From: Butyricimonas sp. Marseille-P3923 | GTDB taxonomy: Bacteria; Bacteroidota; Bacteroidia; Bacteroidales; Marinifilaceae | Assembly: GCF_900184685.1 (NCBI RefSeq) | Contig: NZ_FXXL01000006.1 | Span: forward strand, 868,001-932,000 | Length of the DNA stretch: 64,000 nt | Reading direction: 5' to 3' | Shown here: one piece after another, positions 1-64,000 of the stretch | Position numbering within the stretch: position 1 is the first letter of the stretch | Layout of the letters: each line of letters opens with the position of its first letter | Notes under the pieces: model-generated | Databases searched by the model: none | Seen by the model: only the letters and a program-made list of their open reading frames with translations | What the model was told of the DNA's origin: nothing | Program-made: the position numbers and the translations under genes

Positions 1-294
1 ATATTTGACCGTGTTTCCGGGAAATTAGAAACGAAACAAGCCGATGTCCGGGAAACCCTCGCTTGGAAAGAAGGCAAGATTATCGCTAACGACGAGCGTC
101 TGGAAGATATTTTCCGGCAATTGTCCCGTTGGTATGATTTTAAAGTGGTGTACACTCGGCCCTCACTGAAAGATGTCCGCTTTTATCTTCATTCCAACCG
201 GTACGCGGAGGTGAAAACGATATTGGAATATCTCCAGACAACGAAAGGGATTCGTTTCACTTACGCGGATAAGACGATTTACGTGAGTCAATAA
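1..294 (+). CDS. FecR-family anti-sigma factor, C-terminal end only (5' truncated by window)
   Basis: Frame 1 is open from the first base to TAA at 292-294 and gives 97 residues. The fragment has the DUF4974 C-terminal pattern of Bacteroidota FecR proteins: a LAWKEGKI segment, then ERLEDIFRQLSRWYDFKVVY, and a short beta-rich end. FecR proteins sit in the inner membrane, hold an ECF sigma factor and receive a periplasmic signal from an STN-domain TonB receptor. The next gene, 84 bp downstream on the same strand, encodes such a receptor, so this is the usual fecR-susC order. The cognate sigma gene would lie to the left, outside the window. Confidence 0.9.
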   Translation: MFDRVSGKLETKQADVRETLAWKEGKIIANDERLEDIFRQLSRWYDFKVVYTRPSLKDVRFYLHSNRYAEVKTILEYLQTTKGIRFTYADKTIYVSQ

Positions 295-325
295 AATAAG
301 GAGATGCCCTCACATCCCCTTACCT

Positions 326-343
326 GTTAGCCCCTCAGCTAAC
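326..343 (+). other. Small stem-loop between fecR and susC
   Basis: GTTAGC and GCTAAC pair perfectly around a six-base loop. It lies in the 84-bp gap before the SusC gene and has no following T run, so a terminator is unlikely. Similar gaps in the two other loci also carry hairpins (14443-14476 and 59116-59137). Confidence 0.4.
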
Positions 344-378
344 ATCTGTATTAATTTAATAATAAGCTAAACAAAGTT

Positions 379-3300
379 ATGGGAAAAAAACGAAAAATTC
401 AACAAACGCTAAGAAAAATGAGGACATTTGCATTATTTATGCTTTTGGGATTCTGCACTTGTCACGCTACCATTCGCGGGCAAGAAGCGCGTATCGATTT
501 GAAATTGTCCGATGTAACATTGAGTCAGGTGTTCAAGAATATAGAACGGTTGACCGATTACATGTTTATTTACAAGTCGGAAGATGTACAATCCATTCAG
601 AAAGTGTCTGTGGACGTGCAGCAAACTATGGTACGGGATATTTTGGGTATGTGCTTGAAAAATACCGGTTTATCGTACACGTTTAAAGGGGACGTGATTG
701 TTATCCAGAACTCGAAAGAGCCGGAAAAGAAAGAGCTCCGGATAGTGGGACGGGTGACGGATGATAAAAAAGAACCTTTGCCGGGAGTGACCGTCAGTGT
801 CAAAGGATTGTCACTGGGCACGGCGACGGATGGTGACGGAAAGTACGTGTTAAAACTCCCGGAAATGGAAAAGTTGTCGCTGGTATTCTCTTTTGTCGGG
901 ATGAAAACACAAGAGATAAAATACTCGGGACAGGATACGATTAACGTGGTGATGCAAGAGGACGTGGGACAGATGGAGGAAGTCGTCGTGACGGGTTACC
1001 AACAGATTGACAAGCGTCATTTGACGAGTGCGGTTAATTCCGTGAGAATGGAGGATATTGATGTCCCGGGAGCCAACCGGATCGATATGATGTTGGAGGG
1101 ACGTATTCCGGGATTGCTGGTCATGCAGAACACGGGACAAGTCGGGGCCGCACCTAAATTACGTATTCGCGGAACTTCTACTATTCTGGGAAGTCAGGAG
1201 CCGCTTTGGGTGGTGGACGGGATTATTCAGCAAGACCCGGTGAACGTGGATCCGGCACAGTTGAATGATCTGGATTTCGTGAACGTGTTGGGGAATGCTA
1301 TTTCCGGGTTGAACCCGAATGATATCGAACGAATTGACGTGTTGAAAGATGCTTCGGCAACGGCTCTTTACGGTGCGAAAGCGGCAAATGGTGTAATCGT
1401 GATCACCACCAAAGTGGGTAAAGTGGGGGCTCCCACGGTCACTTATTCTATGGACGGAACGTTTACACAGCGTCCCCGTTATTCCGATAGAGGGTTCTAC
1501 ATGATGAATTCCAAGGAACGGATAGATGTTTCGAGAGAGTTGATGGAGATGGGTGTACGTTATTCGGGGGTGTATAACGGTACGGATAATTGGATTGGTT
1601 ATGAAAAGGCGTATCTTGATCATTACAAGGATGGAGTAATCGGTTTCGATGAGTTTACCCGACAGGCGCGAAGGTATGAAACGATGAATACCGATTGGTT
1701 GAAGATTTTGACGAAAGATGTCTTTTCTCACAATCATTCTTTGAGTATAAGCGGGGGAACGGAAAATATCCGTTATTACGCGTCCTTCGGGTATGCCGAC
1801 GAGAGGGGAAACGTGAGGGGAGAGGAAAATGAACGTTATTCTTCCAGCGTGAAACTCACGGCTATGTATGAAAAATTCACGGCTCAAATCGGGGTAAGCG
1901 GTAGCGTGACGAACAAGAAATATAACCCGGACGAGTTGAACGTGATGAGTTATGCTCATAGTATGAGCCGGGCTATCCCGCTTCGCGCAGAGGATGGCGA
2001 ATTGTGGTATTATAAGAAGGATGCGAGTCAATATTCCAAGTTTAATATCGTGAGCGAGATGGACAATTCCAGTAGGGATATTAATCAGAATACCGTGAAT
2101 TTGACGGGGCAAGTGCGTTACAATTTCACGAAAGATTTGAAGTTGATCGCCACGGGTTCTTACTCGTTCAGTAACACGAGAGAGGAACTCTGGTTTGGGG
2201 AAAATTCAAATAAAGTGACCGTGATGAGAGGAAATCAGGATATGCTTTCGTCTTGTCCTTTCGGGGGAGTTTTAACGGAAACGGATACCCGTAGTAACGC
2301 GTACACGTTACGCGCACAGGTAGATTATAGTAAATACTTGGGTGAATCCGGTAAGCATTTCGTGAACGCGATGGGCGGTTATGAACTTTCTTCTACCAAA
2401 TACTATAAAGAATCGCAGGAATTGCGCGGATATTATAAAGACCGCGGTAAAACATTCCCGTCATTCTCTATCACGAGCCGCGACGCTTCGGATTTTGGGA
2501 AATATCAGACATATTACATGTGGTTGATTAATAATTACCCGACTTACACGGATCAGTTGACAAATATGATGTCCGGTTTGGTAACTTTGACTTACGGGTA
2601 TGACGATCGTTATATTATTAACGTGAATGCCCGCGCAGACTGGTCGAATGCTTTCGGGAGCCGGAGCAACGAGAAGTTCTTTCCCGTGTGGTCGGTATCC
2701 GGGCGTTGGAATGTATCGAACGATATCCTGAAGGGTGTATCTTGGATAGAGAATCTGGCCGTGCGTTTGTCTTACGGGTTACAGGGAAATATCCTGAACA
2801 CGCAGCCGTCTCGTTTGATCATCAAGAAGGGCGATTATGACGATGCGTTGGGCGGATATGTTTCCACGGTTGACAAGTTCCCGAATCCCAATTTGAAGTG
2901 GGAAAAGACTCATTCGTATAACGTGGGTGTGGATTTTAGTTTCTTGAGTGGAAAAATCACGGGTTCATTCGCCTATTTCTATAAAAAGACGAAGGATGCT
3001 TTTCTCGAGAAGAGAGTGGCAAGCCAGAACGGTTTGACCAGCTACGTGGTGAATGCCGGGAGCGTGGAAAATAAAGGTGTTGAATTGGCATTGAATTTTA
3101 CCCCGATAAACAACGCGTTGTCCAGCAATGGGAAACGGGGTTTCGTGTGGCGTATCGATCCGCAATTGGGACAAACGTTGAACACGTTGATTAATAATAA
3201 GATTAATCAAAACAATAGTGTGTTGCAGGATGAAATCACGGTAACGGATTTATTGAACGGTAATGCTTATGTTGCCGGGACACCGTTGAATACGTTCTAT

Positions 3301-4053
3301 TCTTATCGTTTTAACGGTTTGGATAACACGGGAAGACCTACTTTCAAGGGATTGGAAGATAGCCAAAGAGAAGAATTGGCAGAGAGATACACGGATATGG
3401 CGAAGGCAGATAAGAAGGACGTGTGGATGGCGGTATTGGGTGAATCGGGAACGCGGGTGCCCGAGTTGCAGGGAGGAATTAACAACTATTTCGCTTATCG
3501 CAATTTCAGTTTGTCGTTTAATCTGACGTATAGTATTGGAAATAAAGTACGCTTGTTCAAGCTTTGTTCCGGGCAGTACGGTGCCATTAATCCCACTCCA
3601 CACAATAATTTGCGGAAAGAGTTCGTGAACCGGTGGAGATACCCGGGGGACGAGAAGCACACGAATATTCCGGGTATCCGTACGGGGTTGGTAGCCCAAG
3701 GGAATACGGCGGATGTGGATGCCGATTATGGCTGGTGGCGTAACTACGCGGCGTGGTCGCCCGCGGCAACGAGGAATACTTCCAAATATGAATTGTATGA
3801 TTATTCCGATTTGCGTGTGGTGCGCGGCGATTACTTGCGGTTGCAATCGTTGAGTTTTCGTTACGTGTTTGACGAGAGTTTGATTAAGAAGTGTGGAATG
3901 TCGAGTGCTTATATCTCTTTATCGGCGACGAATTTGTTCACGATTTGCGATAAAAAGTTGAAAGGACAGAATCCGGAACAATCGGGTACAAGCGATCTGG
4001 TGAATATTTCCGTGCGTCCGACTTATTCTATTAGTTTGAATGTTAGTTTTTAA
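379..4053 (+). CDS. SusC/RagA-family TonB-dependent outer-membrane receptor with STN domain
   Basis: A 1224-residue outer-membrane barrel that would import a bulky ligand using TonB energy. A basic N terminus and hydrophobic segment (about 13-33) form the signal. An STN domain (about 38-110) follows, the part that contacts FecR in signalling receptors. Next come a carboxypeptidase-regulatory-like domain (about 121-195), a TonB-box-like EEVVVTGYQ, a plug ending near the DVLKDASATALYGAKAANGV signature and a long C-terminal barrel. It is transcribed with the SusD gene 11 bp downstream. The start is ATG at 379; a second ATG at 418 would also leave a signal sequence. The substrate cannot be told from sequence. 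About 120 bp of its regulatory domain is almost identical to the SusC gene at 14531. Confidence 0.95.
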   Translation: MGKKRKIQQTLRKMRTFALFMLLGFCTCHATIRGQEARIDLKLSDVTLSQVFKNIERLTDYMFIYKSEDVQSIQKVSVDVQQTMVRDILGMCLKNTGLSYTFKGDVIVIQNSKEPEKKELRIVGRVTDDKKEPLPGVTVSVKGLSLGTATDGDGKYVLKLPEMEKLSLVFSFVGMKTQEIKYSGQDTINVVMQEDVGQMEEVVVTGYQQIDKRHLTSAVNSVRMEDIDVPGANRIDMMLEGRIPGLLVMQNTGQVGAAPKLRIRGTSTILGSQEPLWVVDGIIQQDPVNVDPAQLNDLDFVNVLGNAISGLNPNDIERIDVLKDASATALYGAKAANGVIVITTKVGKVGAPTVTYSMDGTFTQRPRYSDRGFYMMNSKERIDVSRELMEMGVRYSGVYNGTDNWIGYEKAYLDHYKDGVIGFDEFTRQARRYETMNTDWLKILTKDVFSHNHSLSISGGTENIRYYASFGYADERGNVRGEENERYSSSVKLTAMYEKFTAQIGVSGSVTNKKYNPDELNVMSYAHSMSRAIPLRAEDGELWYYKKDASQYSKFNIVSEMDNSSRDINQNTVNLTGQVRYNFTKDLKLIATGSYSFSNTREELWFGENSNKVTVMRGNQDMLSSCPFGGVLTETDTRSNAYTLRAQVDYSKYLGESGKHFVNAMGGYELSSTKYYKESQELRGYYKDRGKTFPSFSITSRDASDFGKYQTYYMWLINNYPTYTDQLTNMMSGLVTLTYGYDDRYIINVNARADWSNAFGSRSNEKFFPVWSVSGRWNVSNDILKGVSWIENLAVRLSYGLQGNILNTQPSRLIIKKGDYDDALGGYVSTVDKFPNPNLKWEKTHSYNVGVDFSFLSGKITGSFAYFYKKTKDAFLEKRVASQNGLTSYVVNAGSVENKGVELALNFTPINNALSSNGKRGFVWRIDPQLGQTLNTLINNKINQNNSVLQDEITVTDLLNGNAYVAGTPLNTFYSYRFNGLDNTGRPTFKGLEDSQREELAERYTDMAKADKKDVWMAVLGESGTRVPELQGGINNYFAYRNFSLSFNLTYSIGNKVRLFKLCSGQYGAINPTPHNNLRKEFVNRWRYPGDEKHTNIPGIRTGLVAQGNTADVDADYGWWRNYAAWSPAATRNTSKYELYDYSDLRVVRGDYLRLQSLSFRYVFDESLIKKCGMSSAYISLSATNLFTICDKKLKGQNPEQSGTSDLVNISVRPTYSISLNVSF

Positions 4054-4064
4054 ATGGAGAAGAG

Positions 4065-5660
4065 ATGAAAAAAATACTATATTATCCCTTGGTTTTATTG
4101 CTTTTCTTGTGTTCCGCTTGTGGAAACTTTTTGGAAGAGTATTCTCAGAATTCCTCGTATGTCGAGTCGGTGGATGATTTGGAAGAGTTGTTGTTAGGCG
4201 AAGTCTACATGAGGCGGGATATAAACAAGGTTACTATTGACGGCTCGATGTTGTATTTGCATATTTTGGCGGATGAATCGCAAGAGATGCCTTTACCGAG
4301 TACTTCGTATAGTGTGTCGCCTAAAACATGGGAAGAAATGTTCGGTTTTTTTACATACGCGGAAAATCCTTTTGTAAATAGTACCGGAACGGCTCGTGTT
4401 GATAAGGATTGGGCTTTGTTATACAGACGTATATCCGTGATTAACTCTATTCTTGTCGCGGCTCCGGATTTCGTGAGTGATGACGAGGAGATCGAGGCGC
4501 AACGTTTGCGGGTGACAGGCGAGTGTTATTATTTGAGGGCATGGAACTATTTCATGTTGGCAAATTTATACGGGGCTGCCTATGACACACAAAACCCGAA
4601 TGACGGGGCAAGCGTGACGTTGAAACTGGAGCCGGCCGTGGAGGATACTAAGTTCGGGAGAGCAAACACGGGACGGGTGTACGAGCAAATTGTTGAGGAT
4701 TTGAAGTCGGCAATCGAGCTTTTGGAGAAAGGTTCCGTGGTAGATTCTAAGGTACACGTGACGGTGGCTGCCGCTAACGCCCTTTTGAGCCGGGTATATC
4801 TTTACATGGAGCAATATGAACTGGCAGTGAAGGCGGCTGATGCGGTGAAAGGTTATGGTTTGTATGACTTAGTGAATGCTTATACCCCCGGAAGTGGAAA
4901 TACATTTTTGACCGATGCGCTGCCCGAGGTGATTTATGCCCAAGGGAATTACGGCATGAATTATATACATGCCGGTACGGGGGCTGTCAATGGAAGCACT
5001 CCGTTAACTTTTAGCCATTCTTATGTCGTGTCGGATGAATTGGAAAGGTTATTTGATGATAATGACGTGCGGTACAGTGCATTTTTTACTCGTTCTTATG
5101 GTGTCGAGCGTTTGGTTTGTCGTAAATATCATCCTTTGTTGCAAACGGCGGTGACGGAAACCGATCCGATAACCGGAGCGAAGGTTTCTCCCGTCACCTC
5201 CGGGCAGGATATGAATGAAATAGGTTCTATCCGTTATGCAGAGGTCGTTTTGAATAAGGCGGAAGCACAGGCTTGTGCCGGGGATGCCGGGGCAACGGAA
5301 ACTATCCGTCAATTTCTGCAGACCCGTTATTACACGATTCCTGCAATTCCTGCTTCCAAAGGGGAGTTGATCGAGTTCATTCGTCAGGAACGTAACAAGG
5401 AACTTTGCTTCGAAGGACATCGTTGGTTCGATTTACGTCGTTATGCCGTGAACTCTGTTCACCCGCAGGCGATTTCCGTGAAACACGTGTGGCATACCGC
5501 AACGCAGACAGAGGCGACTGTCGCCGGAAGCTATACGTTGAAGGGGTACGATAACACGACTAAAGGAAGCTGGATGTTGCCGGTGCCGGAGGACGTGATT
5601 AATTATTGTTTCCCAGTGTTATCTAATTTCGATCGTTTGAGTGGTGTAACAAAGAATTAA
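4065..5660 (+). CDS. SusD/RagB-family nutrient-binding outer-membrane lipoprotein
   Basis: A 531-residue surface lipoprotein that would cap the SusC barrel encoded just upstream. The signal peptide ends in a lipobox with Cys19 (CSACG). The SusD-typical N-terminal region contains RVTGECYYLRAWNYFMLANLYG, matching the helical TPR-like part of the family. The C-terminal RagB region contains ELCFEGHRWFDLRRYAV, a strongly conserved family stretch. Length is normal. An 11-bp gap to SusC and a 10-bp gap to the next gene indicate one operon. Confidence 0.95.
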   Translation: MKKILYYPLVLLLFLCSACGNFLEEYSQNSSYVESVDDLEELLLGEVYMRRDINKVTIDGSMLYLHILADESQEMPLPSTSYSVSPKTWEEMFGFFTYAENPFVNSTGTARVDKDWALLYRRISVINSILVAAPDFVSDDEEIEAQRLRVTGECYYLRAWNYFMLANLYGAAYDTQNPNDGASVTLKLEPAVEDTKFGRANTGRVYEQIVEDLKSAIELLEKGSVVDSKVHVTVAAANALLSRVYLYMEQYELAVKAADAVKGYGLYDLVNAYTPGSGNTFLTDALPEVIYAQGNYGMNYIHAGTGAVNGSTPLTFSHSYVVSDELERLFDDNDVRYSAFFTRSYGVERLVCRKYHPLLQTAVTETDPITGAKVSPVTSGQDMNEIGSIRYAEVVLNKAEAQACAGDAGATETIRQFLQTRYYTIPAIPASKGELIEFIRQERNKELCFEGHRWFDLRRYAVNSVHPQAISVKHVWHTATQTEATVAGSYTLKGYDNTTKGSWMLPVPEDVINYCFPVLSNFDRLSGVTKN

Positions 5661-5670
5661 AGAGTGTACA

Positions 5671-6798
5671 ATGAAAAAGTTGATATTATTATACAGCATG
5701 ATGTTATTCTTGTTCGGGGCATGTTCCGATGAGGATAACCTGACTCCTACCGAGATTAAAAATTGGTTCGAGATTGTTGAGAAGGAAAATATGGATGTCG
5801 TGGATCAAAAGATTTATGATATCTACAAAAAGTTTGGCGTTGGTATATTCTATAATGACACCTTGGGTATGGAAGACCGCGGACGTCGGGATTCCGTGGG
5901 GAATATCATTTATTATTACGAGGTACTGAATTTGAGTTTTGACATGACGGGTACTATGGGGTCTGTCATCTGGACTCCGGTGGATGCGAGTTCTTTGGAA
6001 AACAAGAAACAGCTATTGCCGTTATTGGATTTCTTGGATGCCACGCTGTTACCTTTCGCGAAGGAGTCTAATATCCGTATTCCTGCCGTCATGATCACGG
6101 AAACCTACCGTGTTGCCAATAATGATAAAAACGTGTACCGCGGGTTTAATTATCTGGGGATTTCTATGGCTAATTTTAGCGAGGACCCGGATGATAAAAG
6201 AACTTATTTGGCAGATTTTATCAGCCAGACTTCCGCCAGCAAGATAGAAAATTCGCTTGATGAGTACTATGCCATCGCGGAAGCCGAGTTCAAACATTTG
6301 ACTCCTACCCCGTGGAATATACAATACACGGGTCATTCAAGGACATTATGTCCGGAATTTAGGGAGTTTGATGAGAAAACGTACTATCTTGAAACTTATG
6401 ACGAAGATTATCCCACTTGGAAACAAGAGAAAGAAAAATACGATGCCATGATCGAGGAGGGAGAAGAGTTGACGGAGGAGGATGAGGCTGCTTATTCTAC
6501 TGCTATATGGTGGGTGGAAACGTACGAGGATGCAAAAGCAAATGAAGAAGAGATTCGGGAGAATTATGATCTTTATTGTCCCGAAGCACACGGAATAATA
6601 GGATTGACGGGTTATTATATGGTACCGTCAAAAGAGGGAGATTTAGCCCTGTATATGTCAGCCGTGTTCGCTTATTCCGTGGAAGAATTTAAAGGACTTT
6701 ATGCTAAATTCCCGTTAGTGGTTGAACGTTTTGTCCTGTTGAGGGAAATATTGGAGGAAGCCGGTTTTGACGTGGACGGAGTGAGAGAATCAATGTAG
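5671..6798 (+). CDS. Lipoprotein resembling the Mx1-type zinc metallopeptidase family, first zinc ligand missing
   Basis: A 375-residue lipoprotein (Cys18 in LFGACS), third gene of a SusC-SusD operon. The layout resembles the putative zinc-binding metallopeptidase lipoproteins (Peptidase_Mx1 type) often found next to SusD: an early segment VDQKIYDIYKKFGVGI, a central helix, and a C-terminal helical block (LALYMSAVFAYSVEEF, then ERFVLLREILEEAGFDVD). Where the family has HEFAH, this protein reads AEFKH at residues 205-209, so the glutamate and second histidine are kept but the first histidine is alanine. Residues 245-285 are rich in Glu. The family link comes from remembered family patterns and is moderate; catalysis is doubtful. 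It may instead be a binding component of the uptake system. Confidence 0.6.
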   Translation: MKKLILLYSMMLFLFGACSDEDNLTPTEIKNWFEIVEKENMDVVDQKIYDIYKKFGVGIFYNDTLGMEDRGRRDSVGNIIYYYEVLNLSFDMTGTMGSVIWTPVDASSLENKKQLLPLLDFLDATLLPFAKESNIRIPAVMITETYRVANNDKNVYRGFNYLGISMANFSEDPDDKRTYLADFISQTSASKIENSLDEYYAIAEAEFKHLTPTPWNIQYTGHSRTLCPEFREFDEKTYYLETYDEDYPTWKQEKEKYDAMIEEGEELTEEDEAAYSTAIWWVETYEDAKANEEEIRENYDLYCPEAHGIIGLTGYYMVPSKEGDLALYMSAVFAYSVEEFKGLYAKFPLVVERFVLLREILEEAGFDVDGVRESM

Positions 6799-6813
6799 TG
6801 TGTTCAAAGAGGT

Positions 6814-6847
6814 ATGAGTCAAAAATGAGATTTATTTTTTGACTCAT
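6814..6847 (+). terminator. Rho-independent terminator after the first SusCD operon
   Basis: A 12-bp perfect stem (ATGAGTCAAAAA with TTTTTGACTCAT) starts 15 bp after the stop of the third gene. It separates that operon from the ABC transporter genes. Confidence 0.7.
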
Positions 6848-6937
6848 CCTTTATCTCGGGAGGATGTATAAAACAACCTCTTGTGCTATTCGTGTGCTTG
6901 TAAATTAGTATTGTATGTAATATAAAGCAATTTGAAA

Positions 6938-7876
6938 ATGTCAGATTCTATTGTAAAAGTGGAGAAATTGTATCACCGTTACACGACACAATGGGCGGTA
7001 CAGGATTTAAGTTTTGAAATACGGAAACAGGGTGTATTGGGATTATTGGGAGCCAACGGGGCTGGAAAGTCTACCACGATGAATATCATGTGTGGCGTGT
7101 TGAACCAAACTTCCGGTAATATTTTTATAAACGGGATTAATTTGCGGGAGAACCCGATAGAGGCGAAAAAGTATATCGGTTTCTTGCCCCAGAAACCGCC
7201 CTTGAACCCGGATATGACGGTGGATGAATATTTACATTTTTGTGCTCATTTGAGGCGGATGGACGGGAAGAAAGTCCCGGGAGCCGTGGAAGCCGCCAAG
7301 GAACGATGCGGGATCACGCATTTTAGCCGTCGCCTGTTGAGAAATCTTTCGGGAGGATACCAGCAAAGGGTCGGGATAGCCCAAGCGATTATCCATAACC
7401 CGAAGATCGTGGTGTTTGATGAGCCCACGAACGGGTTGGACCCTTTACAGATCGTGGAAATCCGTAATCTGATAAAAGAGATTGCCACGGATCGGGCGGT
7501 CATCCTGTCCACGCATATTTTGCCGGAAGTGCAGGTCAGTTGTGATGATATTATTATGATCACGCAAGGGAAGTGTGTTTTTTCGGGTAGTATCGGAGAG
7601 TTTGATAATTATATAGAACCCAATTCTCTGGTGGTTTCCTTGGATGCCGCACCGACGATAGATGCTTTGTTGGCAATACCGGCTATTACTCATGTCGAGA
7701 AATTGACGGAAAGACGTTACCGTTTGTTTTTCTCGGATGCGACGGATATCGCGGATCACGTGGTACACGCCGCTGTTGCGGGGGATTGGAAACTGACGGA
7801 GATTAATCTGGAACGGGGATCTTTGGATGAGGTATTTGCCCAATTGTCCGGGAAAAGCCGGGTGAGTAAACTGTAA
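6938..7876 (+). CDS. ABC transporter ATP-binding protein (GldA/ABC-2 type)
   Basis: The cytoplasmic ATPase of an ABC-2 exporter, about 312 residues. Visible motifs are Walker A GANGAGKST (38-46), ABC signature LSGGYQQR (137-144), Walker B IVVFDE (157-162) followed by PTNGLDP, and the switch histidine in STHILPE. I chose ATG 6938; an in-frame TTG lies two codons earlier. The two genes that follow at 5-6 bp spacing encode membrane subunits of the GldF-GldG type, so this is probably the GldA-like partner. In gliding Bacteroidota GldA-GldF-GldG support motility or secretion. Here the role is unknown and no other gliding genes are in view. Confidence 0.93.
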   Translation: MSDSIVKVEKLYHRYTTQWAVQDLSFEIRKQGVLGLLGANGAGKSTTMNIMCGVLNQTSGNIFINGINLRENPIEAKKYIGFLPQKPPLNPDMTVDEYLHFCAHLRRMDGKKVPGAVEAAKERCGITHFSRRLLRNLSGGYQQRVGIAQAIIHNPKIVVFDEPTNGLDPLQIVEIRNLIKEIATDRAVILSTHILPEVQVSCDDIIMITQGKCVFSGSIGEFDNYIEPNSLVVSLDAAPTIDALLAIPAITHVEKLTERRYRLFFSDATDIADHVVHAAVAGDWKLTEINLERGSLDEVFAQLSGKSRVSKL

Positions 7877-7881
7877 GGCGT

Positions 7882-10209
7882 ATGAGAGTTATTTGGAAAA
7901 TAGCGAAAGCGGAACTACAAACGCTTTTCTTCTCACCGTTGGCATGGCTAATGCTGGTGGTGTTCGGTATCATGGTGTTCGGAGCTTTTAATGATCGGTT
8001 TGATATGTTGGTTCGGACGCAGGAGTTGGGAGATTGGATTGGACACGCGACACGACAACTGTATATAGACCGGGAAGGAATTTACGCGTCCGTGTTGGAG
8101 ATACTGTATTTCTTTTTCCCTTTGTTGACGATGGGATTGATTAGTCGGGAACTGGGAAGCGGTAGTATAAAGTTACTGGATTCCTCCCCGGTAAGTACCT
8201 TTCAAGTGGTGCTGGGGAAATACCTGTCGATGTGTATATTTTCACTGTTAATGGTGGCTATATTATTTATTCCCGTCGTGTTGGGTATTTTTACGGTAGA
8301 GCATCTGGAGATGAAAGCTATCTTCACCGGGTTGTTGGGGATGTATCTGTTGATGTGTACGTATTCGGCGATCGGGCTTTATATGTCGTCCCTCTCCACC
8401 TACCCGATCGTGGCGGCAGTGGGAACGTTGGGAGTGCTTGCCGTTTTGAATCTGGTCGGGAGCGTGTGGCAGGAGTATGATTTCATGCGGGATATCACGT
8501 ATTGGCTTTCTATCGGTAGCCGTATCGTGAGTTTTCTGGCCGGAATTATCGCCAGTGCCGACGTGATCTACTATTTGTTGATTATCTGTTTCTGTCTGGT
8601 ATTAACATGGTTGAAATTGCGTTTTAAGAAGTTGACATGGCCGTATTGGAAACGGGGTGTTGTTTATGCGGGGCTTGTCGTGGTTGTATTGGCATTGGGA
8701 TACATGTCTTCCCGCCCGAAGATGAGATTCTATGCCGATGGAACCGAAGATAAGCGGAACACGCTTTCGGAAGCCAGTCAAAAGGTGATGAATAATATAG
8801 AGGGCAAAGTGAAAGTCACTACTTACGTGAACGTGTTGCATAAAAACAGTGCTTTTATGATGCCGATTTCGATAAATGCGGATAAAGCCCGTTTTGAACA
8901 ATATATGCGCTTTCACCCGGAAATGGAATTGGAATACGTTTATTATTACGGGAACACGAGATTCCCGAGTCAGGCGGCAAATGTATACGGGAATGCCGGG
9001 AATATATCAATGGATTCTCTTGCAAGATATATCTGCCGGATAAACAGGTTGAGCGAAGAAATACTTTTGTCCCCGGAAGAGGTGAGTAAGCTGAGTCCTA
9101 TAGATTTGGCTCAGGAGGATTATCCTGTAATAAAAGTGATTGAAGTTGCGGGAAAAGGGATTAGACCGTTGCGCTTGTTCGAGGATATGCAGGTGTTGCC
9201 CTCGGAGGCGGAGATTTCCGCGGCGTTTAAAGGAATGAGTACGGAGTTGCCTTTGGTTACGTTTTTGGCGGGACGTGGCTCTCAAGATATAACCTCTCGC
9301 CTGCGGACGGGATATGACGGAATATTTAAAACGCATTATATCAGAGGGTCTTTGATTAATCAAGGTTTCCGGGTGGAGGAGGTGTCCGTCCGGGAGGGGC
9401 GGCTACCGGAAAATACATCGGTATTGGTTATCGTTAATCCTTTGGAATCTTATAGTGACGAAGAATTGAAGATGGTACACGAGTATATCGCTGGCGGGGG
9501 AAATCTTTTGTTGCTGGGCGATGCCGGGAATGAAAAGATCATGAACAGAATAGCGGCGCCCTTGGGGATTACTTTTACAGAAGGGTATTTGGTTGAGCCT
9601 CATGGTGATAATAGTGAAACACTTCCCCATATTGCCGTGTGTGAAGTGCAGGATGATGCTTTTAAAATTAACCCGAATTTCAGGGCGTGGAGGAAAGATC
9701 ATATTCTGTTGCCCTTGAAAATGACGACAACCATTCGAGTAGATGAGTCCGGTGACACGGGATTTGAATTTCTACCGATGTTTACTTCGGCTCCTAACAG
9801 TTGGATAAAACGAGAAAAAGTGAATCTGCTGGAGGGAGAATTGAAACCCGACACGTCAAAAGGAGAGATACAGGCTCCCCGCGTGACGGTAGCCGCTCTG
9901 AGGCGTATGGTCGGAAATAAGGAGCAACGGGTACTGGTTACGGGGGATGCCGAATGGTTATCGAATATCGGCTTGTCTACCCAATACCCCGGTATCGATA
10001 TAAATCCTTCCGGGTTGGCGATGACGGGAATGAGTTGGTTGGTTTACGAGGAAGCGCCGATAATACCTAAGCGGGGTTATGTTGCCGATTCGAGAATAAA
10101 TTACCGGGATGTACATTTGGAGTGGATTTATTACCTGTACGTGTGGTTGTTGCCTCTGCTCATGGTGTTATTGGGTTTCATGTTGTATTATCGTCGTAAC
10201 AAACAATAG
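7882..10209 (+). CDS. GldF-GldG fusion: ABC-2 permease joined to GldG-like auxiliary domain (copy 1)
   Basis: A 775-residue membrane protein. The N-terminal third (about 1-245) is an ABC-2 permease with several hydrophobic helices and the family segment FPLLTMGLISRELGSGSIKL. After another membrane helix (about 255-275) comes a large soluble GldG-like (ABC_transp_aux) region, which includes VTTYVNVLHKNS and a Rossmann-like stretch near GGGNLLLLGDAGNEK. A final helix and basic tail (YYRRNKQ) end the protein. It starts 6 bp after the ATPase stop and is followed 7 bp later by a paralogue of the same architecture, so the exporter may use a heterodimer. Confidence 0.88.
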   Translation: MRVIWKIAKAELQTLFFSPLAWLMLVVFGIMVFGAFNDRFDMLVRTQELGDWIGHATRQLYIDREGIYASVLEILYFFFPLLTMGLISRELGSGSIKLLDSSPVSTFQVVLGKYLSMCIFSLLMVAILFIPVVLGIFTVEHLEMKAIFTGLLGMYLLMCTYSAIGLYMSSLSTYPIVAAVGTLGVLAVLNLVGSVWQEYDFMRDITYWLSIGSRIVSFLAGIIASADVIYYLLIICFCLVLTWLKLRFKKLTWPYWKRGVVYAGLVVVVLALGYMSSRPKMRFYADGTEDKRNTLSEASQKVMNNIEGKVKVTTYVNVLHKNSAFMMPISINADKARFEQYMRFHPEMELEYVYYYGNTRFPSQAANVYGNAGNISMDSLARYICRINRLSEEILLSPEEVSKLSPIDLAQEDYPVIKVIEVAGKGIRPLRLFEDMQVLPSEAEISAAFKGMSTELPLVTFLAGRGSQDITSRLRTGYDGIFKTHYIRGSLINQGFRVEEVSVREGRLPENTSVLVIVNPLESYSDEELKMVHEYIAGGGNLLLLGDAGNEKIMNRIAAPLGITFTEGYLVEPHGDNSETLPHIAVCEVQDDAFKINPNFRAWRKDHILLPLKMTTTIRVDESGDTGFEFLPMFTSAPNSWIKREKVNLLEGELKPDTSKGEIQAPRVTVAALRRMVGNKEQRVLVTGDAEWLSNIGLSTQYPGIDINPSGLAMTGMSWLVYEEAPIIPKRGYVADSRINYRDVHLEWIYYLYVWLLPLLMVLLGFMLYYRRNKQ

Positions 10210-10215
10210 ATTTTT

Positions 10216-12528
10216 ATGAAACAAGTTTATTATATAATGAAGGCAGAACTTCAGTCCCTGTTCTATTCTCCGGTCGCGTGGCTGATTCTGGTCGTTTTTT
10301 CAGTACAATGTGCCGTTTCTTTTTGCGATACGCTTGACCTCGTGACCAAAGCGACGGCGGAAGGGATGCAATTGCCCGGTCTGACTCGTTGGTTTTTCAA
10401 CCGGGACTGGCAGGGGTTAGGTGTTTTTAAAGCCGGAATGCGTTACTTGTACATCTTTTTTCCCCTGTTGACCATGGGATTGATTAGTCGGGAAATAGCC
10501 AACGGTTCAATCAAACTGCTGGATTCATCTCCGGTAAGCGCGGTACAGGTTGTGATGGGCAAATTTTTGTCTATGCTCGTGTACTCGTTCATTTTGATTG
10601 CCGTGTTAATGATTTTCGTGATTTTTGGAATTTTCTCGATAGATAATTTCAGTTTCCCGGTGATTCTGGTGATGTTGTTGGGAATGATATTGACGATGGC
10701 AACTTATTCTGCTATCGGTCTGTTCATGTCTTCTTTGACCTGCTATTCGGTGGTGGCGGCAATCGGTTCTTTCGTGGTATTCTTCGTGTTGGAACGTGTC
10801 GGGAGTTTCGGGCAGAGTTGGGATGGAGTTCGGGATATCACTTCGTGGTTATCCCTCGCCGGACGAACAGATGCTTTCCTGAACGGTTTGTTCGTGAGCC
10901 AGAACGTGATCTATTTTCTGGGGATAACGACCCTTTTCGTGAGTTTTACAATATTGAAATTGTGGCTGTCCCATTTCCATTATAGTTTGTGGAGGCAGAG
11001 TGCTTGTTATCTCGGAATACTGGTGGCAATCGTGGGTATAGGATGGGTCACTTCGTTGCCTTCGCTGCGTTTCTACCGGGATGTGACGGAAAACGAGGCG
11101 AATACGATAGCCCCGGAAAGTCAGGCAATCTTAAAAGCATTGAAAGACAAGGGAAAATTAACGATCACCACTTACGTGAATTTGATGGATCGTTATCGCA
11201 ATATCGGGTTGCCTGCTTCTATCACGAAAGATAAAGCCGGTTTTGATAAATATGTCCGTTTTAAGCCGGATATCGAGTTTAAGTACGTGTACTATTACGC
11301 ACCGACAGATTTGCCTCATAATATACAGAGAATGAAGCCGAATCTGACTTTCGAGGAAACGGCGAGGGAAATCGCCCGTTTGAGCCGGGTAAATTTCAAT
11401 ATCTTTATGAACAAGGAAGAGATTGACCGGGTGGTTGATCTTGCCCCGGAACACTATCGTTTCGTGCGTTTCTTTGAACTGGAGGACGGCACTAGAAGCG
11501 TGTTACGTATTTACGATGATATACCCCCTTTGCCGGAAGAGAAAGAATATATGGTCGCTTTTAAACGCTTGTTGGGTGGTATGCCTGTTATCGGGGTGGT
11601 TGCCGGACACGGGGAACGTTCCATCTGGGACGGTAGCAATCGGGGGTATGAACGGGTGTCATCCAGTGTCTTTAATCGTTATTCATGGATAAACCAAGGG
11701 ATGGACACGAGGGAGGTGACTTTGGATAATGACGTTCCGGATGATGTGCGGGTTTTGTTGATTGCCGATCCTAAAACGAATTACCCAGAGGAGGAGTTGG
11801 AACGGTTGGATAAATACATAGCCGGGGGAGGGAATTTGATTCTTATGGTCGAACCGGAAAGCCATGCGGAGACTCATCCCCTGTTGGAGCGTTTCGGTGT
11901 TGAATTGATGCCGGGATGTCTGGCTCAGAAACCTAATATCGAACTGGCGAATGTCGTGGAAACCTGTATAACGGATAAGGCATTTCGCTTTTTTGATGCC
12001 CGGCAGTTCTCGTGGGGAAAAATCGTCGTGGCTATGAATGGGGTAGCGGGTTTGCAATGGAATGAGAACAAGGGATATTCCGTGACTCCTTTTATGGAAA
12101 CTTTTCCGAATGCATGGAATAAGGTCGGTAAAGTGGATTGGATTCTGGGACCTGTCGAGGCTGACCCGAAACAGGGTGAACACGTGGGAACTTATGCAAC
12201 GGCATTGGCATTAACCCGAATGGTCGGGGGAAAAGAACAACGAATTTTTATTTCGGGGGATGCCGATTGGCTCGATAACCGGGAACTTCAACCGGGAGGG
12301 CGCCAAGGATTCAGAAGTCATTCTCCCGCCAGATTGAACGATATGCTTAGCGGGTGGATAACCGATGGGGTGGCTCCATTGAAACTTAGCCGCTTGCCGG
12401 AAACGGATACTTCCGTTTCTGTTTCACAGGCAGGAGCCGTGTGGGCACGCTGGTGTCTGGTATGGGGTGGTCCGTTGCTACTTGTTGCTATCGGGTGTTT
12501 TGTCTGCATTCGAAGGAACCGTTTTTAA
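10216..12528 (+). CDS. GldF-GldG fusion: ABC-2 permease joined to GldG-like auxiliary domain (copy 2)
   Basis: A 770-residue paralogue of the preceding protein with the same order of parts: ABC-2 permease (FPLLTMGLISREIANGSIKL), central helix, GldG-like periplasmic domain (ITTYVNLMDRYRNIG; GGGNLILMVEP) and a C-terminal helix ending in CIRRNRF. The same motifs occur at matching positions in both proteins, but the sequences are clearly diverged outside them, so the duplication is old. As third gene of the unit it is followed by a strong hairpin at 12553-12612. Confidence 0.88.
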   Translation: MKQVYYIMKAELQSLFYSPVAWLILVVFSVQCAVSFCDTLDLVTKATAEGMQLPGLTRWFFNRDWQGLGVFKAGMRYLYIFFPLLTMGLISREIANGSIKLLDSSPVSAVQVVMGKFLSMLVYSFILIAVLMIFVIFGIFSIDNFSFPVILVMLLGMILTMATYSAIGLFMSSLTCYSVVAAIGSFVVFFVLERVGSFGQSWDGVRDITSWLSLAGRTDAFLNGLFVSQNVIYFLGITTLFVSFTILKLWLSHFHYSLWRQSACYLGILVAIVGIGWVTSLPSLRFYRDVTENEANTIAPESQAILKALKDKGKLTITTYVNLMDRYRNIGLPASITKDKAGFDKYVRFKPDIEFKYVYYYAPTDLPHNIQRMKPNLTFEETAREIARLSRVNFNIFMNKEEIDRVVDLAPEHYRFVRFFELEDGTRSVLRIYDDIPPLPEEKEYMVAFKRLLGGMPVIGVVAGHGERSIWDGSNRGYERVSSSVFNRYSWINQGMDTREVTLDNDVPDDVRVLLIADPKTNYPEEELERLDKYIAGGGNLILMVEPESHAETHPLLERFGVELMPGCLAQKPNIELANVVETCITDKAFRFFDARQFSWGKIVVAMNGVAGLQWNENKGYSVTPFMETFPNAWNKVGKVDWILGPVEADPKQGEHVGTYATALALTRMVGGKEQRIFISGDADWLDNRELQPGGRQGFRSHSPARLNDMLSGWITDGVAPLKLSRLPETDTSVSVSQAGAVWARWCLVWGGPLLLVAIGCFVCIRRNRF

Positions 12529-12552
12529 AATATAAACATCAGTTGCATGAAG

Positions 12553-12612
12553 GCGATAGGTCATAACGTTGCCGGCTTTTGTCCGGAAGGGTGACCTTTC
12601 GCTTTCTCTTTT
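12553..12612. terminator. Long hairpin between convergent exporter and sigma genes
   Basis: GCGATAGGTCA (12553-12563) pairs with TGACCTTTCGC (12592-12602) with one T-T mismatch, and an inner CCGG/CCGG can extend the structure. A pyrimidine tract TTTCTCTTTT follows on the plus strand. The gap 12529-12632 holds no gene. The hairpin ends the exporter operon and may also serve the convergent sigma gene. Confidence 0.6.
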
Positions 12613-12632
12613 GGCGGGAGGTATAGGAAAAG

Positions 12633-13175
12633 CTAAGAGTAGTTTTCAAAAAGCAGGAGCAGGATAAGTAAATAATGTTTGCCGAGGATTTTCCGTAGTG
12701 ATTTATAGGCGTTTTTCTTTAGGGTTTTTACCGAATTGACAGAAATACCAAGGGTTTCGGCTATTTCGTTGTTATTTTTGCCTTCGAGGCTGACGAGAAT
12801 GACTTCCCGTGTTTGCGAGGGAAGTTGGTCGATGGCGGCACGTAGGATGCGTAGAGTTTCTTGATAGGTGACCTCTTCGAGGTAAAACTGTTCTTCTGCT
12901 TCCTCTTCTTCGGTTTTTATGATTTGGGCGTATTGAAATTCTATCTTTCTGTGTTTCAGGTGATCTAAACAAAGATTACGTGTGGTGATGTAAACAAAAG
13001 ATTTTGCTTTCTCCATGGCGTCGAAGTCTGCACGCTTCTCATATAATCTGATAAAAGCATCTTGGGCGATATCCCGGGCAATGGCTTCATCTTCCGTGTA
13101 TTTTCGGGCAAATTGAAATACCGGTTCAAAATATTCTTGGAAGAAGAACTTGAAATTGTTACTATTAGTCAACAT
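12633..13175 (-). CDS. ECF-type RNA polymerase sigma-70 factor
   Basis: A 180-residue ECF sigma factor. Region 2 is at about 13-80 (AIARDIAQDAFIRLYEKRAD and RNLCLDHLKHRKIE); region 4 with its helix-turn-helix is at about 110-165 (LPSQTREVILVSLEGKNNNE, then IAETLGISVNSVKTLKKNA). The last 15 residues are unusually hydrophobic (LLILLLLF), a tail also seen in other Bacteroidota ECF factors. It is read away from the FecR gene at 13284, with a 108-bp gap. Its probable partner is that FecR and the SusC at 14531. Confidence 0.93.
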   Translation of the reverse strand: MLTNSNNFKFFFQEYFEPVFQFARKYTEDEAIARDIAQDAFIRLYEKRADFDAMEKAKSFVYITTRNLCLDHLKHRKIEFQYAQIIKTEEEEAEEQFYLEEVTYQETLRILRAAIDQLPSQTREVILVSLEGKNNNEIAETLGISVNSVKTLKKNAYKSLRKILGKHYLLILLLLFENYS

Positions 13176-13205
13176 TTTTATCCACCACTCGTGTTTTTAC
13201 GCTTA

Positions 13206-13213
13206 CAAATGTA
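13206..13213 (-). promoter_or_regulatory. Bacteroidota -7 box (TACATTTG) upstream of the sigma gene
   Basis: TACATTTG on the minus strand matches TAnnTTTG, 30 bp before the ATG at 13175. The expected -33 TTG is not clear (TGA at that spacing), so the promoter may be weak or activator-dependent. Confidence 0.45.
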
Positions 13214-13283
13214 TAATTTTTTTGTGATTTTATTCACCCACTTAAAAAAGTCGGTCGTTATAGGGAAAATTAAGTGAAAGTTT

Positions 13284-14441
13284 ATGGATCAGTTGACCGA
13301 ACGTTATAAAATTGCCCGATTGATAGCCCGAAAGGTTTCCGGTACGCTTACAAGAGAAGAAGCTGAGGCTCTGGAGGCATGGATAAAGGTATCCGAGAAA
13401 TATCGGGAAGAGATGATTCGCATCGAGAAACGACTGAAGGAAGATATACGACGGGGGAGAGAAGTGGATGCGGAGGCGGAATGGAAAGTCTTTCAACAGA
13501 GATTGCCCCGGAAGAGTTCTATACGTTGGTGGTGGTATTCTGCCGCTGCCGTGGTGGTCGGGGCGTGTGTGGTAGTGGGGGCTTTGCAATTATGGGATAC
13601 AAAAGTTCCCATGCAGTTGGTTCAATCTGTGGAGAATAATATCAAAGAGTACAAGGCAAGACTGATTTTGGATGACGGGAGAGCGGTAAATATTACTGAT
13701 ACGATTTCCCAAATCATTGCCGTATCGGAAGGGGTGAATATAACGACTTCCGGGAGCGGGTTGAAGTATGAAATGAAAAAAGATTCACTCGCAAGTCCGG
13801 CTCGAGTGAAATACAATACGTTGCTCGTTCCCCGGGGAGGAGAGTATGAGTTGTTGTTACCTGACGGTACACGGGTGTGGATGAATTCGGAGTCGAAGTT
13901 GGTTTACCCGGTGCATTTTAGCGGGGACTTCCGGGAGGTGCAAATGGAAGGGGAGGTTTGTTTCAAAGTGGCGAAAAATGAGCGGCAGCCTTTTATCGTG
14001 AAGACACAAGGGATATCGGTAGAGGTGTTAGGTACGTTCTTTAACGTGGAGGCTTACCCGACGGATGAGGCGATAACGACTACTTTGGTAGAGGGGCGGG
14101 TAAACGTGTCGAACGGCAAACAGGATTACATCATGTCACCGAATCAGCAAGTGATTGCAGATGGTGGACAATTGGTCGTTCGTGAAGTGGATGCAGCTGA
14201 GGTGGTGCGTTGGATAGAGGGTGTGTGCTATTTTTCCGAGACTTCTTTGGAAGATATCATGGATAAGTTGGCACGTTGGTATGATGTCGAAATATTTTTT
14301 GCCAACGCATCAGCAAAAGAAGCTCATTTTTCGTTGGAGATCGAGCGCTATGATAATATAGCGGCAGTGCTGTCGAAGATAGAAAAAACCGGACGTGTGA
14401 AATTTAAAATTAATGGTCGAACTGTAATCGTGGAAGAATAA
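13284..14441 (+). CDS. FecR-family anti-sigma factor
   Basis: A 385-residue inner-membrane regulator. The N-terminal cytoplasmic part (1-81) has a helical anti-sigma-like region (ARKVSGTLTREEAEALEAWI). One membrane helix spans about 82-104. The periplasmic FecR domain follows (TLLVPRGGEYELLLPDGTRV, about 178-275), then the C-terminal DUF4974 domain (from VVRWIEGVCYFSETSLEDIM). It would hold the sigma factor until the STN domain of a ligand-bound SusC signals. Its gene faces away from the sigma gene and runs towards the SusC gene at 14531. A terminator-like hairpin lies just after its stop. Confidence 0.95.
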   Translation: MDQLTERYKIARLIARKVSGTLTREEAEALEAWIKVSEKYREEMIRIEKRLKEDIRRGREVDAEAEWKVFQQRLPRKSSIRWWWYSAAAVVVGACVVVGALQLWDTKVPMQLVQSVENNIKEYKARLILDDGRAVNITDTISQIIAVSEGVNITTSGSGLKYEMKKDSLASPARVKYNTLLVPRGGEYELLLPDGTRVWMNSESKLVYPVHFSGDFREVQMEGEVCFKVAKNERQPFIVKTQGISVEVLGTFFNVEAYPTDEAITTTLVEGRVNVSNGKQDYIMSPNQQVIADGGQLVVREVDAAEVVRWIEGVCYFSETSLEDIMDKLARWYDVEIFFANASAKEAHFSLEIERYDNIAAVLSKIEKTGRVKFKINGRTVIVEE

Positions 14442-14442
14442 A

Positions 14443-14476
14443 AAAACAGAATGTACTGGCATACATTCCGTTTTTT
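14443..14476 (+). terminator. Terminator-like stem-loop between fecR and susC
   Basis: GAATGTA and TACATTC pair around CTGGCA, flanked by AAAAAAC and GTTTTTT that extend the stem and supply a U tract. It begins two bases after the fecR stop and 55 bp before the SusC start. It could set fecR apart from the susC operon or act as an attenuator. A second small hairpin (CTCCAT/ATGGAG) lies at 14487-14502. Confidence 0.65.
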
Positions 14477-14530
14477 GCTAATCAACCTCCATGGCGATGG
14501 AGAATATTGTTTAACGTTATCAACAAAAGT

Positions 14531-17500
14531 ATGAAAAAAAAATGGAGAAGCAGTAATTTCTGTCGAAGGAAATTATTTAGAATCTTATTTATTATGAAGA
14601 CGTGGATTGTTTTATTATTTGTTTGTACGATGCATCTGAATGCATTAAACCTTTACTCGCAACAGAAGAAGATGGATATCTCCATGAAAAATGTTTCTCT
14701 CGTGGAGATATTCCGGTATATCCGTCAGAATAGCGATTACACTTTCGTGTATGATAGTGATGCGGTGAAGCGGGTAAATGCTATCTCGCTGGATATGAAA
14801 AATGCGGCGGTGGAGGAAATCTTGGAGCAATGTTTCAAAGGAAGTTCTTTTGTCTATTTGATCGAGGGGAATTTGGTGATCGTTAAGGAACAGAAGGGGA
14901 GACAACAACAAACAAAAAGCATTCAGGTAAAAGGATTTGTTCAAGACACGAAGAAACAACCTTTGCCGGGAGTGACTATCAGTGTCAAAGGATTGTCTGT
15001 GGGCACGACGACGGATGTTAAAGGAAAGTATGTGTTGAAGCTCCCGGAAATGGAAAAGTTGTCTTTGGTATTTTCTTTTGTCGGGATGAAAACACAAGAG
15101 ATAAAGTACTCGGGACAGGATACGATTAACGTGGTGATGGAGGAGGATGTTTCGGAAGTGGAGGAAGTTGTCGTGACGGGTTATCAAACTATTAATAAGA
15201 CTCGAATGACGGGGGCTGTGGAGGTTGTCACGGCAAAAGATATAGCTAATAAAGGGTACGTTTCGGTCGGGGATGTTTTGAGGGGCTCTTTGGCGGGAAT
15301 CAGTACTCGTAACACGTCCGGGAAGCCGGGAGCATACCCCGAGATTCGTATCCGGGGATTAAATTCTTTATACGGTGATATGAATCCGACTTGGATTGTC
15401 GATGGGGTTCCTTTTTACGGTAACTTGAATGATTTGATTCCTGAGGATATCGAGAGCATCACGGTGTTGAAGGATGCTGCCGCTACTGCTATTTACGGTT
15501 CTCAGGCAGCTAACGGGGTGATAGTGGTGAAGCGGAAGCAGGGGAGAGAAGAAGTCCCGATGATTCGCGTAACTTCGAGTTTCTCAATAGAGGCGGCTCC
15601 AAAGTCTAAATTGGATTTAATGAATTCGAAAGAGAAGATTGCTTTTGAACGTAGCGTGTACGAGGATTTTCCTAATCAAGCGGTGGGGGGAAGAGTAATC
15701 ATGTTGTTGAAAAATGCGGATATGGGAAAAATTTCCCGTGAAGAGGCTGAAGAGGAAATCACTCGTTTGAGTAAGATTAACACGAATTGGTACGATGTGA
15801 TATTTCGGACGCCTTTTTCTCACAATCATAATATCTCGTTTTCGGGTGGGAACGAGAAGTTGAAGTATTACGCGAGTTTGAGCGTGCAACAACGTCAAGG
15901 GTTAATCCCTTCCAATGATTACAGTAACTGGAACGCGATGTTGCGATTGTCCCGCGATTTTAATAAACGGCTGTATTTTTCCTTGAATCTTTCTTCTAAT
16001 ATTAGAAAAGATAAAGACGCGGATGCCGGGGTGAATATATTGCATTATGCGACTTTTGCCAATCCTTATGAACGTCCTTACGACGAGGAGGGAAATATGG
16101 AGTACGACCGCTCTTATTCTTATCAATTGAGTTCTTTGAAAGACGGTTATAAATCTGATTTTAATATCCTGAACGAGCTTTATAATAATACCTCGTGCAC
16201 GAACGCTTTGAGTAATAATGTTTCTTTGGATATTGAGGTCAAGATATTGGATAATCTGAAATTTATCACCACGGGTTCTATTAATACTTATTTTGATAAC
16301 ACGGAGGTGGTGTATAAACCGGGAACTTACGTTGCACAAAATAACGCTTGGATGCGTACTTTATTCAGTGAATTGCCCGATAACTTGAACAACGGTTCGC
16401 TTCGACATAGGAATGTCAGAAATCATAGTTATACTTGGTCCAATCGCTTGGAGTATGTACAGGGGTTTAAGGAGAATCATTTTTTGAATTTGTTTTTGGG
16501 ATATGAAATGTCTGAAGCCTCGGGTTATAGTAATTCTGTGCGTTTCCCGGAGTATGATCCCGAGAAGGGGTTGACGAATATACCGGAAATAGGGGCGGAT
16601 AAGATTGCTTACGTGCAGCAAATGATTAAAAATTTGATGGACCAGAGTGAAGGGCGTAATCGTAGAGTGTCTTTTTTCGCATCACTGGGGTATAGTTTTA
16701 AAGATCGTTATGTTTTTTCTGCCAGTGCTAGGATGGATGGAGCTGACGTTATAGGAACTAAGAATCGATTTTCTCCCTTGTGGAATGCCAGTTTGAAATA
16801 TAATCTTCATAAAGAGGATTTTATGACAAGGTTCGGGTGGATTAACGAATTGGCGTTTCGTGTTTCTTACGGGTACACGGGGAGTATCGATAAAACGGCG
16901 TTACCGTTTAACGTGCTTTCTTATTTGATGTCTTCGAAGTTTCTTGATATGGATATCCCTTCGTACATTTCTCCCAAGAATCCTTCTATTAAGTGGCAGA
17001 AGAAGCAGGACCGCAGTTTTGGTGTGGATATGGCATTTTTTAGGAACAGGATTCGGGCAACGGTGAATTATTATAATAACGTGACTCGCGATTTGTTGGA
17101 TTCTAAAACATTACCTGTATCGGTGGGGATTAGTACGATTCGGTATAATAGTTCTTCCGTTCGAAATTATGGTGTGGAAGTTAGTTTGCACACGGTAAAT
17201 ATTCGTAAGCGGGATTTCACGTGGACGACATCTCTTAATTTCGCGAATAACAAGAGTAGAATAATAGAGTCGTTTTATAAAAACGTGCAGGATGTTCCTA
17301 AGGGGTACGGGCGCACGGAACCGGTGGAGGGGACTTCAACCAATTCGTGGATTGGCTACCGGTTTGCCGGTATTGACCCGTTGACCGGACACACGTTGGC
17401 TTTGGTGGATAATTCGAATCGTGAAAACCCGATTGGCTTCCAAAGAGAAGACGGGACTTGGGTGCTGGATATGGATGATGCGTTAAACGAGAAGGATAAG

Positions 17501-18016
17501 CGGCGTATTAAAAAGACTTTAGGTGATAGTTATCCACCGATATCCGGGGGATTCGGGACGGCTTTGAATTGGCAACAATGGACGTTGAGTACCCGGTTTA
17601 CTTTTATGGCAGGGCATAAAATAACATCGGCTTATTATTCCGTGGCTAACGGGGGTAGTTTTTCATCGGCTTCTCAAAACGTGTTGAAGCAAGAGTTCAA
17701 TCGTTGGAGGAAACCCGGAGATATAACCGATATGCCGGGGTATAGCACAACGGGAAACGTTGCTTCATTACAAACCGATTGGTATGATAGAAAATTGGAA
17801 AGTGGAGATTTTCTGAAGTGTACGGAGATTTCTCTGGGGTATTTTCTTTCTTCCAAAATCTGCAAGAAGTTGTTGCTCTCTTCTTGTCGGGTGAACTTGA
17901 ATATTCGGGATATATTTACGATATCGAAATATAAAGGATTGGACCCGGAAAACTTTGGGGGATTTACTTATCCTAATTCCAGAAAATATATGCTTTCGTT
18001 GAGTGTCGGTTTTTAA
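14531..18016 (+). CDS. SusC/RagA-family TonB-dependent receptor with STN domain
   Basis: An outer-membrane receptor of 1161 residues from ATG 14531; an in-frame TTG at 14507 is a less likely start. A very basic N terminus leads into a hydrophobic segment (KTWIVLLFVCTMHLNALNLY). An STN domain follows, then a carboxypeptidase-regulatory-like domain (LPGVTISVKGLSVGTTTD), TonB box EEVVVTGYQ, plug ending in DAAATAIYGSQAANGVIVV and barrel. The STN domain and the fecR gene just upstream mark it as a signalling receptor. Its regulatory-like domain is nearly identical at DNA level to that of the SusC gene at 379. SusD follows after 11 bp. Confidence 0.95.
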   Translation: MKKKWRSSNFCRRKLFRILFIMKTWIVLLFVCTMHLNALNLYSQQKKMDISMKNVSLVEIFRYIRQNSDYTFVYDSDAVKRVNAISLDMKNAAVEEILEQCFKGSSFVYLIEGNLVIVKEQKGRQQQTKSIQVKGFVQDTKKQPLPGVTISVKGLSVGTTTDVKGKYVLKLPEMEKLSLVFSFVGMKTQEIKYSGQDTINVVMEEDVSEVEEVVVTGYQTINKTRMTGAVEVVTAKDIANKGYVSVGDVLRGSLAGISTRNTSGKPGAYPEIRIRGLNSLYGDMNPTWIVDGVPFYGNLNDLIPEDIESITVLKDAAATAIYGSQAANGVIVVKRKQGREEVPMIRVTSSFSIEAAPKSKLDLMNSKEKIAFERSVYEDFPNQAVGGRVIMLLKNADMGKISREEAEEEITRLSKINTNWYDVIFRTPFSHNHNISFSGGNEKLKYYASLSVQQRQGLIPSNDYSNWNAMLRLSRDFNKRLYFSLNLSSNIRKDKDADAGVNILHYATFANPYERPYDEEGNMEYDRSYSYQLSSLKDGYKSDFNILNELYNNTSCTNALSNNVSLDIEVKILDNLKFITTGSINTYFDNTEVVYKPGTYVAQNNAWMRTLFSELPDNLNNGSLRHRNVRNHSYTWSNRLEYVQGFKENHFLNLFLGYEMSEASGYSNSVRFPEYDPEKGLTNIPEIGADKIAYVQQMIKNLMDQSEGRNRRVSFFASLGYSFKDRYVFSASARMDGADVIGTKNRFSPLWNASLKYNLHKEDFMTRFGWINELAFRVSYGYTGSIDKTALPFNVLSYLMSSKFLDMDIPSYISPKNPSIKWQKKQDRSFGVDMAFFRNRIRATVNYYNNVTRDLLDSKTLPVSVGISTIRYNSSSVRNYGVEVSLHTVNIRKRDFTWTTSLNFANNKSRIIESFYKNVQDVPKGYGRTEPVEGTSTNSWIGYRFAGIDPLTGHTLALVDNSNRENPIGFQREDGTWVLDMDDALNEKDKRRIKKTLGDSYPPISGGFGTALNWQQWTLSTRFTFMAGHKITSAYYSVANGGSFSSASQNVLKQEFNRWRKPGDITDMPGYSTTGNVASLQTDWYDRKLESGDFLKCTEISLGYFLSSKICKKLLLSSCRVNLNIRDIFTISKYKGLDPENFGGFTYPNSRKYMLSLSVGF

Positions 18017-18027
18017 ATATAGAGATT

Positions 18028-19524
18028 ATGAAATTACGCGTGAAAAGAATAAGTATGTTATCCTTGTGTCTGATCGGTTTCATGATGACCGCTTGCAAGG
18101 ATTACCTGAATCTTATACCTAAGAATCAAAAAATCGTGTCTAACGTGGAAGACGTGAAAGCGGAATTGTTGTCGTATTGGGCGGCAACGACTTATTCCAC
18201 GTTGTTGAAGACTTCCTATGGTAATTCTGCGCCGTTATCCTTGCCTATATTTAATGATGTCAATATTCAATTGGCTCTTTACGAGGATAATATGGATATG
18301 CTCGCTTTTAAAGAGCATTCGGATATAAATGACGGGTGTATGACATATTATTATCAGGATATCGATTGGAAAGGAACTAGTTTGGCTTCTTCTCTCTGGC
18401 AAAATTGTTATGTTTCTATCGGGTTTATGAACGCGATACTTGATGATTTGGATAAAGTGACGGCAACTCAAGCCGAGAGGGAAACGATAGGGGGTGAGGC
18501 TCGGGTAATTCGTGCTTGGAATATTTTGAAATTGATTCAGTTTTTCGCTCCCTATAAGGATAATAAGTTGGGTGTACCTTTAAATCTGGATTCGGAAAAT
18601 GTGACACCGGGAGATAGGCGCACGCAAACGGAGATTTATGGGATTATTGAACGGGAGTTGAAGGAAGTCTTGGAATATACTACGCCAAGGGAAAAATGGA
18701 ATTTCTTTTATTCTCCGAGCTTTGTTAAATCTTGTTTGGCCGAGATGTATATGTTTAGAGCGGGTTCTGCCGCAGCAAAAGATAAGGATTGGGAGATGGC
18801 CGAGAAGTATTCGGGAGAAGTGATTGCTACTTATGTTCCGGAGAATCGTGTTGAATTATTGATGGATATGTTTTCCGGCGAGAGTGTGTCTTATACTGTT
18901 GAGCATCCTTATTGCGCGTTGAAACTGGCAACTAGCCGTATGTTTAATATCGGAAGCCAGTATACGGGTATATGGGGGTCTAACAATGCCCAACAAGTAA
19001 GTTCGGAGCTTTGGTTGATGTACGAACCTGAGGATATTCGAAGAAAAGCTTGGTTCCGGGAGAATGAAGATGAAGGTAGAGTAAGACGTTGTATTTCCAA
19101 ACCGGTTGTTTATTATTATGGTCCGGTTTGTGATATTTTGGTGTTATATCGTAAAGCAGATCTTTTCTTGATAAACGCGGAAGCGAAATGTCGTTTGGGG
19201 CAAGAGTCCGAGGCTGCACGCATGATTGAGGACTTTAGGAGGGCTCGCATCCCGGGATACAATACTTCTGTTACCGGTGATATATTGGCGGAGGTGTTGA
19301 AAGAACGGCGCTTGGAATTGTGTTTTGAAAATGGTTCGCGTTGGTTGGATATGAAACGTTTAGGGATTAGTTGTACTCGTTCGGGGTTTGATAAGGAAAG
19401 TAGCGGGACTAAAGAGTATACCCTTGATGCGAATGATTATCGTTATGCTTTGCCCATTCCCACCGATATCGAATTGGATTATAATGATATCAGTCAGAAT
19501 CCGGGATGGACGAATTTCAACTAG
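18028..19524 (+). CDS. SusD/RagB-family nutrient-binding lipoprotein
   Basis: A 498-residue lipoprotein partner of the SusC at 14531. The lipobox is near residues 18-23 (MMTACKD). The SusD N-terminal region contains GGEARVIRAWNILKLIQFFA. The C-terminal region contains LAEVLKERRLELCFENGSRW followed by LDMKRLG, the conserved RagB stretch. Its end lies 23 bp before the start chosen for the next lipoprotein gene. Confidence 0.94.
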   Translation: MKLRVKRISMLSLCLIGFMMTACKDYLNLIPKNQKIVSNVEDVKAELLSYWAATTYSTLLKTSYGNSAPLSLPIFNDVNIQLALYEDNMDMLAFKEHSDINDGCMTYYYQDIDWKGTSLASSLWQNCYVSIGFMNAILDDLDKVTATQAERETIGGEARVIRAWNILKLIQFFAPYKDNKLGVPLNLDSENVTPGDRRTQTEIYGIIERELKEVLEYTTPREKWNFFYSPSFVKSCLAEMYMFRAGSAAAKDKDWEMAEKYSGEVIATYVPENRVELLMDMFSGESVSYTVEHPYCALKLATSRMFNIGSQYTGIWGSNNAQQVSSELWLMYEPEDIRRKAWFRENEDEGRVRRCISKPVVYYYGPVCDILVLYRKADLFLINAEAKCRLGQESEAARMIEDFRRARIPGYNTSVTGDILAEVLKERRLELCFENGSRWLDMKRLGISCTRSGFDKESSGTKEYTLDANDYRYALPIPTDIELDYNDISQNPGWTNFN

Positions 19525-19547
19525 TGAAAATTTATAATAGGTCGTTT

Positions 19548-20879
19548 ATGAAAAAGATATTTTATTTGATACTGATTTCCTTGTTTATCGGGGGGTGTGA
19601 AAAGGATGACGATTTCTTTTTTGAAAATCCCGTTACGGAAGGAAATATTAAACTGGTTCGGTTGCGTGCTGACCACAATACTTTGCTGCCGGACGGAAAA
19701 GCCACGATGAAGTTTTACGCGGAGGCTTACAATATATTGGAATTACCTGATTATACACCAACTTACGAGGGGGATAGTGCGATTTACATACCGGGAATTG
19801 TTCGGGATACTTCGTTGATTCCGGCAGATCTTTTGCCGACAGGATTGTTTCGTTTGCTGGATGATTCCGGGAATGAGTATTCCGATTTTAGTTTTTCCAC
19901 TACCGATACGCGGGAACGTACGATTCGTTTTCGCGTGGAAGCGGGGGAATTGACGAGCGAAGAAGTGGAAATTCGGGTAAGGCCCTTACCGCGGGAGAAG
20001 TACGAGGAAATAGAAATCCCCGTGATCTTTCATGTTTTGCATCCTGCTAAAAATCCGAGTATAGCACCTATTGATATTACCCCGGAAACTGTGGAGAAAA
20101 ATGTAAAGCGATTGAATGACGTTTTTAATGGTGAAGCCACGACTGACCCTAACGGGGGGAATGCCAGAATTATTTTTAGATTGGCGGAATATGATAATAA
20201 CGGGGTTAAATTAGAGAATCCGGGGATACATTATTACGAGATCGAGAGTTCTGTCGTTTTTAAAGAAAGCGATGATTATCAGATTTATGTTATGTCTAAG
20301 GGGAGCACGTTAATGTATGATTACCGGAACTATTTGAATATTTGGTTAATTAATGATCCTAGAGGGTCGTCTTTTATCGTGAGAGGACCTAACGTGATAG
20401 ATCAGCCTGAAAATCCTATTCCCGGATTGAATGCCGGAGCCCTGTCGGCAACTTTTCCAGAGCGTCCCACGGATATTGGTTTCTTTGTCAACATGTCTCA
20501 TTTCTTGAATCCGTTGCAATCCGCCGATTATTTTGAAATTTCAACGGCGATGGCTCAATATTTAGGATTGCTTACGACTCGGGGTGTGGAAGCATACGGG
20601 GAAACGAATTTCGTGAATGGCGATACTGATTATTGTTCGGACACTCCTTATTATTGGAATGATTTTTCTTCTGTTTTTAAAAATAATAGCAAGGGAAATA
20701 GCACGGATAAAAATACGTTATACTTTACCTCGTATAATGTGATGGATAGTTACAGTTACAAGAATTCCATTACGGTTGATCAAGTTGCTCGCGTTCGTTT
20801 GCATTTAGAGCGTTGTCCTTCTCGCTGGATGTATAAATCTAAATTCGCTTTTACCGGAAAGTTAGAGGATCGGAAATAA
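19548..20879 (+). CDS. M43-like (pappalysin-type) lipoprotein with destroyed zinc motif; probable pseudopeptidase
   Basis: A 443-residue lipoprotein (Cys17 in FIGGCE). I start it at ATG 19548, because an upstream in-frame ATG at 19506 would overlap SusD and push the signal peptide inward. The C-terminal 290 residues follow the M43 pattern: IPVIFHVLHP (157-166), a strand-rich middle with YLNIWLIND, then the place of the HEXXHxxGLxH helix. That reads EISTAMAQYLGLLTTRG (residues 330-346), so TAMAQ replaces HEXXH and the third ligand is gone. DTDYCSDTPYYW and NVMDSYSY further on match the family's DTP and N-Y/V-M-D elements. The fold therefore seems kept while catalysis is lost. A role as a surface binding subunit of the uptake system is inference. 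Confidence 0.75.
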   Translation: MKKIFYLILISLFIGGCEKDDDFFFENPVTEGNIKLVRLRADHNTLLPDGKATMKFYAEAYNILELPDYTPTYEGDSAIYIPGIVRDTSLIPADLLPTGLFRLLDDSGNEYSDFSFSTTDTRERTIRFRVEAGELTSEEVEIRVRPLPREKYEEIEIPVIFHVLHPAKNPSIAPIDITPETVEKNVKRLNDVFNGEATTDPNGGNARIIFRLAEYDNNGVKLENPGIHYYEIESSVVFKESDDYQIYVMSKGSTLMYDYRNYLNIWLINDPRGSSFIVRGPNVIDQPENPIPGLNAGALSATFPERPTDIGFFVNMSHFLNPLQSADYFEISTAMAQYLGLLTTRGVEAYGETNFVNGDTDYCSDTPYYWNDFSSVFKNNSKGNSTDKNTLYFTSYNVMDSYSYKNSITVDQVARVRLHLERCPSRWMYKSKFAFTGKLEDRK

Positions 20880-20910
20880 TGATTAAAGATTAAATATAAA
20901 AAATAATACT

Positions 20911-22296
20911 ATGAAAACATTTTTACTTATATTGATTTTGCTACTTGTTACTTGTTCTTCTCGTTTGTTCGCACAAGAAACCAAATTGACAATTGATTTG
21001 AGCCAATATTTTCAGAGGCCGAAGGTTAGTTTGTCCGGTCCGAATTTTAATGAAGTGCTGACTTACGATTCGTCTCGGAAAAGTGTGATATCCTTATCAC
21101 TAAAAGAAGCTGCTTATTTCACTTTGAGTATTGATCTTAGTGCTAATACTCTCTATTTGGAACCGGGAAAAGATCTGATGATAAGCGTGGTCCCGAATGA
21201 AAAAGGAGAGTTTATTGCCATACATTTGGATCTTCGTTTTGAAGGAGAGAACGCAGATATTAATACTTATTTGAACACGTGTAAACTGGGCTCTATGGAG
21301 GATAAAGATTTTCTTTTAGATGAAACGACTTATCTTCGGAAAATAGAGCAACTTCTAAAACAAAATAAGAAAACAATTCACAAGTATAAATTGAATAAAC
21401 AATTTGAAGAAAAAGAATTAATGCGTGCCCGTTATCAAGTGCTGGAAGGCGTGACGAGTTATCCGATTCAACATTTTTGGGAAGGGGGAAATAAAACAAG
21501 TGCTGTTTTTAAGGGAGGAGAAACTCCTATTGTAAAAGAATACATAGCTCGACAATTAATTGATGATGAAAAAGCGTGGCAAGTTTCTGCTTATAGAAAG
21601 TATGTGAAGTCAGCTGTAGCTATGTTGGCATTTACCGATTTTGGAGCTTCTTGGGAATCGATAATACAGGAGCGGTTGAGGGTATTGACACAATATTTTA
21701 AGAGTCCTCGAATCTTGGAAGATATGGTGCAAAATATGGCTCTCGTGTATGTCGAAAGCACAAGAGGTGATTCTTTGATGGGTTTCCAAACGGCTTATGA
21801 TAAATATGTGTCTAAACCGGAATATAGGCAGGAGCTTGAAAAGGTGTATGCCATGTGGAATAAATTGAAAAAAGGGCAACACGTTGTTTCCAGTGGTGCG
21901 GTTTATGAGGATGTGGAAGGAAATACCGTCAGTTTGGATGATTTGAAAGGAAAGTATATTTACATTGATGTATGGGCAACGTGGTGTGGACCTTGTCGGG
22001 CAGAGATTCCTTTCTTGAAAAAATTGGAAGAAGAATTTCATGGTAAAAATATTCATTTCGTGAGTATTTCTATGGATGAACGGAAACGGAATTGGATTAA
22101 AATGGTGGAACAGGAGAAATTGGGAGGCATCCAATTATGGGGAGGACCGAGTGCTCAGATAGCGATTGACTATAAAATAAAGGGGATTCCTCGTTTTATA
22201 TTGCTTGATAGGGAAGGAAAAGTGATTGATAATAATATGAGTCGTCCCTCTGAGGCTGTAACTAAGAAAGTATTGGAAGAATTAGAGGGAATTTAA
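20911..22296 (+). CDS. TlpA-like thioredoxin-fold protein with large N-terminal domain
   Basis: A 461-residue exported protein. A signal segment lies at about 1-21. The N-terminal region (about 25-320) is beta-rich then helical, and I do not firmly recognise it; proteins of this build often carry DUF4369-like domains. The last 140 residues form a TlpA/AhpC-type thioredoxin domain with WATWCGPCRAEIP (CXXC at 359-362) and the cis-proline loop KGIPRFILLD. It would reduce or isomerise disulfides in the envelope. Its place inside a SusCD operon parallels the TlpA pair at 49306-51802. Confidence 0.87.
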   Translation: MKTFLLILILLLVTCSSRLFAQETKLTIDLSQYFQRPKVSLSGPNFNEVLTYDSSRKSVISLSLKEAAYFTLSIDLSANTLYLEPGKDLMISVVPNEKGEFIAIHLDLRFEGENADINTYLNTCKLGSMEDKDFLLDETTYLRKIEQLLKQNKKTIHKYKLNKQFEEKELMRARYQVLEGVTSYPIQHFWEGGNKTSAVFKGGETPIVKEYIARQLIDDEKAWQVSAYRKYVKSAVAMLAFTDFGASWESIIQERLRVLTQYFKSPRILEDMVQNMALVYVESTRGDSLMGFQTAYDKYVSKPEYRQELEKVYAMWNKLKKGQHVVSSGAVYEDVEGNTVSLDDLKGKYIYIDVWATWCGPCRAEIPFLKKLEEEFHGKNIHFVSISMDERKRNWIKMVEQEKLGGIQLWGGPSAQIAIDYKIKGIPRFILLDREGKVIDNNMSRPSEAVTKKVLEELEGI

Positions 22297-22307
22297 ATCG
22301 TGGAATT

Positions 22308-23129
22308 ATGAATGTAAGATGGTTAATTGTCTTGTGTCTGTCGGTGGTCGGGGCGGCATGTGTACATACGATAGATGCGGAGGTGGAAAGTACACCTCGG
22401 GAAATTCATTTTAAAGTTCAGGCTTCAGCGCTTGCCCGTTCCAGCAAAGAGGTGTTCGCCGTGGGAGATTCTATCGGGATTTACGCGGTGAAACGTACGG
22501 AGGACGGGATTTCGGCGATACCCGCTCAAACGGGTAATCAAGCGCATAATGCTAAATGGGTAAAAACGGAGGACGGTTGGCAACCGGCTTCCCCGATAGA
22601 TAAAGTACTTTGGAGTCAAGATAATGCACCCCTTGATTTTTATGCTTATTACCCGTACCAAAGAGAGGCTTTTGACCCTGCTGCAATAAATGTTCGTGTA
22701 AATTCGAAACAAAACTCGGAGGTGGCTGTTGAGGAATCGGATGTCTTGCGTGCGGCAAATACCCGAGGATTGAGCGAAGGTGAGGTGGAGCTTCAGTTTG
22801 AGCATATATTTTCTTTGGTTGAGGTGAAACTGGTGGGAGATAGAATCGTGGCAGGTTCTCCCGTGAAAGTAACCGCTAATGAGATAGCGACTAATATGCA
22901 ACTTAATTTAGGGACAGGGGAACTGTCCCCCTTAACGACGGGAAGCGTGGCATTGTATTGTGTCGATTTGGAGCAAATGTTGTATAAAGCAGTGCTTCCC
23001 GCTCAGCAGGTGGAAGAAGGGTGTGCGTTTTTGCAATGTGAATTTGACGGTATCACGTGTATATATCGTTCTCCCGGGATAAGATTGGAACCGGCTTGTT
23101 TGCAGGAATTTGAAATTGAAGTGAAATAA
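22308..23129 (+). CDS. Fimbrillin-family lipoprotein (short)
   Basis: A 273-residue lipoprotein with a lipobox near Cys18 (VVGAACVH). The pattern is that of Bacteroidota fimbrillin-like (Mfa-like) proteins: an N-terminal strand EIHFKVQASALARSSKEVFA, then VGDSIGIYAV, DFYAYYPYQ and LQFEHIFSLVEVKLVGD. It is followed 28 bp later by a longer protein of the same class. Both may be surface-exposed partners of the SusCD complex or pilus-like subunits; the sequence does not decide. Confidence 0.75.
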   Translation: MNVRWLIVLCLSVVGAACVHTIDAEVESTPREIHFKVQASALARSSKEVFAVGDSIGIYAVKRTEDGISAIPAQTGNQAHNAKWVKTEDGWQPASPIDKVLWSQDNAPLDFYAYYPYQREAFDPAAINVRVNSKQNSEVAVEESDVLRAANTRGLSEGEVELQFEHIFSLVEVKLVGDRIVAGSPVKVTANEIATNMQLNLGTGELSPLTTGSVALYCVDLEQMLYKAVLPAQQVEEGCAFLQCEFDGITCIYRSPGIRLEPACLQEFEIEVK

Positions 23130-23157
23130 GGGTTGTAAGTAAAATTCAGATAATAAA

Positions 23158-24669
23158 ATGAAACGACAATATTATATATGGCTTTCCATGTTATTCTGTT
23201 TTTGGTTCGTGGAAGGATGTAATGATGATGATAGCACGTGTAATGATACTTCAGGAGCCGAACTTCATCTGTCAGCCTTGATAGACGGGATGACGGCGGA
23301 GGAAACTGCTTATCGGTTTCAAGGAGGGCAGGAAGTAGGTATTTGGTTATCAACTACCGATGTTTCTGGAAAATTGGCTAATGCCGATGGGGTACATAAT
23401 ATGCGTTTTTCTCAAAGTGCGGGAGGTTTGGTTGCTGAACCTCGTGCCACTTGGAACAATCGTTCAACAATTAACGTGTACGCTTACGCTCCGTATGATC
23501 GAGAGGCTCAAGATGCGCCTCATGCTTATCCTTTTCAGCTTAACTTGCGGCAAGATACCGTTTCGTTGACTCCGGATGGGAATCGGCAAAGTGATTTTTT
23601 ATGGACGAAACATGCGGCAACTTACACGAGTGAACCGCTTTTGTTGTCATTTCACCACTTGATGAGTAAAATAATCCTGCACGTGAAAAGTAATACTTCC
23701 ATGCCCGGGAGTTTGATAGGTGGGCAACTATCCGTTTGCAATACTCAAACCGCTGCCAATATAGATTTGGGAACGGGAACCGTATCTCCGGTAGGAGCAA
23801 AAGGTAATGTTGTTGCCCGGGAGCTTCAAGATATACCGAGCGGGTATGAAATGGCCCGGGAGGTTATTATCGTGCCCCAGACGATACATGTCGGGGAACA
23901 ATTTTTGGATATCTTTACGCTCGGTAATTATTCTTGTGTTTGGAACGCGGACAAGGAGTTGGTTTTTGAATCCGGTAAACAGATTGTCATGGAGGTCGTG
24001 ATTGACGAGGGAGAGTGTCATGTTCGGATAAAGGATATTTCTCCTTGGAAAGAGGGACAATCTCCAATCTTGGGCGAGGCTGTCGAAGATCTGCCAACAT
24101 TTAAAGTGCTCGATTTTTATGACCGTCATGGAGTACAAGGAATTGTTATTGATGTGGACGAAACGGGAACACACGGATGGATAGTTTCCATGGATGAAGT
24201 GGAGTTAGCTTGGGGAACGGCTCCTATGGGCACTTACTTCCCGAATGCGTATGATAATAATAACGCACAAGCTAATTTGAATGCAGTCTTGGCGGTAGAT
24301 CCTGATTTAAAGAATTATCCCGCTATGAAGTGGTGTAATGATAAGAACGTGGATGGGGTAACCGGTTGGGTGCTTCCAGCTCATAACGTGGTGAAAAAAT
24401 TCGCACGATTAATTAGTAATCCAGATACATGGGCGCAATTTAATCAAGCAATTAGGAATTCTTCAGTCGCTAATTCGTCCCCGGTAAACATTGATTGGAA
24501 TAGTTGGAATGATTATTATTATGCTTCATCTACATTGTCTATGACTGATAATGTGAGGAATGCGGGATGTTCAATGACGAATAATTATTGGTGGGGTACT
24601 TATTATGTCGATGCTAATCTTTTTCCTCAGGAAGCAATATTCTATGTCAGGGCATTTCGGGAGTTTTGA
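23158..24669 (+). CDS. Fimbrillin-like lipoprotein with C-terminal Lcl/DUF1566-like domain
   Basis: A 503-residue lipoprotein (Cys21, VEGCND). Residues about 35-290 repeat the fimbrillin pattern (GQEVGIWLS, INVYAYAPYDRE, LLLSFHHLMSKIILHVKSN). The C-terminal 200 residues look like a C-type-lectin/DUF1566-like domain: GWIVSMDEVELAWG, VTGWVLPAHNVVKKF, a Tyr/Trp-rich block and a final YVRAFREF. Last gene of this unit; a hairpin lies at 24712. Domain naming at the C terminus is by remembered pattern only. Confidence 0.7.
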   Translation: MKRQYYIWLSMLFCFWFVEGCNDDDSTCNDTSGAELHLSALIDGMTAEETAYRFQGGQEVGIWLSTTDVSGKLANADGVHNMRFSQSAGGLVAEPRATWNNRSTINVYAYAPYDREAQDAPHAYPFQLNLRQDTVSLTPDGNRQSDFLWTKHAATYTSEPLLLSFHHLMSKIILHVKSNTSMPGSLIGGQLSVCNTQTAANIDLGTGTVSPVGAKGNVVARELQDIPSGYEMAREVIIVPQTIHVGEQFLDIFTLGNYSCVWNADKELVFESGKQIVMEVVIDEGECHVRIKDISPWKEGQSPILGEAVEDLPTFKVLDFYDRHGVQGIVIDVDETGTHGWIVSMDEVELAWGTAPMGTYFPNAYDNNNAQANLNAVLAVDPDLKNYPAMKWCNDKNVDGVTGWVLPAHNVVKKFARLISNPDTWAQFNQAIRNSSVANSSPVNIDWNSWNDYYYASSTLSMTDNVRNAGCSMTNNYWWGTYYVDANLFPQEAIFYVRAFREF

Positions 24670-24711
24670 AATAGAATGTGATTAGTCCTTGGTGGCTTAT
24701 TTATGTGGATG

Positions 24712-24768
24712 CGTTGTCATTTTCTGGAATTGTTGCATTTGATTTCTGGAAATGACAACGTGTTTTGT
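24712..24768 (+). terminator. Terminator after the second SusCD operon
   Basis: CGTTGTCATTT (24712-24722) and AAATGACAACG (24750-24760) form an 11-bp perfect stem, followed by TGTTTTGT. It lies 43 bp after the last gene of the unit. Confidence 0.65.
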
Positions 24769-24857
24769 TATGGATACGGGTAGTAATATCTTTTTATGGA
24801 CCGAATATGTTTAATGATTGAAAAGTTGTAACTTTGTGATGATTAAAATATCAGGTT

Positions 24858-29981
<5,124 letters not shown>

Positions 29982-30557
29982 CTAACGTTTAATCCCTTCA
30001 AAAATACTTGCTTTTTCCTGTGGCAAAAGTTTGCCCATCATTGTAAGGGTATTTGAATTGAAGGAGGGCGAAATCCTTGCCGAAACGTTATTAGAGCCGG
30101 GGGAGAGAGAAATAGTCACATACGCGGAAATACTCACTCCTTGGACATAAAAACTATAAATAACGCTTCCGTTCTTGTCCGTTTTCATTTTGACGTCCGA
30201 TACATTCCCTTCGACCGTGAAACCGCCTAACCCGTTTTGAAGCGGACGGGGGGTATCGAAACTTACTTGTACGGTAGCTTTTTTATTTGCCATAGAAATG
30301 AAATTTCTCGTGGCACTTACGCTTGTTGATCTACCTCTTTTGAAGATCAAATGGTGGGCTTCCAGTACAAAATTATTGTTTTCCAGAGCCCGGATCGCTT
30401 CCTTGTACAATCGTTCATTTTCTTTTTGTTGAGCGATTTTACGTTCTTGTCTGGTTAGTTTGCGTTGCTCTTTAGCCGTCATGTTTTGTGCGGTTAGCGA
30501 CGCGAAGGTGCCTAGCACGAGGGCCAGCATCATGAATAATGTAGTGATGTGTCTCAT
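29982..30557 (-). CDS. DUF4251-type exported protein
   Basis: A 191-residue protein from ATG 30557, chosen because it puts the hydrophobic signal (TLFMMLALVLGTFASLTAQN) at the N terminus. A strongly charged helical linker (about 25-55, rich in Lys, Arg, Glu and Gln) precedes a beta-rich domain with FVLEAHHLIF and the conserved RNFISMANKKATVQVSF. This matches DUF4251 proteins of Bacteroidales, whose function is unknown. It stands alone, divergent from the PHP-type gene at 30731. Confidence 0.75.
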   Translation of the reverse strand: MRHITTLFMMLALVLGTFASLTAQNMTAKEQRKLTRQERKIAQQKENERLYKEAIRALENNNFVLEAHHLIFKRGRSTSVSATRNFISMANKKATVQVSFDTPRPLQNGLGGFTVEGNVSDVKMKTDKNGSVIYSFYVQGVSISAYVTISLSPGSNNVSARISPSFNSNTLTMMGKLLPQEKASIFEGIKR

Positions 30558-30688
30558 AATATAGTGTATTTTGAGATTTTTACGTGAAAGAAACAAGAAA
30601 GTTATTCCCCTGCACCCGGGAAAACCTGTTACGAGAGGGCGTTACTATTTCTTCATTATTCTGAAATCTATTGGTAACATCGGGTACA

Positions 30689-30696
30689 TACATTTG
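30689..30696 (+). promoter_or_regulatory. -7 box (TACATTTG) for the PHP-type hydrolase gene
   Basis: TACATTTG matches TAnnTTTG, 34 bp before the ATG at 30731. No good -33 TTG at 19-21 bp. Confidence 0.4.
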
Positions 30697-30730
30697 TGAC
30701 GCAAAATTTAATCAATGAAACTTTGAAAAC

Positions 30731-32347
30731 ATGAAAAACAATTTATTATTATCACTCGCGCTCGTTGTAGCTTTATTCTCGGCTTGTAATGAAAACTCCG
30801 ATCCGGAAATCGGAGGTGGAGGCAATGAAGAAGAAAAACCGGTATTCGGAACGTATCTGACAGGAGATTTTCACCAACACACGGCTTACTCGGATGGTAC
30901 GAATCCAATTAAATTTGTCTATTCTCAAGCTAAAAAATATGACCTTGATTTCTCCGTGAATAGCGAACACGGGGGTGCTTTCGGGGGTGATGCCAGTGAG
31001 GGGGATTTCGAGGGAGAATGCCCGAGATGGAGTGAAACAACCGTATTTAAAGGGGATGCAAACGGTAGAAACATGTGGCGTTGGCAATCGATAAAAGATT
31101 ATAGTTGGTTACAGACAAAGGCTTTCGGGGATGCAAACAAAGATATGATTATCATGCAAGGTTTGGAATGGAACCCTGCGGGACACGAACATGCGAGTAC
31201 GTGCATTATCACGGGACAATTTGATGGTCCCGATGCTTCGAGAAATGCTGATGCGATGGCACAGTTTGAATATATGTTTGATAACAATGACAAGGATCAG
31301 ACTGGCGGCAATGAATACGGTTGGGTTAAGTCCTCGAAAGCAGGTCACGAAAAAACAATGGAAGCCGCGGCTTGGTTGCAGGCTAATCACCGGAAAACAA
31401 GTTGGATAGTACCTGCACACCCGGAACGCCAGAACAAATGGTCTATATCCGATTTCCGGGATTTGAATGATGTCGCACCGGATGTATTTGTTGCTTTTGA
31501 AAGTACTCCGGGGCATCAAGCATCCGCGAACCGTGGAGGAATAGGTAATTCATCTTCATTCAAAAAGAGTTATACTTACGGCGGTACCGGTATCATGGCA
31601 GCACAAGTCGGAGGACTCTGGGATGCGATGTTGTCCGAAGGGCGGAATTTTTGGTTAGTTGCCAATTCCGATTTTCATAAGCATGTCAGCAAGGGGGCGG
31701 ATGATTTTTATCCCGGTGAATACCAGAAAACATATGTGTCTGTCAAAGAAAAAACGGCACAAGGTATTGTTGACGGTCTTCGCTCCGGCAATATATTTAC
31801 GGTTCATGGTGATCTGATTGATAAACTTGAATTTTCTATCGGCTCGGCAACCATGGGACAAACGTATACTGCAAAAACAGAAAAAATCAAGATTAGTATT
31901 GTTGTTCGGGACCCTGAAACAAACAATAATAACATGTACACGTCGCTGACAAATCCAAAACTTGATCATATCGATTTAATCGCCGGCGAAATGCGTTCTA
32001 AAATAACTAAAGGTTCTGCGGAATACAGTATCGACAATTACGATAAAACGAAAGTTATCGCTCGTTTCGATGCAGTCGGTGGTGTAACTGACGCGAATGG
32101 TATCGTGAGCCAGAAATGGACAACCCGAGAAGGGGGAGTTAAAGTGATCGAGTACGAGGTGGAACTTACCAAGGATACGTATTTTAGGTTACGCGGAACA
32201 AATCATGGCTTGAATAAAGCAGGTGAAACCGATGCTAACGGAAATCCGTTAGTCGATACTCCCACGGCAAATAATGAAGCCGCAGCAAAAGTCTCTTTCG
32301 AGGATTTATGGTTTTACTCGAATCCTATCTTCGTGAAGAAAAATTAA
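30731..32347 (+). CDS. PHP-domain metal-dependent hydrolase lipoprotein
   Basis: A 538-residue lipoprotein with Cys19 (FSACN), a Gly/Glu linker and a PHP-type catalytic domain. Metal-binding signatures are visible: DFHQHTAYSDG (His48, His50), SVNSEHGG (Glu79-His80), PAHPERQ and the late NSDFHKH. The last 150 residues are beta-rich (KIKISIVVRDPE onward) and may form an accessory domain. PHP proteins hydrolyse phosphoesters; the exported CehA/McbA-like group includes carbamate or ester hydrolases, so the substrate is open. Monocistronic, ending 99 bp left of the integrated element. Confidence 0.8.
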   Translation: MKNNLLLSLALVVALFSACNENSDPEIGGGGNEEEKPVFGTYLTGDFHQHTAYSDGTNPIKFVYSQAKKYDLDFSVNSEHGGAFGGDASEGDFEGECPRWSETTVFKGDANGRNMWRWQSIKDYSWLQTKAFGDANKDMIIMQGLEWNPAGHEHASTCIITGQFDGPDASRNADAMAQFEYMFDNNDKDQTGGNEYGWVKSSKAGHEKTMEAAAWLQANHRKTSWIVPAHPERQNKWSISDFRDLNDVAPDVFVAFESTPGHQASANRGGIGNSSSFKKSYTYGGTGIMAAQVGGLWDAMLSEGRNFWLVANSDFHKHVSKGADDFYPGEYQKTYVSVKEKTAQGIVDGLRSGNIFTVHGDLIDKLEFSIGSATMGQTYTAKTEKIKISIVVRDPETNNNNMYTSLTNPKLDHIDLIAGEMRSKITKGSAEYSIDNYDKTKVIARFDAVGGVTDANGIVSQKWTTREGGVKVIEYEVELTKDTYFRLRGTNHGLNKAGETDANGNPLVDTPTANNEAAAKVSFEDLWFYSNPIFVKKN

Positions 32348-32367
32348 GTAGTTAATAATCTACAAGG

Positions 32368-32404
32368 TACCCACTTGACTTTTCTATAGTTAGGTGGGTA
32401 TTTA
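32368..32404 (+). terminator. Terminator after the PHP-type gene
   Basis: TACCCAC and GTGGGTA pair 21 bp after the stop, followed by TTTACTT. It sits immediately left of attL. Confidence 0.6.
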
Positions 32405-32419
32405 CTTCCTATAAAAAAA

Positions 32420-32475
32420 CCACCTACTTTCGTAAGTGGCTTATCTTCGGTGACCTCGGTGGGACTCGAACCCAC
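32420..32475 (-). repeat. attL: duplicated tRNA-Lys 3' end plus terminator
   Basis: The block contains the tRNA T-arm/acceptor core (32446-32475) and, at 32420-32439, a hairpin CCACCTAC/GTAAGTGG identical to the one after the intact tRNA (43629-43648). Homology with attR thus covers about 56 bp with a few differences in the 6-bp spacer between hairpin and core. It cannot form a tRNA on its own. Confidence 0.88.
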
Positions 32476-32518
32476 TCTGTATAACATTAAAATACAACAT
32501 ATTAGATGCTTGCTGAAT

Positions 32519-32547
32519 GTGATATGCACCTGTAAGGATACCAGATA
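32519..32547 (+). promoter_or_regulatory. Candidate integrase arm-type site, left end
   Basis: GTGATAT, 12 bases, then ATACCAGATA. The same two blocks occur in inverted orientation with a 10-base gap near the right end (43425-43451). The position 44 bp inside attL suits an arm site of a tyrosine recombinase. Confidence 0.4.
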
Positions 32548-32649
32548 TAGATTAAACAATATTTTTCTTACAAATCATATTCTCTTTATTCTTCCCATCA
32601 TAATGGAAATGTAGAGGCTGAATAAGTATCATGTTACTGTGTTCATAAT

Positions 32650-33126
32650 TCAATCATTAATTTCTAGTTTATTAAAGTCAATAATCCATTTGTGCTTTTT
32701 GAGAAAGTTTGTTCCTAGTACCCCAGAAAACATCTTCTCTTTGGATGTGCAATAGGAGCATAGGCTTTGGTCAATGTAAAATAGTTCAGAATAAGTCTTT
32801 CCATTATATTCAAATTTGAGTATAGTAGATTCACATCCCATTATAACCCCATTTTTACATCTAACCTTCTTGATACCTTCTCTCTTCTGGAAAACATCTA
32901 TAAACAAGTACAAAGGGGCTTTTATGGGGGCTTCTGGAGAGGGAAAATTTAAATTCAACCACTCATGAGATTTAAGCCTTTCCTGTGAAGCTGGATATTC
33001 CTCGTGAAAGAAGTCAACAAAGCAAGGAGCAAGTAGATTGTACTTACAACTAGTATCCACCAAGAAAGTGAATCCTATACCCTTGACTTGAATTAATATC
33101 ATAGGTTGAGCCTTAAATTTTTCCAT
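32650..33126 (-). CDS. Retropepsin-like protein with altered active-site triad (DTS)
   Basis: A 158-residue protein of aspartic-protease-like beta fold: PMILIQVKGIGFTFLVDTSC at residues 8-27 is where retropepsin-like proteins have hydrophobic-hydrophobic-D-T/S-G-A. Here it reads DTSC, so the glycine is lost. Later GVLGTNFLKKHKWIIDFNKL matches the C-terminal psi-loop element (G-x-N/Q-F-x-x-x-x-x-W-x-I-D-F) also present in its neighbour. It overlaps the upstream gene by 14 bp, implying coupled translation. Stop codon TGA. Probably a binding-only or pseudo-protease partner. Confidence 0.65.
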   Translation of the reverse strand: MEKFKAQPMILIQVKGIGFTFLVDTSCKYNLLAPCFVDFFHEEYPASQERLKSHEWLNLNFPSPEAPIKAPLYLFIDVFQKREGIKKVRCKNGVIMGCESTILKFEYNGKTYSELFYIDQSLCSYCTSKEKMFSGVLGTNFLKKHKWIIDFNKLEIND

Positions 33127-33535
33127 TGCTTCTCACTTCAAGTTTTTCAAAATCTACAATCCATTTATTCTCTATAAAGAATTGTACTCCAAGTACTCCA
33201 TGAATTTGTATTCCAGTTTCTTCCTGCACTTGTTTAATAGCTTCAGAAGCATCCAATACAGAAAAAGTTGAAGTATAATCTTTTCCTTCAAAATTGAATG
33301 TGGCTTCAATGATAGGAGTTTCTTTGTAGTGTCCTTCTATTCCCATTGTTCTATATGTTCCCTCAAGCAGCTTTAACTCACTCTTGAAATGTTCATATAC
33401 AAAATCAAATAAGGTGTTATGAGTAGCACCAGTATCAATCAAAAAACAAAGGTTATTTGTTTTTCTTGACATCAATATCAGTGGTAAACCTGCTTTTTGT
33501 AGACCAAATGTTAGTGGAAATTCCATTTTTTTCAT
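33113..33535 (-). CDS. Retropepsin-like aspartic protease domain protein
   Basis: A 140-residue single-domain protein with LCFLIDTGATHNTLF: the D-T-G-A active-site signature is at residues 34-37. The C-terminal GVLGVQFFIENKWIVDFEKL mirrors that of the protein encoded just downstream. No signal peptide or membrane segment. Single-domain retropepsins need two subunits for one active site, so it may form a homodimer or pair with the DTS protein. Stop codon TAA. Found inside the integrated element; its substrate is unknown. Confidence 0.72.
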   Translation of the reverse strand: MKKMEFPLTFGLQKAGLPLILMSRKTNNLCFLIDTGATHNTLFDFVYEHFKSELKLLEGTYRTMGIEGHYKETPIIEATFNFEGKDYTSTFSVLDASEAIKQVQEETGIQIHGVLGVQFFIENKWIVDFEKLEVRSNGKI

Positions 33536-33541
33536 TTATAA

Positions 33542-34432
33542 TTAATCATTGTTCCATCTTGCATCTAAATCACCCTCATAAGCATCAGATAATCCACTTT
33601 CTATATCTTCTCTACTCCAACCATCATAATAAGCTTGCTCATCTCCATAAGGGTCACTCCAATTATCCACATCATTCATCCTCTCTTCTTCATAATCCCC
33701 AAAAGAAGTTCTGTGGGAATATATTTTTGGAGAAACTTTTTTAGGAATCACCTTAGCAATAGGCAATGTTGTTTTTCCTATGTCTGACTTTTCCATCAGT
33801 AAAGGGAATATCTTACCACTACTATTTACAACAATGGCTATTACAGGCTCTTTAGGAATCCCTGTTACTGCTACAAATCCTATATTACACCCATAGGTGA
33901 AAAGTACTTGATTTATATTGGAGAATGCTTTAACGTATAATGCTTCACAATTTGTCAATTGTTTGAATGCTTCCACTGAATAGGTATTGATATAGGTTAA
34001 TCCATCAAAGATGACCTTATTTGTTAATTTATAAAGGTTTAGTTTCTCTTCTTTATCACCAATAAATGCCTTGATGGAAAAAAGATATTTTTCTTTTATT
34101 GCCCATATCCTATCATATTTGAATGGAACAACAATATTACCTAATGTATCTATGATTCCCCATTTATTATTTCCTTCTAAATAATGGTATTCTGTTACAC
34201 GGGTAAAACCACAAGTAAACTGCGGGTCACACCAAGAATATCTCCCAAATGGTACAATTTGCTTATTCATATAATTGATGTAAGCATATTGATATTGAGA
34301 GTTTCTAACTAATGCCAAACCACAACTGAATGGCTGAATCTCTTTATATTGAGGAGGTATGACAATTTCACCCACTTGGTTCTTTACTCCAAACAAGTCC
34401 TCTTCTTGGAAAATGTGCAAGTTATTATCCAT
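33542..34432 (-). CDS. WG-repeat protein
   Basis: About 296 residues from ATG 34432; the frame is open to 34513 but that extension looks noncoding. WG-type repeats are visible, for example FGVKNQVGEIVIPPQYKEIQ and NKWGIIDTLGNIVVPFKYDR, each of the form W/F-G-x-x-(D/N)-x-x-G-x-x-(I/V)-x-P-x-x-(Y/F). The C-terminal 60 residues are acidic and low-complexity (DDVDNWSDPYGDEQAYYDGW). The family is widespread and generally of unknown function. It heads a three-gene run with the two retropepsin-like genes (6-bp gap to the next). Stop codon TAA. Confidence 0.75.
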   Translation of the reverse strand: MDNNLHIFQEEDLFGVKNQVGEIVIPPQYKEIQPFSCGLALVRNSQYQYAYINYMNKQIVPFGRYSWCDPQFTCGFTRVTEYHYLEGNNKWGIIDTLGNIVVPFKYDRIWAIKEKYLFSIKAFIGDKEEKLNLYKLTNKVIFDGLTYINTYSVEAFKQLTNCEALYVKAFSNINQVLFTYGCNIGFVAVTGIPKEPVIAIVVNSSGKIFPLLMEKSDIGKTTLPIAKVIPKKVSPKIYSHRTSFGDYEEERMNDVDNWSDPYGDEQAYYDGWSREDIESGLSDAYEGDLDARWNND

Positions 34433-34739
34433 CTGATACTCTTTTTGTAGCCATAGCACAAAAAGAAGGTGTGAGCCAAGCCTCAATTGCAAGTCCAAGG
34501 TATTACCACACACCTATAATCACACAATATAAGGGAAGCCCACACCATATGGTATGAGTATCCACTACTTACTGTTGTGATTATTAGTCTTCAAGGTGGT
34601 AATTTTAGGACTATCACGAGTAAGAAGCAAACACTTCTTTTTCTAGTATGTCTTGATTAAACTTCTATTTCATTAGCAATCATTTAACTGTTACTACCGC
34701 AAAGTTATGACTTTTCAGCAATAAACAATCATTTAAAAG

Positions 34740-34895
34740 CTATTTTAGAAGGTTTTCAATCCATGCTAGTACCACGGGCATGAGCTTGTATCCTTGTTTG
34801 TGTTCAATACACTCCAGAAGAGGAAAGAAGTACTTCAATCCTTCATTCTTGATGGCAAATGTACCACATTTCTATCATTTGTCCCTGATTCTCAT
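34740..34895 (-). pseudogene. Broken small gene of about 51 codons with adjacent TGA-TAG
   Basis: From ATG 34893-34895 the frame reads MRIRDK, then TGA TAG at 34872-34877, then 43 protein-like codons (KCGTFAIKNEGLKYFFPLLE, then CIEHKQGYKLMPVVLAWIEN) before TAG at 34740. If TGA arose from TGG and TAG from CAG, the original was RDKWQKCGTF. The compact, well-mixed sequence suggests former or recoded coding function. No homologue is recalled with certainty. Confidence 0.4.
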
Positions 34896-34910
34896 ATCAA
34901 TTCAATTTAA

Positions 34911-34939
34911 AAGCCCCAATCTTTACCAGAAAGGGGCTT
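34911..34939 (-). terminator. Terminator hairpin inside the element
   Basis: AAGCCCC and GGGGCTT pair around a 15-base loop; on the minus strand the stem is followed by TTAAATT. It would end transcription coming from the DUF3871 gene. Confidence 0.55.
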
Positions 34940-35417
34940 GAAACAACAATAAAAACAATCACACGAGGGATACCCTCATTCATTCTTCGCTATAACACAT
35001 ATCATTATTATCCAGATAATAACATGAACAATAGCCTCGATAATCATATTCATTAGACCATATTTATCTTGTACAACTTTAAGCCTGTTATTTAAAAGCT
35101 ACTCCAGAATAGGGTATTGTTAATAAACAGGGATACATCACCCCTTCTAGGCTCTATAAACCACCTTCAATGCGTAATCACGTCTTTTAATTCCAGTGAC
35201 AGGTTGTATTCACTTCTCCTTTATTAGACAATGGAAGTGAATACATGGCTCACTTTAATGATACAATGTATTATTATATACCCAAGTGAGCAATGTCGAA
35301 TTTTTCCAGTTTAACCTTATACGGTGTAACATCAATTTTTTCGACACTATAAAATTTCCCATCATAATGGATAAAATGTAACTGGTAGTTCCAGAAGTTG
35401 AGTTATGGTGAAGAGAG

Positions 35418-36482
35418 TTACTGGATAAACCATGAATACTCGTTTCTTTCATTTAGAGCCTTGTTTAGCCCTTCTGTCAATTGGGTGGCATTAAGAGCCC
35501 TATCAATGAAATTATCAATGTAGGATGACTTGTTAGCCCCTGTAAGAAGGTTGTAGACTCTCCACATGCTGATTTCCCTGTTACCTTCTTGAATGGCAAA
35601 GTTTTCATCATTGTAATATGCCTTGGCTACAAGTCCTATCTGGGTATCAGTCATAAGCATTGAAGGTAGCCTCTTCTTCTGTTCACTGGGTAGGAATTGA
35701 TACATCCTGCTCTTTCCCAAGAACTGTGCAAACTGGCTTTCAGTCATGTAACAATCCTTGTAAGTAGCCATGTTGTGAAGGTGTTGGGCTGCATTATACT
35801 CGTGAATTAGCCTTATTGTGGCATTAAACAGGTCTGCAACACTCGTCACCTTCAACTCTGACTTGTACCCGTCGGTTGAAACACACATGTTGCAGCAAAC
35901 CATGTTCTTGAAGCCAATAAACACCTTGAACTTCTCGATGCCCTTCTTGCTGTAAAGATTTTCATGATTGTAAGCCCTAACCCCTCCAACAGTGAGATTG
36001 AGCCTGTTGCCTTCTATATCCTCGTGAATGGAGGGGATTTGAATACAAAACATCATTCTTTCATAGTAGATGGTCTTGTCTTCTTCCAGCAAGTCTTTCA
36101 CTGGTTTGTGAATGGCATCCGGTGTTCTACCTTTAATAACATGGCTAACCCTGATGGAGGGTTCTTCAATCTCTTCCCTTGGAAATGCTTGATTGGCAGC
36201 TTTCCAGACAGTTTCAATGAAAGAAGGGTGAGAGATGGTCACTTCATTATCCTTGCTGAATACGGGCACCACGCAATCATTTTTCAAGTGTTGCATGGTG
36301 GCTTCTCTAGTGTTTGCCTCGATGAAAGGTAGTTGCCCCTCTATTAATATAGCATCTTCTGGAGTCCCTTTCATTATTCCAGTTTCAGGAGCAACAGGTG
36401 AAGTGCTTGCTCCAGAATTGTAGGTAGTGATGATGCTTGGATAAATATTAGTTCTGACGGGCTGTAATAGCATTGTTTCCAT
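35418..36482 (-). CDS. DUF3871-family protein
   Basis: A 354-residue cytoplasmic protein typical of Bacteroidota mobile elements. The first 50 residues are variable; then come PVFSKDNEVTISH, IRVSHVIKGRTPDAIHKPV, NRLNLTVGGVRAYNHENLYS and KVFIGFKNMVCCNMCVSTDG. The C-terminal MLMTDTQIGLVAKAYYND and LLTGANKSSYIDNFIDRALN are strongly family-like. Function is unknown; it usually travels with element replication genes. Its start overlaps the end of the ATPase gene by 35 bp, so the two are translated as a unit. Stop codon TAA. Confidence 0.85.
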   Translation of the reverse strand: METMLLQPVRTNIYPSIITTYNSGASTSPVAPETGIMKGTPEDAILIEGQLPFIEANTREATMQHLKNDCVVPVFSKDNEVTISHPSFIETVWKAANQAFPREEIEEPSIRVSHVIKGRTPDAIHKPVKDLLEEDKTIYYERMMFCIQIPSIHEDIEGNRLNLTVGGVRAYNHENLYSKKGIEKFKVFIGFKNMVCCNMCVSTDGYKSELKVTSVADLFNATIRLIHEYNAAQHLHNMATYKDCYMTESQFAQFLGKSRMYQFLPSEQKKRLPSMLMTDTQIGLVAKAYYNDENFAIQEGNREISMWRVYNLLTGANKSSYIDNFIDRALNATQLTEGLNKALNERNEYSWFIQ

Positions 36483-37341
36483 ATCTTGTAAAATTAGGTT
36501 GGTAATTGATACCGGGTTGTTTCATGGCTTCTTGTAGTTTGACTCTCCTCGTGGTGAAGTCACTTGATAATTGAATGTTCCATTCAGGGTAGGCATGGTA
36601 AATAGTGGTCAGTTCTTCAATGGTTCTGGCTTGGTTAATCTTGCTTTTAACTATCTCCATGCTTACCCCTTCATTGCACCAGTCTAAAATAGCCTGTCCT
36701 GTAGTGGGGGTAATGATAAACTCTGGTTTATTTACAAACAGTGCTGTTCTATCCTTTGATGCAATAACTTGATGCTTCATGTTGATATCAAACACTATGG
36801 TAAACTCGTAATCTATCCCATCTCTCATGACAGCTTTTAATCCTACCTTTTCAGGTACCATTTTACCATTCTTTTCACTCAAAACATAATCTTGTTTACA
36901 CCTCATGGTGCAAATAACATGGCTTCGAGATTGTAGAATCTTTTGCATGAAGGCATTGATTCTTGGAGTTACTTTCTGCCAGTTAGTGAATGAGTTACCT
37001 TGCAGGTTGGCATGGTATTCAAGCAAGTAATCCCAGCATTGAGAGATTGAGTCAATTATAATCACTTCTATCCCTGCATCTTCACACGCTTTTATAGCCT
37101 CAATATAAGTTTCTGGGGTGAAGTTTTCACTTAGATTCAATACATTATAAGTTCCCAAGTGAGCGTATAAATCAGCACTTCCATTTTCACTATCAATAAC
37201 TGCAATTTTAGTCCAGTCATTGCATAAGCCATAGGCTAATAGCAAGGCAGAATAGGTCTTTCCTGAGCCTGCACAGCCTTGAAGGGCAAGCTTTATCTTG
37301 GCTTGCTTCTTTGATGATACTCTTAAATTTAGCATATTCAA
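36448..37341 (-). CDS. RecA-like AAA ATPase (phage/element nucleotide-binding protein)
   Basis: A 297-residue P-loop NTPase with Walker A GCAGSGKT (22-29), a Walker B-like VIIIDSISQ, and a conserved CTMRCKQDYVL block. It resembles the AAA_24/phage nucleotide-binding proteins that act in recombination or replication of phages and plasmids. No signal or membrane segment. Upstream gene of DUF3871, overlapping it. Stop codon TAA. Confidence 0.8.
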   Translation of the reverse strand: MNMLNLRVSSKKQAKIKLALQGCAGSGKTYSALLLAYGLCNDWTKIAVIDSENGSADLYAHLGTYNVLNLSENFTPETYIEAIKACEDAGIEVIIIDSISQCWDYLLEYHANLQGNSFTNWQKVTPRINAFMQKILQSRSHVICTMRCKQDYVLSEKNGKMVPEKVGLKAVMRDGIDYEFTIVFDINMKHQVIASKDRTALFVNKPEFIITPTTGQAILDWCNEGVSMEIVKSKINQARTIEELTTIYHAYPEWNIQLSSDFTTRRVKLQEAMKQPGINYQPNFTRYGNNAITARQN

Positions 37342-37427
37342 ATACTATTAATGATTAACAATTTAGAAAAATAAAAGAGCAGCCAGACATTCATCCAACT
37401 GCCCTTCTGGAGTGTATTCATTAGCTA

Positions 37428-37700
37428 TTACAAGGTAGTCAATGTAGTAGCCCCTCCTTCTCCTTTCTGGTGCAACAAGAAGAACATCTCTCCAGTTGTA
37501 GCGGAGCATACTTCAGAAATTACTGGTACTGTTAGTTCTCCTGTTTCTACCTTCCTTGAACAAGCACCAGTTTCAAAGCCATAGACAAAGAAACATTTGC
37601 CAGTGTGCTCATTCCTTTTCACTTCAATCTTTTCTACATTGTGGTGTGCTTTAAACTCTGCTACACTCATTGTTTTCACGAACTTTAAATCTCTTTCCAT
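37428..37700 (-). CDS. Small hypothetical protein of the element
   Basis: A 90-residue protein, KFVKTMSVAEFKAHHNVEKI at the start and two Cys and a His further on (TGKCFFVYG, ACSRK, VCSATTGEMFF). I recognise no family. It lies 86 bp upstream of the ATPase gene on the same strand and ends with TAA. Upstream, 37731-37760 has a G/C-rich hairpin-capable stretch (TCCCCA/TGGGGA). Confidence 0.6.
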   Translation of the reverse strand: MERDLKFVKTMSVAEFKAHHNVEKIEVKRNEHTGKCFFVYGFETGACSRKVETGELTVPVISEVCSATTGEMFFLLHQKGEGGATTLTTL

Positions 37701-37868
37701 GATTGTGAATTTATTATTGTTGTAGGGGGGACTATCCCCACCTGAGTGATGGGGAGGGTGGATTGGTTGGAGTATATAGCATTCATGACTCCAGAATAGA
37801 AAAAAAATAATTTTGGACAGGTCTTTTTAATCAGTAAAAACAGCTATACATTACCATGTTCTATATAT

Positions 37869-37907
37869 AATAATCCCCCTCTCTCTGGTTGAAAACAGGG
37901 GATTATT
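37869..37907 (-). terminator. Terminator after the amber-containing helicase gene
   Basis: AATAATCCCC and GGGGATTATT form a 10-bp stem 8 bp past the TGA stop at 37916. Its tight fit to that TGA supports this being the real 3' end of a single gene. Confidence 0.7.
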
Positions 37908-37915
37908 TGTACTTA

Positions 37916-39739
37916 TCAATACATGGTACTAAGAATCTCGTATCCTTTAGTTTTTATCCCGTCAATATATCTACTTGTATCATTAATATTGTACCAGTAT
38001 TTGAGGTCAGAACCTTTGGCAGTACTTGTGATTCCTACTTGCTTGTATATCTTTTCTAGGATAGCTTTTGCTTCTTTAGCTGGAATAAAATCTTTGCTTT
38101 CAAGTTCTTCCTTGAGAATGGGAAATACTTTATTCTTTAAGAGAATATTTTCACATTCAATTTTGAGTTTACTTTCCTTGAAGTTTAGAGCTTTAATTTT
38201 TGAAGCACCTAAAGTCGAGTAATACACCTCCAAACTAGGGTCAGCTGATCTCATTGATGCAATTATCAGCTTATCAGGCATGGAATTACTTTCTTTATGA
38301 AGACAATATTCTTCCATTTTTTCCTTGAATGAACCTTTAACTATCGCTTGTTTTAATTGTGTATCATATACTTTCCACTCTTGTTTACTTATAATCTTGA
38401 ATCCACTATCTTCCAGTTGTCTCTTTACCATAATACCATTTTCATATCCGTGTTTCTATACCTTGTAACAATACTCTTCATTTAACTTGGCTAAATCATT
38501 GAACCTAAATGTATCTGTATTGGAATCATACATGGTGTAAGACTTCGAGTACTTGTCAATTTTTTGTAATTTAACAATATCATCAATCTTTTTAGGTCTC
38601 AACAGGTGAGAAGCCTTGTTGCACTCTTCGATTTCCTCTTTTGTTAGATCAGTTTTTTTTCTCATGTACTATTCAAACGTTGTATCATCAATATCTTCAA
38701 TTCCAGTGTTGTATATGAAATACAATCTTTTTCTGAATGGATTACTTTCCAACCTTTGTCTTCCCGCTATTTGTACAAGATCAGTGCCTATATCAATGGT
38801 TGTATTCAATTTCCTGTTATCACTGATAACAAAAGTCGAAGCACATTCAGAGTAGAAATCACATCCTGCATAAGAGGTAGAAGTACAAAAGGTGAACATT
38901 TTGTGTTTTTCTCCTCTCAAGGGGATTCTACCCTTGTTAAACCCCTCTCCTAGTTCCTTTATTAACTTGTTATTATCTTCTGAAGCCCCGACAATGATGT
39001 TTACCTCCTCTGGTGATAACTCGCATTGTTTGATTATATTCAGAATGTTAGTAACAGAGTTTAAAAAGATGATGCATTCTTTTGAATATACTTGTTTCCC
39101 GTCAACAAGCAAGACAGGATAATCACCTCTTTTATACATTGAAACAATACCAACTCCAGCAGCCATAGGGGTAGGGGATTTTTCCCTGATAACTTCTACA
39201 GTTTCTTTTTCTTCCCATTTCAGTTGATAGTATACAACACCCTTTAATACATCTAGTTGTTCAATAAATTGGTCTAGTATTGGTGTTGCAGACAGGTAAG
39301 TAATGTGTGGATATTCCTTTAGGCTATCTAATAGCCTGAGGTTCACTTCTGACTTGAAAGAAGCATCTCCTAAAATGTAATGAAACTCATCCACCACCAC
39401 TCTCCATGGCTTCTTGTTAGGAATGCACTCCCCAATCTTCTAAAAAGAATCATAGGAAACAAGAATCTTTGGTATAGTAGCCTGCTTGATATAATCTTCA
39501 ATTTCTTTCTTGTGCACCCCTCCAATAACAAGCAAAGCATTAGGATATTGGGAGTTTTTGTTTTTTAATAGTTCATTCCTTGGGCTACAAATAATAGTGG
39601 GATGCTTGTCTGTTAATGCAATAGTGGTAGCACCACATCCAGTTACTTCTTTGTTAAGGATACCATTGGGTAATTCAAACCCTTCTATTTCACTGAGGTA
39701 CTTGATACCTTTTTTAATAGAAATAATTTTTTTCTACAT
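37916..39739 (-). CDS. Superfamily-2-type helicase gene with four in-frame TAG codons (recoded or decayed)
   Basis: Read from ATG 39737-39739, one frame runs 607 codons to TGA at 37916-37918. The only interruptions are TAG at codons 2, 100, 357 and 428 (39734-39736, 39440-39442, 38669-38671, 38456-38458); there is no TAA, no TGA and no indel. The conceptual protein has a Walker A-like EVTGCGATTIALTDK (residues 31-45), ICSPRN, LLVIGGV, then SYDSF-amber-KIGECIPNK and the DEAH-like VVVDEFHY, then THITYLSATPIL (motif III SAT) and QIAGRQRLESN near 340 (motif VI-like). Conventional gene callers would see three pieces: 38669-39400, 38456-38665 and 37916-38431. An ochre stop precedes the ATG, a promoter-like box lies at 39848, and a terminator follows the TGA. 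Amber decoded as an amino acid, possibly Gln, fits; inactivation by point mutation remains possible. Confidence 0.7.
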
Positions 39740-39757
39740 AAAAAATATGTTTTAAGT

Positions 39758-39817
39758 GGAACTTTTTTGCACTAAAAAACAAATTTATTAAAGGTGATCT
39801 CGGTAAAAAAAAGTTCC
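39758..39817. repeat. Inverted repeat upstream of the helicase gene
   Basis: GGAACTTTTTT (39758-39768) and AAAAAAGTTCC (39807-39817) are perfect 11-base inverted copies with a 38-base spacer. They lie between the promoter-like box and the ATG of the amber-containing gene, so in its leader RNA. Could be a protein-binding site or a leader structure. Confidence 0.5.
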
Positions 39818-39847
39818 ATCAAACTACCCATCACCTTAATTGATATA

Positions 39848-39863
39848 CAAATATACGCAAAAA
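39848..39863 (-). promoter_or_regulatory. Promoter box TTTTTGCGTATATTTG upstream of the helicase gene
   Basis: The minus strand holds TATATTTG (TAnnTTTG) within a 16-base sequence that recurs exactly upstream of the 710-residue gene (42080-42095). It lies 109 bp before ATG 39739. Confidence 0.5.
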
Positions 39864-39903
39864 AGATGAGATGTCCAAATTTATGGTATTAAAAATCAAT
39901 ACA

Positions 39904-42036
39904 TTAAAACATAAAATATTGAAGTAAGTCATTTTCGGATTTATTCAACCTGTTCTTGTGTGATGAGAATTTAGACTCTTTTAGGATTATGTATTCCTTC
40001 TTGGGTCTGGTGGTTTTGAAAAAACACCTGAATAAAGTGATAAGCTTTCTCCCTTTCTCTTTAAAGTCCTTATGGAGGTGGTAGTATATGATAGGCTGCA
40101 TTTTAGCTTCAATTTCCTCGTTTGTGTATTTATTGCCTACTTTGAAAGTTTCGTGAACAGATAACTTCAATGGGTGCTCTTCATCCAGAGCCCAGAATAC
40201 AACTGAATTATTGAGATTCTTGAAGCCTATATTATTACCACTTTTTAGCTCTTTCAATAGCTGGATGGCTTCCTCCATGTTGATATACTTGTACAGGGAG
40301 AGAACTTGCTTGTAAACTTTTCTTTGGGCACTATTCCCGTGGTAACTTTTCCTTGATAAAACTTTTTCATCTACTTGTTGGTTGTTATGTAGTTCCAGAA
40401 TCTCATCCAGTACTTTTACTCGTTCTTTCTGGGTTAGTTCTTTCTGTTGTTTCTTTTCTTCCTCCTCTATCTCTAGTTGTTTCTTTGGTTTCTCGTTTGT
40501 ATCATCAGGAATAGAGGTTACGTCATAATAGCTCTTTAATGCTGTTTCAAGAAATTTGGGTACTTTGTAGTGGTTTCTGTAAAGGTTAATTCTTAATAAC
40601 AAGTAGTCAAGATTCATATAAGCTACTTCCCACGTGTTTTCAATATTCTTTCTTACAAGGGACACCGGAGAGAACCTTCCTTGTAACCTTCCTGTAACCT
40701 TCTCCTTTATCACGTTTTGTACTATTGCAAATAGTTTGGTTAAGCTCTTATCACCATCACTTAATTCATCAGCCACGTTGAGTAGTTTAACAATTTTACT
40801 TCCTCTTTCAATCATCAATGCAATTTCATTAAGCCAAGTTTCTTTATAGTACATAGTGTTGTGAACTAGATGATTACTAAGTGTTTCTTCTTTGGTTAGA
40901 TTGATTATTTGCTTTAATGAAAAAAGGGTATTCCATTGTTTCGTGTCAGAAACAATAATCAAGTGAGCCTTTTCTGTTATCTCTTTCTTGAGTTTGTTAA
41001 AGCACCAAAAGATGATTCTTTTAGGAGAGCTTGGAGTTTCCCCTTCTTGTTCCACGTGGTATTTGCCTGCTTCTAATTGCTTGTTGGGAGAACATATGAT
41101 GCCACATTCTTTTTGATATCTCTCTTCTAAATTCAATATACATAATTTGGATTGTCTTACAGAGGGGTATATCAGGATAACCTTATCCTGAACGGGTAAT
41201 TTCTCTATGATAGTCTTAATTCTACCCGTGATATTCACGCAAGGATACAAGGTTACATTCTTGTGTAGAGGTTGTTGCCAGTGAATGATATGCCTTTTTT
41301 CTTCCTTCAAGAGGGGATGGGTGAATGCCAAATGATCTGTCGTGTAAATACATCTATTGGTAGGTGGAAACTTGATATAATAATCCAGAACTTCTGCATT
41401 CAATTGATTGCTAGTTGCTTGAAGTTCCTCCATGTTTCTAATCATGAAAAAATAATTGATTATTTCATCCTTGAGTAAAAATACTAATGTCTTTAAAGTG
41501 AATGATGAAATAATGAATTTTTTCCATTCTACATTGGCTTTATAACAGATAATTTCTTCTTTTATATTTCCGTGCAGACTATCTATACAAAGGCTACTCG
41601 TTGTCACTTGGGAATGTTGTAGGGCTTCTTCTGGTGTGGAGAATAGTATGATGGAGTTTCTTTGAGTGTGGAGTTCTAGGTAGGTTGCTCCTATATTGGG
41701 TACAGGGCACTCTATAATACCACAAGGAGTTTCATTTAATCTTTCAGATAAGTGAGAAGTGGTAGGGGTACATTCAATAACTATAGCCTCTTGTTCTTTT
41801 AGAATATTATCTGGAGTTTCCTGTTTTTCAATAGTATCTTGAATAATGATGTTATTACTGGATTCTATAGAGTATAATGTTTCTTCTTCATTAGAGAGAA
41901 TTATATCATTATTACTTGTGATGTTTTCTTCTTCTCTTAATGTATAAATAGTTGAACTCTCTTCTATGTCTTCTGGAGTAAGATCAAAAATATCACTATA
42001 TTGATAATCTGTATCATTAGTATCTATGTTTGTCAT
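39904..42036 (-). CDS. Large helicase-like protein with degenerate P-loop
   Basis: A 710-residue cytoplasmic protein. The first 100 residues are acidic and Ser/Thr/Glu-rich. From about residue 102, NETPCGIIECPVPNIGATYL followed by ELHTQRNSIILFSTPEEA lines up with the Walker A region of the helicase at 37916 (NKEVTGCGATTIALTDK, then PTIICSPRN), but the lysine-containing loop is absent. A Lys/Glu/Gln-rich coiled stretch lies near 530-560. No amber codons interrupt it and it ends with TAA. I infer a non-catalytic relative of the helicase, perhaps an origin or DNA-binding subunit; the similarity is confined to a short region. Confidence 0.6.
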   Translation of the reverse strand: MTNIDTNDTDYQYSDIFDLTPEDIEESSTIYTLREEENITSNNDIILSNEEETLYSIESSNNIIIQDTIEKQETPDNILKEQEAIVIECTPTTSHLSERLNETPCGIIECPVPNIGATYLELHTQRNSIILFSTPEEALQHSQVTTSSLCIDSLHGNIKEEIICYKANVEWKKFIISSFTLKTLVFLLKDEIINYFFMIRNMEELQATSNQLNAEVLDYYIKFPPTNRCIYTTDHLAFTHPLLKEEKRHIIHWQQPLHKNVTLYPCVNITGRIKTIIEKLPVQDKVILIYPSVRQSKLCILNLEERYQKECGIICSPNKQLEAGKYHVEQEGETPSSPKRIIFWCFNKLKKEITEKAHLIIVSDTKQWNTLFSLKQIINLTKEETLSNHLVHNTMYYKETWLNEIALMIERGSKIVKLLNVADELSDGDKSLTKLFAIVQNVIKEKVTGRLQGRFSPVSLVRKNIENTWEVAYMNLDYLLLRINLYRNHYKVPKFLETALKSYYDVTSIPDDTNEKPKKQLEIEEEEKKQQKELTQKERVKVLDEILELHNNQQVDEKVLSRKSYHGNSAQRKVYKQVLSLYKYINMEEAIQLLKELKSGNNIGFKNLNNSVVFWALDEEHPLKLSVHETFKVGNKYTNEEIEAKMQPIIYYHLHKDFKEKGRKLITLFRCFFKTTRPKKEYIILKESKFSSHKNRLNKSENDLLQYFMF

Positions 42037-42079
42037 GTCTCACTTGTATTTAATTATAAAATATATAATACTAAGTGCG

Positions 42080-42095
42080 CAAATATACGCAAAAA
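42080..42095 (-). promoter_or_regulatory. Promoter box TTTTTGCGTATATTTG upstream of the 710-residue gene
   Basis: Exact copy of the box at 39848-39863, with TATATTTG as -7 element, 44 bp before ATG 42036. Confidence 0.5.
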
Positions 42096-42113
42096 TTGAA
42101 GAATTAAAAGAGA

Positions 42114-42150
42114 AAGAATCCCTATAACCCAATCAACTACAGGGATTCTT
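42114..42150. terminator. Bidirectional terminator next to the integrase gene
   Basis: AAGAATCCCT and AGGGATTCTT form a 10-bp stem with T-rich tracts on both sides (TTTT on plus, TTCTCTTTT on minus). It lies 22 bp after the integrase TAG stop. Confidence 0.75.
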
Positions 42151-42171
42151 TTTTAATCTCACTTCTGGAGC

Positions 42172-43407
42172 CTATAATGGTTCCTTGTGCTCTTGTTTGC
42201 TCTCTAGTTGCTTGGATAGCTGGAGCATATGGTTGCTGACATTTTTGTTTACTACTTCGGCATAAGATTTTTGAGTGATACTAATATTAGCGTGTCCCAA
42301 CAATTTACTCACTATTTCGATAGGAACATTGTTATAGAGGAGGATAGTTGAAGCAAAGGTTTTTCTTGCCGTGTGATGCGTGAGTTTTTTCTTTATTCCC
42401 ACTATCTCGGCTATTTCCTTCAAGTAGCTGTTCATCTTTTGGTTGCTGATAGTTGGTAATATGTACCCTTGCTCTCCCGCTTGATGATACTTTTGGATGA
42501 TTTTTAATGCTTGTGGTAACAGGGGAATGTTAATCTCCCTTTGTGTTTTCAGTCTTATCATCTTTATCCATAGTTGATTATCAAACCCTTTTATGATATG
42601 TTCCTCTTTTAGCTCGAAAGCTTCATTGTAAGCCAGTCCAGTATACACGGAGAACATGTAATAATCCCTAACCCTTTCTAATCTCTCTTGAGCAAATTGG
42701 AAGTCTTCAAGAAGTTTTATTTCTTCCTCTGTTAGGTATATCAATTGCTTGACCTCTTTAAGAGGTTTATAGTTCCTGAAAGGGTATTTTGCACCATCAT
42801 AATTAACTCCTATCCAAACTATTTGACAAACTCTTTGAATGATTTTATTGATTGTTGCAGGTTTATGATTCTTATTGACAAGTAGATATTCCTGAAAACC
42901 TTGGATAAAGTCATTATTCAGGTGTGTAAAAGCAATATCTTTAATGTTATGAATTTCTATCAGATAATCAAGTGTATGTGCGAATACCTCTTTGAATTTT
43001 GTTAGAGTACCTTTGCTATAACTTTTACCTATCAGCTTCTCCATTGAATCAATCTTCTTTTTGAACACCTGTATGAGTGTGACTGCTGACTCTTGATTTG
43101 CACCAGTGAATTTGGAATAAATATCATGCAGCGTGTAGTTTTCTTTCTTCTCTACCATAAACAGTGCTTCAATGTCTAATAGCTTACTTTTGATACTATT
43201 GAGATGAAGGTTGATGGTTTCTGCTGTTGGAGATGAACCTTTAGCTTGTTGTTTGATTTTATTCCATTGGTTATGGATTAAATACATTCCAGTAGAGTAT
43301 TGCTGCCTTTCATTACCTATTGATATTCTACAATAAATAGGTGCTTCTCCTTTGATATTCATTTTTGAGGATAGTAAATAGAATGAAATCTTCAATTTTT
43401 GTATCAT
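42172..43407 (-). CDS. Tyrosine recombinase/integrase of the element
   Basis: A 411-residue tyrosine integrase of the Bacteroidota type: N-terminal arm-binding domain (about 1-95), SAM-like core-binding domain (about 105-205) and catalytic domain with Arg in YTGLAYNEAFELKEEH, HHTARKTFAS (H-x-x-R), LLGHANISITQKSYAEV (His and the likely nucleophile Tyr). In this subgroup the first catalytic Arg of TGLR is replaced, here TGLA. The gene lies 247 bp inside attR and reads away from it. It ends in TAG, the only normal gene end in the element using TAG; reading through would add 12 residues to a TGA inside the terminator stem. Confidence 0.93.
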   Translation of the reverse strand: MIQKLKISFYLLSSKMNIKGEAPIYCRISIGNERQQYSTGMYLIHNQWNKIKQQAKGSSPTAETINLHLNSIKSKLLDIEALFMVEKKENYTLHDIYSKFTGANQESAVTLIQVFKKKIDSMEKLIGKSYSKGTLTKFKEVFAHTLDYLIEIHNIKDIAFTHLNNDFIQGFQEYLLVNKNHKPATINKIIQRVCQIVWIGVNYDGAKYPFRNYKPLKEVKQLIYLTEEEIKLLEDFQFAQERLERVRDYYMFSVYTGLAYNEAFELKEEHIIKGFDNQLWIKMIRLKTQREINIPLLPQALKIIQKYHQAGEQGYILPTISNQKMNSYLKEIAEIVGIKKKLTHHTARKTFASTILLYNNVPIEIVSKLLGHANISITQKSYAEVVNKNVSNHMLQLSKQLESKQEHKEPL

Positions 43408-43420
43408 TTTTCATGTGATG

Positions 43421-43490
43421 TTACTATCTGGTATATAGTAAGATATATCACTTCTAGGTGTAATTTATTATGTTCACTATAATTACACCT
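43421..43490. promoter_or_regulatory. Dyads and candidate arm-type site upstream of the integrase
   Basis: Two inverted repeats lie in the 247-bp space between integrase and attR: TTACTAT/ATAGTAA (43421-43441) and AGGTGTAATT/AATTACACCT (43456-43490). Overlapping the first, TATCTGGTAT (43425-43434) and ATATCAC (43445-43451) form the inverted counterpart of the left-end motif at 32519. Suitable for integrase, excisionase or a repressor; no other gene is seen in 43408-43654. Confidence 0.45.
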
Positions 43491-43628
43491 GATTGTGTAC
43501 CTAGCATATTCATATTTTATCTATTCTTAGAAGAAAGATGTTAAGAATTTATCAATAGACTAGATTAGCAATTAATCTTATATTATTGATTGTCAATGTA
43601 TTTAATAGATATGAGGATAAAAAGAAAA

Positions 43629-43684
43629 CCACCTACTTTCGTAAGTGGTTCATTTTCGGTGACCTCGGTGGGACTCGAACCCAC
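43629..43684 (-). repeat. attR with tRNA-Lys terminator
   Basis: The 30-bp core 43655-43684 is the 3' part of tRNA-Lys. Next to it CCACCTAC-TTTC-GTAAGTGG (43629-43648) forms, on the minus strand, a GAAA tetraloop hairpin followed by TTTTCTTTTT, a classic terminator for the tRNA. The same block is at attL. Confidence 0.88.
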
Positions 43685-43732
43685 GGCCCATTGATTAAGA
43701 GTCAATTGCTCTACCAGCTGAGCTACGAAGTC
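43660..43732 (-). tRNA. tRNA-Lys (anticodon CTT)
   Basis: On the minus strand all arms fold: acceptor GACTTCG with CGAGGTC, D-arm GCTCAGCTGGTAGAGC, anticodon stem ATTGA/TCAAT with loop CTCTTAA (anticodon CTT) and T-arm GTGGG-TTCGAGT-CCCAC. The discriminator is A; CCA is not encoded (ACCG follows). It lies 73 bp after yebC on the same strand and is the integration target of the element. Confidence 0.95.
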
Positions 43733-43805
43733 TTCCTTGTTGCGAGCGGTTTTAACCGTTTTGCGGGTGCAAATATGCAACAATATTTTTTAATCTGCAA
43801 GAAAA

Positions 43806-44522
43806 TTATTCTTTAATGTTGTGATAAACGTTGGTTACGTCATCATCTTCTTCTAATTTTTCCAGCAATTTGTCGACGGTTTCTCTTTGTTCCTCGGTTA
43901 ATTCTTTTGTATCGAGAGGGATACGTTCGAATTCTCCACTGGTAATCTCGTATTTGCTATCTTCCAGATATTTTTGGATAGCACCGAATGATTCGAATGC
44001 ACCGTAGATAATCACGTGGTTTTCCTCGTCTTCAAAGATTTCGTCGGCACCGTAGTCAATCATTTCCAACTCGAACTCTTCGAGGTCGAAGTTTTCGGGG
44101 CGGGAGATTTTGAACACGCATTTGCGGTCGAACAAGAAGTCCAGACTTCCGGTTGTTCCCAGTGAGCCGCCGTATTTGGAGAAGCAGTGGCGCACGTTGG
44201 CAACGGTACGCGTATGGTTATCGGTAGCGGTTTCCACGACAACGGCGATACCGAAAGGTGCATACCCCTCGTACACGATTTCCTTGTAATCTGAAGTGTC
44301 TTTTGAAATGGCGCGTTTGATGGCACGTTCCACGTTTTCCTTCGGCATATTTTCCGCTTTTGCGTTTTGGATAAGGATACGCAAACGAGTATTATTTGCT
44401 GGGTCTGGTCCTCCTGCTTTTACGGCAATATCAATTTCTTTTCCTATTCTCGTGAACGTGCGGGCCATGTTGCCCCATCTTTTTAGCTTCCGTGCTTTAC
44501 GGTATTCGAACGCTCTTCCCAT
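43806..44522 (-). CDS. yebC: YebC/PmpR-family protein
   Basis: A 238-residue protein clearly of the YebC family: MGRAFEYRKARKLKRWGNMA at the N terminus, then KAGGPDPANNTRLRILIQNA and NMPKENVERAIKRA, IVYEGYAPFGIAVVVE, and GSLGTTGSLDFLFDRK. Members have been described as DNA-binding regulators and, more recently, as translation factors acting on difficult polyproline stretches; which applies here is not shown. Full length. It precedes tRNA-Lys. Confidence 0.95.
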   Translation of the reverse strand: MGRAFEYRKARKLKRWGNMARTFTRIGKEIDIAVKAGGPDPANNTRLRILIQNAKAENMPKENVERAIKRAISKDTSDYKEIVYEGYAPFGIAVVVETATDNHTRTVANVRHCFSKYGGSLGTTGSLDFLFDRKCVFKISRPENFDLEEFELEMIDYGADEIFEDEENHVIIYGAFESFGAIQKYLEDSKYEITSGEFERIPLDTKELTEEQRETVDKLLEKLEEDDDVTNVYHNIKE

Positions 44523-44622
44523 ATTATTGTGAATATAATTTATTATACGATTTGGAACGCGAATTTAGTTTTTATACTGAAAACTTAAAAGGAATTCCAT
44601 GATTTTCTGGTATGAAAGTATC

Positions 44623-45897
44623 TCATTCGACGAGTTCTACGCTAAAATCATCAATATAAATACCCTCGTCGGGGACAATAGCCTTACCATAGGTGCGGAT
44701 TTCCACCCGCAAATATTTTGCTCCTTCCGGGGCGGTGAATGTTTTGCCGTTGAAGACATTAATCCACCCGTCAGTTTGCTTCAGATAAGTTTGTGCTTGA
44801 ATCGGTTTGTTGTATTCCGACGGGAGAGCCGTACTTTTGTTCTTTCGCCAGTAACAGTAATATTTCCACGAGAAATTAGCGGACGGGGCATTCACGAACA
44901 TTTTAATCTCGTAGCGGGTGAGGGCTTCGACGGGAACATCTTGGTATAGATAAGTCTTTCCTTGCAGGAATACCGCTTGTTTTCCCGAGCGTGTTTTATC
45001 CCCGTTTACTTTTATTGCGCAGCTATCCCGCCCGTCTCTAAAGAAACGCCAGTGGTCGGGTTCTTTGTCGGGAGCTTTCCATGATTCAAATCCCCCGTTT
45101 TCCAATAAATTGATGCCATTTCCTTGTAATCCTCCTTCTTCCAATTCAAGAAAACTGCTTTCCACCCGGATGATTCGGTTCGTGTCTATGCTTTCCGTGA
45201 ACGGGATGATTTTGCGTTTTTCTTTATCTCCCGTGCGATAGGTAACGGACAGGGTTGCTTCTCCTTTTCCGGCGGGAAAAGTCAAGAGTTCGACATGCCC
45301 TTGATTTGCTTCCCGATGCATCGGTTTCGTGATTGTCCCGAATGTATTCGTGTTTGAGCCTGTAAAATTGATGGCGGAGGGAACGAATGACACTTCAAAA
45401 TTCACATTATCGACCTCTTCGGGTATACTTTCCAGCCTCACTTGCAATTGTGCCACCCTTCGATAAAGGTTTACAGTAAAGACTGCATCTTTATTTTCCG
45501 AGATACTTACACTTTGGAGAGACGTCAGTATATCATCCGCCTCTTCAAAAATCTCTCCTTTTTGAGGTAAACGAAGTAGTATATTCTCCAGTGTTTCTCC
45601 TGTATTGAAATTTATATCCGGGCAGTTAGCCACGCAAGCGAGGCGATAGCGTCCGAAGGGAAGTTTTGCCCGTAACGTGTTTTCATGCAAATCATTTCGG
45701 GTGAAATGTTCGTGACGGACAACACGGTTATCCCGGTCTATGGCGAACAGAGCCAGCGTCTCGAAAGCCGGGGTATGAAGAGATGCGTTACCGAGCGTGT
45801 AACTTTGGAACAAGAGTTGTGTTTCTTTTCCCGTGATTTGTTCGTCCCGATTACAGGAAAAAAACAGCAATAGCCCAAAGAAGATGATTTTCCTCAT
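44623..45897 (-). CDS. FimB/Mfa2-like lipoprotein with C-terminal carbohydrate-binding-like domain
   Basis: A 424-residue lipoprotein from ATG 45897 (lipobox LLFFSCNRD); an earlier ATG at 45924 would disrupt the signal. The N-terminal half (about 25-250) resembles FimB/Mfa2 anchor proteins: FETLALFAIDRDNRVV, LPFGRYRLACVANCP, VNLYRRVAQLQVRLESIPE. The C-terminal part (about 265-424) starts with INLLENGGFESWK and ends with EGIYIDDFSVELVE, the jelly-roll pattern of family 4/6/22-type carbohydrate-binding domains. The combination suggests a surface adhesin. It has its own promoter. Confidence 0.7.
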   Translation of the reverse strand: MRKIIFFGLLLFFSCNRDEQITGKETQLLFQSYTLGNASLHTPAFETLALFAIDRDNRVVRHEHFTRNDLHENTLRAKLPFGRYRLACVANCPDINFNTGETLENILLRLPQKGEIFEEADDILTSLQSVSISENKDAVFTVNLYRRVAQLQVRLESIPEEVDNVNFEVSFVPSAINFTGSNTNTFGTITKPMHREANQGHVELLTFPAGKGEATLSVTYRTGDKEKRKIIPFTESIDTNRIIRVESSFLELEEGGLQGNGINLLENGGFESWKAPDKEPDHWRFFRDGRDSCAIKVNGDKTRSGKQAVFLQGKTYLYQDVPVEALTRYEIKMFVNAPSANFSWKYYCYWRKNKSTALPSEYNKPIQAQTYLKQTDGWINVFNGKTFTAPEGAKYLRVEIRTYGKAIVPDEGIYIDDFSVELVE

Positions 45898-45921
45898 AAA
45901 CGCTAATTTATCCTTACTTAA

Positions 45922-45952
45922 CAAAAGTAAGGAATAAGTGCGAGAAAATCAA
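45922..45952 (-). promoter_or_regulatory. Promoter of the FimB-like gene, overlapping a hairpin
   Basis: TTG (45950-45952), 20 bp, then TACTTTTG (45922-45929) fits the Bacteroidota consensus well. The -7 box lies inside a 9-bp inverted repeat (TCCTTACTT/AAGTAAGGA, 45911-45933), which could bind a repressor or end the glutaminase transcript. Confidence 0.6.
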
Positions 45953-45968
45953 GAATTATATATCTTGA

Positions 45969-46883
45969 TTAGAAAATAGAAATCCCGATATTCGTGGTGA
46001 ATCTTTCGAGTGTTTCTATACCCATGTACGAGTTTCCGTGTTCGTTTAGTTCAGGGCTCCATACGGCGATACTGAGTTTACCCGGGATAATGGCGACCAC
46101 TCCCCCGCCCACGCCACTTTTACCCGGCATTCCAACCCGGAATGCGAAATCTCCCGATTCGTCGTAGAAACCGCAGGTAAGCATCAAGGCACTGAGGCGC
46201 TTCGAACGGCTGACCGTCAAGATTTGTTCGTTGTTGTGCGGGTTCACCCCGTGATTTGCCAGAAAGAGAAAAGATTTTGCCAGATCCTCGCAAGTCATGA
46301 CAAGGCTGCATTGATTGCAATACACGTCAATAAGCGAATCCACGTCGTTGTCGATGTTTCCGAAACTTTTCATGAAATATCCCAAGGCTTGGTTACGGCT
46401 GGCGTGTTCCTGTTCCGATTGGGCTACAATTTTGTCAAAATAAATATCTTCCGAGCCGGCGACTCCCCGCACGAACTGGAGTATCGCTTCTTTGGGACGG
46501 TGGTAGAGGTTCATCAATTTGTCCGTGACCACGAGAGCCCCGGCATTGATGAACGGGTTACGGGGAATGCCGTGTTCATGTTCAAGCTGGACGAGCGAAT
46601 TGAAAGGAGTTCCCGACGGTTCCCGTCCCACGTATTGCCACAGGTCACTTCCCATGTGGCGCACGACCATGGCGAGCGTGAATACTTTAGATATACTTTG
46701 GATGGAAAACTTGGTCTGGTAATCTCCCGTGCCGATGATTTGCCCGTCCATGGTAGCTATGGCAATCCCGTACTGTTGCGGGTCTACGTTTGCCAAAGCC
46801 GGTATATAATTGGCGACTTCTCCTTTCCCGAAGAAAGGTTTTACCTCGTTATATATATTTTCGATAACTTCCTTGTAGTTCAT
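45969..46883 (-). CDS. glsA: Glutaminase (L-glutamine to glutamate and ammonia)
   Basis: A 304-residue cytoplasmic glutaminase of the beta-lactamase-like serine family. FSIQSISKVFTL supplies the S-x-x-K catalytic pair (Ser63, Lys66). NPFINAGALVV, the Asn-rich region around NQALGYFMKSFGNID, and GMPGKSGVGGGVVAIIPGK are strongly conserved family blocks. Length is normal. It follows the menE gene by 129 bp on the same strand. Confidence 0.95.
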   Translation of the reverse strand: MNYKEVIENIYNEVKPFFGKGEVANYIPALANVDPQQYGIAIATMDGQIIGTGDYQTKFSIQSISKVFTLAMVVRHMGSDLWQYVGREPSGTPFNSLVQLEHEHGIPRNPFINAGALVVTDKLMNLYHRPKEAILQFVRGVAGSEDIYFDKIVAQSEQEHASRNQALGYFMKSFGNIDNDVDSLIDVYCNQCSLVMTCEDLAKSFLFLANHGVNPHNNEQILTVSRSKRLSALMLTCGFYDESGDFAFRVGMPGKSGVGGGVVAIIPGKLSIAVWSPELNEHGNSYMGIETLERFTTNIGISIF

Positions 46884-47012
46884 AAGTTCAAAAACTTTGT
46901 TTTTGAGTTACCGCTTGCAAGTTGGCAGGTTACAAGTTGAGAAACCGGAAACTCGCTGGATTGCAACTCTAATTTGTATGTTTTTTGTGCGGCAAAGATA
47001 GAAAAGTTTTTG

Positions 47013-48038
47013 TTACATTAGTTTTCGGATGACTTTTCCCGAGTAAGTTTCCGTGAAATGTTCCCGGAAGTAAATCTTTTTAGGTACTTCGTACGGGTGC
47101 AATAGCTGTTTCAGTTGTTCCTGAAGTCGTTTTTTTTCTGCCTTGTCCCATGGTACATCTTCAATGACGAGAACGGTTCGTTGTCCCAGTCGGGTATCCT
47201 CCTCGGGTATAATAAAGAAACGTTGTTTCACGAGGAGGGCAATCTTTGCTTCGATTTTCTCGGGGAATAATTTTACACCCCCGGAATTAATCACGTTGTC
47301 ATGACGTCCCAGCCATTCGAAACGTGTCGTGTCGACGAGATTTACAATGTCATTAGTGATAAAGGTTTGTTGATGCAAATGCGGGGCGTGGATGATTAGG
47401 CACTGCCTTTCGTCTGTTTCGAAATGCACGTCGCCTAAGGCAAAGTAGTCGGGTGATTTCTTTACGCCGTTAATATCCCGCAGGGCAATGTGTGACACTG
47501 TTTCAGTCATGCCGTAGGTGGAATAACAACGTGTGGGGGCTTGTTGTAGGCGTTCTTCCAGTACCGGGGAAAGGGCTGCACCCCCGATAATTACTTGTTT
47601 GATTCGGGAGAATTTTTCTGCTGTTTCCGGGGTGGTAAGACAGGTTTCTACCTGCATGGGAACCATGGCGGCAAAGTCAATGTCTTGTTCTAAATGCTTC
47701 AACGGGGATGACGAGGGGGGAACGACAATCAAATCGGCTCCCGCGAGAATACTGCGGACAATCATCATCTTCCCGGCGATATACGACGGGGAGAGGCATA
47801 ATAATAAACGGGATTCGGAATGAATATCGAAGTACGTGTTTGTAATTTTAGCTGACGCCAGCATGTCCTGCTTTGACAACCGGATAGTTTTCGGTGTTCC
47901 CGTGGAGCCGGAAGTATGTCCGGTCACGTGGTCTTTATCGTCATACCATTCTTGCAGGAATGTGACTACATCCGGATTGTCGATAGCCTGCAATGCTTCC
48001 GGCGTGGTGTAGCGAATGCCGTTTATTTTGATTGTCAT
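47013..48038 (-). CDS. menE: o-succinylbenzoate-CoA ligase (menaquinone pathway)
   Basis: A 341-residue AMP-forming acyl-CoA ligase. The P-loop HTSGSTGTPKTI is at 41-52; YSTYGMTETVSHIA and WLGRHDNVINSGGVKLFPEK are the A5 and A7/A8 motifs, and SGKVIRKLM carries the C-terminal catalytic lysine. It is shorter than proteobacterial MenE, as usual in Bacteroidales, because the N-terminal subdomain is reduced. Identity as MenE is supported by menC 3 bp upstream on the same strand. Confidence 0.92.
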   Translation of the reverse strand: MTIKINGIRYTTPEALQAIDNPDVVTFLQEWYDDKDHVTGHTSGSTGTPKTIRLSKQDMLASAKITNTYFDIHSESRLLLCLSPSYIAGKMMIVRSILAGADLIVVPPSSSPLKHLEQDIDFAAMVPMQVETCLTTPETAEKFSRIKQVIIGGAALSPVLEERLQQAPTRCYSTYGMTETVSHIALRDINGVKKSPDYFALGDVHFETDERQCLIIHAPHLHQQTFITNDIVNLVDTTRFEWLGRHDNVINSGGVKLFPEKIEAKIALLVKQRFFIIPEEDTRLGQRTVLVIEDVPWDKAEKKRLQEQLKQLLHPYEVPKKIYFREHFTETYSGKVIRKLM

Positions 48039-48041
48039 AAT

Positions 48042-49103
48042 CTAAAATTCTATCGGGGTTACATCCCATGAACTTCGCGGGTTATACCGGATAGTCGAAC
48101 CGGTTTGTTCCAGCGGGGCGGGAATATTATTCATGTAGAGTTGTCCGGTTCCCAGTCCTTGGGGCATACCCGTGGGGTGGGCTTTGAGAATATAAGCAGT
48201 CCATTGTGCGATGGCGTTGAGTCCGATATTGGATTCCAGCGCGGAAGTAATCCACCAGCCGATGCCGCGTTCCCGGGCACGTGATATCCATTCCCATGCG
48301 CCGGCGAAGCCTCCTGTTAAAGACGGCTTTATCACAACATATTGAGGATGAATCATGTCAAGTAACTCGCCTTTTTCACCCGTTTTGTTAATTCCTATCA
48401 ATTCTTCATCCAGAGCAATCGGGATAGGGGTATTTCGGCATAAAATAGCCATCTCTTTCCACTGTCTTTGGCGGATAGGTTGCTCTATTGAATGGATGTC
48501 ATAGCGAGCCAGTTCTTCCAGTTTACGGGGAGCCTCTTGCGGGGTAAAAGCCCCGTTCGCATCTACTCTCAACTCGACGGTTTCTTTGCTGAATTGTTTT
48601 CGGATATAGCGTAATAAATCTAATTCCTCCTCGAAACTGATAGCCCCGATTTTCAGTTTGACACAATGGAATCCGGCATCCAGTTTTTTGATAATTCGTT
48701 GGCGCATGGTATCCTTATCACCCATCCAGATTAAACCGTTAATCTCGATGTCTTTTTGTCCTTCGGTAAAAAGACCGGGATAGATAATGCGTTTGCCTCC
48801 GTTTTTTAAATCCGACAGGGCGGTATTCACTCCGAATCTGATAGAGCTCCAATTTTGTAGGTAGTGTATATGGCGTATTTTGCCAATATCCCGGCAGGTT
48901 TCTTGTAGTTTCCTCTCGTATTCCGGGCGGTCGTCCGCGCTTAATCCTCGGAATAAAGCACATTCCCCCAGTCCGTATATTTCGGGATGTTCCGAATCCC
49001 AGATTTTAATGAACCAAGTTTCTTTTTCCGTGAGAATGCCGCGGGAGGTTCCGGCGGGCTGTTTGAATTTCAGAATATATCTCGTGTACTTTGCTTGTAA
49101 CAT
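48042..49103 (-). CDS. menC: o-succinylbenzoate synthase (enolase superfamily)
   Basis: From ATG 49103, 353 residues; the open frame extends 18 codons upstream, but the promoter at 49127-49157 lies within that extension. It dehydrates SHCHC to o-succinylbenzoate. Active-site blocks: KLKIGAI (K-x-K), LRVDANGAF, HSIEQPI and IALDEELIG (metal-binding Asp, Glu and Asp, with Glu), and VVIKPSLTGG (second catalytic Lys). Its stop is 3 bp before menE, so the two are co-transcribed. menB and menD lie 12 kb away on the same strand beyond a SusCD unit. Confidence 0.93.
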   Translation of the reverse strand: MLQAKYTRYILKFKQPAGTSRGILTEKETWFIKIWDSEHPEIYGLGECALFRGLSADDRPEYERKLQETCRDIGKIRHIHYLQNWSSIRFGVNTALSDLKNGGKRIIYPGLFTEGQKDIEINGLIWMGDKDTMRQRIIKKLDAGFHCVKLKIGAISFEEELDLLRYIRKQFSKETVELRVDANGAFTPQEAPRKLEELARYDIHSIEQPIRQRQWKEMAILCRNTPIPIALDEELIGINKTGEKGELLDMIHPQYVVIKPSLTGGFAGAWEWISRARERGIGWWITSALESNIGLNAIAQWTAYILKAHPTGMPQGLGTGQLYMNNIPAPLEQTGSTIRYNPRSSWDVTPIEF

Positions 49104-49126
49104 ATCATTCTTCGGTTTTGTACAAG

Positions 49127-49157
49127 CAAAAGTAAGATATTCTGTAAATGAAAGCAA
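49127..49157 (-). promoter_or_regulatory. Promoter of menC-menE
   Basis: TTG (49155-49157), 20 bp, then TACTTTTG (49127-49134). The expected transcription start is about 15-20 bp before ATG 49103. It explains how menC-menE can be expressed apart from menD-menB. Confidence 0.65.
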
Positions 49158-49305
49158 GGAAGAGGCTAAAAAGTCGGTTTGTACGAATTCCCTCCCCCTC
49201 CAACACCCCCTTCACAGGGGGTGAGAAACCGCTTCGGTAATCACTTCTTTTCGTGAATAATAACGAACCAAACAGTTTTCCCGCCTGTGTAGGGAGGCGT
49301 TAGGG

Positions 49306-50655
49306 TTAAATATTAGGAAGGGCGTTTAAAATCTTTTCGGCGTCCGGGGAAGAAGGACGGACAGCTTTGGGGTTAATAATCTTGCCATCCGGATCAATAA
49401 GAATGAAATGAGGGATACCGTTGATATTATAATCCCGTTGGAATTGACTCCCTCGCCCAAGCAAAAGTTGAACGCCGGAGAGTTCTCCCGATTTGACCAT
49501 TTTTTCCCATGCCGCTTTGTCTTCGTCAGTGGAAAGACCGAGGAAGGTGATGTTTTTCCCTTCCATTTTCTTTTCCAGTTCTTTCAAGTAGGGCATTTCT
49601 CTTTTGCAGGGACCGCACCATGTTGCCCACATATCGATATATAAATACTTCCCTTTGAAATCCTTCAAGGAGTAAGTTTTGCCGTTAATGTCCTTTGCTT
49701 CGAAGTCTGGGGAAAGTTTTCCGGCAACGGCAATATTCCATTTGTCGTACTCCGTTTTATAGGCAGCCCGCAAAGTCGGGTCCGTCACGTAGGTATTGTA
49801 AATATTTTCCATTTCGGTGATATTGTTAATACCGTTTTTCTTTATCTGTCTGACTGCAATCTCGTTAAGAAGAGATTGTTTTAGCTTGTCATTTTTGAAA
49901 TGTTGAGCGATATATTTCATTCGGGCAACATTTTTATTGTAAATGCCGGAGATTTCTTTATCCTTGCTTCCAAGTATAAGAGCGGACTCTATAATAAATT
50001 CCCTGTAAATGTCGAGGTCAATCAAACTCTCGTCCTCTTGTACATATTGTTCCAACGTTGAATAATACTCCTCGTTCGGGCGATAAGTCGTGTCGAACAT
50101 GACATGCCCTATGGGATACATGACCAAACTGACTAGATATGAATATTTAATTCGTCCCTCTTCCAGTTTTGCAAATTCGGGATTTGTCGCTTCCAGTTTT
50201 CGGGCTTTCAGTAAGCTGGTAGCCTCGTCTATCTTCTCGTTGGCAAGGTTGATAATTCCGTCCAGTGAACGCTCGTAATCGGGGGGATTTATCGGGGTAT
50301 AAGTGATAGAATTAAGGTATTCTATCGCCGGAGCGTTCTTCCCCTCGAATTTCATACCGTCCTTAAAATTGTTGGCATCAAAAGAAATCGTTACACGATC
50401 GCCTTTCCGGAAAAAAACATTCTTGGCTTCCTCGCCATAAAACAGCCGTGCGTATATCACATCGCCCTGCAATGTACAGGTAGCTTTCCCGTGTTTGTCC
50501 AAATCCATTTCCTTGATTATTTCCGGGCTGACAACAATGGCAATCTTAGAATAGGTCATGTTTTGCACTTTGAAGTCCACGACAATATCGTCGTTGTTCT
50601 TCTGTGAACAAGAGCAAGCGAGCGAGAGTAAAATAATAAATATAAAGATTCTCAT
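49306..50655 (-). CDS. TlpA-family thiol-disulfide protein, CGPC
   Basis: A 449-residue lipoprotein or exported protein (LACSCSQK near 14-20) with an N-terminal beta-rich DUF4369-like region, a helical middle and a C-terminal TlpA/AhpC domain with WATWCGPCKREMP. NGIPHFILIDPDGK provides the cis-proline. Last gene of the SusC-to-TlpA unit. The next 150 bp contain only a G/C-rich inverted repeat (CACCCCC/GGGGGTG at 49204-49223) before the menC promoter. Confidence 0.88.
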   Translation of the reverse strand: MRIFIFIILLSLACSCSQKNNDDIVVDFKVQNMTYSKIAIVVSPEIIKEMDLDKHGKATCTLQGDVIYARLFYGEEAKNVFFRKGDRVTISFDANNFKDGMKFEGKNAPAIEYLNSITYTPINPPDYERSLDGIINLANEKIDEATSLLKARKLEATNPEFAKLEEGRIKYSYLVSLVMYPIGHVMFDTTYRPNEEYYSTLEQYVQEDESLIDLDIYREFIIESALILGSKDKEISGIYNKNVARMKYIAQHFKNDKLKQSLLNEIAVRQIKKNGINNITEMENIYNTYVTDPTLRAAYKTEYDKWNIAVAGKLSPDFEAKDINGKTYSLKDFKGKYLYIDMWATWCGPCKREMPYLKELEKKMEGKNITFLGLSTDEDKAAWEKMVKSGELSGVQLLLGRGSQFQRDYNINGIPHFILIDPDGKIINPKAVRPSSPDAEKILNALPNI

Positions 50656-50674
50656 TTCAAGTATATATTAATAA

Positions 50675-51802
50675 TTAATCATAGATTTCCTGCATGGCAG
50701 CATCCAGCCATCCGCCTCTTGCGTTTACGTTAATAATCTTTCCCTTGTCGTCTACAAGGATAGAGGAAGGAACTCCGGTCAGGTTATAAGCTCGAAAGGC
50801 TGCTTTGGTATTATCAATAAGTTGTCCCCAAGGCATTTTTTCCTCTTCCATGGCTTGATGCCAATTCTTCGACTCACTGTCAATGGAGATACTCACGATA
50901 TTTAACCCTTTGGGATGGTATTTACTGTACGTGTTACGCATGTGGGGAATTTCCGCACGGCAGGGACTGCACCATGATGCCCAGAATTCGATCAATGTAG
51001 TACATCCGGGTTTCACGAAATCCGATATTTTCTTTTTGCTTCCGTCCGGTGCCGTGAGTTCCCGGTCTATAAAGGGACCTCCTATAAATACCTGTCTGCC
51101 TTGAATTGTTGTCCGAAGAGCCTGCCCCATTTCCGAATTTTGCATTTCGGGCGATAGGCTGGTGAACAATCCTTCAATTTCTTTCAGGGAAAGGTCTGAA
51201 TTTCTGTCGGAGAGTTCTTGCGCTATCTTAACGCTGATGGCGGATTCGGGGTGCGCTTTCAGGTATTTCATTTTAGCCTCTCTGATTGCGAGTCTTTTTT
51301 CCGTGACAAGTTTGGCGAGTTCGAGCGCTTTGGCTAAATCTTTCGTGCTGTAGTAGGCTTCCCCGTAAGCGTAAAACGTTTTACTCCGGTCATCTTCCAT
51401 GGGCTGTATCTCGCTCAGGTAGTTCTGGTATTCAGTTTGTGTGCCGCTTCCGGAGATTTGGAACACGGGGTGTTTGCCGGAATAGTCGCAAGTGGCTTCA
51501 ACCGCTGTGCTGTCGATAAATAACGAGAAGTTTATAATTTTACTACGAGTCTGTCGGTCATTGGGATCAAGGTAAATGTTAATCGTGCAATAACGCGGAA
51601 CTTCGAATTTACCTTGGAATTTGAATTTGCCTCCCGATATTTTCGTGCTGTCGATAAAATGAGGTTGATTTGTATCATCCAGTGCCAGAAAAACGGGTTT
51701 CCCTTCCCATGCTTCGGGGACGTGTCCCGTGAGGGTATATCCGTCGTGTTTTGCACAACTGACGACGGATAGAATGAACGCGATAAATAAAATGTATTTC
51801 AT
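50675..51802 (-). CDS. TlpA-family thiol-disulfide lipoprotein, CSPC
   Basis: A 375-residue lipoprotein (VVSCAKHD) with an N-terminal DUF4369-like domain (GYTLTGHVPEAWEGKPVFLA onward) and a C-terminal thioredoxin fold with EFWASWCSPCRAEIPHM and TGVPSSILVDDKGK. CSPC differs from the CGPC of its two relatives in this window, which may shift redox potential. It lies 3 bp after the PKD-like gene and 19 bp before the next TlpA gene. Confidence 0.88.
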   Translation of the reverse strand: MKYILFIAFILSVVSCAKHDGYTLTGHVPEAWEGKPVFLALDDTNQPHFIDSTKISGGKFKFQGKFEVPRYCTINIYLDPNDRQTRSKIINFSLFIDSTAVEATCDYSGKHPVFQISGSGTQTEYQNYLSEIQPMEDDRSKTFYAYGEAYYSTKDLAKALELAKLVTEKRLAIREAKMKYLKAHPESAISVKIAQELSDRNSDLSLKEIEGLFTSLSPEMQNSEMGQALRTTIQGRQVFIGGPFIDRELTAPDGSKKKISDFVKPGCTTLIEFWASWCSPCRAEIPHMRNTYSKYHPKGLNIVSISIDSESKNWHQAMEEEKMPWGQLIDNTKAAFRAYNLTGVPSSILVDDKGKIINVNARGGWLDAAMQEIYD

Positions 51803-51805
51803 TTT

Positions 51806-53440
51806 TTATTCTTGAGTTATAGGTTCTTTATAGATAATATCCACGATTCTGCCGAAACCGGAATGATACTCTTTGTAATCGGTTATTTGTGCAAGGTTAT
51901 CAATGGCTTCGTACACTCTGAGTTCACCTCCGTCAGTACCGCCCTTGTCGCTACCCACGATCAAATCGTAAGAACGTCTGGCATTTTCTGCGTTCCTGTA
52001 TAGATAGAATTTCAGACAAGTAATTTCTCCCGGCACCTCAAACTGGAATTGGGCAGAAGGGGTACTCGTGTCCAGATTCACCCGGTAAACCTTTCCGTCC
52101 ACGGCATAAAACATCTGATTGTTCAAGGGACTGAATGCAAAATGTTCTGCTCGTGTGATATCAGTACAATTGGAGAGGTTCGCATAGTGGGTTTTTGTGT
52201 AGGGTGGTGTAGGCACTCCTGTTAGCATTTCTGCTAAATAGTCTCCTAACGTAATTCCATAAAGATGATAGACGCCATTATTTTCCAAAATCGTAAAAGT
52301 AATGTTGTTATACGAACCGGGCGCCATGGAAGATTCTGTATATTTACGTCCGGTATTTTCCATGTAGACGTAGTTATAGCCTATCGGGAATGAAAAGGAA
52401 ACATCTTCTCCGGCTTCATCATCGCTCATATTCACGCAACCGGCAGTTCGATCTTGGGTAAAGTCCCCGTACATACCTCCCGGATGGTAAACAAATCGTT
52501 TGTGGTCTAAATCATAAAACATGAATACCGGGGCGAATTGCATAGAGTTCGTGATATTACATCCCACGTACGGTGCAACTTGTATATATTCTTTCGTATT
52601 ATCGTCATTACGGAGATAATTCAATTTTGATTCCCATAATGCTTCGGTTCCATAACCGAAATTGCTACTGTATATTCCATCCGGTGTTACCATCATGCGA
52701 AAATATATTGCTGATGTGATATGAGTAGGTTTGGCATCGCTCATATCTCCCATTTCGTATTTCATAAGATACTCCTCTTTCCATTCGAAAGCATCTTTAT
52801 GCAACCGGGTAGTTCCTTCTTCGGTAAGTAAATAAAATGGAGATATGGGGTCTACTTGTTGTTCTTCAGTGTTAAGGGCAATAAGTGCCAACGGTCCTTT
52901 CTTGAAAGGCATATCCGAATCGGCAAGCATATCCTTTGAATGTACCTCTTCTCCTAACACGGTAGAAATCATATCCAAACGGACATTGCCATTCTCAGAA
53001 CATAGGAGAACCCATCCCTCGGACGTTGTCGTGACAACGGAGAGATTTGCCTGCTGTTGGTAAAATACGTCCAATTGTTTATCCTTTACTGTGTAAATCA
53101 ATTTATAAGGACCGGGGCGTAAAGATATAATATCATTAAATTCTTTTGTGGTTGCCAACACTTCGCTTACAGCGTCATTTTCATCTTCTGCCTCGAATTG
53201 ACGGATAGCCCGCCACTCGTATTCATACCGGTTTTCATCGGCTTGCAAGCCGTCTAACTGCACGGGGATAGACAAATTCTGGTATGCCAAAGCCGTAATG
53301 GAATTACCGATACCTTCAATTTTCACTTCCGGGATATCATGGTAATTATAATTACCTTTATCGTCTGCGCAAGCACTGATTCCACCTGCTATTGCAACAA
53401 GTAAAAAAAGTGATTTTATTCTATATAATATCTGTTTCAT
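51806..53440 (-). CDS. PKD-like-family lipoprotein
   Basis: A 544-residue lipoprotein (Cys24 in GISACADDKG). The start CADDKGNYNYHDIPEVKIEG is characteristic of the PKD-like lipoproteins found with SusC-SusD and DUF4843 genes in Bacteroidota. An immunoglobulin/PKD-like region is at about 30-140. After it the chain is beta-rich and propeller-like, with repeated short blocks (EGWVLLCSENGNVRLDM; NNQMFYAVDGKVYRVN). Likely surface exposed, possibly ligand binding. It is co-transcribed with DUF4843, 20 bp upstream. Confidence 0.78.
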   Translation of the reverse strand: MKQILYRIKSLFLLVAIAGGISACADDKGNYNYHDIPEVKIEGIGNSITALAYQNLSIPVQLDGLQADENRYEYEWRAIRQFEAEDENDAVSEVLATTKEFNDIISLRPGPYKLIYTVKDKQLDVFYQQQANLSVVTTTSEGWVLLCSENGNVRLDMISTVLGEEVHSKDMLADSDMPFKKGPLALIALNTEEQQVDPISPFYLLTEEGTTRLHKDAFEWKEEYLMKYEMGDMSDAKPTHITSAIYFRMMVTPDGIYSSNFGYGTEALWESKLNYLRNDDNTKEYIQVAPYVGCNITNSMQFAPVFMFYDLDHKRFVYHPGGMYGDFTQDRTAGCVNMSDDEAGEDVSFSFPIGYNYVYMENTGRKYTESSMAPGSYNNITFTILENNGVYHLYGITLGDYLAEMLTGVPTPPYTKTHYANLSNCTDITRAEHFAFSPLNNQMFYAVDGKVYRVNLDTSTPSAQFQFEVPGEITCLKFYLYRNAENARRSYDLIVGSDKGGTDGGELRVYEAIDNLAQITDYKEYHSGFGRIVDIIYKEPITQE

Positions 53441-53460
53441 AGTTAGTCTTTTTATTGTAG

Positions 53461-54207
53461 TTAAAAGATTGTATCTCCATTCTCGTCAAAGATTTCAGGG
53501 TCGGGATTTTCCAATAACAATTGTTCCGCTACATATTTTCTCATTTCAGACATAAAATATTGGAATCGGAAGGATGAGATTTTTGACGTATCATTAAAGT
53601 CTGAGCGCGGGATGTTCATTACCCGACAAGTCAGAAAGAAACATTGAGGGGTAAATGGGTATATATAAGTGTACCAGGCAGCAGGTGCTGCTGTGAACAA
53701 TTCCGAAAACTCTATTTTGTGACGTATGGCTGTAACATCCGTACCGCTTTGGATATCCGTGATCTCGTGCGTGATAATCGGTCTGAAATATTCGTTTTCT
53801 TCAATGGCGATCTCGATCGTTTTTGCTTCTTCCTGCAGGACGGTCGAACGCTTCAACGTAATTTCATAATTGAACGAACTGGCTCCCGCGGGTAATACCG
53901 GGTTGACGGGTAACACGAAATCGTCCCCTTCCTTTGCACTTCCCCCGACAACTTTGATGTTTACCGGGCGAGGTTCATCAATAGCCCTCCCGACTAATTG
54001 AACCGGAATAGATACGGTTGCTTCGTTCTGTGATTCCTCGATATACACGAACGTGAAATTCGTGCTGTCCGTCAGTATATTCCCCACTCTTATACGTTGG
54101 TTGAAATAGATACCTTCCTCTGCACTATAGGTATTAACTTCTTCTTCTGAACAAGCGGTTAATCCTAGAATGAGCATAATCCATATAAATATATTTCTTG
54201 TTTTCAT
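53461..54207 (-). CDS. DUF4843-family lipoprotein
   Basis: A 248-residue lipoprotein from ATG 54207, chosen because it starts a clear signal (NIFIWIMLILGLTACSEEE) and lies 10 bp after the SusD stop; the longer open frame would overlap SusD. EGIYFNQRIRVGN, a beta-sandwich (Calx-beta-like) middle with GSAKEGDDFVLP, and a tail with RVMNIPRSDFNDTSKISSFR match DUF4843 proteins, which usually lie right after SusD. Function unknown. Confidence 0.82.
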   Translation of the reverse strand: MKTRNIFIWIMLILGLTACSEEEVNTYSAEEGIYFNQRIRVGNILTDSTNFTFVYIEESQNEATVSIPVQLVGRAIDEPRPVNIKVVGGSAKEGDDFVLPVNPVLPAGASSFNYEITLKRSTVLQEEAKTIEIAIEENEYFRPIITHEITDIQSGTDVTAIRHKIEFSELFTAAPAAWYTYIYPFTPQCFFLTCRVMNIPRSDFNDTSKISSFRFQYFMSEMRKYVAEQLLLENPDPEIFDENGDTIF

Positions 54208-54217
54208 GATTCGCGTA

Positions 54218-55678
54218 TTATTGTCTGTTATTGATTTCAGTGTCGGGTAAAGGCACCACGAAAACTTGAGTAGATGCCGCTTGGCCTGCAGGTTTACTTC
54301 CACTGCTGTTCGTTTTGTTTAAGATTGTTGTAAACGTCCGTTTATAGAAATAGAATAATTGTCCTTCACCATACAACTCGCGCATGTATTCGTAGGTCAG
54401 GTTCGTTACGGTTAGTGAACCCAAATTCGTGATACCTCTTTTATTTCTCAACGTGTTGATATATGGAAGTCCGTCATCCAAAGTTTCCGATTCGCTTTCT
54501 GCGGCGATCAGATACATCTCTCCCAACCTTAACATTGGAATCATCGTGTTCTGTATTAATCCGGTGGTACTCATATCATTGTATTTATAGAAATACCGGG
54601 CACCGTTTGTCAATCCGGGAAGAGTAGCCTGTTCCCAGTTGGCCTCAAAACGAGTGTCGCTCGTGGTAGAGGAACCCGACGCCGAGTACAGGAAATTCAA
54701 TAATTTTTCATCCATGGTAAATATAAACGACGGGTTACGGGACGGGTCGTAGTAATTCTTGAATAACAGAACCCGATTCGTGTTCGTTAAGGCAAACAAT
54801 ACCTCTGACGAGAAAATTCGGTCACTCTTTGCCTCCGTCCTTTCCGTGAACGGGAATGTCCCCGCTTCTGCCGCCGTGATCACTTTCTTGGCGTAGGTGG
54901 AAGCATTGGTTTTATCCCCGGCATAGAGATAAGCCCGTGCCATGAGCCCTTGTACCGCGTAGTAATTCATACGCAATGCCCGGTAACGCAGGAAATTGGA
55001 TTCATTCCCGGCAGACTCCATCAAAGTACCTTTCGTGATGATCGGGTCATTTGCCAACGCTTTCTCCGCTTCCTGCAAATCGCCGATGATATATTCCATT
55101 ACCTTGTTTGCGGGTAACAAATCATTCACGTTCGGTGATTGGTGCAGATAGTAGGGGATACACACGTTTTCCGGGTTATTCATGTAAACCGGTCCGAACA
55201 GGCGCAACATATCGAAGTGCAACATGGCACGCAACGCCAAGGCTTCCCCCCGGATAATATCGTAATTGATCCCCGTGAAGAGTGATTCCCGTCCTTCTAT
55301 ATTATCGAGAATCTTGTTACAGTTCATGATCAGTGCGTAAGCCTTCTCCCAAACTTTATCCAAACGTCCCCGCCAGTATTCCGTGCTGTATTTGTAACTG
55401 TTCAAATCAATATAATCCCCCCATTTCCCTTGGTCGTCGCCGATCTTGTAGGCTCCGCCCATGAGTTCGAGCATCTCCACCATGAGGGTACTTCCGTAAA
55501 GGTTCTCGTCGTTCAACTCGATGTACACGCCGTTCAGTAATTTCTGGAAACCGGCTTCCGAGTTTAACAGGTCTTCTTCCGCTATCTGGTCGTAAGGCTT
55601 CACGTCCAACCAACTGTCACAAGCCCCGAAAACAAGGGAGCAACATATAAGCGTGATTAATTGTATTTTTCTTTTCAT
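54218..55678 (-). CDS. SusD/RagB-family nutrient-binding lipoprotein
   Basis: A 486-residue lipoprotein with lipobox VFGACDSW. The N-terminal block WLDVKPYDQIAEEDLLNSEA, RGEALALRAMLHFDMLRLFG and the late MLRLGEMYLIAAES are diagnostic. Unlike the two other SusD proteins here, the C-terminal RagB block is compact. It lies 11 bp after SusC in the same operon. Confidence 0.94.
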   Translation of the reverse strand: MKRKIQLITLICCSLVFGACDSWLDVKPYDQIAEEDLLNSEAGFQKLLNGVYIELNDENLYGSTLMVEMLELMGGAYKIGDDQGKWGDYIDLNSYKYSTEYWRGRLDKVWEKAYALIMNCNKILDNIEGRESLFTGINYDIIRGEALALRAMLHFDMLRLFGPVYMNNPENVCIPYYLHQSPNVNDLLPANKVMEYIIGDLQEAEKALANDPIITKGTLMESAGNESNFLRYRALRMNYYAVQGLMARAYLYAGDKTNASTYAKKVITAAEAGTFPFTERTEAKSDRIFSSEVLFALTNTNRVLLFKNYYDPSRNPSFIFTMDEKLLNFLYSASGSSTTSDTRFEANWEQATLPGLTNGARYFYKYNDMSTTGLIQNTMIPMLRLGEMYLIAAESESETLDDGLPYINTLRNKRGITNLGSLTVTNLTYEYMRELYGEGQLFYFYKRTFTTILNKTNSSGSKPAGQAASTQVFVVPLPDTEINNRQ

Positions 55679-55689
55679 AATTCTTCCGT

Positions 55690-58600
55690 TTAAAAGGTTG
55701 CAGATATAGAGAACGACATCGTGCGTGCGAACGGGTAGTCAATGCCTCGCTCGCTCTTTACTGACGAAACTCTGAAAATATCGTTCATGTTAGCTTGCAC
55801 GGTTAATGTGGACAACCCGACATGCTTGATGAAAGGTTGGGTGAACTCGTAACCGACGTTGAAAGACTCTCCGCTCAGCGTGTTCTCGTCCATCACGAAT
55901 CGGGAAGAAGTTTCGGTCGTTTGAAAAAGAGAGATTCTTTTGAATTTAGCCTCTTGTCCCGGGGTACTCCAACGGTCGTACAAAGCCCGTTTATCCTGAT
56001 TATAATTGATCCCTTCCCGGTCAATATTTTCCACTTTTTCGTAGAGAGCGCTATTGAAAACCTGACCTCCTAACCGGTAACGCAGGTAACATCCGAACGA
56101 GAAACCTTTATAGTAAAGGGTTGTGCCGAGCACTCCTTCCAGTTTCGGTTCGGTATTCCCGACCACCACTTCGTCATTCTTGTCATACGCGAAGGTGTAA
56201 GTCCCGTCTTTCTTGATAAATAAATCCTGACCTGTCGCTGGATCGATACCTGCCGATCTTACCGCCCAAATATCGGTAGGGCTGCCGCCGTCATAGTATC
56301 TGGTCGTGTTCAGGTTCGCTTGATTCTGTTCATTCATCGACTGTAACTTGTTCCCTATCTTCGAATATTTTGATTTGGCGTGCGTTCCGTTGAGGCTGAT
56401 ATTCCATACAAAACGCTCTTGCGGGCGGTAAATGGGAGAAACTTTTAACGTTACTTCAATACCGTCTGTTTTCAGTTGTCCCATGTTCATCATAACACTC
56501 TTCACCCCGATAGAGCTCGGTGTCGTGATGGCTGCTACCAGCGGATCGGTCTTTTTCCGGTACAAATCCAAGGTGAGGTTCACTCGCTCGTTCAGCATCG
56601 TGATATCGGTTCCCAAACTGTAATTGATAGTTTCCTGCCATGCCAGATCGGGATTGCCCAAGCCTTCGAGAATAACTCCGGTTCCGAAAATATTGCTCAT
56701 CCAGTGCGTGAAAGCGTAGGTCGAGAATGCTTGGTAAGAAGCGAAATTCTGGTTCCCCGGGTTCCCGACCGAACCTCTGAGTTTTAATAACTGGAAGAAA
56801 TCGCAATTCTCCATGAATTTCTCGGCGTGGATGTTCCAGCCTAAACCGACAGACCACGTGTTTCTGAAACGGTTGTTTGTCCCGAACACGGAAGTACCGT
56901 CACTGCGGTAGTTGAAATCAAACAGATAACGGTTGTCATAAGCGTATCCCCCGTTGATATAAAAACTGGCGGCACGTGTTTTGCTTTCCGTGTAAGTCGG
57001 CTTAGAGCCTGCTGGGTAGCTGTTCGTGAAAGACGGGGCGTCAAATTCATCTTCCGTGAAGCCGATAGCCTTATAACCGTTTCGAGTGTTTTCCTTGGTG
57101 CTGAAATTGAATCCGGCAACAGCATTTACCATGTGTTTCCCGGCGAACAGGCGTCCGTAGGTAACCGAAATATCTCCTTCGTAATTCAAATTTTTCGTTT
57201 GAGCATTCGTGTAGAGTCCTTTCTCCGTCTCGCTCATCTCATCAAAATCACTGTGTTGCGGGGAAAGACGTACCTCGGCTGTCGAATTGTTTTTGGTAAT
57301 TCCGAACTTGGCTCTTGCACGCAGGTCATTCGTGGCAAACCATTCGAGGATAAAATTATTCGTGAACCCGAATTGATCCTGCACGTCGTAATTATTCAAG
57401 TGAGCGTTCCACAAGGGATTGGGTACGGAATATTCTTCGGGGTCTTCCGTGTAGTATAAATATTTGTCGATACCGCCTTCGCTGTTGTATTTTCTGAAAT
57501 AAGGATTGGCTTTTGCGTATTCCGAGAAAGGAACAGCCGGGTTATTCGTTTTCATGTAATCCAGTATAAATTTATTACTGAACTGGAATTTCCCGGTACG
57601 GTAAACCAAGTCGATATTTCCGCTTATCGTTTGACGGTCGGAACCTTTCATCACTCCTTGCGTGTTGCCGTAACTTAACCCCAGCCCGTACCGGATGCGT
57701 TCCTCGCCTCCTTCGGCATAAAGGTTGTGTTTCTGAACGAAACCCGTGCGAATCGGTTCGCTGAGCCAGTAGGTGTTAACACCGCGTTCGATGTCTTGTA
57801 AACGTTGGTTCCTGAGATTGTCCATTGCGATTTGGTCCATCGGGTCGCCACTGGTACTGGTGTACCTGCCCGCTCTGGTTTCAAATTCCAATTTCTCCCG
57901 TGCGTTCATTAGGTTGTAGTCCGACAAGTCAGCCATGGTGACGCTGAAATCACCCTTGTACGAGAGGGAAAGCACTCCTTTTTCCGGAACTTTCGTTTCG
58001 ATAACCAGTACGCCGTTGGCGGCTCTCGAACCGTAAATTGCCGTGGAAGCGGCATCCTTCAATAGTGTTACGGATGCAACCCGGTTCATGTTCAAATCCA
58101 TGACAGTCTGCAAATCCGTTTCGAAACCGTCCAATATAAACAACGGTTGGTTCGGGTCGGTACCGTACTCTTCTTTCAATCCCATGACACTACTCTTGCC
58201 CCGTATCTCCACGTCCGGCAACCGGTTCGGGTCTGATCCGAATTGATTATTGACATTAATCTTGAAAGAGGGGTCGAGAGTTCTGATACTTTGGAGTACA
58301 TTTTGCGTTCCTGCGGCTTTCAAATCTTCCACCTTATACGTGCTTGCCGATCCGGTGAAACTCTCTTTCTTTCTCCGGTAGATTCCGGTCACCACCACGT
58401 CTTCGATTTTTTCAACGGCAGGCACGAGCACGATTTTCTGAAAATCCGCCATATTGCTTCCGGTAAATTTCTTTATTTGGCGCTCGTAACCGATGTACGA
58501 GAAAATAATATTATACTCTGCCGAATCGAGAGGAAACGTGAATTGTCCGTCCGTGTTAGTGGCAGTCCCTTTGGTTGTCCCTTCGACCATGACGGTTACT

Positions 58601-59046
58601 CCCGGTAATGATTCCTGCGTGTCGCCGTCTACGACAACCCCTTTCAATTCGATGATTCTCGTTCGGGGCTTTTGAGATTCCGCCGGACGTTGCGTGATGA
58701 TAATCGTCTTATCTTCAATTTTGAACGTAAAAGGAGTTTCGTCCAAAACATATTCCAACGCCGTCTTTAACGGGGTATTCTTGAATTCTCTCGTGATTCG
58801 TTTATTGGAAGTACTGATTTGTCCGGCATTATAAAAGAATTCCATTCCCGTGGCTGTCCCGATTTTCTTCAAGGCATCCAGTAACGTGGAATTTTCCAGT
58901 TTTAAATTTAGTTGTGCCTCTTGAGCGTAACTTACCCGCGTAAAACTGCAAAGCACTATAAGCAGGAATACCGGCAGGAGGATCTTTCCCCGGAGTTTAT
59001 CCCGGGGTATCATCCGGCTCAGACTAAATGATTTGTCTTTTTTCAT
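55690..59046 (-). CDS. SusC/RagA-family TonB-dependent receptor with STN domain
   Basis: A 1118-residue outer-membrane receptor. Signal at about 20-42 (KILLPVFLLIVLCSFTRVSYAQ), STN domain (about 45-115, with EFKNTPLKTALEYVL), carboxypeptidase-regulatory-like domain (LPGVTVMVEGTTKGTATNTD), TonB box EDVVVTGIYRR, plug with LLKDAASTAIYGSRAANGVL, and barrel ending in an aromatic-type strand (SISATF). The upstream genes on the same strand are FecR and a sigma factor, so it is probably signal-transducing. It is diverged from the other two SusC proteins. Confidence 0.95.
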   Translation of the reverse strand: MKKDKSFSLSRMIPRDKLRGKILLPVFLLIVLCSFTRVSYAQEAQLNLKLENSTLLDALKKIGTATGMEFFYNAGQISTSNKRITREFKNTPLKTALEYVLDETPFTFKIEDKTIIITQRPAESQKPRTRIIELKGVVVDGDTQESLPGVTVMVEGTTKGTATNTDGQFTFPLDSAEYNIIFSYIGYERQIKKFTGSNMADFQKIVLVPAVEKIEDVVVTGIYRRKKESFTGSASTYKVEDLKAAGTQNVLQSIRTLDPSFKINVNNQFGSDPNRLPDVEIRGKSSVMGLKEEYGTDPNQPLFILDGFETDLQTVMDLNMNRVASVTLLKDAASTAIYGSRAANGVLVIETKVPEKGVLSLSYKGDFSVTMADLSDYNLMNAREKLEFETRAGRYTSTSGDPMDQIAMDNLRNQRLQDIERGVNTYWLSEPIRTGFVQKHNLYAEGGEERIRYGLGLSYGNTQGVMKGSDRQTISGNIDLVYRTGKFQFSNKFILDYMKTNNPAVPFSEYAKANPYFRKYNSEGGIDKYLYYTEDPEEYSVPNPLWNAHLNNYDVQDQFGFTNNFILEWFATNDLRARAKFGITKNNSTAEVRLSPQHSDFDEMSETEKGLYTNAQTKNLNYEGDISVTYGRLFAGKHMVNAVAGFNFSTKENTRNGYKAIGFTEDEFDAPSFTNSYPAGSKPTYTESKTRAASFYINGGYAYDNRYLFDFNYRSDGTSVFGTNNRFRNTWSVGLGWNIHAEKFMENCDFFQLLKLRGSVGNPGNQNFASYQAFSTYAFTHWMSNIFGTGVILEGLGNPDLAWQETINYSLGTDITMLNERVNLTLDLYRKKTDPLVAAITTPSSIGVKSVMMNMGQLKTDGIEVTLKVSPIYRPQERFVWNISLNGTHAKSKYSKIGNKLQSMNEQNQANLNTTRYYDGGSPTDIWAVRSAGIDPATGQDLFIKKDGTYTFAYDKNDEVVVGNTEPKLEGVLGTTLYYKGFSFGCYLRYRLGGQVFNSALYEKVENIDREGINYNQDKRALYDRWSTPGQEAKFKRISLFQTTETSSRFVMDENTLSGESFNVGYEFTQPFIKHVGLSTLTVQANMNDIFRVSSVKSERGIDYPFARTMSFSISATF

Positions 59047-59115
59047 GTTGATTTAGTGTTAATTGATATTTATTTATACTCGAGTTTTCATTTTTTTTAA
59101 GCATACAAAATCTTG

Positions 59116-59137
59116 AACTTTATTTTTCAATAAAGTT
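59116..59137 (-). other. Stem-loop between fecR and susC
   Basis: AACTTTATT and AATAAAGTT form a perfect 9-bp stem around TTTC, 70 bp before the SusC start. AT-only stem; weak as a terminator, possible leader structure. Confidence 0.5.
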
Positions 59138-59200
59138 TTATTCTTGATATTGAGGGAGTTCCTCTAACTATGATTTATTAATCGTTATCTCCTTTCTTAC

Positions 59201-60280
59201 CTACTTCAAATATATAATCCCGTTCTCAATAATACATTTGATATTACTTGTCGTTGTTACTAACCTCGTGATATAGTCGATTCCCCGCTCGTGTCGGATC
59301 ATCCCCGAAAAACGGGAATCGTGGTGTTCCTCCGATACCTGAATATCGATACCGTACATTCTGGACAATTTTTTAGCTAACACACTTAGTTTCTCGTTGT
59401 TGAAATAAATTACGCCCTCTTTCCACATGGCGTATTCCGCGGCATCTACCTCGTGTTTTTTTACCTTGTTCGTTCCTTTGTCCACGCGAATTTGCTCGTT
59501 CGGTGATAAAGTCACCGTTTGATTGTTCGCCGGAACGTGATAAGCTATTTTACCGGAAAGTAACGTGGTCACGTTTTCCGTGTTGTCTTCATAAGCCGAT
59601 ACGTTGAAACAGGTACCGAGTACCCGAATCGATTCCCCGTTGGGAATCTCCACGTAGAAAGGTTTCGTCGTATCGCTTTTCACTTCAAAGAATCCCTCTC
59701 CGTTGATTTTCACCCTGCGTTCAGATTGGGAGTCAAACGTCGACGGGTACTCGAACCACGTGTCGGCGTTTAGCACGATACGTGTCCCGTCTGTTAATTC
59801 AAGATTGAAATGCTTGCCCGAGGGGACATATATTTTCAATACTTTAGCCTCTTGCAGCATGATCTTTTTCCCGTCGGCAGATTGCAGTGCGACATTCGAA
59901 TGTTTGTCTACATTTATCTTTGCGTCGCTTCCCAAGTTTGAAATGGCAGAATCCCCGACAATCAACTGCACTTGTTCGTTGCAAACGGATACTCCCATGT
60001 TATCGAGTTGGGCGTATACCGGAACATCTTGCAAGGCAGTGGGACGGAACACCAGAAACAGGAACACGAACACGCAAGCCGCGGCAACACTGCCGGAAAT
60101 CCAATACATCCGGCGGGTATTTCTTCTCCGGCGGATTCTGCTTTTCACGTCTTGGTAATTCTCGTTCAATATATGTTCCTCGCACTCCTCTTCCGGGAGA
60201 GAGTTCCAGATTTCATCCAGCAACTCATCTTCATTTTCCCCGATGGGGCGATTCAAATATTTGTCTGCATCTGTTTTCAT
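59201..60280 (-). CDS. FecR-family anti-sigma factor
   Basis: A 359-residue inner-membrane regulator from ATG 60280; a GTG two codons upstream is possible. The cytoplasmic N terminus (1-58) is acidic then very basic (RIRRRRNTRRMYW), followed by one membrane helix (about 60-80). FecR domain: IYVPSGKHFNLELTDGTRIV and VLGTCFNVSAYEDN; DUF4974 C terminus from YAMWKEGVIYFNNEKLSVLA. Encoded between its sigma factor (63 bp upstream) and SusC. Confidence 0.95.
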   Translation of the reverse strand: MKTDADKYLNRPIGENEDELLDEIWNSLPEEECEEHILNENYQDVKSRIRRRRNTRRMYWISGSVAAACVFVFLFLVFRPTALQDVPVYAQLDNMGVSVCNEQVQLIVGDSAISNLGSDAKINVDKHSNVALQSADGKKIMLQEAKVLKIYVPSGKHFNLELTDGTRIVLNADTWFEYPSTFDSQSERRVKINGEGFFEVKSDTTKPFYVEIPNGESIRVLGTCFNVSAYEDNTENVTTLLSGKIAYHVPANNQTVTLSPNEQIRVDKGTNKVKKHEVDAAEYAMWKEGVIYFNNEKLSVLAKKLSRMYGIDIQVSEEHHDSRFSGMIRHERGIDYITRLVTTTSNIKCIIENGIIYLK

Positions 60281-60343
60281 TCGCACTATTCACTAAAGTA
60301 TATATATAATACCTGACTTCCCGAAACTACGTATTCGGAAATA

Positions 60344-60928
60344 CTATTTTTTTATTTTTCCCCGAAGTTTTTTCATTGCTTGGTAGAGAATGGTTTCTAC
60401 CGTTCGGACGGAAATGCCTAATTCTCGGGCAATGTCGGCACTTTTCTTGTTCTCGATATGACTCATGATCACCACTTGTCGGCTTCTTTCCGGTAATTCA
60501 TTCAGTAAAGCGGATAATTGTTGTTCGGGATCGGGATATTCTTCGTGTCGGATCACGTTTTCTTGTTCCTCTTCGCTTTTTTCTTTTTTGAGGTTTTCTT
60601 GATGTTGTAGGTGGAGAGATTGGGTTTTGAGATAACGCAAGGAATTGTTGTGCGCGCTGCGAAGAAGGTAATTGCGGAGAGATTTCTCCCGGTCAAGATT
60701 TTTACGGTTTTCCCATAAGGCGACAAAGATATTTTGAATAATTTCGTAAGCCGCATCGGAATCACCCACGATAGAGGCAGAATAGTTTCGAAGGAGAGCG
60801 AAATAGCTTTTATATATTTTCTCGAAAGCCGCTTCCTCTCCTTTGATTAATGCGTCCAATAGTGATTGGTCTATCTGAGCCTTTTCATTTTTAGCATTTT
60901 CAGTCGTATGACTACCTTTTTCTATCAT
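60344..60928 (-). CDS. ECF-type RNA polymerase sigma-70 factor
   Basis: A 194-residue ECF sigma factor from ATG 60928; a TTG two codons earlier is possible. Region 2: FEKIYKSYFALLRNYSASIV and AAYEIIQNIFVALWENRKNL; then RNYLLRSAHNNSLRYLK. Region 4: LPERSRQVVIMSHIENKKSA, DIARELGISVRTVETILYQA. A charged linker (about 115-135) is Glu/Lys-rich. It starts the sigma-FecR-SusC-SusD unit. A 203-bp gap separates it from menB and contains two palindromes. Confidence 0.94.
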   Translation of the reverse strand: MIEKGSHTTENAKNEKAQIDQSLLDALIKGEEAAFEKIYKSYFALLRNYSASIVGDSDAAYEIIQNIFVALWENRKNLDREKSLRNYLLRSAHNNSLRYLKTQSLHLQHQENLKKEKSEEEQENVIRHEEYPDPEQQLSALLNELPERSRQVVIMSHIENKKSADIARELGISVRTVETILYQAMKKLRGKIKK

Positions 60929-60962
60929 TATCAATGTACTACCATGTGTAATTCTATATTAT

Positions 60963-61087
60963 TAAACGTTCGTTTATTGATATTGTTTTTTGTGTTCTTT
61001 ACTTTTTGATTGAATTTTGAATATTTGCTTATTTTCAATGTATTACGTTTGTAACTACAAAATATCTTTTTTCGTTTAATAAACGAA
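60963..61087. promoter_or_regulatory. Two related palindromes upstream of the sigma gene
   Basis: TAAACG-TT-CGTTTA (60963-60976) and TTCGTTTA-A-TAAACGAA (61071-61087) share the half-site CGTTTA and are about 95 bp apart in the menB-sigma gap. They resemble paired operator sites; no consensus -7 box was found here, so expression may be regulated or read through from menB. Confidence 0.45.
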
Positions 61088-61131
61088 CGGATATTGATAC
61101 TTGATGATGACAAATTTTATAGCCCCTGCTG

Positions 61132-61953
61132 TCAAGGAAACTTGGGAAATTGTTGGAAATCCGGGTCCCTTTTCTCCAAAAAGGCATTTTTACCCTCTTG
61201 TGCCTCTTCCATCAGATAATACATGAGGGTGGCATCTCCGGCAAATTCCATTATCCCGTGTTGTCCGTCGAGTTCCGCGTTCAATGCCCGTTTAATCATG
61301 CGGATTGCCATCGGACTCCGTTGCATGATTGTTTTGCACCATTCCACGGTTTCGTCTTCCAGTTGCTCGAAGGGAACCACTTTATTCACCATACCCATCT
61401 CTTCGGCTTCTTTTGCCGTGTACTGGCGGCACAGGAACCATATTTCCCGTGCTTTCTTCTGTCCCACGTGACGGGCAAGATAAGAGGAACCGAATCCTCC
61501 GTCGAAACTCCCCACCTTCGGGCCGGTCTGACCGAAACGGGCATTCTCGGAAGCGATAGTAAGGTCACACACCACGTGCAGCACGTGTCCGCCCCCGATG
61601 GCGTAACCGTTGACCATGGCAATCACGGGTTTCGGAAGTGAACGGATAGCTTTGTGTAGGTCGAGCACGTTCAACCGGGGTACCCCGTTCTCGTCAATAT
61701 ATCCACCCACGCCTTTCACCTTTTGGTCGCCTCCCGAGCAGAAGGCTTTATCCCCTGCCCCCGTGAGTACCACCACCCCGATATCACCGCGTTCGCGGCA
61801 AATATTCATGGCATCCAACATTTCAAAATTGGTTTGCGGGCGAAAAGCGTTATACACTTCCTGACGATCAATCGTGATTTTGGCTATTCCCTCGAAGAAC
61901 TCAAATTTAATATCCTCGTATTCTTTGATAGTAGTCCAGTTTCGTTTTGACAT
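61132..61953 (-). CDS. menB: 1,4-dihydroxy-2-naphthoyl-CoA synthase
   Basis: A 273-residue crotonase-fold enzyme that closes the naphthoate ring from o-succinylbenzoyl-CoA. Typical MenB blocks: [83 protein letters not shown]. The Gly-rich oxyanion segments and Asp in FDGG are present. Length is normal. It lies 39 bp downstream of the DUF4840 gene and so probably is in one unit with menD. Confidence 0.96.
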
Positions 61954-61991
61954 ATTCTTATGGTTTTAATATTTACATACTGTAAGCTAGA

Positions 61992-62564
61992 TTATTCATA
62001 CTCTCCTCTGAAGTGATAGACAAGTTGTTTGAAAGAATCAAGTTTGGTGCCTCCCACTAAAATTTCTTTAGGAGAAACATTGAACATGATAAAATTAAAG
62101 GCTTTCTCAAAATCACCGCCGAACGTGTCGGCGAGGACTATCGTAATGTCCGGCGTGTTTCCATTGGCGGGAATGACAATGTTTTCCGGAATAAGTACAA
62201 AATGCACGGAGTATCCATCGTTGTCAATTTGTAAGAATTCGTATTCAGCTTTGACTTCCACTTCTTCAATGTCACGCAGGGTTTTGGCAACCTGCTTGTC
62301 GTCGATGATGTCGGCAATGGGAGCAAGCGGCATCACGAATGAAAGTGAATCGCGTGATTTGGCTTTGGCGTTGTCAATCTTTGTGATTTCATCCCCGTGA
62401 TAAAATGCAACTTCGATGGAACCATGATATGTCCCTTTCATGTCGAATAGAGCTTGTCGGATTTGCTTGGCGCTAATCTTTTCTTCATCATCATTACACC
62501 CTGATAAAAGGATAACGAGAGAAAGAATGCTTAAAATCTTTAATCCGATTAATTTCTTTTTCAT
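61992..62564 (-). CDS. DUF4840-like lipoprotein between menD and menB
   Basis: A 190-residue lipoprotein from ATG 62564 (lipobox LLSGCNDD); a GTG two codons upstream is possible. The sequence SAKQIRQALFDMKGTYHGSI and a beta-rich rest with FVLIPENIVIPANGNTPDIT resemble DUF4840 proteins of Bacteroidales, function unknown. It lies 36 bp after menD and 39 bp before menB on the same strand, so it appears inserted in the men operon; no link to quinone synthesis is known to me. Confidence 0.7.
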   Translation of the reverse strand: MKKKLIGLKILSILSLVILLSGCNDDEEKISAKQIRQALFDMKGTYHGSIEVAFYHGDEITKIDNAKAKSRDSLSFVMPLAPIADIIDDKQVAKTLRDIEEVEVKAEYEFLQIDNDGYSVHFVLIPENIVIPANGNTPDITIVLADTFGGDFEKAFNFIMFNVSPKEILVGGTKLDSFKQLVYHFRGEYE

Positions 62565-62599
62565 TTCCACGATTTAAAAATACGAAATTAATTCCAAGT

Positions 62600-64000
62600 C
62601 TATTTCAAAGCCTCGAAATATTTTTTCAGAATCTCGCCGTTTATTTCCCCCGGGGTCTCGACAATCAATACCGCCGGACGTTGTGACGGTCCGTAAAAAA
62701 CGGGTAGGATTTCCCGTAAAGCAGCTTCATTGTCGGCCTTGTAAACCTCGAAATTATGGGTTTTTGCCAATTGTTTCAGGTTCACCTTATGCGGTGTTTC
62801 GAAATACTTTTCCACCTCCTGCAATGCCGACGGTCCCGGGAGGAAACGGAAGATTCCGCCTCCGCCGTTCTGCATCACGATGATTCGCAGGCGGGCTGGT
62901 ATCTGTTTCATCCAAAGAGCGTTCGAGTCGTACAGGAAACTGTTATCCCCCACGATGAGGGTTGTCGTCCCGTCAAAAGAACAGGCTGCCCCGATAGCGG
63001 TAGAGGTACATCCGTCAATGCCGCTGGTTCCGCGGTTGGCATCCGAACGGGATACTTGGGAATAGCGGAAAAGCTGGGCGTAACGGATGGGAGTACTGTT
63101 CCCGAGTTGCAGGTGGCTATCGGCGGGCAACTCGGGCATCAACACGGAAAATGCTTTCAGGTCACACCACGGGATGCGGTTTATATATGCCTCGTGTTTC
63201 GTTGTCGCCGATTCCGCTTTTTGCAACCATTTCCACGCGTAGCCGGAAGCGGATATCAAGGGAAGCGGTGTTGACAGGAATTGTTTAAAAAACTCCCCGG
63301 TATTTGTTTGCAGGTGCCGTGTCATGGACTTGTACGTGTCCGGCGGGGTGGCACGTTCGTCTATATGCCAATGTACGCGGGGCGGATGCTCGCGGATAAA
63401 CGCCTTTATCATGCGGGAGATAATGGCTCCCCCGAACGTGATGAGTAAATCGGGAGCGTATGCCCCGGCTTCCCCCGGACGCACGGTCGAGATAATGCGA
63501 TCGATCGTCGAGAAGGAACAAGGAGTAGTCAAGTTAGCCACGCTTTCCGTGAGAACTACCGTGTTCGGGAATCCCGCGAGTTGTTCGATATGTCGTTGTA
63601 AAACCGGATCGGGTGCTTGAAATCCCGCGATGATCATCACGTTGGTCGAAGACGCGAATTCTTGCCTCAGTTGGTTTATAATTTCGTCCGGGAAAACATT
63701 TCTTGAAGGAGTCGCTTCAATGACACGTTCCGCCGGAAGTGTTTTTTGGTGAAACTCGTACAAGGGCTCCCGCAGGGGAATATTTATATGGACTGGACCT
63801 TTGCGGGGAAGTCTCGTCAGGTTGATAGCCTCGTTAATCATGCGGTTCGCATACCAATGCTCCTCTTCGTTTGCTATCGCCGCGGGCAGTTGGTAGCTTT
63901 TCTTGACAAAACGGTCGAGTGCGCCTTGTTGCCGGATTGTCTGGCTGTCATCCTGATCAATCCATTCCGCGGGGCGGTCGGCCGAAATGACGATAAGCGG
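62600..64000 (-). CDS. menD: SEPHCHC synthase (menaquinone pathway), N terminus outside window
   Basis: The frame is open from the right edge to the stop at 62600, 466 residues, so roughly the first 90-100 residues are missing. ThDP-dependent MenD: PLIVISADRPAEW at the edge, the KGPVHINIPLREPLYE block, the central domain (LITFGGAIISRMIKAFIREH), and the ThDP-binding C-terminal domain with GTSGIDGCTSTAIGAACSFD and IVGDNSFLYDSNALW (GD-x-SFL-x-D-x-N). It makes SEPHCHC from isochorismate and 2-oxoglutarate. First visible gene of the menD-DUF4840-menB run. Confidence 0.96.
   Translation of the reverse strand, partial: PLIVISADRPAEWIDQDDSQTIRQQGALDRFVKKSYQLPAAIANEEEHWYANRMINEAINLTRLPRKGPVHINIPLREPLYEFHQKTLPAERVIEATPSRNVFPDEIINQLRQEFASSTNVMIIAGFQAPDPVLQRHIEQLAGFPNTVVLTESVANLTTPCSFSTIDRIISTVRPGEAGAYAPDLLITFGGAIISRMIKAFIREHPPRVHWHIDERATPPDTYKSMTRHLQTNTGEFFKQFLSTPLPLISASGYAWKWLQKAESATTKHEAYINRIPWCDLKAFSVLMPELPADSHLQLGNSTPIRYAQLFRYSQVSRSDANRGTSGIDGCTSTAIGAACSFDGTTTLIVGDNSFLYDSNALWMKQIPARLRIIVMQNGGGGIFRFLPGPSALQEVEKYFETPHKVNLKQLAKTHNFEVYKADNEAALREILPVFYGPSQRPAVLIVETPGEINGEILKKYFEALK

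What the first reader, a model, noticed from the sequence alone, without database searches (positions are those of the whole stretch)
37916..39739. Helicase gene open for 607 codons except for four TAG codons
In one frame from ATG 39739 to TGA 37916 the only stops are TAG at codons 2, 100, 357 and 428. There is no TAA, no TGA and no frameshift, although the DNA is AT-rich and random decay should favour TAA. Helicase motifs continue across the breaks (SYDSF-amber-KIGECIP, then VVVDEFHY). A promoter-like box precedes it and a terminator follows the TGA by 8 bp. TAG-to-Gln reassignment is established for some gut phages (crAss-like lineages) but I know of no such case in a small tRNA-integrated element. 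One of the TAGs is codon 2, so without decoding nothing would be made from that start. Alternatives are C-to-T decay of CAG codons or suppression by a host tRNA.
Basis: partly seen in the sequence, partly recalled or inferred. Interest (0 to 1): 0.88.

Follow-up and report, generated by a model that had tools for sequence, protein, structure and literature searches.

The report
Helicase written in borrowed genetic code
A small DNA element in a bacterial chromosome carries a helicase gene interrupted only by one kind of stop codon, and related elements show the same pattern in this one gene, as if the gene can be read only when something from outside, perhaps an invading virus, changes the cell's genetic code.

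Summary
In detail: from ATG 39739 to TGA 37916 (607 codons) the only stops are TAG at codons 2, 100, 357 and 428, inside an 11.2-kb element bounded by an att repeat at tRNA-Lys. Decay of this copy alone cannot be excluded; homologues vary, without Gln, at three of the four sites. But relatives show what decay does not explain. Bacteroides salyersiae has 3 TAGs in the same gene, one at the invariant motif-VI Gln; a third lineage has 3 TAGs. In host family f113, 13 unbroken copies carry 49 internal stops, all TGA; an invariant Trp is TGA in 13 of 13. In the three closest pairs dN/dS after the last TGA is 0.09-0.22. Recoding is confined to the helicase: four neighbouring gene families of those elements show 147 TGG and 0 TGA. 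No matching suppressor tRNA was found in the window's element, its host, B. salyersiae or one TGA host. Best reading: the helicase is locked behind a code supplied from outside, most likely by a recoded phage. The phage step is inferred.

The parts
43658..43732 (-). tRNA-Lys (CTT), the integration site
   Evidence: ARAGORN; Rfam
43622..43684 (.). att repeat, tRNA side
   Evidence: 63-nt direct repeat, 94% identical to 32413-32475, spacing 11209
32413..32475 (.). att repeat, far end of the element
42172..43407 (-). tyrosine integrase, standard code, ends in TAG
   Evidence: Pfam Phage_integrase 3.6e-19, Arm-DNA-bind_5, SAM_5; TAG end
39904..42036 (-). 710-aa gene of unknown family, no internal stop
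   Evidence: no Pfam or PADLOC family, only a weak PHROG match (E 0.045)
39848..39855 (-). promoter-like box TATATTTG (one of three TAnnTTTG in 39780-39883)
   Evidence: consensus match only
37916..39739 (-). SF2-type helicase gene, 607 codons, TAG at codons 2, 100, 357, 428, ends TGA
   Evidence: homologues; fold of a standard-coded homologue
39734..39736 (-). TAG codon 2 (homologues I,N,E,F,K,R,V,V,V,K,R)
39440..39442 (-). TAG codon 100 (homologues Y,F,K,H,H,G,P,P,P,G,P)
38669..38671 (-). TAG codon 357 (homologues K,A,N,E,D,E,A,A,A,S,K)
38456..38458 (-). TAG codon 428 (Gln in 9 of 11 aligned rows)
37428..37700 (-). 90-aa gene, standard code
36448..37341 (-). AAA_24 ATPase, Sak4-like, standard code
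   Evidence: Pfam 6.4e-21; phrog_1366 1.6e-75 and phrog_124 1.4e-10
35418..36482 (-). DUF3871 gene; one also lies beside the B. salyersiae helicase
33542..34513 (-). WG-repeat gene (cargo)
   Evidence: Pfam 1.2e-20
32650..33535 (-). two small genes that resemble aspartyl proteases (cargo)
   Evidence: ORFs; the resemblance is by eye, not tested

Best explanation
The gene is the working SF2 helicase of an ~11-kb tRNA-integrated, satellite-like element, kept in a code that neither element nor host reads. In the quiet chromosome translation stops at codon 2, so no helicase is made. When something supplies suppression of that one stop codon (TAG as Gln here, TGA as Trp in the sister clade), full-length helicase is made and the element can replicate. 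The likeliest supplier is an infecting recoded phage with a suppressor tRNA. Shown in relatives: gene-specific use of one stop type, purifying selection beyond the stops, and TGA on an invariant Trp. Inferred: that the window copy works likewise, that the helicase drives replication, and that a phage supplies the code.
For: Window: 4 of 4 internal stops TAG, no frameshift. B. salyersiae: 3 of 3 TAG, one at the Gln that is invariant in alignments A1 (15 rows) and A3 (23 rows). L275: 3 of 3 TAG. The three TAG copies are on separate branches among standard-coded relatives (read from the tree). TAG versus CAG at one codon in elements about 97% identical. Host family f113: 13 unbroken copies, 49 TGA and 13 TGG; best-aligned stretches of four neighbouring gene families (8-12 copies each) 147 TGG, 0 TGA, 0 TAG or TAA. 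Invariant Trp column: TGA in 15 of 15 recoded rows (13 elements, 2 phage contigs), Trp in 9 of 9 intact rows. dN/dS in the three closest pairs 0.03-0.13 before the last TGA and 0.09-0.22 after it. Five of the eight TGA-element integrases listed end in TGA (output partly cut). No CTA tRNA among 54 hits of the host or 66 of B. salyersiae, no TCA among 42 of 44 hits read in G410. Phage contigs L187 and L171 carry the helicase family with TGA in many long frames nearby. A model of a standard-coded homologue matches SF2 helicases. Code 15 is shown by proteomics in two crAss-like phages (PMC9523058, passages).
Against: No close relative of the window copy was found, so selection after its own TAGs is untested. 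Window codons 2, 100 and 357 and L001 codon 176 are variable sites without Gln in the other rows. In the TGA set, 25 of 56 TGA cells lie in columns where none of nine intact rows has Trp. Most homologues inspected are standard-coded, including L012 at 61% identity over the longest piece. Three of the 16 TGA copies are also split by frameshifts, one of these with 2 TAA as well, so decay occurs. No helper phage is identified. Neither TGA phage contig yielded a TCA tRNA, and those phages lie on a separate branch from the TGA elements. That the helicase is the replication protein is inferred.
Confidence: 0.6

Rival explanations
1. The window copy is a decaying pseudogene whose four nonsense mutations happen all to be TAG.
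For: Three of four sites are variable and not Gln in homologues. A relative is intact (L012). Decayed TGA copies exist.
Against: TAA is the expected stop (50-58%). Ten of ten internal stops in three separate TAG lineages are TAG, about 3e-5 if independent with the highest TAG shares and no correction for how they were found. No indel. The TGA clade shows that the same gene is kept under selection with internal stops.
Confidence: 0.2
2. Same code lock, but the product is a defence or interference protein that fires when a recoded phage invades, rather than the element's own replication helicase.
For: The lock itself does not say what the helicase does. Variable cargo surrounds it.
Against: The standard-coded homologue L012 shares a 5.2-kb record with an integrase. 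No PADLOC model hits L012, L017 or six neighbouring proteins.
Confidence: 0.15
3. The gene was captured from a recoded phage and its stops are leftovers with no present role.
For: Phage contigs with TGA in many frames carry the family.
Against: TGA elements and TGA phages are on different branches. Purifying selection acts along the frame in the TGA clade. TAG sites differ between the window and L001.
Confidence: 0.1
4. Ordinary low-level readthrough by host tRNAs gives enough helicase, with no outside factor.
For: No suppressor tRNA is seen, and some readthrough always occurs (recalled).
Against: Several stops in series would multiply the loss. The base after TGA is not uniform (C 17, T 16, A 12, G 4). 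The neighbouring genes counted contain no internal stop.
Confidence: 0.05

Closest known systems
TAG-recoded (code 15) crAss-like gut phages
   Same: TAG read as Gln in genes of mobile DNA; shown by proteomics for two phages (PMC9523058, passages)
   Different: There many genes are affected, and 375 of 715 predicted code-15 phages have a Sup-CTA tRNA (PMC11210395, passage); here one gene of a small element, with no such tRNA found
TGA-recoded (code 4) phages
   Same: TGA at Trp positions; only 11 of 73 predicted code-4 phages had a Sup-TCA tRNA (PMC11210395, passage)
   Different: In the f113 elements only the helicase is affected
Stop-codon recoding as a timer for late phage genes (Borges et al. 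2022, as cited in PMC11210395; original not held)
   Same: A code switch used to control when a gene is translated; suppressor tRNAs with theta ribozymes are proposed to act in it (PMC10879173, passages)
   Different: Here the switch would come from another genome, so the code would act as a signal between elements
Phage satellites (PICI, P4-like)
   Same: About 10 kb, tRNA-integrated, tyrosine integrase, no virion genes recognised (satellite traits recalled; paper listings only)
   Different: Known satellites sense helpers by proteins (recalled); helper dependence here is unproven
SF2 helicases, including HSV-1 origin-binding protein
   Same: Homologue model matches SF2 helicases (ten best Foldseek E 3e-10 to 3e-9, HSV-1 protein rank 7); QxxGRxR motif
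   Different: Low TM-scores by query length (about 0.2-0.4), no Pfam or PHROG match for intact homologues and no convincing PDB sequence match

Membership tests
Recoded phage genome (code 15 or 4) | One stop codon reused as sense across many genes | tested here: not met
   Window: other element genes open in standard code, integrase ends in TAG. TGA elements: neighbours 147 TGG, 0 TGA.
Recoded phage genome (code 15 or 4) | Own suppressor tRNA (common, not universal) | tested here: not met
   Rfam and ARAGORN find tRNA-Lys as the only tRNA of the window element.
Stop-recoded gene | A single stop type inside the frame | tested here: met
   Window 4 TAG, L001 3 TAG, L275 3 TAG, 13 unbroken f113 copies 49 TGA. 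Exception: broken copy in G844 also has 2 TAA.
Stop-recoded gene | Stops fall on conserved sites of one amino acid | tested here: inconclusive
   TGA: 31 of 56 cells in columns where intact rows have Trp, 15 of them at an invariant Trp; 25 elsewhere. TAG: met at L001 codon 323 and window codon 428, partly at L001 codon 503, not at window codons 2, 100, 357 and L001 codon 176.
Stop-recoded gene | Purifying selection beyond the stops | tested here: met
   Only for the TGA clade; no close pair for the window copy.
Pseudogene | Mixed stop types, indels, relaxed selection | tested here: inconclusive
   Window: no TAA, TGA or indel, but selection on it is untested. Three of 16 TGA copies do show frameshifts.
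Phage satellite (PICI or P4-like) | Site-specific integration by its own integrase | tested here: met
   Integrase and 63-nt att repeat at tRNA-Lys; by anatomy only.
Phage satellite (PICI or P4-like) | Induction and packaging by a helper phage | not testable with these tools
   Needs infection experiments.
SF2 helicase | Walker A, DExH, SAT and QxxGRxxR motifs on a two-RecA fold | tested here: met
   Motifs read (names recalled); fold tested on homologue L002, pLDDT 78.9, pTM 0.64, not on the window copy.

The most novel reading that the evidence does not exclude
A class of tRNA-integrated satellite-like elements in Bacteroidales uses the genetic code itself as a sensor: the key helicase is written in the code of recoded phages (TAG as Gln in some, TGA as Trp in others), so the element wakes only when such a phage changes the cell's code. 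In 7 of 16 recoded copies the first lock lies within codons 2-5.
Probability: 0.45. Interest if true: 0.95.

Novelty: new variant of a known kind. Interest (0 to 1): 0.86.

Why it matters
Stop-codon recoding in phages is known, but its purpose is debated. A gene readable only under another genome's code would show that recoding can be sensed and exploited by other elements, and would give a reason why phage codes change. It also warns that genes in ordinary bacterial genomes, not only in phage genomes, can be missed or called pseudogenes because one gene is in another code. The listings (open-licence library only) showed no paper on such a gene in an integrated element.

Tried and rejected
Rejected: constitutive reassignment in the host (no CTA tRNA among 54 hits; TAG ends the integrase). 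Limit: the tRNA searches scored 150 of 241 first-look candidates in the own genome and 150 of 289 in B. salyersiae. Rejected: frameshift as the cause (no indel). The single TAA or TGA listed for G1389, G1378, G1437, G1157 and G1349 are taken as terminal, because one search found no stop in the aligned stretch. Not inspected: single stops listed for G1087 and G410:C3, G1203:C13 and G1280. Led nowhere: plasmid search (no match); viral-contig scans with L012, an L222 piece and the window's last piece, no relatives; phage contigs for a TCA tRNA. Pattern hits for CTA and TCA anticodons were tRNA-Arg(TCT) or gave no tRNA. One search's Poisson figure for stops in codons 2-5 took 9 of 16 copies as independent. 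In L113 and L114 those stops may lie before the true start; five of the other seven share one alignment column, so about three events are independent and I treat it as a hint. The 49 TGA may include those two upstream codons. The Fisher value treats related copies as independent. treekit's group count compares TGA rows with TAG rows only, so the statement that TAG copies are on separate branches is my reading of the printed tree.

A link of record MT838459 (L012) to a virus-particle study (PMC8361208, passages) is recalled and was not confirmed: no MT83 accession was found in its text.

Full report
WHAT IS THERE. The frame from ATG 39739 to TGA 37916 on the minus strand has 607 codons and four internal stops, all TAG, at codons 2, 100, 357 and 428. 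It lies in an element of 11.2 kb bounded by a 63-nt repeat, 94% identical, one copy overlapping tRNA-Lys 43658-43732. Other genes are a tyrosine integrase, a 710-aa unknown, a 90-aa gene, an AAA_24/Sak4-like ATPase, DUF3871, a WG-repeat protein and two small genes. These are open in the standard code, and the integrase ends in TAG. No virion gene was recognised.

WHAT THE GENE IS. The pieces have no good Pfam or PHROG match, nor do the intact homologues tested. A profile of 15 intact homologues shows invariant residues at Walker-A-like, DE, ATP and QxxGRxR positions (motif names recalled). A model of homologue L002 (23 rows, pLDDT 78.9, pTM 0.64) matches SF2 helicases with E from 3e-10, HSV-1 origin-binding protein at rank 7, at low TM-scores. 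I call it an SF2 helicase; a role in element replication is inferred.

RELATIVES. Genome searches found homologues in 4 of 56 genomes of the window's family, 11 of 393 of its order and 7 of 395 of its class, own genome counted in each, and in 36 of 268 genomes of family f113 and 62 of 399 of family f60. f60 is judged to be the family of B. salyersiae from a control protein 87% identical. Most homologues inspected have no internal stop. Of 43 viral-contig loci, 39 have none in the best aligned stretch, three have TGA (L151, L171, L187) and one has a single TAG (L159). Of the 30 f60 loci inspected, only B. salyersiae (L245, the same gene as L001) had stops inside the tblastn-aligned stretch; L267, whose alignment was partial, also carries TAGs when its whole frame is looked at.

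TAG COPIES. B. salyersiae L001:8701-10533 has three internal stops, all TAG, and ends TAA. One replaces the Gln of TDLVQIAGRQR, which is Gln in 11 of 11 other aligned rows and invariant in two wider alignments. The second is at a site that is Gln only in L012, L002 and L015; the third is at a variable site without Gln. L275:14563-16401 has three TAGs, one two codons after an ATG, and ends TGA. On the tree the window, L001 and L275 are separate branches among standard-coded relatives, though support at the L001/L012 fork is weak (85/37). Under one-step mutation the TAG share is 0.23-0.29, 0.45-0.47 and 0.33-0.36 for the three genes; 10 of 10 TAG would then be about 3e-5 at most, without correction for how they were found. 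In two elements about 97% identical, a stand-alone gene resembling the helicase's C-terminal domain has TAG where its relative has CAG.

TGA CLADE. Family f113 holds 16 copies in 14 genomes whose internal stops are TGA; 13 are unbroken and three are split into different frames, one of these also with 2 TAA. The 13 form one clade (99/97) nested among standard-coded sequences. They hold 49 TGA and 13 TGG, while the best-aligned stretches of integrase (11 copies), 282-aa (8), 170-aa (9) and 98-aa (12) genes of the same elements hold 147 TGG, 0 TGA, 0 TAG and 0 TAA. At the Trp that is invariant in 9 of 9 intact rows, 13 of 13 elements and 2 of 2 phage contigs have TGA; a C-terminal Trp column has 12 TGA, 1 Trp and 2 gaps among 15 recoded rows, and Trp in 7 of 9 intact rows. 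Not all TGA sit on Trp columns: of 56 TGA cells in these 15 rows, 31 lie in columns where intact rows have Trp and 25 in columns where none of the nine has it, some of them Tyr or Phe columns. In the three closest pairs dN/dS (Nei-Gojobori, stop columns dropped) is 0.03-0.11 before the central TGA, 0.08-0.13 between it and the last, and 0.09-0.22 after the last (27-29 codons). More distant pairs are largely saturated. These genes are therefore maintained with their stops. Elements L220, L221, L222 and L227 have a tRNA of the same anticodon at each end, 9.3-10.3 kb apart, and L223 two tRNA-Pro of different anticodons; the other eight show no such pair in the stretch fetched.

WHO READS THE CODE. 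All 54 tRNA hits of the window's genome and all 66 of B. salyersiae have standard anticodons, none CTA; those searches scored 150 of 241 and 150 of 289 first-look candidates. Of 44 hits in G410, 42 were read, none TCA; one weak hit gave no tRNA and one at a contig end was not fetched. Pattern searches for TCA in 14 TGA-clade genomes and two phage contigs, and for CTA in five genomes and one contig, gave only tRNA-Arg(TCT) or stretches without a tRNA. Phage contigs L187 and L171 have TGA in many long frames around the helicase, and the L159 neighbourhood has several long frames only if TAG is sense. Phages reading TAG as Gln are shown by proteomics (PMC9523058, passages). Suppressor tRNAs are found in 375 of 715 code-15 and 11 of 73 code-4 phages (PMC11210395, passage), so their absence from L187 and L171 is not decisive.

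MECHANISM. The most likely chain is: the element is silent in the chromosome because its helicase cannot be translated (inferred for the window from TAG at codon 2); a recoded phage infects and suppresses that stop (inferred); full-length helicase is made (inferred, supported in the TGA clade by selection); the element replicates and may leave with the phage (inferred). The lock is specific to one gene and one stop type, and the stop type differs between host lineages, as expected if elements follow the code of the phages they meet.

LIMITS. For the window copy itself there is no close relative, three of four TAG sites are variable and without Gln in homologues, and decay remains possible (about 0.2). 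Host names of G handles are unknown to me; the order is judged from B. salyersiae. The literature search covers an open-licence library only and rests on listings and passages, and the key 2022 recoding paper was not held. On checking, I lowered the main confidence from 0.62 to 0.60 because 25 of 56 TGA cells are off Trp columns.

Noticed in passing
L276:16493-16756, L277:3691-3972, L279:6181-6393, L280:9725-9937: Stand-alone genes of about 70-90 codons that resemble the helicase's C-terminal domain, with in-frame TAG, next to a gene that looks like a winged-helix protein (by eye); TAG versus CAG at one site between L276 and L277.
   Followed up: partly
L229, L230, L231: Three TGA-type helicase copies that are also split by frameshifts, so decay of these elements does occur.
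   Followed up: no
window 34520-35250: A stretch of about 0.7 kb in the element without an evident gene.
   Followed up: no
window 33542-34513 and L220:12241-13335: WG-repeat genes occur as cargo in both the window's TAG element and a TGA element.
   Followed up: no
window near 34820, 35100, 37410, 37800: A motif like TTCTGGAGT seems to recur in the element (seen by eye).
   Followed up: no
L187, L171: Virus contigs (177 kb and 20 kb) with TGA in many long frames near a helicase of this family; nine and four tRNA hits, no TCA anticodon.
   Followed up: partly
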